From the NCBI GenBank assembly GCA_002838815.1, contig LQGW01000022.1:1-51266 (forward strand): a DNA stretch of 51,266 nucleotides, written 5' to 3'. The stretch's first letter is position 1. Every line of letters starts with the position of its first letter. A program made the position numbers and the translations under genes. This DNA is from Clostridiaceae bacterium JG1575. GTDB lineage: Bacteria; Bacillota; Clostridia; Clostridiales; Clostridiaceae. Of this stretch, positions 1 through 51,266 are shown in pieces. Below the pieces are notes generated by a model. That model saw only the letters and a program-made list of their open reading frames with translations, made no database searches and had not been told where the DNA came from.

Positions 1-205
1 TGTCGCGCCAGCGGCATGGCTGGGTAGCTATGTTGGGACGAGATAAACGCTGAAAGCATCTAAGCGTGAAGCCCACCCTAAGACGAGATTTCCCGTGGAG
101 AAAATCCAGTAAGATCCCTTGAAGAACACAAGGTAGATAGGTGAGGGGTGTAAGTGCAGCAATGCATGTAGCTGACTCATACTAATCGATCGAGGGCTTG
201 ATCTT
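1..205 (+). rRNA. 23S ribosomal RNA, 3' end (partial)
   Basis: The window opens inside a 23S rRNA. The segment carries the conserved 3'-terminal part of domain VI, including the GCTGAAAGCATCTAAG stretch and the closing CTGACTCATACTAATCGA region typical of Bacillota 23S genes. The 5' part lies outside the window. It is followed by a 5S gene and a tRNA, the usual rRNA operon order. The exact 3' end is estimated to within a few bases. Confidence 0.95.
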
Positions 206-274
206 AGAAGTTATGCAATACAATGTGTTTGAATGATCTATATGCAGTCTTGAGGGAACATTAAACCTCAAAAA

Positions 275-392
275 TCCGGTGTTTATGACTGTAAGGGCTA
301 CACCCGTTCCCATCCCGAACACGATGGTTAAGCCTTATGGTGCTGATGATACTGCACGGGAAGCTGTGTGGGAAAGTAAGTTGATGCCGGTT
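275..392 (+). rRNA. 5S ribosomal RNA
   Basis: About 118 nt with the 5S hallmarks: complementary ends (TCCGGTG at the start, TGCCGGT at the end), the CACCCGTTCCCATCCCGAACACG loop B/C region and the TGGGAAAGTAAG segment near the 3' end. It lies about 70 nt after the 23S gene in the same operon. A short open frame overlapping it is spurious. Confidence 0.95.
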
Positions 393-396
393 TCCA

Positions 397-419
397 CCGT
401 CCCGCTTTGTGCGGGACGG
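397..419 (+). other. Hairpin between 5S and tRNA-Asn
   Basis: A perfect 9-bp stem (CCGTCCCGC / GCGGGACGG) with a TTTGT loop directly follows 5S. There is no T-run after it and a tRNA begins 6 nt later. It is therefore more likely an rRNA processing or partial termination structure than a full terminator. Confidence 0.6.
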
Positions 420-425
420 CACTAT

Positions 426-500
426 TCCGCGATAGCTCAATGGTGGAGCACTCGGCTGTTAACCGATAGGTTGGAGGTTCGAGCCCTCTTCGCGGAGCCA
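426..500 (+). tRNA. tRNA-Asn (GTT)
   Basis: A 75-nt cloverleaf. The acceptor stem TCCGCGA pairs with TCGCGGA, the anticodon loop CTGTTAA gives GTT (Asn), the T-arm is GGTTCGAGCC-like and the CCA end is encoded. It is co-transcribed with the upstream rRNA genes and followed at once by a strong terminator. Confidence 0.96.
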
Positions 501-502
501 TA

Positions 503-537
503 GGAAGTTTGTACGTATTGTGCGAACTTCCTTTTTT
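503..537 (+). terminator. Rho-independent terminator of the rRNA/tRNA operon
   Basis: A 12-bp stem (GGAAGTTTGTAC / GTGCGAACTTCC, with G-T wobbles), a 5-nt loop and a run of six T immediately after the stem. Confidence 0.9.
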
Positions 538-632
538 ATTGCTTAAAAATTAAAGCTCAGTCTATGGTTTTCACCGGCGGACCTATGCTAAAGTAAAGCA
601 AAGTGTGAATGACGTCTTAGGGAGGAATATCA

Positions 633-1061
633 TTGGATCTACATCTTTTGCTGGCAAAACTCATTCCCCTACTCATTACCTTGCTGGAGTTGACGGGGGT
701 GCTCCTCATTGCATTTGGCAGCGTCAAAGCCATTGTGGATTTGATTCGTTCTCGCTTCAACCTGGGCAATGAGGATACGAAATTAACCTTGGCGCAGTCT
801 TTGGCCCTGGCTCTGGAATTTAAGATGGGCGCCGAGATTTTAAAGACCATCACCGTGCGGACCTTGGACGAGCTGAAAATCCTTGGGGCCATCGTTCTCA
901 TTCGTGTCGTTTTAACCTTCGTCATCCACTGGGAGATCAAAACCACCCATGAGGATAAGAAAAAGATGATCCACCAAATTCGCATCCAACAAGAACGAGA
1001 GAAGTTGGCGGCCATCCGTAGCGCCCATGCAGAATCAGGCTCCGATCAAGAACCTTCGTAA
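633..1061 (+). CDS. DUF1622-type small integral membrane protein
   Basis: A 142-residue protein of unknown biochemical function. The TTG start at 633 is chosen because GGGAGG lies 7 nt upstream. The N-terminal half holds a hydrophobic segment (about residues 6-33) and a second one (about 85-102), separated by a polar loop with a conserved-looking LALALEFKMGAEILKT stretch. The C-terminal ~35 residues are highly charged and probably cytoplasmic. The TM, FKxGAEIL, TM pattern matches the DUF1622 family of bacterial inner-membrane proteins as I remember it. It stands alone between the rRNA operon terminator and a gene-poor stretch. Confidence 0.85.
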   Translation: MDLHLLLAKLIPLLITLLELTGVLLIAFGSVKAIVDLIRSRFNLGNEDTKLTLAQSLALALEFKMGAEILKTITVRTLDELKILGAIVLIRVVLTFVIHWEIKTTHEDKKKMIHQIRIQQEREKLAAIRSAHAESGSDQEPS

Positions 1062-1064
1062 GGT

Positions 1065-1111
1065 TCCTTAGAAGCGACGCCGCCTTTACCAGCGCCTTAG
1101 GATCTTTTTTT
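1065..1111 (+). terminator. Possible terminator after the DUF1622 gene
   Basis: TCCTTAG (1065-1071) can pair with CTTAGGA (1096-1102) with one internal mismatch, and a TCTTTTTTT run follows. The stem is imperfect and the loop long, so this is a moderate call. Confidence 0.4.
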
Positions 1112-1227
1112 ACGGGGACTCCATCGGGCGCTTTTTGTATTTTTCAGACTCGGTGCTTCCGTTGGGCGCAGGAATGGGATGCTTGCTTTAACTTGGGCCT
1201 TCTTTCGGATCCTCTGGCGTAGGAACC

Positions 1228-1819
1228 CTAAGAATTCTGAAATGGGATCGGCTCCTCCCTCCTGGAGCGAGCTTTTTCCGATCCGGCAGGGGGAAGGTCT
1301 TGAAGGCAAAATCTTGGGGCATCTTGAGGGCCCAGCCAACGGTTCAAGGTCGCTTGTTCCGTGTGTTTTTTCAAGATCCAGTCCAAGAGGTGCGCAAAGT
1401 TCAGCTTGGGAACGCCAACGAGCCATTCTAAGAGGACAGGGCTCAGGTCGTCCAGTGAGCTGAACGTATGAATGGCTGTGCTATCGTCGATGAACCAGTC
1501 CAAGGACCGTGCTCGGTATTTTGCGAGAGGATCCCGGGGGATCTTTAAGATTTGGACCGGCTCTTGTGGTTCGCGAAACCCCATGCGCGCCAAGGGGTTT
1601 CCTTTATAGCAAAAAGTAGTGTCGTTCTTTGGGCTCCAGTTGCTTCTTGTAGTTTACCAGTGAGCACAAATCGTCCCGTAGGGCGTGGGAGCCAATTCCA
1701 GCCGGGGAGTATTCGATACTCGAACGGAAAGAAAAGGAAATGATCGTATTGGGAAAGGTTGCACCAGGCCGCTTGAGAGCGTACAATGAGGGCAATACCT
1801 CCAAGCTGTAGGGAATCAT
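1228..1819 (-). pseudogene. Decayed, frameshifted gene of unknown function
   Basis: Two minus-strand open stretches in different frames read as one protein if a single frameshift near 1604-1610 is allowed. The upstream part runs from ATG at 1819 to a segment ending KERHYF. The downstream part continues CYKGNPLARMGF and runs to the stop at 1228. The joined ~195-residue product has ordinary composition (for example LLEWLVGVPKLNFAHLLDWI), unlike the shadow frames around it. I do not recognise the family. No ribosome binding site is evident at the 5' end, so the start may be lost too. Alternatively the region may be non-coding. Confidence 0.3.
1759..1787 (+). promoter_or_regulatory. Candidate sigma-A promoter for the folate operon leader
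   Basis: TTGCAC (1759-1764) and TACAAT (1782-1787) are separated by exactly 17 nt. A transcript from here would begin near 1794 and run through an intrinsic terminator at 1956-1981 before reaching folE at 2048. Confidence 0.45.
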
Positions 1820-1843
1820 GCGTCAAGTGTCTTTAGGAAGGGA

Positions 1844-1948
1844 ATGCACCTGAAGAACGAAAGCCTGGTCTGCGATGTGATTTCCGATCCCGCTTTTGGA
1901 ACGCCGTTGGAACGCCTATCGTTAGAGATGCGATCCTTCAACAGGTGA
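1844..1948 (+). CDS. Possible 34-residue leader ORF upstream of folE
   Basis: ATG at 1844 opens a 34-codon frame ending TGA at 1946-1948, eight bases before a terminator stem. AGGAAGG lies just upstream, but only about 2 nt from the ATG, which is too close for good initiation. The frame may simply be chance within a structured leader: CACCTG at 1847 can pair with CAGGTG at 1942. I recognise no family. Confidence 0.2.
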   Translation: MHLKNESLVCDVISDPAFGTPLERLSLEMRSFNR

Positions 1949-1955
1949 AGCAGGG

Positions 1956-1981
1956 GATGGACCATTGGGTCCATCTTTTTT
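1956..1981 (+). terminator. Intrinsic terminator/attenuator 67 nt upstream of folE
   Basis: A perfect 8-bp stem GATGGACC / GGTCCATC with an ATTG loop and six T immediately after, functional only on the plus strand. No plus-strand gene ends just before it (the nearest stops at 1061). Together with the promoter-like element at 1759-1787 this suggests a leader that can be terminated ahead of the folate genes, or the end of a small RNA. Confidence 0.65.
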
Positions 1982-2047
1982 GTTTTTGATTTCTTTGGAG
2001 CCAGTGAGGAGGGGTAGACCAGCCATTTTAACATCAAAGGAGATGTC

Positions 2048-2611
2048 ATGGTAGATCAAGAAAAGGTTCAACAAGCCGTATTGCTTCTTTTGGAAGCCGT
2101 CGGTGAGGATCCAAACCGCGAAGGACTTCGGGAAACCCCCGAACGAGTCGCACGAATGTATGCGGAGGTCTTAGCCGGCTACGGCCAGGAGCCGCAAGAG
2201 ATTTTGGCCCGGGTGTTCCCGAGCCAGGCCTCTGATCTTGTGGTGGAACGGGACATTCCCTTCTACTCTCTTTGTGAGCACCATCTCTTGCCCTTTTTCG
2301 GGCGGGTGCATATCGCCTACCTGCCGCAGGGTTCCGTGGTGGGGTTAAGCAAAATGGCCCGCTTGGTGGAGGTCTATGCGCGGCGACTGCAACTTCAAGA
2401 AGAGATGACCGAGGCCATCGCCGAGGCGATGGTGCAACACCTCTTCCCCCGGGGGGTGTTGGTGATCTCCGAAGCCGAGCACACCTGCATGACCATGCGA
2501 GGCATTAAGAGCTTGGGATCCACGACGGTGAGCACCGCCTCTCGAGGGATCTTCGTGGAAGATCCGCTTTTGGAAGCACGCGCCCGAAACCTCATGCTGA
2601 AAGGAAACTAG
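2048..2611 (+). CDS. folE: GTP cyclohydrolase I
   Basis: Cytosolic enzyme converting GTP to 7,8-dihydroneopterin triphosphate, the first step of folate synthesis. The 187 residues are a normal family length. The zinc/active-site blocks are visible: SLCEHHLLPFFG around residues 76-87, VGLSKMARLV around 98-107 and EHTCMTMRGI in the C-terminal third. The ATG at 2048 has AAAGGAG 5 nt upstream. The gene begins a tight operon (5 nt to folP, then a folP/folBK overlap), so the three enzymes are co-expressed. Expression may be controlled by the leader terminator at 1956-1981. Confidence 0.96.
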   Translation: MVDQEKVQQAVLLLLEAVGEDPNREGLRETPERVARMYAEVLAGYGQEPQEILARVFPSQASDLVVERDIPFYSLCEHHLLPFFGRVHIAYLPQGSVVGLSKMARLVEVYARRLQLQEEMTEAIAEAMVQHLFPRGVLVISEAEHTCMTMRGIKSLGSTTVSTASRGIFVEDPLLEARARNLMLKGN

Positions 2612-2615
2612 CACG

Positions 2616-3431
2616 ATGATCATTAAAAACCAAACGTTTCACGAGGATGGCCTCTATCTCATGGGGATTTTGAATGTGACCCCGGACTCTTTTTCCGACG
2701 GCGGGCGCTACACCACATTGGATGCGGCGCTGTATCAGGCGGAAAAAATGGTCCAAGAAGGGGCCGATTTGATTGATGTGGGCGGAGAATCCACAAGACC
2801 CGGCCATGCTCCGGTTTCTGTGGAGCAGGAGATTGACCGAGTGGTCCCGGTGCTGGAAGCCCTGAGGGCTCGCTTCGAGGTGCCCTTATCTTTGGACACC
2901 AGCAAAGTCAAGGTCGCTGAGGCCGCGGTGCCTTTTGTGGACCTCATCAACGACGTGTGGGGGTTTCGAAGAGAACCGGCTTTGGCGGATCTTGTAGCCC
3001 GAGAGCATTTATCCTGTTGCTTGATGCATAATGGAGAAGTCCCTCGGGAAAAGGATTTTTGGACGGGCTTTTTAGAGGATGTACAAACCAGCTTGGATCT
3101 TGCCTTGACGGCTGGAGTTCCCAAGGAGCGGATTTTGTTGGATGCTGGAGTCGGATTTGCTAAAACCTACGAGGAGAACTTGATGGTCCTACAGCGGACT
3201 CGGCAAATAAAAGAATTGGGCTATCCTGTGTTGATTGCTGCTTCTCGAAAGTCCTTCATTCAAAAAACACTGGATCGTCCCCTGGAGGAGCGCTTGCCGG
3301 GAACTTTGGCGGTCACCGCCTGGGGGGCCATGCAAGGCGCCAGCTTCTTCCGGGTGCATGATGTTGCCGCCAACCGTGACGTGTTGGGGATGATACGCTC
3401 CCTATCGGAGGGCAAACAATGGATGCCATAA
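2616..3431 (+). CDS. folP: Dihydropteroate synthase
   Basis: Condenses 6-hydroxymethyl-dihydropterin diphosphate with p-aminobenzoate to give dihydropteroate; this is the target of sulfonamides. At 271 residues it is a typical TIM barrel of this family. The diagnostic blocks are MGILNVTPDSFSDGG (about residues 16-30) and IDVGGESTRPG (about 53-63), with a later ASRKSFI stretch. ATG at 2616 follows AAAGGAA. The 3' end overlaps the start of the next gene by 13 nt, indicating translational coupling. Confidence 0.96.
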   Translation: MIIKNQTFHEDGLYLMGILNVTPDSFSDGGRYTTLDAALYQAEKMVQEGADLIDVGGESTRPGHAPVSVEQEIDRVVPVLEALRARFEVPLSLDTSKVKVAEAAVPFVDLINDVWGFRREPALADLVAREHLSCCLMHNGEVPREKDFWTGFLEDVQTSLDLALTAGVPKERILLDAGVGFAKTYEENLMVLQRTRQIKELGYPVLIAASRKSFIQKTLDRPLEERLPGTLAVTAWGAMQGASFFRVHDVAANRDVLGMIRSLSEGKQWMP

Positions 3432-4270
3432 CCTTGCAGGGCGTTTCTTTTTATGGCTATCACGGGGTGCTGGCTCACGAAAAGGAGCGTGGGCAACTCT
3501 TCTGCTTTGATTGCACCTATCGGTTGGATGCTTCGTGCTGCGAGGACGATCTTCAGCACACGGTGAGCTATGGATCCGTAGCGACGGCCTTAGCCGAATT
3601 CGGCGCCTCCACGCGCTTTGATCTTTTGGAAACCCTGGCCCATGAGGCGGCAGGCCACCTTTTGGAGACCTTCTCGGGCATCGAATCCTTGGACTTGACC
3701 ATCCATAAACCAAGAGCCCCCATCCGAACGGCCTTTACCGATGTTTCTTTACGGGTGGAGCGGGGCTGGCACAGAGTGTACCTGGGGTTGGGCTCAAACC
3801 TTGGGGATCGCGCGGCCCATTTAAAAATGGCCCAGGATTATTTCAAGGACCTACCTAAGGTGCGGGATGTGCGCTGCGCGCCCGTATATGAAACGGCCCC
3901 CTATGGCGTCCTGGATCAACCCCGTTTTTTAAATACCGCCCTAAGCCTTTCCACGTACCTCACGCCCAAAGAGGTGCTTCATCACGCCCGCCACGTCGAG
4001 CAACGGGCCCAGCGCAAACGAGAACGACGCTGGGGAGCCCGAACCTTGGATGTGGATCTCTTACTCTATGGAGACTGGGTGTTTGAAGAGGAGGACTTGA
4101 TCGTACCGCACCCCGAGCTTTCCTTGCGGGATTTTGTACTCATTCCGCTCTTGGCGTTGAATCCCTACCTTCGGGACCCACGAACAAAAGAGCGTCTGAA
4201 GGATTTGACCGTGGTTCGAGAAAGCGCGCTTCGCCTGCAAAATAAGGACCCCAAAGAGCTTATTCCCTAG
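3419..4270 (+). CDS. folK: Bifunctional dihydroneopterin aldolase / HPPK (FolB-FolK fusion)
   Basis: One 283-residue polypeptide carries two consecutive folate enzymes. Residues 1-117 are FolB (dihydroneopterin aldolase), with FYGYHGVLAHEKERGQ near the N-terminus. Residues about 118-283 are FolK (6-hydroxymethyl-dihydropterin pyrophosphokinase), with YLGLGSNLGDR, RWGARTLDVDLLLYGD and PHPELSLRDFVLIPL. The fusion supplies the substrate for FolP, encoded immediately upstream and overlapping by 13 nt. FolB-FolK fusions are known in Bacillota. No dihydrofolate synthase or reductase gene is in the window. A strong terminator follows. Confidence 0.94.
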   Translation: MDAITLQGVSFYGYHGVLAHEKERGQLFCFDCTYRLDASCCEDDLQHTVSYGSVATALAEFGASTRFDLLETLAHEAAGHLLETFSGIESLDLTIHKPRAPIRTAFTDVSLRVERGWHRVYLGLGSNLGDRAAHLKMAQDYFKDLPKVRDVRCAPVYETAPYGVLDQPRFLNTALSLSTYLTPKEVLHHARHVEQRAQRKRERRWGARTLDVDLLLYGDWVFEEEDLIVPHPELSLRDFVLIPLLALNPYLRDPRTKERLKDLTVVRESALRLQNKDPKELIP

Positions 4271-4282
4271 ATGGAGCGAAGG

Positions 4283-4334
4283 ATCCTGTCCCCGAAGGAA
4301 TGCCTTAGCGGCCAAAGGGGACAGGATTTTTTTT
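4283..4334 (+). terminator. Terminator of the folate operon
   Basis: An 11-bp perfect stem ATCCTGTCCCC / GGGGACAGGAT with a 23-nt loop, followed by a run of T. It lies 12 nt after the folBK stop codon. Confidence 0.9.
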
Positions 4335-4462
4335 AAATTGCATAAAATGGATAGGGTTTCATTTTTTATTTGTTTTTCATGAAAGGATGATATACTCAAT
4401 GCAACCTTAAAGAATCGACGATCCCCATGGGAGCGCCCAGGGGATCCAAGGGAGGGGATGCG

Positions 4463-5146
4463 GTGATTTTCATCTTGGATGTGCGGGGCCTTCATAAGAC
4501 CTACGGTAAGAAAAGAGTCCTGGAGGAAGTTTCTTTTCAGCTGGAGCGAGGCAGCGTGACGGGTTTAATCGGAGTCAACGGGAGCGGGAAATCCACACTT
4601 TTACGGATTCTTGCCGGCGCCGAAAAACCGACCAGCGGAGCATTTTTAATCCAAGGACAAGTCATGAAGCGGGCGCGCTCTGCCGCCCGCTTTGTAGCTT
4701 ATGTGCCTCAGGAAAATGCGTTGATTGAAGAACTGACGGTGTTGGACAATCTTAAGCTTTGGTATGCCGATGCGCTTGTGCCCCTCTCCCAGGCCTTGGA
4801 CCGCGGCCTCTTAAAAGAAATGGGCATCCGTGATTTTTTGAAAACCAGGGTCAAAAATTGTTCCGGCGGCATGAAAAAACGACTGGCCATCGCCTGCTCC
4901 TTGGCCCACGAGGCCCCGATCCTGCTGCTCGATGAGCCGGGCGCCTCCCTAGACCTATTGATGAAGAAAGAACTGACCGACGCCATCCTCCTCTATGCCC
5001 GTCAAGGGGGCACCGTCCTCTGGGCTTCTCATGATCCCGAAGAACTTGGCGCCTGCTCAAAAGGGCTTCTCCTCAAAAGGGGACGCATCGAACCTTTGGA
5101 GGGGATTCCAAGCTCAACCGAGCTTCTTCAGCGACTGAGTCAATAA
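4463..5146 (+). CDS. ABC transporter ATP-binding protein
   Basis: A cytoplasmic ATPase subunit of about 227 residues. Walker A is GVNGSGKST, the signature is NCSGGMKKRL, Walker B is ILLLDEPGASLD and the switch His lies in ASHDPEEL. I chose GTG at 4463 because GGAGGGG sits just upstream; an ATG at 4427 would add 12 residues without a good ribosome binding site. The family resembles ATPases of ABC-2 exporters. The two ABC-2-like permeases at 7041 and 8254, plus two large membrane-anchored proteins, follow on the same strand with no evident terminator between, so this is probably the motor of that system. Confidence 0.9.
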   Translation: MIFILDVRGLHKTYGKKRVLEEVSFQLERGSVTGLIGVNGSGKSTLLRILAGAEKPTSGAFLIQGQVMKRARSAARFVAYVPQENALIEELTVLDNLKLWYADALVPLSQALDRGLLKEMGIRDFLKTRVKNCSGGMKKRLAIACSLAHEAPILLLDEPGASLDLLMKKELTDAILLYARQGGTVLWASHDPEELGACSKGLLLKRGRIEPLEGIPSSTELLQRLSQ

Positions 5147-5210
5147 TGCGCAATCGGTTGAGTCACTAGTTGCACCACCAATCGAAGCGACAAAAAAGGA
5201 GAGTAGAAAA

Positions 5211-6926
5211 ATGAATGAAGAAATCAACAATCCCACATCTTCGTCAGAGGTTCCGCAAGAAGAAACCGCTTGGGCCCCCATTGATCCCATTGAGAAAAAG
5301 AAAAATAAGGCGCCTTGGCTGATTCTTTTGGCAGCAGTTATTGTGGGCGTAGGGATCTTTGGCGCCCTGCGCATGGGGTGGCTCGGCGGGGGTCCTAAAA
5401 AAGAAGTCAACAAAGCAATCCTCTCCCTGCTTGAAGGAGAACAAAATCCTTATACGGAGGAAATGCTGGGACAAAAAGCTTTGGCCCAGGAGATCGCCAA
5501 GGGGCATCACGTGGACGCTCACTTTGAGTTTCTGGATATCGTAGGGCTGCCTATGCCCATGGAGGGCCTTTCGATGTCCATTCCCAAGGGGCTGACCTTG
5601 AGCTTTTCCTCACAGCAGCACGTGGCCAAAAATCAATCCTTGGTTTCTTTTGGCATCGGGCAGCACGGCAGCGACCTTTTGGGCGCCAAGTTCTTTTTGA
5701 ATGATCAAAAGGTGCAGTTTGCCGCTCCCGGCCTCTTTAAGCAAGTGTTGAGCGCCGATAGCTCCGGGGATCTAGAGGCAAAATTGGGCGCCGCTCCTTT
5801 AGTGAAGGAAGGCGTGATCCAAAAGGATGTGGCGAAATCCCTGCTGCAGAATTTGAGGGATCAATCCAAGAACCTCCAAAACCTGCAAAAGATCGTCAAC
5901 GGGGACCTGAAGTTCATTGCTTACCTAAAACCCGCCATCAAGGAGGTCCAACAATTCCAGAATCGTTGGGTGATTGAAAAGGTAGATCCCATAAAGGCGA
6001 CCTGGAACGGCAAGCAAGAGAGCGTTAAGGGGTATCGCGTGACCATGAAAAAAGAGGACATTCTCGCCTTCATGCGCGGAATGAAGGATGTGGCGCTCAA
6101 GGATGCAGCATTTCGGCAAAACATCATGGACCCCTTTATGCTCATGGAAGCTCAGTCGGAGAACCTGACGTTGGAGCAAGCCTATAAAAAGGCGGATGAG
6201 GAAGCCACCGCATCCCTTCAAAAGATGGAAAAAGAAGGCGCGATTCAAGATCAGGACTTTGTCCTCCACATGACCAAGGATCAAAAACTAGTGAGGCTTC
6301 AACTTGAAGGAAAAACCGAAGAATTGGTCAGCCGCATGGAAATTCTTCGCATGGGTGGGGAGTTCCCCAATCAGAACATGAAGATTTTGATTACGGGCAA
6401 AGACCTTAAAGCAAAGGACAAAAGCGAAGATCAGACCCTTGAACTTGAGAGCAAAGGAGCGACGGAAAACGGCATTCAAACGCGCACCTTGACGGGCTCC
6501 ATCAAGGAAGGGGCGCAAAGCGTACCCAGCGTCTTCACCATAAAATCCACGCTGAACGCCAAGACCGGGGAGAAGCAATCCGAAGGATCCTTCAAGATCA
6601 AAGCCAGCGAAGGGGGCAACGTCCCGGGGATTCTTCCAGAGGTCTCCTTAGGCTTCAAAAGCAAAGGACGGATCACGGACGTCGTGAAGGGAAAATCCAT
6701 GACGCAGCGCATCGATGAGTTGGTCGTTGACTTTAATGGATCGCCGTTGGCAACGCTCAAGGGAGAAATCAAAAGCTCCGGAAACCCCGGAGAAATCAGC
6801 GAGCTCAAAGGCGACGTGCTGGATCTGTTGAAAGCGTCCCGCAGCGATTGGGACGGATTGGGACAGCAGGTGGAAGCAAGCTTGCAGCCACTGCTCATGT
6901 TCTTTATGCAAGAGGGCATGAATTAA
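5211..6926 (+). CDS. Large membrane-anchored extracytoplasmic protein, unknown function
   Basis: 571 residues. A polar N-terminus (1-32) is followed by one transmembrane segment (about residues 35-55, PWLILLAAVIVGVGIFGALR) and a ~510-residue lysine- and glutamate-rich domain that should lie outside the membrane (no cleavable signal peptide). I see no catalytic motif. Its size and architecture resemble uncharacterised DUF-type envelope proteins of Clostridia. It sits between an ABC ATPase and two ABC-2-like permeases on the same strand, so it may be an accessory or substrate-handling subunit. AAAAAAGGAGAG precedes the ATG. Confidence 0.75.
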   Translation: MNEEINNPTSSSEVPQEETAWAPIDPIEKKKNKAPWLILLAAVIVGVGIFGALRMGWLGGGPKKEVNKAILSLLEGEQNPYTEEMLGQKALAQEIAKGHHVDAHFEFLDIVGLPMPMEGLSMSIPKGLTLSFSSQQHVAKNQSLVSFGIGQHGSDLLGAKFFLNDQKVQFAAPGLFKQVLSADSSGDLEAKLGAAPLVKEGVIQKDVAKSLLQNLRDQSKNLQNLQKIVNGDLKFIAYLKPAIKEVQQFQNRWVIEKVDPIKATWNGKQESVKGYRVTMKKEDILAFMRGMKDVALKDAAFRQNIMDPFMLMEAQSENLTLEQAYKKADEEATASLQKMEKEGAIQDQDFVLHMTKDQKLVRLQLEGKTEELVSRMEILRMGGEFPNQNMKILITGKDLKAKDKSEDQTLELESKGATENGIQTRTLTGSIKEGAQSVPSVFTIKSTLNAKTGEKQSEGSFKIKASEGGNVPGILPEVSLGFKSKGRITDVVKGKSMTQRIDELVVDFNGSPLATLKGEIKSSGNPGEISELKGDVLDLLKASRSDWDGLGQQVEASLQPLLMFFMQEGMN

Positions 6927-7040
6927 GGGCCTTAGAGGCCTTACGCCGTATCAGAGTCCAAAGCATTGAAAAAAGCACCCGCCCCAAGGCCTTGCGCGGT
7001 CCACGCAGGGCCTTGGGAGGGTCAAAAGAGGGGGCATCTC

Positions 7041-8261
7041 ATGTTCTATTCGTTGTTGCGGCTGCAAAGCAAGCGAACCCTACGGCAGATCCCCTATCTT
7101 TTGACCGCGGGGCTTTTGCTTTTTGCCTTGGCCGCGTCCATGGCTGTCTTATCCAGCCGAATTGTGTATGGGCCCTCCGGCCCGAAGGGGTTGCGCATCG
7201 GAATTGCCGCCCAAGACTCGGGCCGGTCCGAGGCCCTCTTGATCGCTGCGTTGAATCAGCAAAAAAGCTTAAATAGATTGTTTTCTTTTGAGGCGGTGGA
7301 TGAGGTCCTGGGGAAAAAGCGCTTTGAAGAAGGGGTCTATGGGGCATTAATCCTGATGCCCCGAGGATTTTTACCTGGGATTTTGCGGGGCGAACCCCTA
7401 CAAAGCACCGTGCTGCTGCCCAAGGGACGTCCCTTGGAGGAGAGCCTCGTGCGCTTGGCGCTCGCTTCTGGGGAATCGATGCTCTTATCGGGACGCGAAG
7501 CCATTTGGGCCGCCGATGAGGTTTATGAGGCCGCCGGACGTTCCGCAAGCGAGCGGGAGGAGCTGAGCAGGGCGCTGAATGAAGACTTTCTCGCCCGATC
7601 CCTGGCCCGCCATATGGTTTTTGTGCCAAACGAAGTGGCAGCAACCGGTGCCATCCCAGCGGGACCCTTCTTCCTTTCGACCTGGATTCTTCTTTTTCTT
7701 CTCTTCCTAGGCCTGCCCTTATCCTTTTTGTTGCAACCGTTGCCCCTAGGCATGCAATGGAAGCTGACCGCGCAGGGCCTGGGCCCCTTTAGGCGGCTTT
7801 TGGCGGATCTTTTGCTCGTGACGAGTCTATTGTTCGCGCCGCTTCTTTTGCTGTACGGCGTGTTTCTCTCCGGCGCAGGCGGCTTTACCGCCCCTGGGCA
7901 AATCCAAGGAGATCAGGTTCTCCTATTGTTGGCCTTGGCGTTCGCCATAGCGGCTTTTTTGACCTTGGTGTACGGCTTTTTTGACGACGTGCTCTGGGCT
8001 ATGATGACGCTTTTTTTAACCTCTTTGATATTGGTCTTTTTTGCCGGGGGCTTTTTGCCCTACGCTTTTATGCCACGCCCCCTTCAGCTCCTCGTTCCCT
8101 ACCTACCCTCCTTTGCCTGGATCCAGGGCATCGCCGGCATTCTCCTTGGGGGATCTATCGGGATTATTACAGCAAAGATCTTGGCTTGGGGCGGTCTATT
8201 TGTTTTGGGGGCCGGGCTTTGGCGGTCCTTCATTCAAAAAAGGAGGCGCTCTCATGGCTAG
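7041..8261 (+). CDS. ABC-2-type permease (first subunit)
   Basis: About 406 residues. One N-terminal transmembrane helix (YLLTAGLLLFALAASMAVL) is followed by an extracytoplasmic domain of about 170 residues, then five or six hydrophobic helices from about residue 205 onward. This is the topology of ABC-2 exporters with a large first loop (YhgE/Pip or NatB-like). ATG at 7041 follows an AGAGGGGG site; an in-frame start at 6966 is less likely. Its end overlaps the start of the second permease by 8 nt. It pairs with the ATPase at 4463. Confidence 0.8.
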   Translation: MFYSLLRLQSKRTLRQIPYLLTAGLLLFALAASMAVLSSRIVYGPSGPKGLRIGIAAQDSGRSEALLIAALNQQKSLNRLFSFEAVDEVLGKKRFEEGVYGALILMPRGFLPGILRGEPLQSTVLLPKGRPLEESLVRLALASGESMLLSGREAIWAADEVYEAAGRSASEREELSRALNEDFLARSLARHMVFVPNEVAATGAIPAGPFFLSTWILLFLLFLGLPLSFLLQPLPLGMQWKLTAQGLGPFRRLLADLLLVTSLLFAPLLLLYGVFLSGAGGFTAPGQIQGDQVLLLLALAFAIAAFLTLVYGFFDDVLWAMMTLFLTSLILVFFAGGFLPYAFMPRPLQLLVPYLPSFAWIQGIAGILLGGSIGIITAKILAWGGLFVLGAGLWRSFIQKRRRSHG

Positions 8262-9399
8262 ATGGATGGTATGGCTGGCGATTTGCACCAAGCGCCTTTT
8301 GCTTCGCAAGGGCTTTTTGCTGCTTTTACTGAGCATTCTCTTACTGCCCTTGGGCTTGCATTTTTTGGAACGCGGTCCGCGGGGGCAAGCCGCCATGGGT
8401 TTCACCGCACCCAAAGATGCTTTTGCAGAAGCGGCGGCACAACAGCTTCTCAAAAAAGGAGGCGGTCCTCTTTCTTTTATCCGCTATGAGAGTGAGGAGG
8501 CGTTGAAAGGCGCCGTAGCCCGTCGGGAGGTGGAGGCTGGATTCGCTTTGGATCAAGAGCTGGAGGTCCTTTGGGAAAAGGAGCGGGGACGCGGCAGCGT
8601 CCGGGGGTACACCTCCCCGGCCACGACCCTTGAAGGCTTGGCCTCCGACGCGGTGTATTCGGCGCTATTGACGGCTTATGCGCCTCGCCTCTTGGAGCAG
8701 CAGCTTGCTCGCACGACCTGGAGTGTTGCAGAGCAAAAGAGGTATGGACAAAAAATCATCGGGCGCATGGCTGCCTTGAACCAGGAAGAGTCCGGCAGTC
8801 TCTTTCGCTTCGAGCGCTTGGAGGGCCCCTTGGAAAAACCCTCCCTGCGGCGGCTGTTTCCGCTTCAAGGGTTTTTGGCCATCCTTGTTCTTTTGACGGC
8901 TTGGATCACGCTCCTTCAATGGTATGTGGATGAGGCACGGGGAATATACGGGGCCGCAAGCCTCACGATCCGTCTTCGGGACGGATTGACGAGCTGTCTT
9001 TGGCCGATTGTTTTGGTTTCTTTGGCCTCCTTTGGGCCGCTGATTTGGCAGTTTGGCGCTCAAGAGGGGCTCAAGAGCGGGCTTTTGCTCCTTTTTTATG
9101 GCCTCTCCCTCGGGGTGTTTCTTTTTGGGGCCGGGCAGTTTTTAAAATCCCCCGAGCTTCTCGCCGCACTGCTCCCCATCTTGCTGATGGGCTCGCTGCT
9201 CGTCAGTCCCGTCCTTTGGGATCCAGCGCTTAGGATTCCTTCGGTGCGGGTCGTGCAGGGGCTTTTCTTCCCCACATATTATTTGGCGTTCTTTGAGGGC
9301 CGGGCTCTGTATGGAGCGTCCGGCCTCTTGATCGTCGGCGGCCTAGGCGGGATCTTAATCGGCTTGGCTTACGAACGCGGGTTCGTCCCGAAGCGCTGA
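8254..9399 (+). CDS. ABC-2-type permease (second subunit)
   Basis: About 381 residues with the same layout as its upstream neighbour: an N-terminal helix (residues about 18-37), a 180-residue outer domain and a block of about six helices in the C-terminal half. ATG at 8254 lies 7 nt after AGGAGG and overlaps the upstream stop, so the two permeases are translationally coupled and probably form a heterodimer. The exported substrate cannot be read from sequence. Confidence 0.8.
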   Translation: MARWMVWLAICTKRLLLRKGFLLLLLSILLLPLGLHFLERGPRGQAAMGFTAPKDAFAEAAAQQLLKKGGGPLSFIRYESEEALKGAVARREVEAGFALDQELEVLWEKERGRGSVRGYTSPATTLEGLASDAVYSALLTAYAPRLLEQQLARTTWSVAEQKRYGQKIIGRMAALNQEESGSLFRFERLEGPLEKPSLRRLFPLQGFLAILVLLTAWITLLQWYVDEARGIYGAASLTIRLRDGLTSCLWPIVLVSLASFGPLIWQFGAQEGLKSGLLLLFYGLSLGVFLFGAGQFLKSPELLAALLPILLMGSLLVSPVLWDPALRIPSVRVVQGLFFPTYYLAFFEGRALYGASGLLIVGGLGGILIGLAYERGFVPKR

Positions 9400-9524
9400 T
9401 GCAGGGCGGCGAAATCCAGGGTCCGTTCTTTCAAATCCTCTTCATAGGTGAGTGGTATAATAAACGGGTAGTTGGGGAAAAGAGCCGCTGGCCGCCCCGA
9501 AATTGATGGATGAAGGGAGATTTT

Positions 9525-10949
9525 TTGACCCAAATGGTGATGATGCGGATGATGTTTTGGATGTTGGCGTCGCTTGGAGCCCTCCTGGTCGTGGCGGGGG
9601 CCATGACAGGCAAAAGAGAAGAAAAACGAGCGCAAAGCCCCCGAGGCCTTACGATTTTATTGGCAGGGGGCACCAAACCCTATGCTTATGGGGACGCCAC
9701 GAAGGAAAATAAAGTGACGCAGGAAAAAAGACGGGGGGAGGCGGAAGAATACCTCATGCCATCGGGGGTCGGTCCTTCCGAGCCCAAGGGGCCGAAGCTG
9801 CCGACCAAGATGATCGCATTGGCCGCTGGAGCGGGCGTCCTTGCCGTGATTGCTCTTTTCCTGATTTTTGGCAAAATTACTTCGGGAACCGCCCAAATTT
9901 CCCTGTATGATTTTGAATTGGGCGTACAGTTGAGCGGAACCAACGGCGAAGGAACCGCCATGGGACTGATTCAAAAGCAGCCAGCGCTTTCCAGCTATGG
10001 CGCCCAGCAAAGCAAGGTGAAGGAAGTGCTGGATACGGCCAAGGTAGAGGTTAGTAAGACCTCCGGACTGAAAAACGGCGACGTCTTGACGCTGCGTTTG
10101 AGCTTGGATCACGATCTGGCGCGGAGTCGCCATGTGACCATCGTCGGGGAGGCTAAAGGAAAAATCGAGGTGAAGGGCCTTGCGACCGAGGGCAAACCGG
10201 GGGAGGAACCCTCCGAGGAGCTCCACGCAAGAATCCATCGGACCTTAAAGGCCTACGCGGCGAAGGTTCCTTTGAAGCCGGGGATGGCGCCCACCACCGA
10301 TTTGACCCTTGTGGAAGCTTTTTTTAAACCGGAAGGAGCGGGCGAGGGCCGCTCGGCGCAGCTTTTGCAGCTCTACGAGGTTCGCCTCATCGGGGAGAAC
10401 GAAGCGGGCCCTGGCCACCTTCACTACCTGACGGTTTGGGGAAAGGTGGTCTCCGATCCGGCCATGGATCTTGACGTCCACGATGCGATTTCCGATGAAG
10501 TGGTGAAGCCCTTGGGCCAGGTGCGCTCGGATATTATTTCTGAGGGCTTCCAAAGTCGTATGGAGAACCCGGACGCGCGCCGGGGTCAGGTGGTGGTGCG
10601 CGAGGACAAGGTGGTGGTGCGCATCGACACCCCAAAACAAACCAAGCCCTCGCCGTATAAGCCCCAGGATCCTGCCGCCAAGCGCGACTTTATCCTGCCT
10701 TGGAGTACCGAACGCTTGGCTTTGCCGCTCGAATTGGCCCAACTCACCAATGAAGAACTGATTTTGGCGCGCAATGAAATTTTTGCAAGACACCATCGAC
10801 GCTTCACCGACGAAGAGTTGCGGCGCTATTTCAGCAGCAAATCTTGGTATCAAGGGCGCATTGATGCCGCTCGGTTCAACGAAGGGGTGCTCAATTCCGT
10901 GGAAAAAGAAAACATCAAGCGAATTCTTGAGGAGGAGCGCCGGCGTTGA
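9525..10949 (+). CDS. Membrane protein with C-terminal YARHG domain
   Basis: About 474 residues from TTG 9525, chosen because AAGGGAGA lies 4-8 nt upstream; an ATG at 9510 is in frame but has no site. There are two hydrophobic segments (about residues 5-25 and 100-120) and then a mixed extracytoplasmic region. The last ~60 residues match a YARHG domain: LTNEELILARNEIFARHHRRF followed by a SKSWYQGR stretch. YARHG domains occur on extracellular proteins and are thought to act in the cell wall; the activity is unknown. TATAAT at 9456-9461 may give it a promoter separate from the ABC genes. Confidence 0.82.
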   Translation: MTQMVMMRMMFWMLASLGALLVVAGAMTGKREEKRAQSPRGLTILLAGGTKPYAYGDATKENKVTQEKRRGEAEEYLMPSGVGPSEPKGPKLPTKMIALAAGAGVLAVIALFLIFGKITSGTAQISLYDFELGVQLSGTNGEGTAMGLIQKQPALSSYGAQQSKVKEVLDTAKVEVSKTSGLKNGDVLTLRLSLDHDLARSRHVTIVGEAKGKIEVKGLATEGKPGEEPSEELHARIHRTLKAYAAKVPLKPGMAPTTDLTLVEAFFKPEGAGEGRSAQLLQLYEVRLIGENEAGPGHLHYLTVWGKVVSDPAMDLDVHDAISDEVVKPLGQVRSDIISEGFQSRMENPDARRGQVVVREDKVVVRIDTPKQTKPSPYKPQDPAAKRDFILPWSTERLALPLELAQLTNEELILARNEIFARHHRRFTDEELRRYFSSKSWYQGRIDAARFNEGVLNSVEKENIKRILEEERRR

Positions 10950-10979
10950 GCCTTGGAGGCGATGCCTAGCGCTCAATGC

Positions 10980-11020
10980 AAAACGCCCGGTCCGAAAGAT
11001 GCGGACCGGGCGTTTTGTTT
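10980..11020. terminator. Bidirectional terminator between convergent genes
   Basis: A 14-bp perfect stem AAACGCCCGGTCCG / CGGACCGGGCGTTT flanked by A-runs on the left and T-runs on the right. It can stop the YARHG gene (plus) and the GntR/TrkA-C gene (minus). Confidence 0.9.
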
Positions 11021-11028
11021 GCCGGGAC

Positions 11029-11673
11029 TTAGGGGGGAGATTGCTTTTTTTGGTGCACGTAATGGCGCACTCGGTTGTAGGAGTCTTCATCCCCCACCAT
11101 TAAAAAGGCGTCGTTATCCTGAAAGGTCATATAGGGGCCCGGAGAGAGGATCAATTCATCGCCCCGCTTCACCGCGATGATGGTGGCGCCGGTGTTTTGC
11201 CAAAAGTTTACTTCGCCGATGGCTTTGCCGATAAGGTGGGAATCCCCCGGGATCTCCATTTCAAGAGGAGCGAAGGGGTTGGAGGTTTTAAAGCGCACGG
11301 TGTAATCCAGCACTCGGTCAATGCTTTCACGAAGCTTTTGATCCAAAGCCTCGCGTTCGCGCAAAAGATCCGCGATGGCGGTCTTAATGCCGGCAATGGA
11401 GTCCACTTCCTTAAACTGGTTGATGAAGCGCATGGAATGCTCCACGGACTCCACAAGGATGCCCGAGCCGTGGGTGACGGCCACAATGTCCATGTCCTCC
11501 AAAAGGGATACCGATCGGCGGATGGTTTCCGGCGATACGTTGTACTGGCCCGCCAAAGTGGAGCGTCCCGAAATCCTGGTTCCTTCCGGGAATTCTCCGT
11601 TGGCAATGCGGGAGGCAATGTCGATGGCGATTTGTTGGTACACGGGTTTGGTAATTTTTTTTTGTTTGTCCAT
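11029..11673 (-). CDS. GntR-family regulator with TrkA-C (RCK_C) domain, BusR-like
   Basis: 214 residues. The N-terminal 75 are a GntR winged helix-turn-helix (VYQQIAIDIASRIANGEFPEG, then the recognition-helix region YNVSPETIRRSVSLLED). A helical linker (about 95-125) leads to a C-terminal TrkA-C/RCK_C domain of about 75 residues (HLIGKAIGEVNFWQNTGAT, DNDAFLMVGDED). This fusion is the architecture of BusR, a c-di-AMP-sensing repressor of osmolyte uptake. c-di-AMP binding here is inferred from architecture; a diadenylate cyclase gene lies 12 kb away. It is downstream of map on the same strand (58-nt gap). Confidence 0.88.
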   Translation of the reverse strand: MDKQKKITKPVYQQIAIDIASRIANGEFPEGTRISGRSTLAGQYNVSPETIRRSVSLLEDMDIVAVTHGSGILVESVEHSMRFINQFKEVDSIAGIKTAIADLLREREALDQKLRESIDRVLDYTVRFKTSNPFAPLEMEIPGDSHLIGKAIGEVNFWQNTGATIIAVKRGDELILSPGPYMTFQDNDAFLMVGDEDSYNRVRHYVHQKKQSPP

Positions 11674-11731
11674 GGATCCTCACTTCGGGGGCTCTTTTTG
11701 CGCCAAAGGGCGGCGAGCGGCTCCTTACGAC

Positions 11732-12514
11732 TTATTCTTTACCAGTATCTTGCGATGGGTTCCCTTTGGAAGCAGTGGTGATGAGGTTGCCTTCTTTACG
11801 CAGGATGACGGTGTGCTCAAATTGAACGACTTGACTTTGATTCAGGGTCCGCATGGGCCATACCCCTTCGGGATTGTCCTCCACCCATTCGTCGCCGTTG
11901 GAGATGAAGGTTTCGATGGCCACTACATTGCCTTCCTTTAGGAGGGTGGATTCTCGGCGTTCCTGGTAGTTAAAGATATAGTGGGGTTCCTCGTGCAGGC
12001 TCTTGCCCACCCCGTGGCCGGTGAGGTTTCGGATCACCGTATAGTTGTTTTGCCGGGCCACTTTATAAATGGCTTTTCCGATGTTGGCGGTAGTGGTGCC
12101 CGGCCGTGCGGCGGCAATACCGGCCGCCAAAGCTTCCTTGGAGACGCGAATCATATCCTCTTGCAGGGGATTGGCTCGGCCCACGGCCAAGGTGACTCCG
12201 GTATCGGCAAAATAGCCGTCCTTGGAGGCGGAGACATCGATGTTTACAAGGTCCCCCTCTTTTAAGACGTATTCATCGGGAACGCCATGACAGGCCACTT
12301 CATTCACCGAGATGCAACTCACGCCGGGGAAATCATAAAGCGACATGGGGGCGGAGAGGGCCCCATGCTTTTTTAAAAGCTCGGCGCAGACGTCATCGAG
12401 GGATTGGGTGGTGATGCCGGGGGCCACCAAGGCGGCCATGGCATCACGAGCTTCGGCGACGATGGCGCCGATGGCCAAAAGGGCTTGAATATCTTGTTCG
12501 TTTTGAATAATCAT
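11732..12514 (-). CDS. map: Type I methionine aminopeptidase
   Basis: 260 residues. Removes the initiator methionine from nascent proteins; a two-metal enzyme of the pita-bread fold. Visible blocks are CISVNEVACHGVPDE (substrate histidine), the metal ligand Asp residues in VNIDVSASKDGYFADTG, LTGHGVGKSLHEEPH (His ligand) and the C-terminal Glu ligands in VVAIETFIS and QFEHTV. Full length for the bacterial short form. AGAGG precedes the ATG at 12514. A GntR/TrkA-C regulator follows on the same strand. Confidence 0.95.
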   Translation of the reverse strand: MIIQNEQDIQALLAIGAIVAEARDAMAALVAPGITTQSLDDVCAELLKKHGALSAPMSLYDFPGVSCISVNEVACHGVPDEYVLKEGDLVNIDVSASKDGYFADTGVTLAVGRANPLQEDMIRVSKEALAAGIAAARPGTTTANIGKAIYKVARQNNYTVIRNLTGHGVGKSLHEEPHYIFNYQERRESTLLKEGNVVAIETFISNGDEWVEDNPEGVWPMRTLNQSQVVQFEHTVILRKEGNLITTASKGNPSQDTGKE

Positions 12515-12569
12515 TGTATAACCTCTTTTCTATACCTTCATCTTAACATAAAGAATCGGGAGAGCACCC

Positions 12570-12609
12570 TAGGACCCCCAAAAAGCACTGCGGTTTTTTG
12601 GAGGTCCTA
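12570..12609 (-). repeat. Long hairpin in the map 5' region
   Basis: TAGGACC (12570-12576) pairs with GGTCCTA (12603-12609), and the stem continues through a CCAAAAA/TTTTTGG segment with one mismatch, about 15 bp in all. Neither strand has a clean T-run right after the stem, so it is not an obvious terminator. It may lie in the map 5' UTR. Confidence 0.5.
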
Positions 12610-12730
12610 AAAAGTTTTTGCCCAGGTTGTTAAAGAAAAAAAGCATGGAAATTAAGGCGGAGAGAGGTTTTTAAGAGTATTTGACTTTTTTGTGAATTCA
12701 TTCGATCTGCAACGCAAAGGGTTAAATATC

Positions 12731-12759
12731 GTGCAATCTGGAAACGTTTCGGATATAAT
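12731..12759 (+). promoter_or_regulatory. Candidate promoter for the EF-G gene
   Basis: A perfect -10 TATAAT at 12754-12759 with a weak -35 (GTGCAA at 12731-12736) at 17-nt spacing. It lies 82 nt upstream of the EF-G start. Confidence 0.4.
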
Positions 12760-12841
12760 CAATGATAACTGAAAGACTAGGGGCGGATCCGTCCCCGGCC
12801 CGCACAGTATCAACATTTACCACCGACAGGAGGAACACGTT

Positions 12842-14938
12842 ATGAAAGCGGACTACACCATTGAGAAACTGAGAAACGTAGGCATTATCGGCCACAGCGG
12901 CTCTGGAAAGACGACCTTGACGGAATCCTTGCTCAATTTTTCCGGAGCAACGGATCGGATGGGACGCGTGGAGGACGGAAATACCATTTCGGATTTTGAT
13001 CCGGAAGAGAAAAAACGTCAAATCTCCTTACAGGCTTCTGTGGCGCCCGTGTTCTACAATGGATATAAAATCAATCTCGTGGATTTGCCGGGTTATTTTG
13101 ATTTCGTGGGGGAAACCATGCAGGGCATGCGCGCTGTGGACATTGCCATGATCGTCCTCTCCGCAACCTCAGGCATTGAAGTGGGAACGGAAAAAGCATG
13201 GAAGTACACGGAGAAGATCAAACTGCCCCGTGCCTTCTACATCAATAAAATGGATCGAGAGAATGCAAATTTCGATAAGGTGTTGGCGGCGCTGAAGGAC
13301 CGGTTTGGGATGCCGGTGGTGGCGGTGCAGTATCCCATCGGAAAAGAAGCGGATTTCTCAGGCGTGATCAATGTTGTTTCAGGGCGGGCCCGAATTTGGG
13401 ATGAAACCACCAAGACGCTCAATGAGGGCGAAGTCCCCAGTGAGTACACCGAGCGCATGGAAGAGCTGCGAGAGAATCTGATGGAATCTGTGGCGCAGAC
13501 GAATGAAGAACTCCTGGAAAAATACCTGGGCGGCGAAAAGCTCACGCAGGAGGAAGTCTACGACGCTCTCATTAAGGGCTGCGTATCCGGAGACATCGCT
13601 CCGGTGATGTGCGGATCCGCAACGACCCAGATCGGCATGACAACGCTATTGGAAGACATCATCGAAGCCTTCCCTTCCCCCGAATACGCCATTGCACAAA
13701 AAGCCCGAGATTTGTCCAATGATGAAGAGATTTTCGTGAATCTTACCCACGAGAAGCCCTTTTCCGCCATTGTTTTCAAGACCATCGCGGATCCCTTTGT
13801 GGGCAAGATTTCCTTGTTTCGAACGATTACAGGAGAAGCCAAGGGCGAGATGAACGTCTACAATCCAAACCGGGAAAAGAATGAAAAAGTGGCCAACTTC
13901 TTCTTCCTTAAAGGAAAGAACCAAACCCCGGCGGAGCGCATCATCGCAGGAGACATTGGCGCGGTGGCAAAGCTCGCCGTAACGAAAACGGGAGATACCT
14001 TATGCGATCCAGCCTTTAAGGTGCAATACGATGCCATCAACTTCCCAGAACCCGTCATGAGCCTCACCGTTATGCCCAAGGCCAAGGGGGATGAGGACAA
14101 AATCTCCTCGAGTTTGACTCGCCTCATGGAAGAGGATCCCACCTTCCGCGTGGAACGGGATCCCGAATCGGCTGAAGTCATCATGTCCGGTCAAGGGGAA
14201 ACGCATCTGGAAGTATTGGCGTCCCGCTTGAAGACGAAGTTCGGTGCCGAGGTGGAGCTGACGGAGCCCATGATTCCCTATCGCGAGACCATCAAGGGCA
14301 AATCCGATGTGCAGGGAAAACACAAAAAGCAATCGGGCGGCCACGGCCAGTACGGCGATGTCAAAATTCGCTTTGAGCGGCGGCCCGACGATGAGAATGA
14401 GATGGAATTCGTGGATGAAGTGGTGGGCGGTGCGGTGCCGAGAAACTACATTCCCGCCGTGGAAAAAGGCCTTCGGGAGAACCTTCGGGAAGGAGTTCTT
14501 GCCGGATATCCTGTGATTAAACTTCGGGCAACGCTCTATGACGGATCCTTCCACCCGGTGGATTCCTCGGAAATGGCCTTTAAGGTGGCGGCTTCCTTGG
14601 CGTACAAGAAAGGCCTTGAGGAAGCTCAGCCCATTCTCCTTGAGCCCATTATGAAGCTGGAAGTCTCAGTTCCGGATGAATTTATGGGCGACATCATCGG
14701 CGATATCAACAAAAAGCGCGGTCGCGTTTTGGGCATGGAACCCGGCGACGGCATGCAGATGGTGGTGGCGGAGATCCCCATGGCTGAGATCCAGCGCTAT
14801 TCTTCGGATTTGAAATCCATGACCCAGGCTCGCGGGGAATTCCGCACCGAATTTGTCCGCTATGAGGAAGTTCCCGCTGGCGAAGTGTCCAAAATTGTGG
14901 AAAAAGCCAAAAAGATGCGTGAGGCCAAAGAGAAATAA
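12842..14938 (+). CDS. fusA: Elongation factor G-like GTPase (divergent EF-G)
   Basis: 698 residues with full EF-G domain order: GTPase domain with P-loop GHSGSGKTTL (about 18-27), DLPGYFDF (about 80-87) and NKMDRE, then domains II-V. Canonical EF-G has DTPGH at the second motif; here the catalytic His is Tyr, and the P-loop has GHSGSGK rather than GHIDAGK. Both are features of the EF-G2-like subgroup, whose role is less certain than that of the main translocase. The gene stands alone with its own promoter and not in an rpsL-rpsG-tuf cluster, consistent with a second, accessory EF-G. AGGAGG precedes the ATG. Confidence 0.9.
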   Translation: MKADYTIEKLRNVGIIGHSGSGKTTLTESLLNFSGATDRMGRVEDGNTISDFDPEEKKRQISLQASVAPVFYNGYKINLVDLPGYFDFVGETMQGMRAVDIAMIVLSATSGIEVGTEKAWKYTEKIKLPRAFYINKMDRENANFDKVLAALKDRFGMPVVAVQYPIGKEADFSGVINVVSGRARIWDETTKTLNEGEVPSEYTERMEELRENLMESVAQTNEELLEKYLGGEKLTQEEVYDALIKGCVSGDIAPVMCGSATTQIGMTTLLEDIIEAFPSPEYAIAQKARDLSNDEEIFVNLTHEKPFSAIVFKTIADPFVGKISLFRTITGEAKGEMNVYNPNREKNEKVANFFFLKGKNQTPAERIIAGDIGAVAKLAVTKTGDTLCDPAFKVQYDAINFPEPVMSLTVMPKAKGDEDKISSSLTRLMEEDPTFRVERDPESAEVIMSGQGETHLEVLASRLKTKFGAEVELTEPMIPYRETIKGKSDVQGKHKKQSGGHGQYGDVKIRFERRPDDENEMEFVDEVVGGAVPRNYIPAVEKGLRENLREGVLAGYPVIKLRATLYDGSFHPVDSSEMAFKVAASLAYKKGLEEAQPILLEPIMKLEVSVPDEFMGDIIGDINKKRGRVLGMEPGDGMQMVVAEIPMAEIQRYSSDLKSMTQARGEFRTEFVRYEEVPAGEVSKIVEKAKKMREAKEK

Positions 14939-15011
14939 CCCCTTTGTCGAAGGGGCGCATCATAACGAGATCCAAAGAGGGGACCCTTCCCCCCTTCAGA
15001 CTGTAGACAAG

Positions 15012-15048
15012 CGAGGTATTCCAGATTGGAGTACCTCGTTGATTTTTT
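15012..15048 (+). terminator. Terminator-like hairpin downstream of EF-G
   Basis: A 12-bp stem CGAGGTATTCCA / TGGAGTACCTCG (one G-T pair) with a GAT loop, followed by TTGATTTTTT. The T-run starts 4 nt after the stem. Confidence 0.65.
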
Positions 15049-15491
15049 GAGCCGCAAATTGCAATAACAAGTTGACCATTGACCGTTGAATAGTCCATCA
15101 TAAGTGCTTAATAGAAACATAGTCCACTACTGTAGGACCCTTGAGAAATACCTCTCTTAAGACATGGAGGTGCTGACTTATCAGCAATTATCACGGGTAT
15201 AAACCGGAGTCCCCTATTTCTTGATCTATGTTCCATTGGAATCGGGCAAGTTCAACTGGATTTCGTCAGAGCAGTCGGTTCTGTCAATTTCTTAGTGACA
15301 CGCCTTTTTTCCTAAATACTCATATTAATTTGCATCCTCTAGTTATTAGCAATGAGGAGATAAAATCACAGATATAAATCAACTTCAAAAAAGATAAAAT
15401 AAAGTATCAATCTATCGTTCAAGGCTTCCGTATGGTTGGGAGTGTCAATTCTAAATAGGGTAATAAAGCAAGGGCTTTTCAGATCGGCGGA
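15049..15491. other. Gene-free AT-rich stretch before the IS256 copy
   Basis: About 440 nt, lower in GC than the flanks, with no open frame supported by a ribosome binding site. It ends at the left terminal repeat of an IS256-family element. I see nothing else identifiable. Confidence 0.5.
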
Positions 15492-16788
15492 TTAAGTCCT
15501 TAAAATGGTGTAAATTGAATAAGCCAAAAAACAGACCTCTGGTATCATTAAGTTGCACAAATAACTACCTGGAGGATTTGTTGGATGGCTCAACTTAATA
15601 GTACACTGGACACCCATCTTTTGAGAGACCTTTTCTCTCTTGAAGGCAGGGATCAAGCCTACGCAAAGCTCATGGAATCCATCTTGACCCAGGTCCTGGA
15701 ACACCAAGCCATGGAGCCAACCGGTGCCGGCCTCTACGAGCGCAGCGAAAAGCGGCAGGCCTACCGCAACGGCTACCGGGGTCGCACCTTAAAAACACGG
15801 GTCGGCACCCTGACTTTGACCGTCCCACGCCTGCGGGACAGTCACTTCAGCACCGAGCTCTTCGCGCGCTATCAGCGCAATGAGCTCTGGTGCTCGCCAT
15901 GATGGAGATGGTGGTCAATGGCGTATCCACCCGCAAGGTCTCGGCCATCACTGAAGAATTGTGTGGCACCGCCTTCTCCAAGTCCACTGGATCCTCGCTC
16001 TGCGAATAGCTCGATCCCGTGGTCACGGCGTTCCGTGAGCGTTTGTTGGAGAAAATTTACCCCTACCTGATCGTCGATGCCATCTACACCAAAGTACGGG
16101 AGGCAGGCGCCGTGCGCTCCAAAGGGCTGCTTGTGGCCCTCGGGGTGAACGGGGACGGCTATGGCGAGATCCTTGGCTTCAGGGCGGCGGACACGGAGTT
16201 CGAAGGATCCTGGGGCGATTTCTTCTCGTCCCTCAAGGCCCTCGTTCGCGCCATCGGGAAACACTTCCAGGGAGCCGCCTGGCAAAGATGCCAGACCCAC
16301 TTCTCCCGCAACCTGCTCGATGTGTGCCCGAAAAAGCATTAGCCCACGATCAAGGCGCACTGGAAGTCCCTGTATGAGTCCGTAGACCACGAGGCTGCTC
16401 GTGCTGTTAAGGAACGCATCCTCACTGAATACGGGCAGAACGCCCCAAAAGTCTGTGCTCTGCTAGAGGAGGCTTTTGACGATGTGACACAGGTTCTGCG
16501 CCTGCCCATGGCCATCCGTAGGAGGCTTGCGCACCTCCAACGCGATCGAACGGGTCAACGAGGAAATCCGGCGAAGAGAGCGGGTGATCCGGATCTTTCC
16601 GAACGAGGCCTCGCTACACCGCCTGATCGGGGCGCTCCTAATAGACATCCACGAAGAGTGGCAGGCCGGGCGCCGGTACCTGTCCCTTCCGCCGGAGGCC
16701 TGTGCCCAACCTGTTCCTATTGCTGGCTCTACCAACATAAGTGCTGCTTAAGATACCAGTGTCGATTTTACACACAAATATGGACTTG
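15492..16788 (+). mobile_element. IS256-family insertion sequence, inactive copy 1
   Basis: About 1.3 kb bounded by related imperfect terminal inverted repeats. The left end reads TTAAGTCC then TGTAAATTGA (from 15492). The right end, read on the minus strand, gives CAAGTCC then TGTAAAATCGA (to 16788). It encloses a single broken transposase frame. No obvious target duplication was found. The same left end is repeated in inverted orientation at 21576-21583 in copy 2. Confidence 0.8.
15585..16751 (+). pseudogene. IS256-family transposase, multiply disrupted
   Basis: The reading frames together spell an IS256-type (Mutator-like, DDE) transposase of about 390 residues. The N-terminus starts MAQLNSTLDTHLL, a middle segment contains PYLIVDAIYTKVRE (first catalytic Asp) and the end contains RTSNAIERVNEEIRRRERVI (region of the catalytic Glu). 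Lesions are a frameshift near 15890, TAG at 16007-16009, an apparent in-frame loss near 16231 removing the usual SDAHxGL block (second catalytic Asp), TAG at 16340-16342 and a frameshift near 16525. GGAGG precedes the ATG at 15585. It cannot make an active enzyme. Confidence 0.9.
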
Positions 16789-17070
16789 ACGCGTCATTTC
16801 GACGCGATCGTCGCATTTTTATGGGTTTACCGCTTGTTAGCGCACTTCAGAGGGCAGTTTCCAAACGGAACCCCCTCAGAGGCTAAAACGATTATCAAAC
16901 TCATAATGGAATTTCTCTCGGTCAAAGGGCCTGGCGTGCGGGTGAGGACGAATGGCCGTGGAAAACGAACAAGAAAACGCCGGAAAATAAAAAAATCCCC
17001 GTGGAAAACGAAGCCTAATTTAAAAACTTCGTTCCAAGAGGATCAAATAATTGACAAATTGTCATCTTTC
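16789..17070. other. Intergenic stretch with a 14-bp direct repeat
   Basis: No gene is seen. The 14-bp sequence CCGTGGAAAACGAA occurs twice (16956-16969 and 16999-17012) in the same orientation, 43 nt apart. Function unknown. Confidence 0.45.
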
Positions 17071-17592
17071 TTAGGGCGTCGAGGGCGTTTGCAGTTTTGG
17101 CAAGCTGGGAAGCGCATCCCTCCCAGGGGGAGAAGTCCAGGAATCGTTGTCCTCCACCAGCGCTTTAATGAGTGGGAGCAGTCCGCCGTCTTCGTAGAGT
17201 CGGTAATAGTATGGCAGGGCGAGACCTTGCGTGCGCAGGACGCTGCCTTCCATAAAAAGGTAGCGGTTTTCGTATTTGGTTCGATAGTTCCAGTACGTCA
17301 TGGTGGCAATTTCTCGACGGGGGCGAAGGGGGGAAAAGCCCGTGCGGGGAGAGAGCTCCGCTGTTTTGGCCGTCAAGGCTTCCAGCTCTCGAACGTTTGC
17401 CGGGGTCAGCACCCGGGTTTTTCCCCCATAGGTCAAAATCACGGTTTTGACGTCTTCTGGGCGAATGGTTTGTGGCAGGCCGCCTTTGCGGCCCAATAGA
17501 AAGCCGATGGACAGCAGTACGAGGAGAATCAGGCAAAGAACGGTCACCAAAGCGTGGTAGAGGCGGGGGGAGAGCGGGATCTTATGTTTCAT
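17071..17592 (-). CDS. Small membrane-anchored protein, unknown function
   Basis: 173 residues from ATG 17592; an in-frame start 11 codons upstream lacks a site. One N-terminal transmembrane segment (about residues 10-33, YHALVTVLCLILLVLLSIGF) leads to a ~135-residue extracytoplasmic part containing TYWNYRTKYENRYLFMEG. I do not recognise the family. It is convergent with the IS copy and divergent from citC. A function in the envelope is only a guess from topology. Confidence 0.6.
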   Translation of the reverse strand: MKHKIPLSPRLYHALVTVLCLILLVLLSIGFLLGRKGGLPQTIRPEDVKTVILTYGGKTRVLTPANVRELEALTAKTAELSPRTGFSPLRPRREIATMTYWNYRTKYENRYLFMEGSVLRTQGLALPYYYRLYEDGGLLPLIKALVEDNDSWTSPPGRDALPSLPKLQTPSTP

Positions 17593-17780
17593 GGACGTCA
17601 ACCTTTCCCGGGGGCGGTGAGACAAGGGGGGCTTTTTTTAGGGCTAAAATTAAGTTCATTATAAAAGCGCGCCCCTTTTTGGTAAAGGGCGAGCAAAGGG
17701 AGGACGGCTTTTTGCTTCGCTGTGAGCTTCTGGGCCATGGTGTATAATGTAGGAGAAGAAAAGAATCGGGAGGAGAGACG

Positions 17781-18817
17781 ATGATCGTCACACCCATTTC
17801 CCTTCAATCGCCCCGAAGCGTCCGAGAGGTACAAAGCTTTTTGCAAGAGATCGCCCATCTGCCCTTTGATCCAACGGTGGATCAAACGGTGGTGATTCGC
17901 GATCAAGATCGCATCGTGGCCACGGCCTCGCGCACCGGGGAGGTCTTTCAATACATTGCGGTGGCGCCGGAGCACCAGGGGGAAAACCTCACGGCGGCTC
18001 TTTTGAACCATCTGATGCAGGACGCTTTTCGAGAGGGAATTTACCACTATTTTATCTATACCAAGCCCGAAATGGCCCCCTTATTTGAACGCACGGGCTT
18101 TCGTCTGCTCGTAGCCCACGAGCGGGCCGCCCTACTAGAGGGCGGCAGCGGTCGCATTGAGGACTACCTGGCGGAGCTTCAAAAAAAGCTTGGATCGCCT
18201 CGGGGGCCCCGGGGGGCCCTTTTGATGAACCTCAACCCCATGACTCTGGGGCATCTTTGGCTCATTGGTGAAGCGCGGCGCCGGGTGGAGGATCTCGTCG
18301 TCTTTTTGGTGACTCAGGATCTCTCCGTCGTGCCCTTCCAGGATCGCTTGGCCGTGGCTCGATCCGCCGTGGGGTCTTTGCCGGGCGTTACGGTGCTGCC
18401 GGGGGGACCCTATATGATTTCTCGAGCAACCTTTCCCACCTATTTCCTTAAAAAAAAGGACGAGGAGTTGCCCGCCTATACCCATACCGATGCCTTGCTC
18501 TTTGGCCGCTATATTGCCCCCGCCTTGGGGATCACGGATCGGTTTTTGGGCGAGGAGCCCTTGGATCCTGTGACGCGCGCTTACAATGAGGCGCTCGAGG
18601 AAATCCTGCCGCCCCTTGGCACCCAGGTGCACGTCCTGCAGCGCGTGCAAAAGGCGGGAACGGTGATCAGTGCGTCCCGGGTGCGCCATTATTTGGCCCA
18701 AGGGGCTCTGGCGGCGGCGTTTGATTTGATTCCCGAAGCCACGAAGGCTTACTTGCGCTCCCCGAAGGGGCAGCAGATTGTACAAAAGATTAAAGAAAGC
18801 GAGGCAGATCGTCAATC

Positions 18818-18821
<4 letters not shown>
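17781..18821 (+). CDS. citC: [Citrate (pro-3S)-lyase] ligase-type protein
   Basis: 346 residues, normal length for CitC, which acetylates the prosthetic group of the citrate lyase acyl carrier protein. An N-terminal GNAT-like domain (about 20-125; VAPEHQGENLTAALLNHL) is followed by a nucleotidyltransferase domain with LLMNLNPMTLGHLWLIGEA (the T/HxGH-type motif) and ISASRVRHYL near the end. No citD, citE, citF or citX lies nearby, so the partner may be elsewhere or the protein repurposed. A TATAAT box lies at 17743-17748, GGGAGGAGAG precedes the ATG, and its stop overlaps ptsI by 4 nt. Confidence 0.88.
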
Positions 18822-20455
<1,634 letters not shown>

Positions 20456-20535
20456 CCAAGGGTTCATGATTTGGTCACCCCTTTTCCTAGTGATTTGGTA
20501 TAATTTGAAAAGAAGAACCTTAGGAGGGAAGAATC

Positions 20536-20850
20536 ATGGTAGAACATGTAACAGATGCCAACTTTGCAAAAGTTGTTGAAGAAAACGAACAATTGGTGAT
20601 TGCCGATTTTTGGGCCAGCTGGTGCGGCCCCTGCAAAATGATGGGCCCGATCTTTGAAGAAGCGGCCAAGGAAGTGGAAGGCGTCACCTTCGCCAAAATC
20701 AACGTGGATGAGAATCCGAGCTCAGCGGCCAAGTACCGTGTAGGCTCGATCCCGACGATTTTAGCCATTAAGGGCGGAAAAGTCGTGGGCACCATGGTGG
20801 GCTTCAAACCCAAAGCGGAACTGCTTTCCTTTGTGGCATCCCATCGTTGA
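20536..20850 (+). CDS. trxA: Thioredoxin
   Basis: 104 residues, a single thioredoxin fold with the canonical WCGPCK redox site (about residues 29-34), the following KINVDENP strand and the cis-Pro in GSIPTILAI. Cytosolic disulfide reductase. Its own -10 element (TATAAT at 20499-20504) and an AGGAGG site lie upstream, and a strong terminator lies downstream, so it is probably monocistronic. It could supply electrons to thiol- or selenol-dependent proteins, but no link to the selenoproteins in this window is shown. Confidence 0.95.
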   Translation: MVEHVTDANFAKVVEENEQLVIADFWASWCGPCKMMGPIFEEAAKEVEGVTFAKINVDENPSSAAKYRVGSIPTILAIKGGKVVGTMVGFKPKAELLSFVASHR

Positions 20851-20875
20851 GGACCCGATTGATTGGATGAAACAC

Positions 20876-20929
20876 CCCCTGCCTCAGAGGACTCCTTCCC
20901 TAGGAGCTCCTTTGAGGCAGGGGTTTTCG
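20876..20929 (+). terminator. Terminator of the thioredoxin gene
   Basis: CCCCTGCCTCAGAGGA pairs with TCCTTTGAGGCAGGGG, then TTTTCGTTTTC follows. A long stem with a few G-T pairs and one mismatch. Confidence 0.88.
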
Positions 20930-20963
20930 TTTTCTATTTTTCTTTGGTCGGCGGTTTCTTAGT

Positions 20964-21485
20964 TCAAGGGAAGGCGTGGGCCGGCAGGAAGTGGTAAATA
21001 AGAGCCTTAGATTCCTCTCCCGGAACAGGTTGGGCACAGGCCTCCGGCGGAAGGGACAGGTACCGGCGCCCGGCCTGCCACTCTTCGTGGATGTCCATTA
21101 GGAGCGCCCCGATCAGGCGGTGTAGCGAGGCCTCGTTCGGGAAGATCCGGATCACCCGCTCTCTTCGCCGGATTTTCTCGTTGATCCGCTCGATCGCGTT
21201 GGAGGTGCGCAAGCCTCCTACGGATGGCCATGGGCAGGCCCGGGACGGTCACTTCAGGGGGCCGACCCGTGTTTTTTAGGTGCGACCCCGGTAGCCGTTG
21301 CGGTAGGCCTGCCGCTTTTCGCTGCACTCACAGAGGCCGGCACCGGTTGGCTCCATGGCTTGGTGTTTCAGGACCTGGTTCAAGATGGATTCCATGAGCT
21401 TTGCGTAGGCTTGATCCCTGCCTTCAAAAGAGAAAAGGTCTTTCAAAAGATGGGTGTCCAGTGTACTATTAAGTTGAGCCATCAA
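20964..21485 (-). pseudogene. IS256 transposase remnant (N- and C-terminal parts joined)
   Basis: The N-terminal 68 codons (MAQLNSTLDTHLLKDLF and on) read to a stop just after RNGYRGRT. The C-terminal ~80 codons, beginning MRTSNAIERINEKIRRRE, follow in another frame. The junction lies at GCAGGC 21234-21239, i.e. GCCTGC on the coding strand. That hexamer occurs in copy 1 at both edges of the missing segment (15829-15834 and 16500-16505). All catalytic Asp residues are gone. The C-terminal tail after CAQPVP differs from copy 1. Confidence 0.88.
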
Positions 21486-21528
21486 ACAAATCCCCCAGGT
21501 AGTTATTTGTTTGATGGCTCAACTTAAT
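21468..21528. repeat. 24-bp perfect inverted repeat over the transposase start
   Basis: Arms 21468-21491 and 21505-21528 are exact reverse complements (24 nt each) around a 13-nt loop. In the minus-strand transcript the right part of the structure includes the ATG and first codons, while the GGGGG ribosome binding site sits in the loop. Copy 1 has only a degenerate version at the same place. Confidence 0.85.
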
Positions 21529-21666
21529 GATACCAGAGGTCTGTTTTTTGGCTTATTCAATTTACACCATTTTAAGGACTTAATCGTCCATGGATGGACA
21601 TACGGAAATCCACAGGGTTAAAGATGAGATCAATCTGCTTCTTTGGCTTATAACCATGATCCTTAG

Positions 21667-21721
21667 ACAAGCTGAACCTCCTATTTTAGACATACCCTAA
21701 TGGGTTTGAGGTTCAGCTTGT
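21667..21721. repeat. 14-bp inverted repeat downstream of the DUF2079 gene
   Basis: ACAAGCTGAACCTC and GAGGTTCAGCTTGT are perfect complements around a 27-nt spacer, with TTTGC after the right arm on the plus strand. It may be a weak terminator or an old transposon end; its position between the IS remnant and a gene end fits either. Confidence 0.5.
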
Positions 21722-21740
21722 TTTGCTATGGGGTCTTTAT

Positions 21741-23813
21741 TTAGCGCTTACGGCTGGCAGGGCCTTTTTTGAGCACGACAATCCATCCAGGGCGATGCGT
21801 TTGGACGTCATAGCCTTGAGCGATAAAAAACCGCAGCATTTGCTCGGACTCTTCTTCATAGCCGGGACGCAGGTCCAAAACCACATAGTCTGCCGGATAA
21901 AAGCGGTCGCCTTGAACGTTGTAGAGGGGATCATAGAGGATGGGGCGGTCGGCAAGATAGCCGGTGAGGAACGTGGTGGCAAGGACCGAAGCGTTTTTAG
22001 GAAGTTCATCCATGGATTGTTTCATGGCGTCCAGTGCGGGTTTTTCCTGCTTTAGGTAGACCCGGTAGTGTTCATTTTTTATGAGGTGCGTCGTGGAAAA
22101 AAGCGCCCCAAAGACGATGGCGGGGATTAAAAGCAGCGCCAACCCTTCACGCCGCAGCGGCCAAAGCTTCGCTTGAAAGGCCCCTAAGGGGCGGCCTTTA
22201 GGCCTCTTTTGGGGCAATTCCTGCGCTTCGGGGTGATCCTTTAGGGCCAATAAGGCCAGAAAGAACAGTAGAACGTAGCTGCCGTAGTTGTATTGCCAAG
22301 AGATGTTGTATTGGTAGGGCCAGTCCTGCACGAGGTTCATCACGATGAGGGGTAGGATCAAAAACCAGCGACCCAGGGAGCGGTTTAAAAGGGGCAAAAG
22401 CCCCAAGGGCAGGAGCATTTGGCAAAGGTAGCGCAGTTTTTGCGGCATGAAGAGACGGGAGAAGAAGAATCCAGGGTGCGCGATGACCGTTAAGGGAACT
22501 GAAGCTAAGCCAAGGGTTGGGTCGCTGATGAGGGATCCGAAGCGCCCCGTCATCGCGCCATCCCCGAATTGCTTGAGGAAAAAAAGGCTCAGTAAAAAAT
22601 AAGAAAGGGAAGTCAAAAATAGGGCAAGAGCCATGCGATGCTGCCGGCGATCCAACCAAAGATAGCCCGAGATGGCCCATAAATAAAGGGCAGCGTCCTC
22701 TTTAATGAATAGGGTCAGCAGGACGGCCGCGGCCAGGGGCCAAGGCTTTTTCTCCAAGGAAAACACCAAAACCCATAAAATGAGCGGCGCTAAAAAGCAG
22801 TTTTCATGCAGGTCGTAAAAATTGGAGGTGATGAGGGCGGTGGAGGTAGCGTACGCCACGAGTAGGAACAGTCTTCGGCGAGGCGAAATCCCCAGCCCTT
22901 TGGCCAAGCGGTGCATGGGGAAAATGCCGGAGGCCACCACCAGGGCCTGCAGGATCTGCAAGGTGACGGCGTGACGAAAGATCATGAAAAAGGGCAGCAT
23001 CAGATAATAGATGGGCGAGAGGTGGACCAAAAAGTGGGACAGCGGCTGATTGCGCTCCAAGGTGGTGGTGGGGAGGCCCGTATCCGCCATGTGGTGAAAC
23101 ATTTGAACGAAGAGGTTGAAGTCGAAGGTGGGGGTGGACAGGCTGAGCGTCCGGGCCACCCCCACCCGGGCAATGAGAAGGGCCTGCAGCAAAAAGGCCG
23201 CCCAAAGGATCCAAGGAAGGGCGCGCTGGGCTTTTGTCTGTTCCAGGCCGTGCCAAAAAAGAGCCAAGAGGATGGCGAGAAGCAAGGACCCTAAAAGGGC
23301 GATGCCAATTTTCGACCCGGAGAGCGGGCTCTTTGAGAATTCTTGATAAAGGGGTTCCAAGGGAAGATCCTTTAAAAGAAGTACCAGATCCCCGAGGGCT
23401 AAGGCGAGGAGGCCTGCGGTGAGAAAAGGGGCGCGACGAAGGCGGGCGAGAGGATCAAAAAGCCATAGGGCTAAAAGCTCAACGCCGAGAAGGCCCCATA
23501 GGCCGAGGGTTCCGGCCAGGGGATTTTTACAGGCGAGGATAAAAAGCAGCACCGCCGCAAAGAGGGCAAAAGGCGCCAAATCGTCCAAGCGGCGGCGCAA
23601 CCAAAATAGGAGGACGGAGCCGATAAGGGTGCAAAGCAGCAACCCCCAAAGCGCGTAAAGGTTGACGTGCGCTAAGGTAAAAGGGGTGGCTTCGTTGGGA
23701 AACAGCAGGGTCCAAAAAGCGAAGGCGCTGAGCCAGGCGCTGAGGATGAGCATCAAGGTGTCGGGCAGCCGCTGGGCCCGAGCGGCGTGGGACGAGGAGG
23801 GGTGATCCGTCAT
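21741..23813 (-). CDS. DUF2079-type polytopic membrane protein
   Basis: 690 residues with roughly a dozen transmembrane segments. The region around residues 230-350 matches the DUF2079 pattern: FDFNLFVQMFHHM, HFLVHLSPIYYLMLPFF, ATSTALITSNFYDLHENCF and TLFIKEDAAL. DUF2079 proteins resemble GT-C glycosyltransferases, so transfer of a sugar from a lipid carrier on the outer face is plausible but unproven. A soluble C-terminal part of about 120 residues follows the last helix. AAAGGAG precedes the ATG at 23813. Transcribed away from cdaA. Confidence 0.85.
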   Translation of the reverse strand: MTDHPSSSHAARAQRLPDTLMLILSAWLSAFAFWTLLFPNEATPFTLAHVNLYALWGLLLCTLIGSVLLFWLRRRLDDLAPFALFAAVLLFILACKNPLAGTLGLWGLLGVELLALWLFDPLARLRRAPFLTAGLLALALGDLVLLLKDLPLEPLYQEFSKSPLSGSKIGIALLGSLLLAILLALFWHGLEQTKAQRALPWILWAAFLLQALLIARVGVARTLSLSTPTFDFNLFVQMFHHMADTGLPTTTLERNQPLSHFLVHLSPIYYLMLPFFMIFRHAVTLQILQALVVASGIFPMHRLAKGLGISPRRRLFLLVAYATSTALITSNFYDLHENCFLAPLILWVLVFSLEKKPWPLAAAVLLTLFIKEDAALYLWAISGYLWLDRRQHRMALALFLTSLSYFLLSLFFLKQFGDGAMTGRFGSLISDPTLGLASVPLTVIAHPGFFFSRLFMPQKLRYLCQMLLPLGLLPLLNRSLGRWFLILPLIVMNLVQDWPYQYNISWQYNYGSYVLLFFLALLALKDHPEAQELPQKRPKGRPLGAFQAKLWPLRREGLALLLIPAIVFGALFSTTHLIKNEHYRVYLKQEKPALDAMKQSMDELPKNASVLATTFLTGYLADRPILYDPLYNVQGDRFYPADYVVLDLRPGYEEESEQMLRFFIAQGYDVQTHRPGWIVVLKKGPASRKR

Positions 23814-23874
23814 GGAGGCTCCTTTCGGGCGCGCCCCTTTGCGGGCTGGCCTATCATCTGAAGAGTTCGTATTG

Positions 23875-23890
23875 TATAATATTGTATAGT
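23875..23890 (+). promoter_or_regulatory. Candidate -10 elements for the cdaA operon
   Basis: TATAAT (23875-23880) and TATAGT (23885-23890) lie in a direct repeat of ATTGTATA, 40-55 nt before the cdaA start. No good -35 is evident. A weak call based on position. Confidence 0.35.
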
Positions 23891-23930
23891 ATACCTATGG
23901 AAATTTGTGAAGGAGGTCGAGGTTGTCCCG

Positions 23931-24788
23931 ATGATGGATCAATTGAATATTATAAAGAATACGCTTTTGAACCTTCGGATCTCCTCATTGGTGGAAATTC
24001 TCATTGTGGCCTGGTTGCTTTATAAGTTGTACTGGCTGATTCGAGAAACCCGAGCTGAACAGTTGCTCAAGGGGATCCTTATTATTTTAGCACTTTTGCC
24101 CATCTCTCAGATCACGAACATGACCATGCTCTATTTCCTTTTGTCCCGAACGATTACGGTGGGGGTGCTTTCCTTTGTGATCATCTTCCAGCCGGAGATT
24201 CGCAGGGCGCTGGAGCATTTGGGCCGGACGGCGTTCAACGATCGGCACTTGGCGCCCGAGGAGCGCGCACTCAACGATATGGTGGGTGAGATGGTCAACG
24301 CCGTGGAGAGTTTGAGCCTCACGAAGACCGGCGCCTTGATCGCCGTGGAGCAGCAGACCATGCTGCGGGAAATCATCGCCACCGGTACCCTGGTGGACGC
24401 TCAGGTCTCGGCGCCGATCATCGAGAATATTTTCTTCCCCAATACCCCGCTGCACGATGGCGCTATGATCATTCGCGGCGATCGGGTGCTGGCGGCCGGA
24501 TGCGTGCTGCCGTTGACCAACAGCAATGAGATCTCGAAAAAGCTTGGCACACGGCATCGGGCGGCCATCGGTCTTACCGAGGTGTCGGATGCGGCGGTGA
24601 TCATTGTCTCTGAAGAGACGGGGGTGATTTCCCTCGCCCTTAACGGCAAGCTGGTGCGCAACTACGACGGGGAACGTTTAAAGGCGATCCTTTTGAAAAT
24701 TTTGTCCAAGAACAAAGAAACTGCTCAGGAAACAGTACGAGAGAAGGTGAGAAAATGGCTAAAAACAAAGCCCACGACCTCCTCATAA
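23931..24788 (+). CDS. cdaA: Diadenylate cyclase CdaA
   Basis: 285 residues. A membrane-bound enzyme making cyclic di-AMP from two ATP. Three N-terminal transmembrane helices (about residues 10-90) precede a DAC domain with LHDGAMIIRGDRV (DGA motif) and GTRHRAAIGLTE (RHR motif), both required for catalysis. ATG at 23931 is the best start, although the AAGGAGG is 14 nt away; an in-frame GTG at 23907 lies before that site and is unlikely. It overlaps cdaR by 34 nt. Unusually, glmM, which commonly completes this operon, is not next but at 44034. Confidence 0.94.
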   Translation: MMDQLNIIKNTLLNLRISSLVEILIVAWLLYKLYWLIRETRAEQLLKGILIILALLPISQITNMTMLYFLLSRTITVGVLSFVIIFQPEIRRALEHLGRTAFNDRHLAPEERALNDMVGEMVNAVESLSLTKTGALIAVEQQTMLREIIATGTLVDAQVSAPIIENIFFPNTPLHDGAMIIRGDRVLAAGCVLPLTNSNEISKKLGTRHRAAIGLTEVSDAAVIIVSEETGVISLALNGKLVRNYDGERLKAILLKILSKNKETAQETVREKVRKWLKTKPTTSS

Positions 24789-25975
24789 AGATCTTTTGCC
24801 TTATCGCCTCCTTTGGCCTTTGGGTGTTTATTTTGACCACGACCAATCCAGCGCAGCGTCATACGTTCAGCTCGGTGCCGGTGCAGATTCAAAATGCCGA
24901 AAGCCTTACGGCCAAGGGCCTTATTTTGATGCCGGGGCAGTCACTGACCGCCCGGGTCACCGTAGAGGGCCCCGTCAATGAGGTCTATACCGTCACTGCT
25001 GATTCCATCGTCCTAGTGCTGGACTTGAATCAGCGGACGCTAAAGGCAGGGGAACAAGAGGTGCAGGTGACGCTGGTGCAGATGCCTCAGGGTATGAATC
25101 TGGTGGGGGCTAAGCCCACGGTAAAGCTGCAGGTTGAGGAGTATTTACGACGGCCGGTGGACATTCGAAAGGACAAGCTGGTGTATTCGGCGGCGCCGGG
25201 GTATTATGTGCCCGAGCCGCGCATTGAATTGAACTTTGCCATGGTCTCCGGGCCGAAGAAATTTGTGGATGAGGTAGCGGCGGTGAAGCCCATCTCCAAC
25301 CGCACCAACATCAACACCATGATTCGGGAAATGGCCCGCATGGAAGCGGTGGACGCGAAGAACAATCCGGTGCCCAACGTCACCTTGCAGGAAAACTACG
25401 TGGAGGTTACCTACCATCCGCAGCCGGTGAAGGAAGTGAAAGTGGAGCCGGTCCATCAGGGGCAGAACGACCGAATCAACTTGACCAGCATCACGGCGGT
25501 GCCCAATATGGTGCGCATCACGTCCCGGGAACCCGTGTTGCGCAGCATCTCGGAGCTCAAGACCGAGTCTTTGGACATTAAGAGCGTGGAGCCCGGCGAT
25601 ACCAAGCGTACCATGCGCTTGGTGGTGCCCCCTGAGGTTCTCGTGTTGGACGCCCGGGGCAAGGCCACCGATCCCGTAGTGGACGTACACACCTCTGCCC
25701 AGGCCGTGACCACAAGAACCTACAAAAAGAATCTGACCTTTGCGGGAACCCCTTTGGCGGGGAAGGTCAAGGTTACGGATGTGCCCGTTCAGGTGGTGAT
25801 CGCCTCCACCAAGGATAAGCTCGATCAGCTCAGTGAAGGGTCCATCGTCATCACGGTGAACATCGCAGGCTTAGGGCCTGGAGACCACAGTCGGCCCGTG
25901 GAAGTCAATCTGCCCGAGGGCTATACCAACATTAAGGTCGTGCCCAGCACGGTGCAAGTCACCATTGAAAATTAG
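24755..25975 (+). CDS. cdaR: CdaR/YbbR-domain regulator of diadenylate cyclase
   Basis: 406 residues. One N-terminal transmembrane segment (about 13-32, IKIFCLIASFGLWVFILTT) precedes a series of four YbbR-like repeats of about 85-90 residues, which should sit outside the membrane. CdaR proteins bind and modulate CdaA, matching the 34-nt overlap with cdaA. ATG at 24755 follows AGAGAAGGTGAG. Confidence 0.92.
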   Translation: MAKNKAHDLLIKIFCLIASFGLWVFILTTTNPAQRHTFSSVPVQIQNAESLTAKGLILMPGQSLTARVTVEGPVNEVYTVTADSIVLVLDLNQRTLKAGEQEVQVTLVQMPQGMNLVGAKPTVKLQVEEYLRRPVDIRKDKLVYSAAPGYYVPEPRIELNFAMVSGPKKFVDEVAAVKPISNRTNINTMIREMARMEAVDAKNNPVPNVTLQENYVEVTYHPQPVKEVKVEPVHQGQNDRINLTSITAVPNMVRITSREPVLRSISELKTESLDIKSVEPGDTKRTMRLVVPPEVLVLDARGKATDPVVDVHTSAQAVTTRTYKKNLTFAGTPLAGKVKVTDVPVQVVIASTKDKLDQLSEGSIVITVNIAGLGPGDHSRPVEVNLPEGYTNIKVVPSTVQVTIEN

Positions 25976-26024
25976 GACCGCGTCTGCCGCAAAAGCCTTG
26001 GGCTTTGGCGGGGACGCCTAACGC

Positions 26025-26057
26025 GCGAAAGGGCCATGCGGTGCATGGCCCTTTCGC
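26025..26057 (+). repeat. 15-bp perfect hairpin between cdaR and the oxidoreductase gene
   Basis: GCGAAAGGGCCATGC / GCATGGCCCTTTCGC with a 3-nt GGT loop. There is no T-run on either side, so it is not a classical terminator. It may stabilise or segment the cdaA-cdaR transcript. Confidence 0.6.
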
Positions 26058-26096
26058 ATCAACGTCGGAGGAGATTCTCCGGGAAAGGAGCACACC

Positions 26097-27698
26097 ATGC
26101 TGGATGTCCGGGATGTAAAATTGCCGTTGGAAGAGACCCTTCAAGAAAAAGAAGCCTTGCAGCGGGCGCTTTGTAAAAGGCTGCGCGTGCCTCAAGAGGC
26201 CATTTTGTCCCTTCAGATTTTAAAGGAAAGCGTGGATGCGCGCAAAAAAGATCGCATCTTCATCCTTTACCGCCTTTTAGTGCGCCTAGCGCCGGGGGTG
26301 CGTCTTCGCGGGACCCCACCGGGCGTGACCCCGTATGCCCCGGAGCCTCAGCCAGCGCTTCTTATCGGCGGCGAGCCCTTAAATGGTCCGGTGGTGATTG
26401 CGGGCTTTGGGCCCGCGGGTCTCTTTGCTGCGTTGACCCTGGCCCGATCGGGCTACGCTCCCTTGGTTTTGGAGCGGGGGGAGGACGTCGAGGCCCGCAC
26501 TCAAAAGGTCGAAGCGTTTTGGGCCGGCGGAGCCCTGGATCCTGAGTCCAACGTGCAGTTTGGCGAGGGCGGCGCCGGGACCTTCTCTGACGGAAAGCTG
26601 ACGACGCGGATTCGCGATCCGAGAGTTCAAGGGATTTTAGAGGATTTTGTTCGGGCTGGCGCCCCTGAGGAAATACACTATCGCAACAAGCCTCATGTGG
26701 GGACGGATCTTTTAAAGGGCGTGGTGAGAAGCCTTCGGGAGGCCATGATCGAGGCGGGCGGCCGCATACTCTTTACCACTCGCTTGGAGGATTTAGCCGC
26801 TCGGGACGGAAGGCTTCAAGAAGCGAAGTGGGGCGGTCAGTGGCATCGTGTAGGCGCCCTGGTGCTTTGCCCGGGGCATTCGGCACGAGATACCTATGAG
26901 ATGCTTTGGGCTCGGGGCGTTCCGCTGGAGGCGAAGTCCTTTGCCGTGGGTCTTCGGGTGGAGCATCTGCAGGAGGCCATCGATGCCTGCCAATACGGGC
27001 AATGGGCTCATCACCCGAAGCTTCGGGCCTCGGAGTACACCTTGGCTGGCCGCACGGGGGCGAGGCGAGGCGTTTATTCCTTTTGCATGTGTCCGGGGGG
27101 TCAGGTGGTCAATGCCTCCTCTGAAGCAGGCCGACTTTGCGTCAATGGAATGAGCTATCATGCCAGGGACCGGCGTCAGGCGAATTCGGCCCTGGTGGTT
27201 TCTGTGGGTCCTGAAGATTTTGGGCCTTTGCCACTCTCGGCGATCACTTTCCAGCGACAGCTTGAGGAAAAGGCGTACCAAATGGGGCAAGGAAAGGATT
27301 GGGCGCCAGTGCAGCGCACCTGCGATTTTCTTGAGGGAACGTTGACCCAGCGCTTTGAGGGGGTGTATCCAGAGGTCTCTCCAGGATTCACCTCGGCACC
27401 GCTCCATGAGCTCTTGCCTGAAGTCCTAACCCAGGGGCTCAGGGACGGCCTGAGGCTCTTTGGCCGTCGGATCCGAGGGTTTGATTCCCAAGGTGTTTTA
27501 ACGGGAGTGGAATCACGCACCTCCGCGCCCCTACGGATTCTTCGGGGCGAAGGTTTCTTCTCGCCTGGTTTTGAAGGGCTCTATCCTTGCGGCGAGGGGG
27601 CGGGATACGCCGGAGGCATTGTCAGCGCCGCCGTGGATGGGGTGCGCATTGCCCAGGCGCTCATGGCCCGATATGCCCCCAGTCCTCCTTTGATTTGA
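26097..27698 (+). CDS. FAD-dependent oxidoreductase (COG2509-like)
   Basis: 533 residues. A ~95-residue N-terminal extension precedes a Rossmann FAD-binding motif VVIAGFGPAGLFAALTLARSG (about residues 99-119). Then come SNVQFGEGGAGTFSDGKLTTR, the block typical of this uncharacterised dehydrogenase group, and a second FAD contact near the C-terminus (YPCGEGAGYAGGI). Substrate unknown. In several Clostridia this family sits next to cdaA/cdaR, as here, though a functional tie is not established. AAAGGAG precedes the ATG. Confidence 0.88.
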   Translation: MLDVRDVKLPLEETLQEKEALQRALCKRLRVPQEAILSLQILKESVDARKKDRIFILYRLLVRLAPGVRLRGTPPGVTPYAPEPQPALLIGGEPLNGPVVIAGFGPAGLFAALTLARSGYAPLVLERGEDVEARTQKVEAFWAGGALDPESNVQFGEGGAGTFSDGKLTTRIRDPRVQGILEDFVRAGAPEEIHYRNKPHVGTDLLKGVVRSLREAMIEAGGRILFTTRLEDLAARDGRLQEAKWGGQWHRVGALVLCPGHSARDTYEMLWARGVPLEAKSFAVGLRVEHLQEAIDACQYGQWAHHPKLRASEYTLAGRTGARRGVYSFCMCPGGQVVNASSEAGRLCVNGMSYHARDRRQANSALVVSVGPEDFGPLPLSAITFQRQLEEKAYQMGQGKDWAPVQRTCDFLEGTLTQRFEGVYPEVSPGFTSAPLHELLPEVLTQGLRDGLRLFGRRIRGFDSQGVLTGVESRTSAPLRILRGEGFFSPGFEGLYPCGEGAGYAGGIVSAAVDGVRIAQALMARYAPSPPLI

Positions 27699-27790
27699 GC
27701 GAAAAAAACAAGACTTGCAATGGATGGACATTCTTCCTGCATGATGTCCTAAAAAAGCGCCTAGAAAACCATGAGCCTCTAACCCAGAGG

Positions 27791-27829
27791 GGGTCCCTTC
27801 CTGCCACTCTTTTGGCGGGGAGGGATCCC
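27791..27829 (+). terminator. Possible terminator after the oxidoreductase gene
   Basis: GGGTCCCTTCCTGCC can pair with GGCGGGGAGGGATCCC over about 14 bp with G-T pairs or a bulge, followed by TTCTTG. The T-run is weak. Confidence 0.4.
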
Positions 27830-27903
27830 TTCTTGTCCTGGGATCTGATATGATATAGGGTGTGAAAACCGTTTCCCATTTTAACCCACGAGGAGGAGCC
27901 AAC

Positions 27904-28986
27904 ATGAAGAGCATCCTGACCATCAATCCGGGGTCCACCACCACGAAGGTGGCGGTATTCCATGATGAGCGGGCCGTGAAAGAAATCAGCCTGTCCCACG
28001 ATTTGGAGGAGCTGAAGCAGTACGAAGACATCTCCGACCAAAAGCCCATGCGGGAGCGTGCCATCGTGGCGTGGCTGACCAATGAAGGCGTGTCCCTAAC
28101 GGATTTGGACATCATTATTTCTCGTGGAGGCCTGGTTCGGCCCATTCCGACGGGGACCTATGAAGTGACCGATCAGATGATTGAAGATCTGCGGGTGGGG
28201 TACTCCGGCATTCATGCCAGCAACCTGGGCGCGCAGATCGCCCAGGATTTGGCCCGGCGTGCCGGCATCCGCGCCTACATCACAGACCCGGTGGCTTGCG
28301 ATGAGATGGACGATGTGGCCCGTATTTCGGGTCTGCCTGAATTGACGCGGCGCTCCAATGCCCATTACCTGAACATTAAAGCCGTCGGCCGGCGGGTCTG
28401 CCAAGAAAAGGGACTCGATCCGTTGAAGGACAACCTCATCATTTGCCATTTGGGCGGGGGCATCAGCGTCGTACCGTCTCGGGCGGGACGCATTGTGGAC
28501 AGCAACAACGCCAACGAGGGGGGGCCATTTTCCCCCGAGCGGGCGGGTACGTTGCCCGTGGCAGACTTGGTGCGCCTGGCTTTTAGTGGCTCCTTCACCG
28601 AAAAGGAGTTGCTCAAGCAGATCATTGGGCGAGGCGGCCTCATGGGCTATCTTGGCACCAACGACGGCCGCCGAGTGGAAGAGCGCATCGCCGCAGGGGA
28701 TGCGCAAGCAGCCTTGATTTATGAAGCCATGGGCTATCAGATCGCCAAGGAAGTGGGGGCTTGCGCCGCCGTGCTTTGCGGTGAAGTTCGAGCCATCATC
28801 CTCACCGGGGGACTGGCCTACTCTAAGGCCCTCACTGAGGAAATCCGTAGAAGAACCTCGTTTATTGCTCCGCTTTTTGTAGAGCCCGGGGAAGATGAAA
28901 TGAAGGCGCTGGCCGAAGCCGGACTGCGCATTTTGATGCACGAAGAAGAAGCGAAAGATTACGACAAGGAGGCCCTGCAAAGATGA
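27904..28986 (+). CDS. buk: Butyrate kinase (first copy)
   Basis: 360 residues, ASKHA-fold acyl kinase that makes ATP from butyryl- (or branched acyl-) phosphate. The phosphate-binding start ILTINPGSTTTKVAVF, central CHLGGGISV and later ILTGGLAYSK are characteristic. I chose ATG at 27904 because AGGAGGAGCC lies just upstream. It overlaps ptb by 4 nt (ATGA). It belongs to an unusual buk-ptb-buk run; together with the vor genes downstream it may process isobutyryl- or isovaleryl-phosphate, but chain specificity cannot be told from sequence. Confidence 0.93.
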   Translation: MKSILTINPGSTTTKVAVFHDERAVKEISLSHDLEELKQYEDISDQKPMRERAIVAWLTNEGVSLTDLDIIISRGGLVRPIPTGTYEVTDQMIEDLRVGYSGIHASNLGAQIAQDLARRAGIRAYITDPVACDEMDDVARISGLPELTRRSNAHYLNIKAVGRRVCQEKGLDPLKDNLIICHLGGGISVVPSRAGRIVDSNNANEGGPFSPERAGTLPVADLVRLAFSGSFTEKELLKQIIGRGGLMGYLGTNDGRRVEERIAAGDAQAALIYEAMGYQIAKEVGACAAVLCGEVRAIILTGGLAYSKALTEEIRRRTSFIAPLFVEPGEDEMKALAEAGLRILMHEEEAKDYDKEALQR

Positions 28987-29894
28987 TTCGAAATTTTGAC
29001 GATGTGTTTGCCCGCATCAAGGAACTGCCCAAAAAGAAAGTCGCCGTGGCCGCGGCGGAGGACGAGCCGGTCTTGGAAGCCATTCATCATTGTCGCGCTC
29101 GAGGGATTGCCGATGCCGTCTTAGTGGGAGACGAGGAGAAGATCCGCGCCATCGCCAAGGGCCTGGACATTGATCTTTCCGGTCTTGAGATCCGCAACGA
29201 AAAAGAGCCCGCCAAGGCAGCGCTGATCTGTGCGGAGCTTGTCTCCACCGGTCAGGCGGACATGATGATGAAGGGCATGATTGACACGAAAAACTTTCTG
29301 CGGGCGGTCCTCAATAAGGAAGTAGGCCTTCGGACGGGAGCGCTCATCACCCATGTGGGCGTCTTTGATGTGAAGGGCTACGATCGTCTGCTTTTCATTA
29401 CCGATGCTGCGTTCACCATGTATCCGACCTTGGAGCAGAAAAAGTCCATCCTCGAGAATGCCGTCCAGCTGGCGCATGCCCTGGGGAACGAGAATCCTAA
29501 GGTGGCGCCCATCTGCGCCGTGGAGGTCGTCAATCCCGACATGCCGGCCACCTTGGATGCCCAAGCCCTGACGCAAATGAACCAAGCGGGCGAAATCAAG
29601 GGATGCACCGTCTACGGTCCGTTGGCTTTTGACAACGCCATCGATGCCGAAGCGGCCCGCCACAAAAAGATCGACCATCCCGTGGCCGGTCATGCGGACA
29701 TCTTTCTGATGGCCAATATCGAAGCCGGCAACGGAGTCTTTAAGGCCATCACCTATACCAGCTCCGGCGAGCGGCACGGCGGCATCCTCATGGGCGCTGC
29801 GGCTCCGGTTATTGTCACTTCCCGTGCGGATTCCTTTGAAGCCAAAGTCAATTCCATCGCCCTGGCAGCCCTGGCGGCCCAAGGAGGAAAATAA
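28983..29894 (+). CDS. ptb: Phosphate butyryltransferase
   Basis: 303 residues of the phosphate acetyl/butyryltransferase family. Converts acyl-CoA and phosphate to acyl-phosphate and CoA, feeding the kinases encoded on both sides. Recognisable stretches are [21 protein letters not shown] (about residues 95-115), [20 protein letters not shown] and the C-terminal [18 protein letters not shown]. It starts within the stop codon of the first kinase and ends 1 nt before the second kinase start, so all three are co-translated. Confidence 0.93.
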
Positions 29895-29895
29895 T

Positions 29896-30975
29896 ATGAA
29901 AAAACTGCTCATCATCAATCCTGGCTCCACGTCCACTAAAATTGGCGTATACGAGGATGAGACGCCGGTTTTAATTGAAACTTTGCGCCACAGCGCCGAG
30001 GAAGTCGGTCGCTACGAGCACGTCAGCGATCAATTTGAATTCCGAAAGGAAGTCATCCTCTCGGTGTTGAAAGAAAAAGGCATCGAGTTGGAAAGCCTTT
30101 CTGGCGTCGTGGGCCGTGGAGGGCTGTTGCGCCCCATTCCCTCGGGGACGTATGCCGTCAATGACGCCATGTTGCGCGATGTAACCAGCGGCGAAAACGG
30201 CGAGCACGCCGCGAACCTTGGGTGCATGATCGCCCGGGAAATCGGCGATGAACTCTCCATTCCTTCGTTCATCGTGGATCCCGTGGTGGTGGATGAACTG
30301 CAGGATGTGGCTCGGATTTCGGGATTGCCCTTGATTGAACGCAAGTCCATCTTCCACGCGCTCAATCAAAAGGCGGTGGCCAAGCGCTACGCCAAGGAAG
30401 TTGGCAAGCGCTATGACGAGTTGAACCTCATCGTAGTCCATATGGGCGGAGGCGTCTCCATCGGTGCCCACGAAAAGGGGCAGGTGGTGGACGTCAATAA
30501 CGCACTCAACGGCGAAGGCCCCTATTCGCCGGAGCGCTCGGGGGGCTTACCGGTGGCGGATTTAGTGAAACTTTGCTTCTCGGGCAAGTACACCGAAGGG
30601 GAGCTTTTGAAGAAAATTACCGGGAAGGGCGGCGTCGTTGCCTACCTGGGCACCAACAATATGATTGAAGTTCAAGAGCGGATGGACGCCATGGATCCTG
30701 AAGCGACCTTGGTGTTCCAGGGGATGGCCTATCAAACCGCCAAAGAAATCGGCGCCTGTGCCGCGGTGCTTTGCGGCAAGGTGGACCAGATCCTTTTGAC
30801 GGGAGGCATCGCGTACTCCAAACCCATGGTGGAGGAAATTCTCCGTCGGGTGGCCTTTATTGCGCCCGTAACCATTTATCCTGGGGAGGATGAGCTTTTG
30901 GCGCTGGCGCAGGGCGGCCTTCGGGTGCTCAATGGTGAGGAGGAAGTCATGAGCTACCAAGAGGCTGTTCAATAA
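29896..30975 (+). CDS. buk: Butyrate kinase (second copy)
   Basis: 359 residues, paralogous to the copy at 27904. It shares [17 protein letters not shown] at the N-terminus, a [15 protein letters not shown] centre and [13 protein letters not shown] near the C-terminus. GGAGG lies 7 nt before the ATG. The two copies differ enough to suggest different acyl preferences (for example straight versus branched chains) rather than a recent duplication. No strong terminator follows. Confidence 0.93.
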
Positions 30976-31377
30976 TTAGAAAAATAGCGCCTGTTTTTTA
31001 GCAATTTGATAACGAGGGGCGCGGCGGATCAAAAGTTGTGCGGATCAAAAGCAGCGCCCTGCAGCGCGGCTCGCACGTCCAAACCGTGGGAACCCTTGAT
31101 GCGCCGGGAAAAAGTTCTATTTTTGCCCGGGGATCCTTGCAAAAACTTCGGAGCGCCGAAAAGAGCCGGGGCCGCGGAATCTTTGATCTGTTAACCTTTT
31201 CAATTCTGTTTATCAACGAATGCCCGCCTGCGGTGAACATCCGTTTCTCCAAGGGGAGAATTGGCAAGATCTTTTTAATGGGGTTCGCTTTTTGGTGACA
31301 GATTGGCAATTAGGGAATGAGCGAGCCCTGGGGTAGAATAAAAGGGGAAATTCCCAAATGAACCCAGTGAGGTACCC
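30976..31377. other. Intergenic region with 12-bp direct repeats and a hairpin
   Basis: 402 nt with no supported gene. GCGGATCAAAAG occurs twice (31024-31035, 31040-31051) with a 16-nt period. A hairpin CCGGGAAAAA / TTTTTGCCCGG (31104-31130, one bulge) lies just downstream. The repeats could be a regulator's binding site; no terminator T-run was seen. Confidence 0.45.
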
Positions 31378-32043
31378 ATGAAACGTCTGACCTTATTTAC
31401 CGGCCATTTCGGCAGCGGAAAAACCGAAATAGCCATCAACTACGCAAGAAAACTTAAAGAAGAAGGAACCGAACGGGTGACCCTTGTGGACCTAGATATC
31501 GTGAATCCTTATTTTTGCTCCAGGGACATCGCCGACACCTTGTCCGATCAGGGCATCCGGGTGATTTCGCAAAACCGTCATTGGTCCAATGCGGAGCTCA
31601 TGGTGGTGACGCCGGAAGTCTTATCCGCCTTCAACAAGAAGGATCACAGCGTGGTCTTGGATGTGGGCGGAGACGATATGGGCGCGGTGGCTCTTGGGCA
31701 ATACAACCGCTTTTTTCAGGAAGAGCCCTACGACATGTTTTTAGTGGTCAACGGCAATCGGCCCTTGACGGCGACCCCTGAAGAAGCGAAGGAGTACTTG
31801 CACGCCATTGAAGTTTCATCTCGTTTAAACGTGACGGGACTCATCAACAACACCAACCTCAGCTACGAGACCACCTTGGATGATGTGGTTCGAGGTCAGG
31901 ATCTGGTGGAGGCCTTAGCCAAAGACACCGGTCTTCCGGTGATCTTCACCGCCGTTCGTCGGGATCTTTGCGGCGCGGCTCAATCAGTTATTCGTGGGGA
32001 AATCCTCCCCATTGATATTTACATGAAACCGCCCTGGCGGTAA
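31378..32043 (+). CDS. P-loop ATP-binding protein, unknown role
   Basis: 221 residues. A Walker A motif GHFGSGKTE at residues 9-17 and the general layout (LVDLDIVNPYFCSRD, VVLDVGGDDMGA) place it with MinD/ParA/CobQ-like P-loop proteins. The family is often found directly upstream of 2-oxoacid:ferredoxin oxidoreductase genes, as here (19-nt gap to the ferredoxin subunit). It might help assemble or regulate that enzyme, which is inference from position. Confidence 0.82.
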   Translation: MKRLTLFTGHFGSGKTEIAINYARKLKEEGTERVTLVDLDIVNPYFCSRDIADTLSDQGIRVISQNRHWSNAELMVVTPEVLSAFNKKDHSVVLDVGGDDMGAVALGQYNRFFQEEPYDMFLVVNGNRPLTATPEEAKEYLHAIEVSSRLNVTGLINNTNLSYETTLDDVVRGQDLVEALAKDTGLPVIFTAVRRDLCGAAQSVIRGEILPIDIYMKPPWR

Positions 32044-32062
32044 AAAAAGAGGGGGAAAAGCT

Positions 32063-32272
32063 ATGCCAAGAGTAGAATTTCGGGAAGAACGCTGCAAAGG
32101 GTGCGGACAGTGCGTCATCGCCTGCCCCGTAAAAATCATTTCCTTTGCGGACCATCTCAATGAGAAAGGGTACAAACCCGCCACCATCGCTGAGGACCTT
32201 CGTTCCAAATGCATCGGCTGCACATCGTGCGCCAGAATGTGTCCGGACCTGGTCATCACGGTTTACAAGTAA
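32063..32272 (+). CDS. Ferredoxin-type (delta) subunit of 2-oxoacid:ferredoxin oxidoreductase
   Basis: 69 residues with two 4Fe-4S cluster motifs: CKGCGQCVIACP (about residues 12-23) and CIGCTSCARMCP (about 53-64). It carries electrons between the catalytic subunits and free ferredoxin. First of four tightly spaced genes for a four-subunit (VOR/KOR) enzyme; gaps of 14, 1 and 2 nt follow. Confidence 0.92.
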   Translation: MPRVEFREERCKGCGQCVIACPVKIISFADHLNEKGYKPATIAEDLRSKCIGCTSCARMCPDLVITVYK

Positions 32273-32286
32273 GGGGGAATTGCATT

Positions 32287-33351
32287 ATGGCAGAAAAAGT
32301 ATTGATGAAGGGCAATGAAGCCATCGGGGAAGCAGCCATTCGGGCCGGCTGCAAGTGCTTCTTTGGATATCCCATCACCCCGCAAACGGAAGTGGCCGCT
32401 TACATGGCCAAGCAGATGCCCAAGATCAACCGCGTGTTTTTGCAGGCAGAATCCGAAGTCGCCGCCATCAACATGGTGTACGGAGCTTCGGGGAGCGGCG
32501 TGCGCGTCATGACCTCTTCCTCCTCGCCTGGAATTTCCTTGAAGGCGGAAGGAATCTCCTACATTGCAGGAGCTGAGTTGCCCTGCGTCATCATCAACAT
32601 CGTGCGCGGCGGCCCGGGACTGGGCGGCATTCAGCCCGCACAATCCGACTACAACCAAGCCACCAAGGGCATTGCCCACGGCGATTTCCACCTGCCGGTT
32701 TTTGCCCCGTCTTCCATTCAGGAGATGGTGGATACCATCGGGGAAGCGTTCGACATCGCTGATGCCTATCGGACGCCCGTCATGGTTATGGGCGATGGAA
32801 TGATCGGACAAATGATGGAGCCCGTGGAATTCCACGAGCGCAAAGGTCGCGAGTTGCCGGCCAAGGATTGGGCCGCTAACGGATTGGGCGATCGCCAAAA
32901 GCACAACGTCATCAACTCCCTTTACTTAAAGCCGGATGAACTGGAAAATCACAACATCCATCTTTTTGAAAAGTTTGAAAAAATCAAGCAAAATGAAACC
33001 AAGTACGAGCTGGTGGACTGCGAGGATGCTGATTTAATCCTGGTGGCCTACGGCACGACTTCGCGGATTTGCAAAAACGCCATGAAGCTGGCGGCCGAGG
33101 AAGGCATTAAGGTCGGCCTGATCCGGCCCATCAGCCTCTGGCCGTTCCCCGTGGAAGCCTTTGAAAAAACCATCGATCAAACCAAGACAGGCTTCCTTTG
33201 CGTTGAAATGTCCATGGGACAAATGGTGGAAGACGTTAAACTGGCCGTTTTGGGGAGAAAGCCCGTAGAATTCTACGGAAGAACCGGTGGCATGATTCCC
33301 ACCCCAGAAGAGATTTTGGATCAAATTCGCAAGATGGCAGGAGGCAAATAA
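32287..33351 (+). CDS. vorB: 2-oxoacid:ferredoxin oxidoreductase, alpha subunit (VorB-type)
   Basis: 354 residues from ATG 32287 (AAGGGGG upstream). Pyruvate:ferredoxin oxidoreductase-like N-terminal half: KGNEAIGEAAIRAGCKCFFGYPITPQTE, SSPGISLKAEGISY, RGGPGLGGIQPAQSDY. A C-terminal transketolase-like part follows (VAYGTTSRICKNAM, VGLIRPISLWPFP). Oxidatively decarboxylates a 2-oxoacid to acyl-CoA with reduction of ferredoxin. The VorB-type label (3-methyl-2-oxobutanoate) rests on gene order and the neighbouring acyl kinase genes; 2-oxoglutarate cannot be ruled out. Confidence 0.9.
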   Translation: MAEKVLMKGNEAIGEAAIRAGCKCFFGYPITPQTEVAAYMAKQMPKINRVFLQAESEVAAINMVYGASGSGVRVMTSSSSPGISLKAEGISYIAGAELPCVIINIVRGGPGLGGIQPAQSDYNQATKGIAHGDFHLPVFAPSSIQEMVDTIGEAFDIADAYRTPVMVMGDGMIGQMMEPVEFHERKGRELPAKDWAANGLGDRQKHNVINSLYLKPDELENHNIHLFEKFEKIKQNETKYELVDCEDADLILVAYGTTSRICKNAMKLAAEEGIKVGLIRPISLWPFPVEAFEKTIDQTKTGFLCVEMSMGQMVEDVKLAVLGRKPVEFYGRTGGMIPTPEEILDQIRKMAGGK

Positions 33352-33352
33352 C

Positions 33353-34135
33353 ATGGAAAAAACGGAACAAAAAGAAATGAAAGTTGTCTTCCAGCCAACC
33401 AAAGCCATACTGGATGTCCCTACCCACTATTGCCCCGGATGCACCCACGGGATCATCCACCGTTTAGTGGGAGAGGTCTTGGAAGAGCTCAACATCATTG
33501 AGAAGACTGTGGGCGTTGCGCCCGTTGGCTGCTCGGTACTGGCTTACGACTATTTTGCCTGTGATATGTTTGAAGCCGCTCACGGCCGGGCGCCCGCTGT
33601 GGCCACGGGCATCAAGCGCGCAAACCCCGACAAGATCGTCTTCACCTATCAGGGCGACGGGGATATCGCCGCCATCGGAACCGCTGAGGCCGTTCATGCA
33701 GCAGCCCGCGGCGAAAACATTGTGACGATCTTTGTCAACAACTGCATCTACGGAATGACGGGCGGACAAATGGCGCCCACAACCCTGCCCGGTCAGGTCA
33801 CCGAGACCTCGCCCTACGGCCGCGACACGAAGACCCAGGGCTTCCCGATCCGCTTCTCCGAGATGATCTCGACCTTGGAGGGATCCTATTACGTGGAACG
33901 CGTTTCTGTGGATTCTGTCCCCAATGTGGCCAAAGCCAAGCGCGCCATCAAAAAAGCCTTCCAGAACGCCATCGACGGCAAAGGCTTTAACTTGGTGGAA
34001 GTTCTTTCCATCTGTCCCACCAACTGGGGATTGAATACTCAAGAATCCCTCAACTGGCTCAGAAACAACATGATGCCTTTCTATGAACTGGGATTGAAAA
34101 AGGATAAGGACGCCGTGAAAGAGGAGGCGAAATAA
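33353..34135 (+). CDS. vorA: 2-oxoacid:ferredoxin oxidoreductase, beta (TPP-binding) subunit
   Basis: 260 residues. Holds the thiamine diphosphate site: CPGCTHGIIHRLVGEVLEEL near the N-terminus (cluster-binding Cys) and the GDGD...N motif in YQGDGDIAAIGTAEAVHAAA with VNNCIYGMTGGQ. Starts 1 nt after the alpha gene. Gene naming varies between organisms (vorA, korB). Confidence 0.9.
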   Translation: MEKTEQKEMKVVFQPTKAILDVPTHYCPGCTHGIIHRLVGEVLEELNIIEKTVGVAPVGCSVLAYDYFACDMFEAAHGRAPAVATGIKRANPDKIVFTYQGDGDIAAIGTAEAVHAAARGENIVTIFVNNCIYGMTGGQMAPTTLPGQVTETSPYGRDTKTQGFPIRFSEMISTLEGSYYVERVSVDSVPNVAKAKRAIKKAFQNAIDGKGFNLVEVLSICPTNWGLNTQESLNWLRNNMMPFYELGLKKDKDAVKEEAK

Positions 34136-34137
34136 TA

Positions 34138-34668
34138 ATGGCTCAGCAAGAAATTTTGTTTGCGGGATTCGGGGGACAAGGCATTTTGTCCATGGGTAAG
34201 TTCCTCGCCTACGCCGGAATGGACCAGGACATGAATGTGTCTTGGTGCCCCTCGTATGGCCCGGAGATGCGCGGAGGAACCGCCAACTGCTCGGTCATCT
34301 TATCGGATTCGGACATCGGAAGTCCCATTGTGACGGCTCCCGACACCCTTGTGGTGATGAACCGCCCGTCCTTGGAGAAATTTGTCGACACCCTGAAGCC
34401 GGGGGGACTGCTCATCTTGGATTCAGACCTCATCTCGGAGGAGGTTCAGCGGGACGACGTAACGGTGATCCGCATTCCTTCTCAAACCATCGCCGCAGAA
34501 ATCGGCTCCAAAACCATCGCCAATATGGTGCTCTTGGGCGCTTTGGTCAAAAAGACCGGCATTGTGGGTGTGGAGGATCTGTTGAAGGCGTTGAAGGATC
34601 ATGGGAAAGCGAAGTTCTATACCGCCAACGAACAAGCCGTCAGCCGCGGCACAGAATTCGCAAACTAA
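34138..34668 (+). CDS. vorC: 2-oxoacid:ferredoxin oxidoreductase, gamma subunit
   Basis: 176 residues with the gamma-domain pattern FAGFGGQGILSMGKFLAYAG at the N-terminus and SYGPEMRGGTANCSVILSD. Completes the delta-alpha-beta-gamma set of a four-subunit ketoacid oxidoreductase. Separated from the beta gene by 2 nt and followed by a strong terminator. Confidence 0.9.
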   Translation: MAQQEILFAGFGGQGILSMGKFLAYAGMDQDMNVSWCPSYGPEMRGGTANCSVILSDSDIGSPIVTAPDTLVVMNRPSLEKFVDTLKPGGLLILDSDLISEEVQRDDVTVIRIPSQTIAAEIGSKTIANMVLLGALVKKTGIVGVEDLLKALKDHGKAKFYTANEQAVSRGTEFAN

Positions 34669-34690
34669 GCCATTCCTCGTTTGGCTCAAT

Positions 34691-34720
34691 AAGCTTCTTC
34701 CTTCGGGGAGGAGCTTTTTT
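34691..34720 (+). terminator. Terminator of the vor operon
   Basis: An 11-bp stem AAGCTTCTTCC / GGGAGGAGCTT (two G-T pairs) with a TTCG tetraloop and six T. Confidence 0.9.
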
Positions 34721-34833
34721 GACGTCCACATTTTTTTGAATGGTTATTGATTTCACAATTAGGGTGGGGTTTTGTGCTTTTTGCCTCGAAAATCGTGGTA
34801 GAATGGGTGGGTAAACTAAAGAGGAGTGATAGT

Positions 34834-35028
34834 ATGTTGGCTTTTTTCTCACGGTTGGGATTGCAGGAAGTTCTGGTCATTCTCATCGTCGCGTTGCTGG
34901 TATTCGGTCCTAAAAAGTTGCCCGAGATCGGCAAATCCTTGGGCCATTCCTTCAATGAATTCAAACGGTCCATGAATGGAGAACCCGCTAAGACCCCAGA
35001 GAACCCTTCGTCGGGAAATGAAGAATAA
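34834..35028 (+). CDS. tatA: Twin-arginine translocase subunit TatA
   Basis: 64 residues. One N-terminal transmembrane helix (about 10-24) is followed by FGPKKLPEIGKSLGHSFNEF, the hinge plus amphipathic helix of TatA/E proteins, and a short charged tail. It forms the pore of the Tat pathway for folded proteins. ATG at 34834 follows AGAGGAG. It overlaps tatC by 11 nt; no tatB is seen, so this is the minimal TatA-TatC form common in Bacillota. The two genes converging on it from the right carry Tat signals. Confidence 0.93.
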   Translation: MLAFFSRLGLQEVLVILIVALLVFGPKKLPEIGKSLGHSFNEFKRSMNGEPAKTPENPSSGNEE

Positions 35029-35767
35029 CCCTTCGGCGGATCCCAAGCAAGACACCCTGGTGGGGCATTTGAGCGAACTGCGCCGCCAGCTGATGTGGTC
35101 TTTATTGGTTTTTGTGGCGGTCACGGTGGCCGCCTTTTTCTTTGCCGAGGTCCTGGTTTTGGATATGGTGAGTAAAGCGCCCAACACCCGCTTCGTCTAT
35201 TTGTCGCCGGCGGAATTGTTCACCACCTATATGCGAATTGCTATGGTGGCGGGGCTCTTGGTCTCCTTGCCGTTCTTTTTAAACCGCATCTGGGCATTCA
35301 TTCGTCCGGGGCTTTACCCCAAGGAAATCCGCACCCTGCGCTGGGCGGTGCTTTTGGGCGTGGCCCTCTTTGCGGCGGGCTTATGCTTTGCCTATCTTAT
35401 CGTGTTGCCCATGAGCTTGGAGTTTTTCGCTCGCTTTCAAACTCCGGCCATCCAATCGGCGGTGGGTTTTTCCAATTACTTCGATTACGTGACGAAGATG
35501 GTGTTTGCCTTTGCCTTGGTGTTTGAATTGCCCATCCTCGTGGTGGTCTTGGTTCGCTTGGGCGTTGTCACCACCGACTTTTTGAAGAAGAATCGAAAAT
35601 ATGTGCTCTTGGTGGTGGTGGTGCTTTCCGCCATTTTAACGCCACCGGACGTACTCTCTCAGATCATGCTCTCGGTGCCAATGATGCTGTTGTTTGAACT
35701 GGGGATCGTCTTGGGCCGACTGGGCGAAAAGAAGGCTCAAAGGGTCCTTGAAGCCTCGAAGATTTGA
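35018..35767 (+). CDS. tatC: Twin-arginine translocase subunit TatC
   Basis: 249 residues, a six-helix membrane protein that recognises the twin-arginine signal. Typical motifs are LVGHLSELRRQL (N-terminal conserved block), FIRPGLYPKEIR and the TPPDVLSQIMLSVPM block near the last helices. ATG at 35018 lies inside the end of tatA (11-nt overlap). A 24-bp bidirectional terminator separates it from the convergent selenoprotein operon. Confidence 0.95.
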   Translation: MKNNPSADPKQDTLVGHLSELRRQLMWSLLVFVAVTVAAFFFAEVLVLDMVSKAPNTRFVYLSPAELFTTYMRIAMVAGLLVSLPFFLNRIWAFIRPGLYPKEIRTLRWAVLLGVALFAAGLCFAYLIVLPMSLEFFARFQTPAIQSAVGFSNYFDYVTKMVFAFALVFELPILVVVLVRLGVVTTDFLKKNRKYVLLVVVVLSAILTPPDVLSQIMLSVPMMLLFELGIVLGRLGEKKAQRVLEASKI

Positions 35768-35928
35768 TAAGACCTGCTTTAGGGAGGGCATATTCCTTTC
35801 CTTTAAGGGAGCCCATAGGGGCCTAAAAGCAAGAGGGGGGGCATCGGATGCGTTCTCCCCCATCCCCCTTGAAAGACCAGGTCGTCTCAAGGGATCGTTG
35901 GCGCTCAAGGGGAGCCTTCGATTTATGG

Positions 35929-35992
35929 AAAACCAGCAAGACCCCGCGGCCCATCCTTTTGGGGACGGGCCGCGGGGTCTTGCTGGTTTTTT
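35929..35992. terminator. Bidirectional terminator between tatC and the selenoprotein operon
   Basis: A 24-bp perfect stem with arms 35929-35952 and 35967-35990 and a 14-nt loop; T-runs on the plus side, and A-runs (T on the minus strand) on the left. It serves both convergent operons. Confidence 0.9.
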
Positions 35993-36025
35993 GGGTTTCG
36001 TTTTGAACTCGAAGGATTCCGGTTC

Positions 36026-36736
36026 TTAAGAAACTTTAAAGTGTCGATTGAGCATCTCCACCATATAGCGGGTGACGTCGGCGGCGTTGCCGGCGCAGCG
36101 GGCTTTTCGTTTGGGGTCCGTGTAGGGCACCTTCATTTTTTCCATGAACTTGCCCACAGAATCCGAGCAAAGATAGGAATCGGCCACCGTGGTCTCCAAG
36201 GCGCCTTGGTATTCGGGCTGGTATTTGGGGAAGGGGAATTTCTTATACCACTCGTAGAGCTCTTTGACCAAGGCCGGAGCATCTTTGGGGTCCACCACCG
36301 AGCCAATGCAAAAAGCCGCAACGCCCAGGGAGCCGCAGAGGGTGGCTAGGCCAAGTCCTCCGGCTTGGGGCTTAAACATTTTTGTCGGGATTTGGTTGTA
36401 GGGGAAGCCATGCGCTTCCGCCAGCGAGCCGAAGAACCCTTCGGCAACACCCATCCCTCAGCCGCCTTTTTCTTTATAGGCTTTGTAGGCTCGCTCTTGG
36501 GCTTTCACCGGGTCCAGACCGGGATAGGGCATGGGGGAGGGCATGGCGTCCGCTTGAGGCTTTTTGAATTCGTAGGTGAGTTTCTGTTTGGGTTTGGGCT
36601 GTGCAAACACCAGCTGAGGTCGATAGAGGCCTTGCGTAGCCGATACGGCTGCGGCGCCGGCGACTGCCTTCGCGCTGGTTTTTAAAAAGGAGCGGCGGGA
36701 GATCTCCTGCTGCTTTTGTTCATCGATTGGATTCAT
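36026..36736 (-). CDS. Tat-exported C-GCAxxG-C-C-type selenoprotein (soluble copy)
   Basis: 236 residues when the in-frame TGA at 36458-36460 is read as selenocysteine (residue 93). N-terminus: SRRSFLK twin-arginine motif (13-19), a hydrophobic stretch and a likely cut after VFA (residue 45). The Sec lies in KGG-U-GMGVAEGFFG. Conserved Cys follow in TLCGSLGVAAFCIG, YLCSDSVGKFM and RCAG. Twelve nt after the UGA a 7-bp GCCGAAG/CTTCGGC hairpin with a GGUU loop fits a bacterial SECIS. AGGAGG precedes the ATG, overlapping the upstream paralogue's stop region, so both form an operon. The family is redox-related, with possible cofactor binding; biochemical role unknown. Confidence 0.88.
36428..36445 (-). 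promoter_or_regulatory. Bacterial SECIS hairpin, gene 36026-36736
   Basis: On the minus strand the UGA (36458-36460) is followed by a 12-nt spacer and GCCGAAG-GGTT-CTTCGGC, a perfect 7-bp stem with G at the first two loop positions. The UGA-to-loop distance is 19 nt. These values fall within the published bacterial SECIS consensus (small stem, G in the first two loop bases, loop about 16-37 nt after the UGA). Confidence 0.75.
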
Positions 36737-36745
36737 TTGGACCTC

Positions 36746-37474
36746 CTATACGCCATGATATTTATTGAGGATTTCAACCATCTTGCGCGTGGTGTCGGCA
36801 GCGGTGCCGGCGCAGCGGGCTTTACGGATGGGATCCTTATACCCTACGTTCATTTCGTGCATAAATTTGCCCACGGAATCCGAGCAAAGATAAGACTCAG
36901 CCACGGTTTTTTTGAGCTGACCTTCATATTCGGGTTGGTATTCTGGGAAGGAGAAGTCCTTATACCAATTGAATAATTCTGCAATCAGTTTTTTGGCGTC
37001 ATCCGGTGGGACAACGCTTCCGATGCATACAGCAGCCACGCCTAAGGAGCCGCAAAGGGTGGCCAGGCCGTATCCGCCGGCATAGCTTTTAAAGGTTGCA
37101 GGATTGATTTGGCGGAAGGGATACCCTGCTTTTTCCCCCAGTTCGCCGAAGAACCCTTCGGCCACACCGACGCCTCAGCCCCCTTTTTGCTGATAGGCGG
37201 CATAGGCGCGTTCCGCACACGTGGTGGGATCGAGCTTTTGGTAGGGATAAGGATAGGGAGCGGCTGCGGTCCCTTTTTTCTCGATGAACTTGTAGCTGAG
37301 TTCTTGTTTGGGCGCATAGGTCGTTTCATACTTCTTTTCACACCCCGTGAAAAGGGAAAGACCCGATGTGGCGAGAGCAACCCCCGCGGCGCCTACGCCG
37401 GCCCGCTTTAAAAAATCCCTTCTGGAGGGAATAAAGCCATCGGCCTGCGGCGCTTCTTGCTCATGGAATTTCAT
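36746..37474 (-). CDS. Tat-exported C-GCAxxG-C-C-type selenoprotein (lipoprotein copy)
   Basis: 242 residues when TGA at 37175-37177 is read as selenocysteine (residue 100). Tat signal SRRDFLK (17-23) ends in a lipobox LFTGC, so Cys45 would be lipid-modified and the protein tethered outside the membrane. The Sec motif KGG-U-GVGVAEGFFG and the later Cys motifs TLCGSLGVAAVCIG, YLCSDSVGKFM and RCAG match the downstream paralogue. The same SECIS-like hairpin follows 12 nt after the UGA. AAAGGAA precedes the ATG. First gene of the two-gene operon; TatA-TatC are encoded convergently about 1.7 kb away. Confidence 0.88.
37145..37162 (-). promoter_or_regulatory. Bacterial SECIS hairpin, gene 36746-37474
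   Basis: Identical to the hairpin in the paralogue: a 12-nt spacer after UGA (37175-37177), then GCCGAAG-GGTT-CTTCGGC. The spacers differ in sequence while stem and loop are unchanged. Confidence 0.75.
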
Positions 37475-37710
37475 ACGATCACATTCCTTTGTATAATTAT
37501 TAACTCACCTATAATACCATGCCATCGAAGGTCCTTGCCTTCTTTTTCTCATATTTTCACAAACAAGATAAATAAATAACGCAGGAGGAGGGGGAGGCCT
37601 AAGAATTCATCTGTCCGCTCGATGAATACATTGGCGCTTTTTTGTCGAAGAGAGCGGAAATTATGGAATTGATAAATGGGAATATTGCAATAAAGAGCCC
37701 CTTAAGTCGG

Positions 37711-37737
37711 CAAAAAAGGGTTTCCTCCCCTTTTTTC
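37711..37737. terminator. Terminator-like hairpin without an adjacent gene
   Basis: CAAAAAAGGG and CCCCTTTTTT form a stem around a short loop, with T or A tracts built into the arms so that it could work on either strand. No coding region ends here, so it may terminate a small RNA or be incidental. Confidence 0.35.
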
Positions 37738-37949
37738 TGCAAGAATCATTGAAAGATCATGCAATTCTCTTTCGATTCATCGATCCATGAGGCTTCACTC
37801 ATAGTGAATTAGCATTCCATTAAGTGCGAATTTATAGGTTTTGACCGCAACAAAACCGAATCAAAATAATGGATTAATAATCAAGAGGAGGATGAATTAT
37901 TAAAAAAATAATGACCAACCGATTTACAATCCGCTCTCTTTTCCGTAAA

Positions 37950-37990
37950 CCTTGTCTCATTGCGAATGCCTTAACGGCATTTTGACAAGG
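37950..37990 (+). repeat. Nested inverted repeat overlapping the opp promoter
   Basis: Outer arms CCTTGTC (37950-37956) and GACAAGG (37984-37990) are perfect complements. Inside them AATGCC (37965-37970) pairs with GGCATT (37976-37981). The right outer arm covers the -35 box of the opp promoter, so this could be an operator. Confidence 0.6.
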
Positions 37991-38010
37991 CCCAGACTTG
38001 GTGACATAAT
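37982..38010 (+). promoter_or_regulatory. Sigma-A promoter of the opp operon
   Basis: A consensus TTGACA (37982-37987) and CATAAT (38005-38010) with exactly 17 nt between them, 46 nt before the first opp gene. Confidence 0.75.
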
Positions 38011-38055
38011 GTTCGCAAGTACTCGTTATCGTGTGTCCTATAGGGGGATTAATTT

Positions 38056-38985
38056 ATGACCAAGTACATTCTTAAGCGTCTGCTCATGAGTCTTCTAACG
38101 GTTTGGATCATCATTACCCTGGTCTTCTTTTTGATGCGGCTGATGCCCGGTTCACCCTTTACCTCTGAACGGTTTGTGCCGCCCCAAGTCCTGGAGAATA
38201 TGAAGGCCCAGTTTGGTTTGGACAAATCCTGGGGGGAGCAGTACCTCATCTACATGAAGGGGCTCTTGCAAGGAAACATGGGTCCGATGCTCAAAAAGCC
38301 CGGCTACCAAGTATCTGAGTATATTTGGTATCTTTTCCCCGCTTCAGCAAAGATCGGTGCTGTTGCCGTGGTGTTCTCCCTGGTGGTGGGGATGTTTCTG
38401 GGCATTGTCGCAGCCTTCAACCAGGGCAAGCTCATCGACCGCATCGTCATGATCATCGCGACCATCGGGATCTCCATTCCCGGCTTTGTCCTGGCGTCGC
38501 TCCTTTTGCTTCTCTTGGGAGTCAAGCTGGATCTTTTGCCCGTCATGGGATTGACCAGCTGGAAGCACTACATCATGCCGACCCTGGCGCTCTCTGGGTA
38601 CCCCGTAGCCTTTATTGCTCGTCTGACCCGCTCGCGTCTGCTGGACGTCATTCGCAGCGACTACATCCGGACGGCCCGGGCCAAAGGGCTCAAAGAAAAT
38701 AAGGTCATCTGGAAGCATGCCCTTCGGAACACCTTAATCCCCGTCATCACGTATCTTGGGCCCCTGGTGGCCGGAGTTTTGACCGGATCCTTTGCCATCG
38801 AAGGCATTTTCTCCATCCCAGGGATGGGGCGGGAATTTGTCGTGGCCATCAGCCAGCGGGACTACACCATGCTACAGGGCGTTATTATTTTTTATGCCTT
38901 GCTGTTGATTTTCCTCAACTTTCTTACGGACATTCTTTATGTGGTCATTGATCCCCGGATCAAGATCGACGGATCGGAGGCGTGA
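38056..38985 (+). CDS. oppB: Oligopeptide ABC transporter permease OppB
   Basis: 309 residues, a binding-protein-dependent transport permease with about six transmembrane helices. The family signature near the N-terminus, LVFFLMRLMPGSPF, and the EAA loop region YIRTARAKGLKENKVIWKHA (contact to the ATPases) are present. First gene of an oppBCDFA operon driven by a near-consensus promoter. Imports peptides, consistent with an amino-acid-fermenting lifestyle. Confidence 0.93.
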   Translation: MTKYILKRLLMSLLTVWIIITLVFFLMRLMPGSPFTSERFVPPQVLENMKAQFGLDKSWGEQYLIYMKGLLQGNMGPMLKKPGYQVSEYIWYLFPASAKIGAVAVVFSLVVGMFLGIVAAFNQGKLIDRIVMIIATIGISIPGFVLASLLLLLLGVKLDLLPVMGLTSWKHYIMPTLALSGYPVAFIARLTRSRLLDVIRSDYIRTARAKGLKENKVIWKHALRNTLIPVITYLGPLVAGVLTGSFAIEGIFSIPGMGREFVVAISQRDYTMLQGVIIFYALLLIFLNFLTDILYVVIDPRIKIDGSEA

Positions 38986-38987
38986 CT

Positions 38988-39944
38988 ATGAGCAACTTGC
39001 ATACGGATTATGATCTGAACAACCTCAACGTGGATGCCTTTGAGGCGCTGCGGGAACAAAAAAAGCTCGATGCCGAAGAAATTCTTCGGCCCGCTACGAC
39101 CTACTGGCAGGATTCCTGGCGGCGGTTTCGATCCAATAAGCTCGCATTGGCCAGCTTGATTTTCATCATCGTGGTGGCCATCGTGTCCATTTTGACGCCG
39201 ATGATTTCGCCTCAAAGCATTTCCACCACCGATTATTCCATCGCGAACTCCAAACCCAATGCGGTGCATTGGTTCGGCACCGACTTTTACGGCCGAGACA
39301 TCTTTGTCCGCGTTATGTATGGGAGCCGCATTTCCCTGACCATCGCTTTTGCCGCCACCATCATGAACCTGGTCATCGGAGTCCTCTATGGGGCCGTCGC
39401 AGGCTTTGCCGGGGGCAAGGTCGACAGCGTCATGATGCGTATTGTGGACATCCTCTATGCGGTACCCATGCAAATTTACGTGATTTTGATCATGGTGGCC
39501 ATGGGAGAAAACCGGGCCGGAATCTTTTCTATCGTCATAGCCTTGGGCGTGGCGTCGTGGCTTTCCATGGCGCGGATCGTCCGCTCCGAGACGTTGCAGC
39601 TGCGGGAGACGGAATTTGTCTTAGCCGCAAGAACCCTCGGGGCCGGTGGGCGGCGGATCCTCTTTCGTCACCTTTTGCCCAACGCCACCTCGGCCATCAT
39701 CGTGACGGCCACTTTGCTCATCCCTTCCGCCATCTTCACGGAATCTTTCCTCTCCTACATCGGCATCGGGATTTCGCCCCCCGAGGCGTCCCTTGGAACC
39801 TTGGTCTCCGAGGCCATGCAGATCTATCAGCAGGAACCTTACCAACTCATCATTCCAGCGCTTGCCATCTCCTTGATCATCTTTGCATTCAATCTCTTGG
39901 GAGATGGGCTGCGGGATGCTCTGGATCCCAAAATGAGCCGTTAG
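38988..39944 (+). CDS. oppC: Oligopeptide ABC transporter permease OppC
   Basis: 318 residues from ATG 38988 (GGATCGGAGG upstream; a GTG two codons earlier is less likely). A polar N-terminal ~50 residues precede six helices. The conserved HWFGTDFYGRDIFVRVMYGSR and the EAA loop (VLAARTLGAGGRRILFRHLLP) identify OppC/DppC. Partners OppB, starting 2 nt after its stop. Confidence 0.93.
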   Translation: MSNLHTDYDLNNLNVDAFEALREQKKLDAEEILRPATTYWQDSWRRFRSNKLALASLIFIIVVAIVSILTPMISPQSISTTDYSIANSKPNAVHWFGTDFYGRDIFVRVMYGSRISLTIAFAATIMNLVIGVLYGAVAGFAGGKVDSVMMRIVDILYAVPMQIYVILIMVAMGENRAGIFSIVIALGVASWLSMARIVRSETLQLRETEFVLAARTLGAGGRRILFRHLLPNATSAIIVTATLLIPSAIFTESFLSYIGIGISPPEASLGTLVSEAMQIYQQEPYQLIIPALAISLIIFAFNLLGDGLRDALDPKMSR

Positions 39945-39954
39945 GAGGTGCCTT

Positions 39955-40965
39955 ATGGGAAATTTACTGACCATTCGTGATCTGCACACGAATTTCCTCA
40001 TTCATGCTGGAAAGGTTCAAGCCATCCGTGGGGTGGATATTGATTTGGACCAGGGAGAAGCCCTTGGCATCGTCGGAGAGTCGGGGTCTGGAAAATCCGT
40101 CACCATGCTCAGCGTGATGCATCTTTTGGACGACAACGGCCGGGTGGATGAAGGAAGCATCGAGTTTGATGGAAAGGACATTACGCATCTTTCGGACAAC
40201 GGGATGCGAAAAATCCGGGGCAACGACATCGGGATGATCTTTCAAGATCCCATGACGAGCCTGAATCCCGTCTATCCCATCGGAACCCAGCTTATGGAGC
40301 CGTTGCTGGAGCATCGCAGGGTCTCCAAGGCCACGGCTCGAAAAGAAGCCATTGAAATGATGAAGAAGGTGGGGATCCCGAGCCCCGAAAAACGGCTCAA
40401 GCAATACCCCCATGAATTCTCCGGCGGCATGCGCCAGCGCGTCATGATCGCCATGGCCCTCATCTGCGGGCCCAAGCTCATCATCGCAGATGAACCGACT
40501 ACGGCGCTGGATGTGACGATTCAGGCCCAGATTCTGGAACTCATGAAGCGGCTTCGCGAAGAAACGGGGACTTCCATCATCCTCATCACCCATGACTTGG
40601 GGGTGGTGGCAGATGTGTGCTCCCGCATCAACGTCATGTACGGCGGGGTCCTTGTGGAGAAAGGGTCCACCGACGATATCTTTTATCGGCCGCGCCATCC
40701 CTATACCCTGGGGCTTTTGCAGTCGGTTCCCAATCCGCAAAGCGCCACCAAGGAGAAGCTGATCCCCATCGAAGGGACGCCGCCGGATCTCATCAAGCCG
40801 CCCTTGGGCTGCCCCTTTGCCGCTCGTTGCAGCCGGGTCATGAAGCTTTGCCTCACGCATCGGCCCCCGCTCTTCCCTGTGGGTCCGGGCCATGAGGCGG
40901 CCTGCTGGCTCAATCATGAAAAAGCACCCAAGACGGAGTGGATCGGAGGCGAACACCATGGCTAA
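39955..40965 (+). CDS. oppD: Oligopeptide ABC transporter ATPase OppD
   Basis: 336 residues. Walker A GESGSGKSV, signature FSGGMRQRV, Walker B KLIIADEPTTALD and switch ITHDLGVVADV. The C-terminal extension carries the Cys cluster CPFAARCSRVMKLC found in OppD/DppD. Works with OppF, whose start overlaps its end by 8 nt. Confidence 0.94.
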   Translation: MGNLLTIRDLHTNFLIHAGKVQAIRGVDIDLDQGEALGIVGESGSGKSVTMLSVMHLLDDNGRVDEGSIEFDGKDITHLSDNGMRKIRGNDIGMIFQDPMTSLNPVYPIGTQLMEPLLEHRRVSKATARKEAIEMMKKVGIPSPEKRLKQYPHEFSGGMRQRVMIAMALICGPKLIIADEPTTALDVTIQAQILELMKRLREETGTSIILITHDLGVVADVCSRINVMYGGVLVEKGSTDDIFYRPRHPYTLGLLQSVPNPQSATKEKLIPIEGTPPDLIKPPLGCPFAARCSRVMKLCLTHRPPLFPVGPGHEAACWLNHEKAPKTEWIGGEHHG

Positions 40966-42007
40966 AACCAAAGAAAACAACCTGGCAAACCCCACGGATG
41001 TGATGCTGGAGGTTCAGTCCCTTTGCAAATACTTTCCTGTGAAGGCAGGAATTTTTCAATCCAAGCACAGCGTGGTCAAGGCGGTGGACAAGGTGTCCTT
41101 TCAGATTAAGAAAGGGAAGACCTTGGGTCTTGTGGGGGAATCCGGTTGCGGAAAAACCACCACCGGCCGAACGATCATCAAGCTTTATCGACCCACGGAC
41201 GGGCGGATTCTTTTTGAAGGCAAAGACATTACGGACTTCACTCGAGCGCAAATGATTCCCGTCCGGCGTAAGATTCAGATGATTTTCCAGGATCCCTATG
41301 CGTCCTTGAATCCGCGCATGACCGTGGGCGACATCATCGGTGAATCCATCGACATCCACAAGCTTTTAAAGGGCTCGGCCCGTCGGGAGCGCATCGAGCA
41401 TCTCCTGCGCCGCGTCGGATTGAATAAAGAGCACATCAACCGCTACCCGCATGAGTTTTCCGGCGGCCAGCGTCAGCGCATCGGCATCGCTCGGGCATTG
41501 GCGGTGGAACCCTCCCTGATCATCTGCGATGAGCCCATTTCTGCACTGGACGTCTCCATCCAGGCTCAGATCATCAACATGCTGGAGGAGCTTCAGGAGG
41601 ATCTGGGGCTGACCTATCTTTTCATTGCCCATGACCTGTCCATGGTGAAGCACATTTCCAACGAGATTGGCGTCATGTACCTTGGACAGTTGGTGGAATT
41701 GGGGGACGCCGATGAAGTGTATGACACCCCCTTGCACCCGTATACCAAAGCGCTGCTCTCTGCGGTGCCCATCCCTGATCCGGAACGGACCCGGGCTCAT
41801 CGGCGCATTGTACTGCAGGGCGAACTGCCATCACCCATTGATCCCCCTTCGGGATGCCATTTCCGAACCAGATGCCCCAGCGCAATGGACATCTGCGCCA
41901 AGGAACAGCCGCTGCTTTTGGATGTGAAGGGAAGAGGCCGCAAGGTGGCCTGCCACCTTTACCGTGATCAACAAGAAAAACCACTAGTCAAGGAGGAAAC
42001 AAAATGA
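40958..42007 (+). CDS. oppF: Oligopeptide ABC transporter ATPase OppF
   Basis: 349 residues from ATG 40958 (CGGAGG upstream). Walker A GESGCGKTTTGR, signature FSGGQRQRIG, Walker B LIICDEPISALD, and a C-terminal Cys cluster CHFRTRCPSAMDIC. Second ATPase of the heterodimer; its stop overlaps the start of the binding protein by 4 nt. Confidence 0.94.
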   Translation: MAKTKENNLANPTDVMLEVQSLCKYFPVKAGIFQSKHSVVKAVDKVSFQIKKGKTLGLVGESGCGKTTTGRTIIKLYRPTDGRILFEGKDITDFTRAQMIPVRRKIQMIFQDPYASLNPRMTVGDIIGESIDIHKLLKGSARRERIEHLLRRVGLNKEHINRYPHEFSGGQRQRIGIARALAVEPSLIICDEPISALDVSIQAQIINMLEELQEDLGLTYLFIAHDLSMVKHISNEIGVMYLGQLVELGDADEVYDTPLHPYTKALLSAVPIPDPERTRAHRRIVLQGELPSPIDPPSGCHFRTRCPSAMDICAKEQPLLLDVKGRGRKVACHLYRDQQEKPLVKEETK

Positions 42008-43692
42008 AAAAACGGCTACTCAACGCCACGGCACTTGCTTGTGCCCTGACCCTCGGGGTCACCCTCTTCGCTGGGTGCAAAACCGGAGGATCTGAATCCT
42101 CGAAAGATGGCAACAAGCCCAAAGACAAAACGACGGTTCGTTACAATCTTGGGGCAGATCCTAAAACCTTAGATCCTGCGTTGAACACTGCAGTGGATGG
42201 GGCCACAGTCCTGCAAAACCTCTACGTTGGCCTCATGAAAACCGATGAAAAAGAACAACCCGTCCCGGGAGTTGCACAATCCTATGAAATTTCAGCCGAC
42301 AAGCTCACCTACACCTTCAAGCTTCGGGACTCCAAATGGTCCGATGGCAAACCCGTAACGGCCGAACAGTTCAAGTATGCTTGGTTGCGTGCCTTGGATC
42401 CCAAAACTCAGCCGGTTCCTGCAGAGTACGCCTATCAGATGTTCTACATCAAAAACGGTGAAAAATTCTATAAAGGACAGGCCAAGCCCGAAGAAGTCGG
42501 GATTGAAGTACCGGATGCCAAGACCATTAGGGTGACTTTGGAAGCCCCTTGCCCCTATTTCCTCGCCCTCACAGCATTCCCGACCTATTTCCCGGTTCGC
42601 CAGGACATGATCGAGAAAGACGTGAAGAAGTGGTGGACTGCGAAGGAAACGGCCATCTCCAACGGTCCGTTCAAACTGGAATCTTTAGCGCCCAAATCCA
42701 AGCTCGTTTTGGTGAAAAACCCGGAATACTATGATGCAGCTAAAGTGAAGCTGGAAAAAGTGGACATGGATCTTACGGACGATCGCCAGACGGCGTTGGC
42801 CGCTTACACCAAGGGCGAACTCGATATGATGGAATCCCCCCCACCGCAAGACATCCCGAAGCTTTTGAAAGAGAAGAAGGCCGTCATCGCCCCGTATCTG
42901 GGCACGTATTTCTACGTCATCAATATGCGGCCCTCCCTTAAGACGAAAAATCCCGCAGCCTATGAAGCCCTCAGCAAACCCCAAGTCCGCAAGGCGTTGG
43001 CCCTGGCCATCGACAAAAAGAGCATCATCGACAACGTGTCCAAGGGCGGACAGACTCCGGCCTGGGGATTTGTTCCCATGGGCATCAAGGACGACAAACT
43101 CAATGATTTTGCCATGGCGAAAAAGTACATGGAGAAAGAAAATGGCGATCCCGAGCAAGCGAAGAAGCTTTTGGCCGATGCCGGCTATCCCGATGGGAAG
43201 GGCTTCCCCAAGCTGACCTTGAAGTACAACAACAACGTCGGTCACCAAAACATGGCCATTGCCATTCAGGATATGTGGAAAAAGACGTTGGGCATCGATA
43301 TTCAGCTCTCCAACGAAGAATGGGCGGTGTTCCAATCCTCCAGAAACAACGGTGATTTTGAGATTGCTCGCCACGGCTGGATTGCCGACTATAATGATCC
43401 TATGAGTTTCCTTGATATGTGGATCTCTGGGGAGGGCGAAGGCGTCTGGGGCAACAACGATGCCCACTTCAAGAACGATCGCTACGATGACTTGATTCGC
43501 AAGGCCCGCGTAGAGATTGATCTTGCCAAGCGCACCCAGCTCTTGCACGAGGCAGAAGCCATCCTCATGGAAGAGATGCCCATTTTACCCATCTACTTCT
43601 ATACCAACGTCCTTTGCTTCAAAGACTACGTCAAGGGCGTTAGAAAGTCCCCCTTAGGCTTCCTCTATTTTGAAACAGCCTATATCGAGTAA
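42004..43692 (+). CDS. oppA: Oligopeptide-binding lipoprotein OppA
   Basis: 562 residues of solute-binding protein family 5. The signal peptide ends in a lipobox LFAGC (Cys about residue 25), so it is a membrane-anchored lipoprotein outside the cell. Typical stretches are GADPKTLDPALN near the N-terminus, FKLRDSKWSDGKPVTAEQF and an ISNGPFKLESL region. It delivers peptides to OppBC. Last gene of the operon; GGAGG precedes the ATG. Confidence 0.94.
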   Translation: MKKRLLNATALACALTLGVTLFAGCKTGGSESSKDGNKPKDKTTVRYNLGADPKTLDPALNTAVDGATVLQNLYVGLMKTDEKEQPVPGVAQSYEISADKLTYTFKLRDSKWSDGKPVTAEQFKYAWLRALDPKTQPVPAEYAYQMFYIKNGEKFYKGQAKPEEVGIEVPDAKTIRVTLEAPCPYFLALTAFPTYFPVRQDMIEKDVKKWWTAKETAISNGPFKLESLAPKSKLVLVKNPEYYDAAKVKLEKVDMDLTDDRQTALAAYTKGELDMMESPPPQDIPKLLKEKKAVIAPYLGTYFYVINMRPSLKTKNPAAYEALSKPQVRKALALAIDKKSIIDNVSKGGQTPAWGFVPMGIKDDKLNDFAMAKKYMEKENGDPEQAKKLLADAGYPDGKGFPKLTLKYNNNVGHQNMAIAIQDMWKKTLGIDIQLSNEEWAVFQSSRNNGDFEIARHGWIADYNDPMSFLDMWISGEGEGVWGNNDAHFKNDRYDDLIRKARVEIDLAKRTQLLHEAEAILMEEMPILPIYFYTNVLCFKDYVKGVRKSPLGFLYFETAYIE

Positions 43693-43730
43693 CAAACGCA
43701 ACCGCTTCGCCGCCTCGCCGGCGCAGCTGG

Positions 43731-43763
43731 GAAGGGAGCTCCCGCTTTTGGGGGCTCCCTTCT
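43731..43763 (+). terminator. Terminator of the opp operon
   Basis: GAAGGGAGCTCCC pairs with GGGGGCTCCCTTC around a 7-nt loop. Only a short, mixed T stretch follows, so strength is uncertain. Confidence 0.6.
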
Positions 43764-44033
43764 CTACGTTTAAATAGCCCGCAAAAACGGAGGGAATGGA
43801 GGGCAAGAGCAGACTGCAGCAAGGTGTTGCTTGAATCAGCTCCAGGCTGTGCTTTATTCCTCTATTGCCTTTAGGGGGCGGTCAAAAGTGGGATTTTGCT
43901 GCAAAGGGGAGTATTTTTATGCTGGCTCAAGAGGAATCCTCGCGTGGGATTCACCTCGCATGGGGTTTCAAAATGTTCGGGTTATACGATAAAATAAGGA
44001 GAAAGCTTGGACCAACAACAAGGGAGAATTGCT
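43764..44033. other. Intergenic region upstream of glmM
   Basis: About 270 nt with no convincing gene. A short frame starting near 43865 overlaps glmM out of frame and lacks support. AT-rich TTATACGATAAAAT at 43981-43994 may hold the glmM promoter. Confidence 0.4.
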
Positions 44034-45398
44034 ATGAAAAAACTCTTTGGAACCGATGGCGTTCGGGGCATTGCCAATCGGGAGCTCACCCCAGAATTGG
44101 CCTTTAATTTGGGCCGGGCCGGGGCCTACGTCCTGACGGAGGGAAAGAAAAAACCCACCATCGTCATGGGAAAGGATACTCGGATCTCGGGGGATATGCT
44201 GGAAGCCGCGATGATTTCTGGAATGCTCTGCGTCGGAGCCAATGTAATTTCCGTGGGCGTTGTGCCCACGCCAGCCATTGCGCATTTGACTCGGAAATAT
44301 CAGGCCGATGCGGGCGTGATGATTTCGGCCTCCCACAACCCCGTTGCCTTCAACGGCATCAAGTTCTTTGACGATCAGGGCTATAAGCTCAGCGACGACA
44401 CGGAAAAAAAGATTGAAGCCATTATCGAATCATCCCTGGATGAGATGCCCCGCCCCATCGGGGATGACCTTGGGCGCTTGGTTCGAGAAGAGGGGGCGGC
44501 GGAGGAATATGTTGAATTTGCCACCTCTACGATCTGTGGGGATTTAAGAGGCTTGAAAGTCGCCTTGGACTGCGCCAACGGAGCCGCCTCCCAGGTGGCC
44601 GTTATGGCCTTGACGAAGCTTGGGGCGGAGGTCTACGTGATCAACGACACCCCCGATGGGATCAACATCAACCACCAATGCGGATCCACGGACATGGATG
44701 AATTGAAAAAGTATGTGGTGGAAAAGGGCTGTGATGTAGGACTCGCCTTTGATGGTGATGCGGATCGCTGCCTTGCGGTGGATGAGCGGGGGAATTCGGT
44801 GGACGGAGACCAGATCATGCTCATCTGCGCCTTGGATTTAAAAGAGCAGCAAAAGCTTCGGGAGGATACGCTGGTGGTCACCGTCATGAGCAACCTCGGG
44901 CTGAAGCTTGCCGCACAAAAGCATGGGTTGCATCTGAAGGAGACGGGCGTGGGCGATCGCTACGTTCTGGAAGAGATGCGCAATCACAACTACAGCCTTG
45001 GCGGAGAGCAGTCCGGCCACGTCATTTTCCTCGATCACAACAGCACGGGGGATGGCCTTGTGACGGGGCTTTGCCTTTGCTCCATCCTCAGTCGCAAGAA
45101 AAAGCGCGTCTCTGAGCTCGCCCAGGTAATGGACGTGCTGCCGCAGGTCCTGTATCCAGTCACCGTGCCAGCCAAGCTGAAAAACATTCATCTGCAGGAT
45201 GAACGAATCAAGGAGACCATCGCTAAGATGGAGGAGAGCCTGCACGGTCGGGGACGGGTCTTTATTCGTCCTTCGGGCACCGAGCCGGTCCTTCGGATCA
45301 TGCTCGAAGGGGACAATCGAGAGGAGATCACGGCCATGGCTAAGGAATTGGTGGAGCTGGTGCAATCGGAAGTTGAGAGTCGCAGCGCTGCCAAATAA
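44034..45398 (+). CDS. glmM: Phosphoglucosamine mutase
   Basis: 454 residues. Interconverts glucosamine-6-phosphate and glucosamine-1-phosphate for peptidoglycan precursors. The phosphoserine loop ISASHNPVAFNGIKFF (about residues 98-113), the metal-binding DGDADRC and the C-terminal RPSGTEPVLRIM phosphate loop are all present. ATG at 44034 follows AAGGGAGAA. In many Bacillota this gene follows cdaA-cdaR; here it is a separate unit 18 kb away with its own terminator. Confidence 0.95.
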   Translation: MKKLFGTDGVRGIANRELTPELAFNLGRAGAYVLTEGKKKPTIVMGKDTRISGDMLEAAMISGMLCVGANVISVGVVPTPAIAHLTRKYQADAGVMISASHNPVAFNGIKFFDDQGYKLSDDTEKKIEAIIESSLDEMPRPIGDDLGRLVREEGAAEEYVEFATSTICGDLRGLKVALDCANGAASQVAVMALTKLGAEVYVINDTPDGININHQCGSTDMDELKKYVVEKGCDVGLAFDGDADRCLAVDERGNSVDGDQIMLICALDLKEQQKLREDTLVVTVMSNLGLKLAAQKHGLHLKETGVGDRYVLEEMRNHNYSLGGEQSGHVIFLDHNSTGDGLVTGLCLCSILSRKKKRVSELAQVMDVLPQVLYPVTVPAKLKNIHLQDERIKETIAKMEESLHGRGRVFIRPSGTEPVLRIMLEGDNREEITAMAKELVELVQSEVESRSAAK

Positions 45399-45429
45399 TC
45401 GGCAGAGGGTCTGGGGCTAAAAAACAATC

Positions 45430-45469
45430 AAGCAGAAGGGAAGCTACGAAAGAAGCTTCCCTTCTGCTT
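45430..45469. terminator. Bidirectional terminator downstream of glmM
   Basis: A 16-bp perfect stem AAGCAGAAGGGAAGCT / AGCTTCCCTTCTGCTT around an 8-nt loop. It lies between convergent genes. Confidence 0.85.
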
Positions 45470-45506
45470 TGATCATAGGGGGGCATGCGCGTGGGGGGAT
45501 GTTTTA

Positions 45507-46451
45507 TCAGCGTCTGCGGCTGCCGATCTTACGAAGCGTGTGGCGTCGGCCCCTGAGGGTTTCCGAAAGCATTAAGAGGTTTTCGGGCAAAGCCATACCC
45601 GATTGACCCGCATCTCCAATGTGCTGGATGTCGGCGCCGGCGCCCTTGGCAAAAAGGGCTATTTTCTGGATGACTTCCGGCGAGGCGCCTTCCTGGGAGG
45701 TGCCGATGCAGGTCATGGCAAGGCAGCCCGTCTCGTGAATGGCGGCAATCATTTCAAAAACGCGAAGTTCATCGTAGCCTCCGAGGGTATAGGGGGCGGG
45801 AAGCAAAAGGACATCCGCGCCTGCAGCGGCCAGCTCTTTTGCAACTGCTGGAGAGTGATCCACACCCGTTCCCGCTCCGTGCATCTTCCCAGCCATGATG
45901 AGAAAGTCCTTGCCAAGGGCCGAGCGAGCCATTCGCACGCCTTCGATGAGGTCTTCAGTGCGGACTCCCGTCATGGGGTTGGCCGTGAGGACGAGGTAAT
46001 CAAAGCCAAAGCGTTGCACGGCTTCCAAATTGGCGGCATTGAGGGTGAATCCCTTGGGGTAGGTGGTCCCCTGGGGCACCGGTTCCAAATTGACGCCTAG
46101 GGGCACCCCGACCAGGGTGCGATAGTCGCTCAAATATGTCTTGGAGCTGCGGTGGGCTAGGGCCGCTTTGGCTAGATGCATGGCCAGCGCTGAGACATCC
46201 CAAGGGGAATACGCCCGATCGTCCCAGCCGAAAATGAGCGGCGCTGTGAAGGAAAAGCGGTTGAGGGTGATGAGATCCGCGCCGCAGGCTGCGGCCATTT
46301 CAGGGTTTGATACACCTTCAGCCAACGGAGAGCCTAAGACCACGGTTTCTGAGAGCACCGTGCGACCCTCCGACTGCCGAATGACGTTCAATAGGTCCCG
46401 GCCGGAGAGCGAAAGACTCTCCGTGGGGGTTAATTCAAAGATGCGTTTCAT
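45507..46451 (-). CDS. Uncharacterised TIM-barrel-like protein
   Basis: 314 residues, no signal peptide or membrane segment. Alternating beta/alpha character with stretches such as FDYLVLTANPMTGVRTEDLIEG, KDFLIMAGKMHGAGTG and ADIQHIGDAGQSGM suggests a TIM barrel. I think it belongs to an uncharacterised DUF family (possibly DUF7916) sometimes labelled phosphonomutase-like, but the active site is not recognisable to me. It is alone on the minus strand, convergent with glmM. Confidence 0.7.
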   Translation of the reverse strand: MKRIFELTPTESLSLSGRDLLNVIRQSEGRTVLSETVVLGSPLAEGVSNPEMAAACGADLITLNRFSFTAPLIFGWDDRAYSPWDVSALAMHLAKAALAHRSSKTYLSDYRTLVGVPLGVNLEPVPQGTTYPKGFTLNAANLEAVQRFGFDYLVLTANPMTGVRTEDLIEGVRMARSALGKDFLIMAGKMHGAGTGVDHSPAVAKELAAAGADVLLLPAPYTLGGYDELRVFEMIAAIHETGCLAMTCIGTSQEGASPEVIQKIALFAKGAGADIQHIGDAGQSGMALPENLLMLSETLRGRRHTLRKIGSRRR

Positions 46452-46766
46452 AGGGGGGGCCTCCCGGTTTGGCGATGGGCTCTAAGGAGCTCATCCGATT
46501 GCTTTTAGTATAGCAGGAACGGAGAGGAGGATACATTAATTCGTTTACAGTAGATCCTCTAAGACCTCTCTAAGTTTTTTAAGAGAGGACTCAATAAATC
46601 GCTGGAATCCTTTGCAAGGAGATTATTTTTGAGGCATTTTTTAATGAAATTCAATAATATCTAAAACAAGCGATATATTCGAGAGAATTAAAGGTATAAT
46701 GGGGATATCCCATCGAATCAAAATCCGAAGGGATTTTGAAAGATTATCGTAGAGGAAGGTGCTGCC
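46452..46766. other. Divergent intergenic region
   Basis: 315 nt, AT-rich. A TATAAT at 46695-46700 may serve the plus-strand gene at 46767 (no good -35). Nothing else is identified. Confidence 0.45.
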
Positions 46767-47255
46767 ATGCAAAGAGATGCCCAAACGCCAACGAACGAAT
46801 TGACCTTGGTGTTGGCTTCGGAGAAGGAGAAGCAACAGTTGATGTCGCAGTGGGAACGGTCTGAAGGGATCACTCCTTTGCCTCAGACCGAGTCTGAGCT
46901 CTTACAGGTGGGCCATGACGTGTTCTTGATTCAGGAACGTTCCTCCAACGCGCCCAAGGGATATGCGGTGGTGGTGGATTATCCGGAAGTCTCTCGGGCG
47001 AAAGAAATCATTCTTCGGCCGCACGAACCCTTTGCGTCGATGGATTCCTTTCGCAGCATCGTCGCTCAACTGATCGGCATCTTAAGTGAAAACCGTAGCA
47101 TTGACCGGATCATGCTTAAAATAGATGATGAATCCTCGGACCAAGCCCAGGTGCTGGAATCTCTGGGGTTCATGAAAGAAGCCTTGGTGATGAATAATTT
47201 CAATCCTTCCGGGGTCTTCGCTTTTTTTACCATTTATCAATACAAACTCAGCTAA
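46767..47255 (+). CDS. GNAT-like protein, unknown substrate
   Basis: 162 residues. The C-terminal pattern (IDRIMLKIDDESSDQAQVLESLGFMKEALV) recalls the end of an N-acetyltransferase fold, but the acetyl-CoA loop (Q/RxxGxG/A) is not clearly present, so it may be degenerate or a different fold. GGAAGG precedes the ATG. Monocistronic, followed by a shared terminator. Confidence 0.6.
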   Translation: MQRDAQTPTNELTLVLASEKEKQQLMSQWERSEGITPLPQTESELLQVGHDVFLIQERSSNAPKGYAVVVDYPEVSRAKEIILRPHEPFASMDSFRSIVAQLIGILSENRSIDRIMLKIDDESSDQAQVLESLGFMKEALVMNNFNPSGVFAFFTIYQYKLS

Positions 47256-47258
47256 TAG

Positions 47259-47300
47259 AAAAATGCCCGCACCGAAGGACGGATCGGTGCGGGCATTTTT
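47259..47300. terminator. Bidirectional terminator
   Basis: A 17-bp perfect stem: AAAAATGCCCGCACCGA (47259-47275) and its complement (47284-47300), with T-runs on both outer sides, between convergent genes. Confidence 0.9.
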
Positions 47301-47313
47301 AGAAGTTCAGAGT

Positions 47314-48153
47314 CTAAGGCTTCGGAAGAAAATCCGCGAGCACCCATTCGGGGCGGTTGAAAATCCGAGGGACTCTCGTCGATTCCCGAGCGAGGCCACG
47401 ACTGACCACAAAGACGCTGCTTGCAAAGTCGTAGCGGCCGCCCGCATACTTTGGAATGAGGCCTTGATCTGGAGCGTAGAGCCCGTTGAGCAAAAATGGA
47501 ATGCGCCATTGGCCGCCGTGGGCGTGGCCTGAGACGATGAGGTCGTAGGAACCCTTCAGATAATCGGTAATGAGCTCGGGGCGATGGGCAAGGAGCACGT
47601 GGAGCCCAGGACCTCGAGGAGATTGATGGACGGCAGCAAGCTGGGCTTGAAAGTCCGGGGTTTTTCCAAGATAGCGGTCCACCTCGGGATCGTCCACTCC
47701 GTAAAAAGTGACTGGCTGATTGCGCAGCAATACGGTTTTTTGGGTGCCGTCCAACACGGTAATTCCTTGGCTCTTGACAAAGTCCACCATGGAGGGGGCG
47801 TCTTTACTCCAATATTCGTGATTGCCCGTAACATAGAAGGTGGGGAGTTTCGCCGCGACGCGCGTTAAAAAGATGCGAGTATTTTCATTGTCTCCTACGT
47901 CATCAAAGATGTCCCCAGGTAGCAAAAGGGCGTCCGCTCGACTTTCTTCCAGCGCCTGTAAGAGGTCCTCTTGATTCGGACCGTAATAACAGGAATGAAG
48001 GTCCGCGGCGATGGCTAGTCGAATGGGCTTTTGCACTTTTTGAGTGGGGATCGCATAAGTAACGGTTTTGAGTGTCCCGTCCAATCCAGCAATCATAAGG
48101 ACAAGGAACAACGCCCCCAGGATCCAAGGGGTTTTTGCCTTCAGTGTTTTCAT
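47314..48153 (-). CDS. Metallophosphoesterase (membrane-anchored)
   Basis: 279 residues. An N-terminal hydrophobic segment (about residues 10-25) anchors a calcineurin-like phosphoesterase domain with ADLHSCYYG, LLPGDIFDDVG, YVTGNHEYW, LAHRPE and VSGHAHGGQWRIP, the usual two-metal ligand set. Related to YkuE/YpbG-type enzymes that act on lipid-linked or nucleotide phosphates; the substrate here is unknown. Confidence 0.9.
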   Translation of the reverse strand: MKTLKAKTPWILGALFLVLMIAGLDGTLKTVTYAIPTQKVQKPIRLAIAADLHSCYYGPNQEDLLQALEESRADALLLPGDIFDDVGDNENTRIFLTRVAAKLPTFYVTGNHEYWSKDAPSMVDFVKSQGITVLDGTQKTVLLRNQPVTFYGVDDPEVDRYLGKTPDFQAQLAAVHQSPRGPGLHVLLAHRPELITDYLKGSYDLIVSGHAHGGQWRIPFLLNGLYAPDQGLIPKYAGGRYDFASSVFVVSRGLARESTRVPRIFNRPEWVLADFLPKP

Positions 48154-48284
48154 GCAGTTTTTTCCTCCAAAGGATAAGGAGTCATCCTAGAAAGTGATTT
48201 CAAGGGCTCGCCTTAGTGTAGCGTGGCCAGATGAAAAGAGGATAAAAAAGGGAAAAGGCCGACTCCGAGAGGTCTTACGTCAAA

Positions 48285-48318
48285 AACACTGAGGCGATAG
48301 GAAGCGCCTCAGTGTTTA
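48285..48318 (-). terminator. Terminator of tRNA-Gly
   Basis: On the minus strand AACACTGAGGCGC pairs with GCCTCAGTGTT, followed by TTTG. It lies 8 nt beyond the tRNA 3' end. Confidence 0.85.
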
Positions 48319-48325
48319 AAATAAA

Positions 48326-48399
48326 TGGAGCAGGTGAGGGGAATCGAACCCCCGTAACTGGCTTGGGAAGCCAGCGCTCTGCCATTGAGCTACACCTGC
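48326..48399 (-). tRNA. tRNA-Gly (TCC)
   Basis: A 74-nt cloverleaf on the minus strand. Acceptor GCAGGTG / CACCTGC, D-arm AGCTCAATGGCAGAGC, anticodon loop CTTCCCA (TCC, Gly), T-arm GGGGGTTCGATTCCCC, discriminator T and an encoded CCA. A terminator follows. Confidence 0.96.
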
Positions 48400-48659
48400 T
48401 TGAATCTAAAAATAACTATATCCGATGATCCGCAATGCGTCAATAGTCGAGGCGCTAAGGGAGCGATTTTTTTTGACCTCTTGAAGCCCTTGGGATAGGA
48501 TAGACTGCCCCTAAAAAGCAGCGTACAAGGTAGCAGAGATCATCCATCAAAACTTGAATAGTCGGAGAAATGCCAGGGAACTCAGGGAGATAAGGGAGAG
48601 GAGGTTAATTTCAATCTACCACCCCGTAGGATGCAAGTATGTAAATCAAGGAGAAAAAG
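48400..48659. other. Gene-free stretch upstream of the phage-like region
   Basis: 260 nt between tRNA-Gly and the first phage-like fragment. No open frame, repeat or terminator stands out. Confidence 0.5.
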
Positions 48660-48743
48660 ATGATCAGACACTATCTAACTAAATACACTGATGAGAATGG
48701 GATCCGTTGGGCACACGCGTGGACTCAAATTGATTTATTGTAA
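48660..48743 (+). CDS. Truncated 27-residue phage-type small protein
   Basis: ATG at 48660 preceded by AAGGAG, 27 codons to TAA. The product begins MIRHYLTKYTDENGIRWAHAW, a pattern I associate with small proteins in Clostridia and their phages that normally continue about 15 residues further. Probably truncated; function unknown. Confidence 0.45.
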   Translation: MIRHYLTKYTDENGIRWAHAWTQIDLL

Positions 48744-48780
48744 TGGACATATTGCATATTTCAAAGACGGATGAAAATCT

Positions 48781-48812
48781 AGCAGGCAACCAGCTGCAAC
48801 TGGCTACCTGCT
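48781..48812 (-). terminator. Terminator of the YjzC-like gene
   Basis: AGCAGG and CCTGCT ends with an inner AACCAG/CTGG pairing form a near-palindromic 13-bp stem, followed on the minus strand by AGATTTTC. Confidence 0.6.
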
Positions 48813-48822
48813 AGAGGGTGCG

Positions 48823-48990
48823 CTATTTCTTCTGCCACTTGTTACCTGCTTCGCTAGTGGGAGGAAGCCGGTCACCTGGTTCAATGGTAGCTGTATGTCC
48901 ATGATCGACATTACCGCCTTTAGGACCTACTTCAATGTATTCACCTGCTGGAGCGTTATCAGTTCCTGGCTTTAAAAGATCTTTGCTCAT
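48823..48990 (-). CDS. YjzC-like small protein
   Basis: 55 residues with a strong CAGGAGGTG site before the ATG. The sequence pattern LKPGTDNAPAGEYIEVGPKGG, then a VDHGHTATIEPGDRLPPT stretch and an end in KWQKK, matches the YjzC family of short soluble proteins of unknown function in Bacillota. Confidence 0.8.
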   Translation of the reverse strand: MSKDLLKPGTDNAPAGEYIEVGPKGGNVDHGHTATIEPGDRLPPTSEAGNKWQKK

Positions 48991-49062
48991 ATTTTCACCT
49001 CCTGACGCAATATATGGTTCACTTGATGACTAAAGTATACAATATATGGGGGCTAAAAACAA

Positions 49063-49273
49063 ATGAAATTACAAGATATAGTCTGCCGATATCGCGCAGA
49101 AAAAAATAACTAACTACCAGATAGCAAAAATAGGCGGAATAGCCTGCCAAAGTGTTGACAACATTACAAATGGCACCCATTTGAATCCTAGGATTGAAAC
49201 TTTGTGGAGAATATCAAAGGAGCTTGGGGTACCACTATCACGACTGCTGAAGAACTATAAGGGGGGAGAGTAG
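49063..49273 (+). pseudogene. XRE-type helix-turn-helix regulator with a one-base frameshift
   Basis: The frame from ATG 49063 starts MKLQDIVCRYRAEK and stops early. The +1 frame then continues YQIAKIGGIACQSVDNITNG, ETLWRISKELGVPLSRLL, a Cro/CI-type HTH. Removing one A from the seven-A run around 49101-49107 restores a ~69-residue protein. GGGGG precedes the start. Such genes begin lysogeny modules of phages and conjugative elements. Confidence 0.6.
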
Positions 49274-49289
49274 TGAATAATATTGAGTT

Positions 49290-49685
49290 TTGGGCATGGA
49301 CATAGTTATGGAGATCTTATTATTAATCATCGTGCTCATCGGATCCGTGGTATTTGCAATCAGATCAACAGCGGAAAATGAGAAGAACCATAGGTGGGAA
49401 AGAGAACTAGATGAATGGCTGAAAATAACCTCAAGAAATAAAAAAGGACCCGTACAGACGCAGGAAGCACTAAATAAAAAAGCCAAAATAGGGATTAAAC
49501 CGATCAAGCCTGCACTAAACCAGGACCGGATCGACGGCCTAATAGAAAAAAATGTCGAGGCTGAGCAGTACGATGATGCCGCCTGGGCATTAAATGAGCC
49601 GATTGTGAACTTCGCTCAAAGCATCGTGGATGATTCGGCAAAAGCCAATGCAGATTTTATGATACAAGGCAGGAATGCACCCTAA
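49290..49685 (+). CDS. Hybrid of a small phage membrane protein and a capsid protein fragment
   Basis: 131 codons. The first ~45 residues are a single-helix membrane protein (IVMEILLLIIVLIGSVVFAI) of the kind found next to phage XRE genes. From about residue 75 (ALNQDRIDGLIEKNVEAEQY) the sequence matches a phage minor capsid/head morphogenesis protein, up to a frameshift at 49670-49685 after which the same protein resumes in the next frame. Looks like a deletion join within a decayed prophage; the start (TTG 49290) is uncertain and upstream sense codons end in a stop. Confidence 0.5.
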   Translation: MGMDIVMEILLLIIVLIGSVVFAIRSTAENEKNHRWERELDEWLKITSRNKKGPVQTQEALNKKAKIGIKPIKPALNQDRIDGLIEKNVEAEQYDDAAWALNEPIVNFAQSIVDDSAKANADFMIQGRNAP

Positions 49686-50568
49686 AATCATCCGCAAGGA
49701 AGTGGGCAATTGCTGCGAATGGTGCAAGGCTGTTGCAGGGACGCAAGACTATGCGGCTGTGAAAGAGACCGGAAACGATGTTTTTCGAAGGCACAGATTT
49801 TGCAAGTGTACGGTTGAATATGATCCAGGAGACGGAAAAAGGCAGAATGTTCATACTAAAAAATGGATAGACCCTGAAAAAGAGAGTAAAATAGAGGTAA
49901 GAAAAGCAAATTCTGAATTACTACCATTCAAACAAGCCAAAACAATAAAAGAAGCTAATGAACTTGCTGAAAAAATGGGATATAAAGCTGATTACTCTGG
50001 CATTGATATAAAATGCGCCAATGAATGGAATGAAGGGCTGTATAATGCGAAAAAAGACTTTCCAGAAGTTGCGGAGAAAATAAAGTTTGTAGGTGCAAGC
50101 CAGAAGCGATATTCTCTGATGAAAAAAGAAATCCAAGAGTATTACACGAAATATTATTTAGAAGGTGAAGAAGCTAAGAGTTTTAGAGCGCTTGGAATCA
50201 AAGAGGAAGAAATAAAAGAACATTACAATAAACGAATAAATTATTGGACGAATGAGTTTACAAAAGGTTTTAAAGTTAAACCAAATAGTATGGCGAGTAG
50301 TTGGAGCAAAATAGCACCAGAAGAATTAAAAAACGACCCCATGCATGGAGAGGCAATTAGAATTAGAGAAAAATATCACGGAATTACTATGAACAACAAA
50401 TATTTTGATAGCTATGGGCGAGCCTATGAAAGTGGAGTTAGACAAGTTACAGCTAAATGGCATCCAGAAGGGCGTCAGACGGTAAAAGCAACGTTCGACC
50501 ACGAGTTTGCGCATCAAATCGATGAGTATCTAAAGGTCAATGAAAACGAAAATATAAAAATTATTTGA
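49675..50568 (+). pseudogene. Phage head morphogenesis/minor capsid protein with zincin-like tail
   Basis: Continues the capsid protein of the preceding frame. Residues 1-60 carry CCEWCKAV, DVFRRHRFCKCTVEYDPGDG and QNVHTKKW, standard in phage minor capsid proteins. A ~200-residue helical extension ends in TFDHEFAHQID, an HExxH zinc-protease motif. A frameshift in an A-run near 50556-50560 ends the frame early; the other frame continues KKTKDEITEGLSQYSWKN and MIAEGWSEYCNNEKS to TAA at 50749-50751, completing a zincin fold. The AT-rich composition is unlike the host genes. Confidence 0.6.
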
Positions 50569-50733
50569 TAAAAAGACAAAAGATGAAATTACCGAAGGAT
50601 TATCTCAATATTCATGGAAAAACACCAACCCCAATAGATATAGCGAAATGATAGCAGAAGGTTGGAGTGAATATTGTAATAACGAAAAGTCAAGAGAAAT
50701 GGCAACAGTTATAGGCAAGGAGATTGAAACATT

Positions 50734-51018
50734 ATGGAAAAAGAAAAAATAACAATTAGAGATAAGCGAAAAAATCCGCAAATGGTAATCGATGAAGACC
50801 ATCCGTATTTTCAAGCAGTAAAAACGGGTATGATGCCTGACGATTATAGGAAAGAAATGGATGAAACCTCTAATCTTGATGATGAATTCAGGGAAGAAGC
50901 CATCGGAGAATATTATAAACAAATTGAGAGTCCTAGATGTGTTTATATTAAGGAACTTGATTTGAAGCAGATCCTGCCCATGTTCCCACTGATCCCTGTT
51001 GGGATTATGATAGACTAA
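50734..51018 (+). CDS. Small acidic protein next to the zincin tail, unknown
   Basis: 94 residues, acidic, no membrane segment. GCAAGGAG precedes the ATG, which overlaps the end of the zincin frame. The first ~60 residues (KRKNPQMVIDEDHPYFQAVK) look like a self-contained domain; the last 25 are hydrophobic (LKQILPMFPLIPVGIMID) and may result from a join. A cognate immunity or chaperone role for the zincin tail is a guess from position. Confidence 0.5.
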   Translation: MEKEKITIRDKRKNPQMVIDEDHPYFQAVKTGMMPDDYRKEMDETSNLDDEFREEAIGEYYKQIESPRCVYIKELDLKQILPMFPLIPVGIMID

Positions 51019-51074
51019 AAACACCCTAACATTTATTATGAGTGCTTTTTTTAATGTAGGAAAGGAGAACCGAA

Positions 51075-51266
51075 TTGGCCAGGAAGAAAATCGGCAATCA
51101 AAAACCAACGCAGATGATGGTTCTCTCCAACAGCAACAGCCTCTACAAGGAGGCTGTTGCGATATATGAGCTAAGTGGACGTAAAGCGCATTAATGGCAG
51201 CAGTTTCTCGTGCAGAGCATCCTGGCAGAGTCTGTAAAATGAATTGTGCTAATGGTTAAACCGTAT
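51075..51266 (+). pseudogene. Phage terminase large subunit, broken 5' fragment (runs off window)
   Basis: TTG at 51075 follows AAAGGAG. The product begins with ARKKIGNQKPTQMMVLSNS then YKEAVAIYELSGRKAH, the typical N-terminus of a phage large terminase. It meets an in-frame TAA (about 51192) and a further TGA, so it is non-functional. Terminase downstream of a capsid gene is the reverse of the usual phage order. Confidence 0.6.

Follow-up and report, generated by a model that had tools for sequence, protein, structure and literature searches.

Tandem genes for predicted Tat-exported selenoproteins with a split-Soret cytochrome c-like core in a Clostridiaceae bacterium

Two adjacent genes of Clostridiaceae bacterium JG1575 encode real, functional-looking exported selenoproteins, in which a selenocysteine (Sec) takes the place of the first of four core cysteines of a fold predicted to be that of split-Soret cytochrome c. 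As far as the literature was searched, the tie of the Sec proteins of this family to split-Soret cytochrome c, the exchange of haem for flavin on an exported core, and the linked tatAC genes are new; the presence of Sec in the C-GCAxxG-C-C family and the existence of Tat-exported selenoproteins are already known.

Two paralogous genes with a UGA at the same place

The window, as the whole stretch of 51,266 nucleotides analyzed here is called, carries both genes on its minus strand. Gene A (37474..36746) encodes a protein of 242 aa starting with the Tat signal SRRDFLK, and gene B (36736..36026) a protein of 236 aa starting with SRRSFLK and holding no lipobox; the two share one core, similar to split-Soret cytochrome c and to family PF09719, without haem motifs. 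The in-frame UGA is codon 100 in gene A (TGA at 37177..37175, minus strand) and codon 93 in gene B (TGA at 36460..36458, minus strand). These codons align in a pairwise comparison, which agrees with the tandem paralogous minus-strand genes with a UGA at the same place described in an earlier note on this DNA. The same note had claimed that the frame stays open and conserved for about 140 codons past the UGA, and this also holds: the 142 codons after the UGA show 68% amino-acid identity between the two genes, against 42% over the 89 aligned codons before it, and the third codon position takes most of the changes beyond the UGA (0.27/0.20/0.49 by position).

A gap of 9 bases lies between the genes, and an AGGAGG ahead of gene B overlaps the stop codon of gene A, suggesting that both are probably part of one transcript. 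Between gene B and the convergent tatC lies a 20-bp inverted repeat (35936..35983, no strand assigned), probably a terminator common to the gene A/B unit and to tatA-tatC. Rfam matches at 35916-36003 were rejected, as all are far under their gathering scores and sit on this palindrome. Elsewhere in the window, at 15585-16789 and 21007-21327, ORF pieces resemble by eye a broken transposase.

Selenocysteine at the UGA codons

Homologues were gathered from a search of the order (matches in 5 of 225 genomes) and from a sample of the phylum (51 of 398), and the 105 domain hits from both were merged into 91 rows. One of these rows is truncated by a contig end, and one Cys gene appears twice (L052_2 and L084_1, from overlapping loci), so that the rows correspond to 90 genes. 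Only two residues occur in the column of the UGA: Sec, in 25 rows that come from 20 genomes, and Cys, in the remaining 66 (65 genes). The possibility raised in the earlier note, that homologues would have a sense codon and the window genes further disruptions, is therefore not what the alignment contains.

Downstream of each UGA there is a SECIS-type hairpin, at 37145..37162 in gene A and 36428..36445 in gene B (both minus strand), with the same stem of 7 bp (GCCGAAG/CUUCGGC), the same loop (GGUU), and the same UGA-to-loop distance of 19 nt. When the hairpin is defined as at least 5 bp with a G at loop positions 1 and 2, within a set distance range and over 63 scanned bases, it is present in 23/25 UGA rows and 12/66 Cys rows (12/65 by gene, as the duplicated Cys row fails the rule), a difference (Fisher 8e-11) accompanied by one in folding z-scores (p 4e-10, with shuffles that preserved base composition only), where the p-values overstate independence because the rows are related. 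The contrast persists when 51 bases are scanned instead of 63 (23/25 vs 10/66) and sharpens when the position and stability of the hairpin are judged more strictly (21/25 vs 1/66). Sixteen of the 25 UGA rows share one register and could be used for a covariation test, which found double changes at three of the seven pairs and no shuffle out of 500 matching the observed score. Of the nine UGA rows outside that register, L095_1 and L121_1 fail the hairpin rule, and the remaining seven satisfy it with different hairpins.

The search for sel genes, set beforehand as a refutation test, found the complete set in the genome (G000; 2.38 Mb, 64 contigs, 97% complete), all on contig C34: selA with 612 bits, selB above its cut-off, selC as a tRNA-Sec with anticodon tca at 67.5 bits, and selD with 365 bits and an in-frame TGA of its own at GGU. 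The genes selD, selB, selA, and selC lie inside 13 kb, at about 123.3-136.1 kb of this contig (L123).

Recoding of UGA throughout the genome was rejected, since TGA acts as a normal stop in the rest of the window, as in the neighbouring tatC. The genes might also have decayed, in which case the UGA would be a genuine stop and the frames behind it either relics or products of internal starts, for which an ATG in gene B and a GTG in gene A, both after the UGA, could serve. However, the codon-position bias persists past the UGA, the codon is common to 23 rows from 19 other genomes, the hairpin tracks it among homologues, the sel set is complete, and a fragment starting after the UGA would be without the first core residue and the export signal, all of which makes decay extremely improbable. 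Pseudogenes and internal restarts were accordingly rejected on the homologue columns, the hairpin tracking, and the codon-position bias. Gene A and gene B are not pseudogenes, and selenocysteine in both of them is very well supported. The Sec gene structure, the hairpin, the insertion machinery, and the Tat signals are all read from the sequence.

Family membership and predicted fold

The assignment to the C-GCAxxG-C-C family made in the earlier note stands, with both proteins above the PF09719 cut-off (33.2 and 32.3 bits vs 27) and showing its pattern of four conserved Cys, of which the first can give way to Sec (U/C 25/66 in the homologue rows, with C in 91/91 at the other three columns). 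PF09719 and TIGR01909, whose name includes '(seleno)protein', describe a family that already lists Sec. The window proteins differ from it in being predicted to be exported by Tat, in lying beside tatAC, and in missing the TIGR01909 cut-off of 47.4 bits, with 11.8 bits for gene A and no match at E <= 1 for gene B. C-GCAxxG-C-C proteins are tabulated among selenoproteins in two surveys, whose entries list them as putative redox proteins with no role given (PMC9312934; PMC13188914); the tables of the second, a selenoproteome review from 2026, have a 'form 1' and a 'form 2' (WP_012158890.1) (PMC13188914).

The closest solved structure by sequence is 1h21, the split-Soret cytochrome c of Desulfovibrio desulfuricans ATCC 27774, with E values of 2.5e-20 and 3.9e-20, and in the sequence alignment the Sec of the window proteins stands opposite the Cys of GFGCGFG in 1h21. 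With Cys entered in place of Sec, AlphaFold2 gave a model of gene B (pLDDT 87, pTM 0.75) that has 1h21 as its sole Foldseek match at E <= 0.001 (E 8.9e-10), and a VIA comparison with 1h21 gave Z 25.0 and rmsd 2.5 over 178 residues, the next chain having Z 5.4. The gene A and gene B proteins are thus predicted to have the core fold of split-Soret cytochrome c, with core Cys that align, but they lack CxxCH motifs and the two-haem tail, and Sec replaces the first core Cys. Matches to NF047622, the split-Soret family as drawn by NCBI, begin at the twin-arginine region and reach 109.7 and 99.0 bits, far from the cut-off of 400, and membership in that haem-bearing family was therefore rejected. The 1h21 fold, taken together with this missed cut-off and the absence of CxxCH, points to the same core in proteins that are not cytochromes. 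The 40 members of alignment A3 all match both NF047622 and PF09719 at E <= 0.01; eight of them also hold a Cu_amine_oxidN1 domain (PF07833), placed by eye between the Tat signal and the core.

Conserved residues and Sec/Cys exchange

The other core cysteines, which in gene B are C134, C190, and C214, are invariant in 91/91 rows. Of the four further conserved cysteines claimed in the earlier note these three hold, whereas C143 of gene B does not, being Cys in 7/91 rows. Sec is confined to the first of the four core positions in 25/25 UGA rows, which suggests that this position does something that the other three do not. In a tree built by a quick method, Sec and Cys were exchanged six times at fewest, with at least four exchanges forced by strongly supported branches, and gene A and gene B fall in a haem-free set of 12 rows (8 Sec, 4 Cys; support 96).

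The spread of the family is patchy: the two other genomes of the genus are without a match at E <= 1e-12. A scan of genome contigs with gene B alone as query found no relative. The genome does encode a third PF09719 protein (L001, G000:C55:40706-41065), of 209 aa, without in-frame UGA and, by eye, without a Tat signal; it is under the search threshold and outside the 91 rows. Two haem-free Cys homologues (L038 and L041) have no visible signal peptide and are apparently cytosolic. The earlier note had considered the paired set unusual, but tandem UGA copies are not unique to this genome, as another one (G331) has two neighbouring copies of the two-haem type. In that pair (L095, G331:C11:32594-34623) the best hairpins are at other distances than in gene A and gene B.

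Haem tails and flavin domains

The number of CxxCH motifs is zero in gene A and gene B; across the 91 rows it is two in 68, one in 4, and zero in 19. Three loci (L056, L061, and L128) have an FMN_bind gene near the core gene, with a lipobox judged by eye, and in two others (L130:4902-5915 and L131:4998-5924) FMN_bind is fused C-terminally to the core, where the cytochromes have their haem tail. These fused copies, which carry Cys instead of Sec, come from Clostridia metagenome bins, one of them from buffalo caecum. The fusion suggests a flavin as electron donor, and the pairing of the core with either two haems or FMN_bind among relatives suggests that it probably serves as an exported module for electron transfer whose donors can be exchanged. 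FMN_bind domains are also known as extracytoplasmic electron carriers in flavinylated extracytosolic systems, where they are ApbE substrates (eLife 2021, PMC8238504); the main text of that study makes no mention of GCAxxG, split-Soret, selenoprotein, selenocysteine, TatC, or YeeE.

FMN_bind is matched seven times in the genome and ApbE once, and among the FMN_bind matches there are, by eye, one small lipoprotein-like gene and one gene in an Rnf-like cluster. Within the 20.5 kb searched around the gene pair there are no relatives of FMN_bind, YeeE, or LysR, so that both the flavin partner and the substrate proposed below are borrowed from relatives.

Export and the neighbouring tat genes

The twin-arginine start noted earlier for each gene was confirmed by TIGR01409, whose cut-off of 16.7 bits both signals exceed (25.1 and 24.5 bits). 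Judged by eye, gene A has an LFTGC lipobox after the Tat signal, near relatives having a Cys there after Gly or Ala, and gene B has a possible signal-peptidase site (VFA/Q); on these motifs gene A would be a putative lipoprotein and gene B a putative soluble protein. Convergent with the pair lie tatA (34747..35028, plus strand; PF02416 6.3e-18) and tatC (34976..35767, plus strand; PF00902 1.3e-60). The TatA_B_E domain begins at residue 37 of the annotated tatA, whose true start is probably further in than the annotated TTG.

This tatC is the single TatC match in the genome, which is 97% complete. Among homologues, TatC occurs at 13/22 loci in one neighbourhood set and at 15/27 distinct loci, each time no more than about 3 kb from the core gene, where the distinct loci are 29 minus L125 and L129 (repeats of L057 and L060, taken as the same contigs from their lengths), differ in region length, and include two (L073 and L124) from one genome. 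It is near 12/16 haem-free exported copies (absent from L056, L126, L127, and L130, with L126 having TatA) and near 3/10 two-haem copies, and there is none at L069, where the copy has no signal. The absence of haem motifs, the Sec/Cys exchange, and the nearness of tatAC are, like the predicted fold, all drawn from sequence comparison.

A twin-arginine-like motif is found in 85/91 rows (strict RR in 76), in 25/25 UGA rows (strict RR in 17/25), and in 71/72 rows with haem motifs, the sole miss being a duplicate row truncated at the locus end. Proteins with c-type haems mostly use the Sec export route, and the persistence of a Tat signal in members that bear haems suggests that a cofactor enters the core ahead of export. 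Across the genome, a TIGR01409 search found only gene A and gene B above the cut-off. A further match of 15.5 bits, in a 30-residue frame inside a long ORF on the same strand, is probably due to chance. The model is insensitive, finding 9/40 family members at E <= 0.01 and 19/40 at E <= 5, so other Tat substrates may well exist, and the idea that the Tat system is kept for the two selenoproteins is a suggestion.

The earlier note had presented a paired set of Tat-exported selenoproteins as unusual. A Tat-exported selenoprotein is not new in itself, as shown by the twin-arginine-like motifs of all UGA rows and by FdnG and FdoG of Escherichia coli, which are Tat-exported selenoproteins. The likeness lies in the insertion of Sec before folding and Tat export; FdnG and FdoG are different proteins, with a molybdopterin cofactor. 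The interpretation given in the earlier note is otherwise supported, and the split-Soret relative, the adjacent tatA and tatC, and the haem-flavin exchange were absent from it.

Sulfur-related neighbours

YeeE-family (Sulf_transp) genes are present at 9/27 distinct loci, with a LysR regulator at all nine. At six loci (L058, L059, L061, L065, L070, and L128) the YeeE/YedE-family transporter is split into two half genes. In the cassette of Anaerosolibacter carboniphilus DSM 103526 (L128:3861-10595), a LysR gene and the gene of the Sec protein are accompanied by TatA, TatC, and FMN_bind, followed by a HMA/DsbD_2/cupredoxin gene, TusA, a YeeE half, TusA, and a second YeeE half. At L056 a gene for a rhodanese protein lies on the opposite strand, some 3 kb away from the core gene. 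No relatives of YeeE, LysR, or FMN_bind were found near the UGA copy of Sedimentibacter saalensis (L126), which has TatA. In the window genome itself, the YeeE family has three match rows, which fall at two sites outside the window.

In other bacteria, YeeE and the TusA-type YeeD (TsuA and TsuB) take up and break down thiosulfate (PLoS Biol 2024, PMC11073785). The resemblance lies in the YeeE-type genes near relatives, with TusA at L128; unlike in that system, there is no YeeE around the gene pair, and the tie to selenoproteins comes from neighbourhood alone. From this thiosulfate role and the YeeE and TusA genes near relatives, an extracellular reaction that reduces a sulfur or selenium compound can be guessed as the task.

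Proposed mechanism and alternatives

In the proposed mechanism, the two selenoproteins would fold in the cytosol and then leave through the neighbouring TatA/TatC, the gene A protein being tethered as a lipoprotein at the outer face of the membrane and the gene B protein being released. The invariant Sec, Cys, Cys, and Cys would probably hold an iron-sulfur centre assembled in the cytosol, with Sec as the special position, redox-active or facing the substrate. The electron source, in place of the two c-type haems, would be an FMN_bind lipoprotein with covalently attached flavin, which Rnf might feed, and the likely task would be to reduce some sulfur or selenium compound outside the cytoplasm. 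The picture as a whole, of Tat-exported and haem-free selenoproteins with a split-Soret core, an iron-sulfur centre, a flavin supply, and sulfur or selenium reduction, is held with moderate confidence.

We infer the cluster, the flavin partner in this genome, and the substrate. A centre with three Cys and one Sec is suggested by the four invariant positions, by the Tat route, and by split-Soret cytochrome c itself, in which a [2Fe-2S]-type centre was reportedly detected by spectroscopy (Abreu, 2003); the crystal structure 1h21 is said to be without it. The narrower proposal, in which Sec, in the pair and in the other UGA-containing members (25 rows), is a natural ligand of an exported [2Fe-2S]-type cluster (three Cys plus Sec) wired to flavin, or in other members to c-type haems, with Tat kept in this genome mainly for the pair, is tentative and, on balance, rather doubtful. 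To our knowledge, no natural Sec-ligated iron-sulfur cluster is known, and none is described in the titles and abstract openings of the best-ranked literature matches. Counting against the mechanism, mutations in split-Soret genes of Desulfovibrio alaskensis caused no loss of fitness under the energetic conditions tested (PMC4215793).

The main alternative dispenses with the metal: Sec would be a catalytic free selenol, in a disulfide, sulfane-sulfur, or peroxide reductase cycling with one of the core Cys. The restriction of Sec to the first position in 25/25 UGA rows is what would be expected of an attacking residue, its location at a helix start in the gene B model (H93-109) would fit as well, and the TusA, YeeE, DsbD_2, and rhodanese genes near some relatives suit thiol or persulfide chemistry. 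However, a redox pair of two residues would not need four positions invariant as a set, and the twin-arginine kept by haem-bearing members implies a cofactor inserted ahead of export, so that a metal-free selenol, while a possibility to be taken seriously, is probably not the correct reading. The YeeE relatives at 9/27 distinct loci, and the YeeE-family match rows that the genome holds outside the window, could instead indicate that the proteins are carriers or scavengers of selenium or sulfur feeding YeeE-type uptake and not electron-transfer enzymes. This seems improbable given the fusion of the core to FMN_bind domains and two-haem tails, which speaks for a redox partner, and given the lack of a YeeE relative in the 20.5 kb around the pair.

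Implications

No paper treating split-Soret and selenoprotein together was found in the open-licence PMC literature, and among the best-ranked matches on exported selenoproteins most were animal or medical studies. The interest of the gene pair lies less in the pairing than in where Sec sits: placing it on a solved cytochrome fold leads to the testable claim that it occupies one of four suspected Fe-S-binding residues, and tests are practical because Anaerosolibacter carboniphilus DSM 103526, a named strain, carries the cassette. The family can be seen as one exported core that goes with haems in certain bacteria and with flavin elsewhere, with Sec and Cys swapping repeatedly at a single position. 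If the cluster proposal is true, this substitution of Sec for Cys at a fixed ligand, swapped at least four times, would be a natural experiment on the effect of selenium on the cluster.
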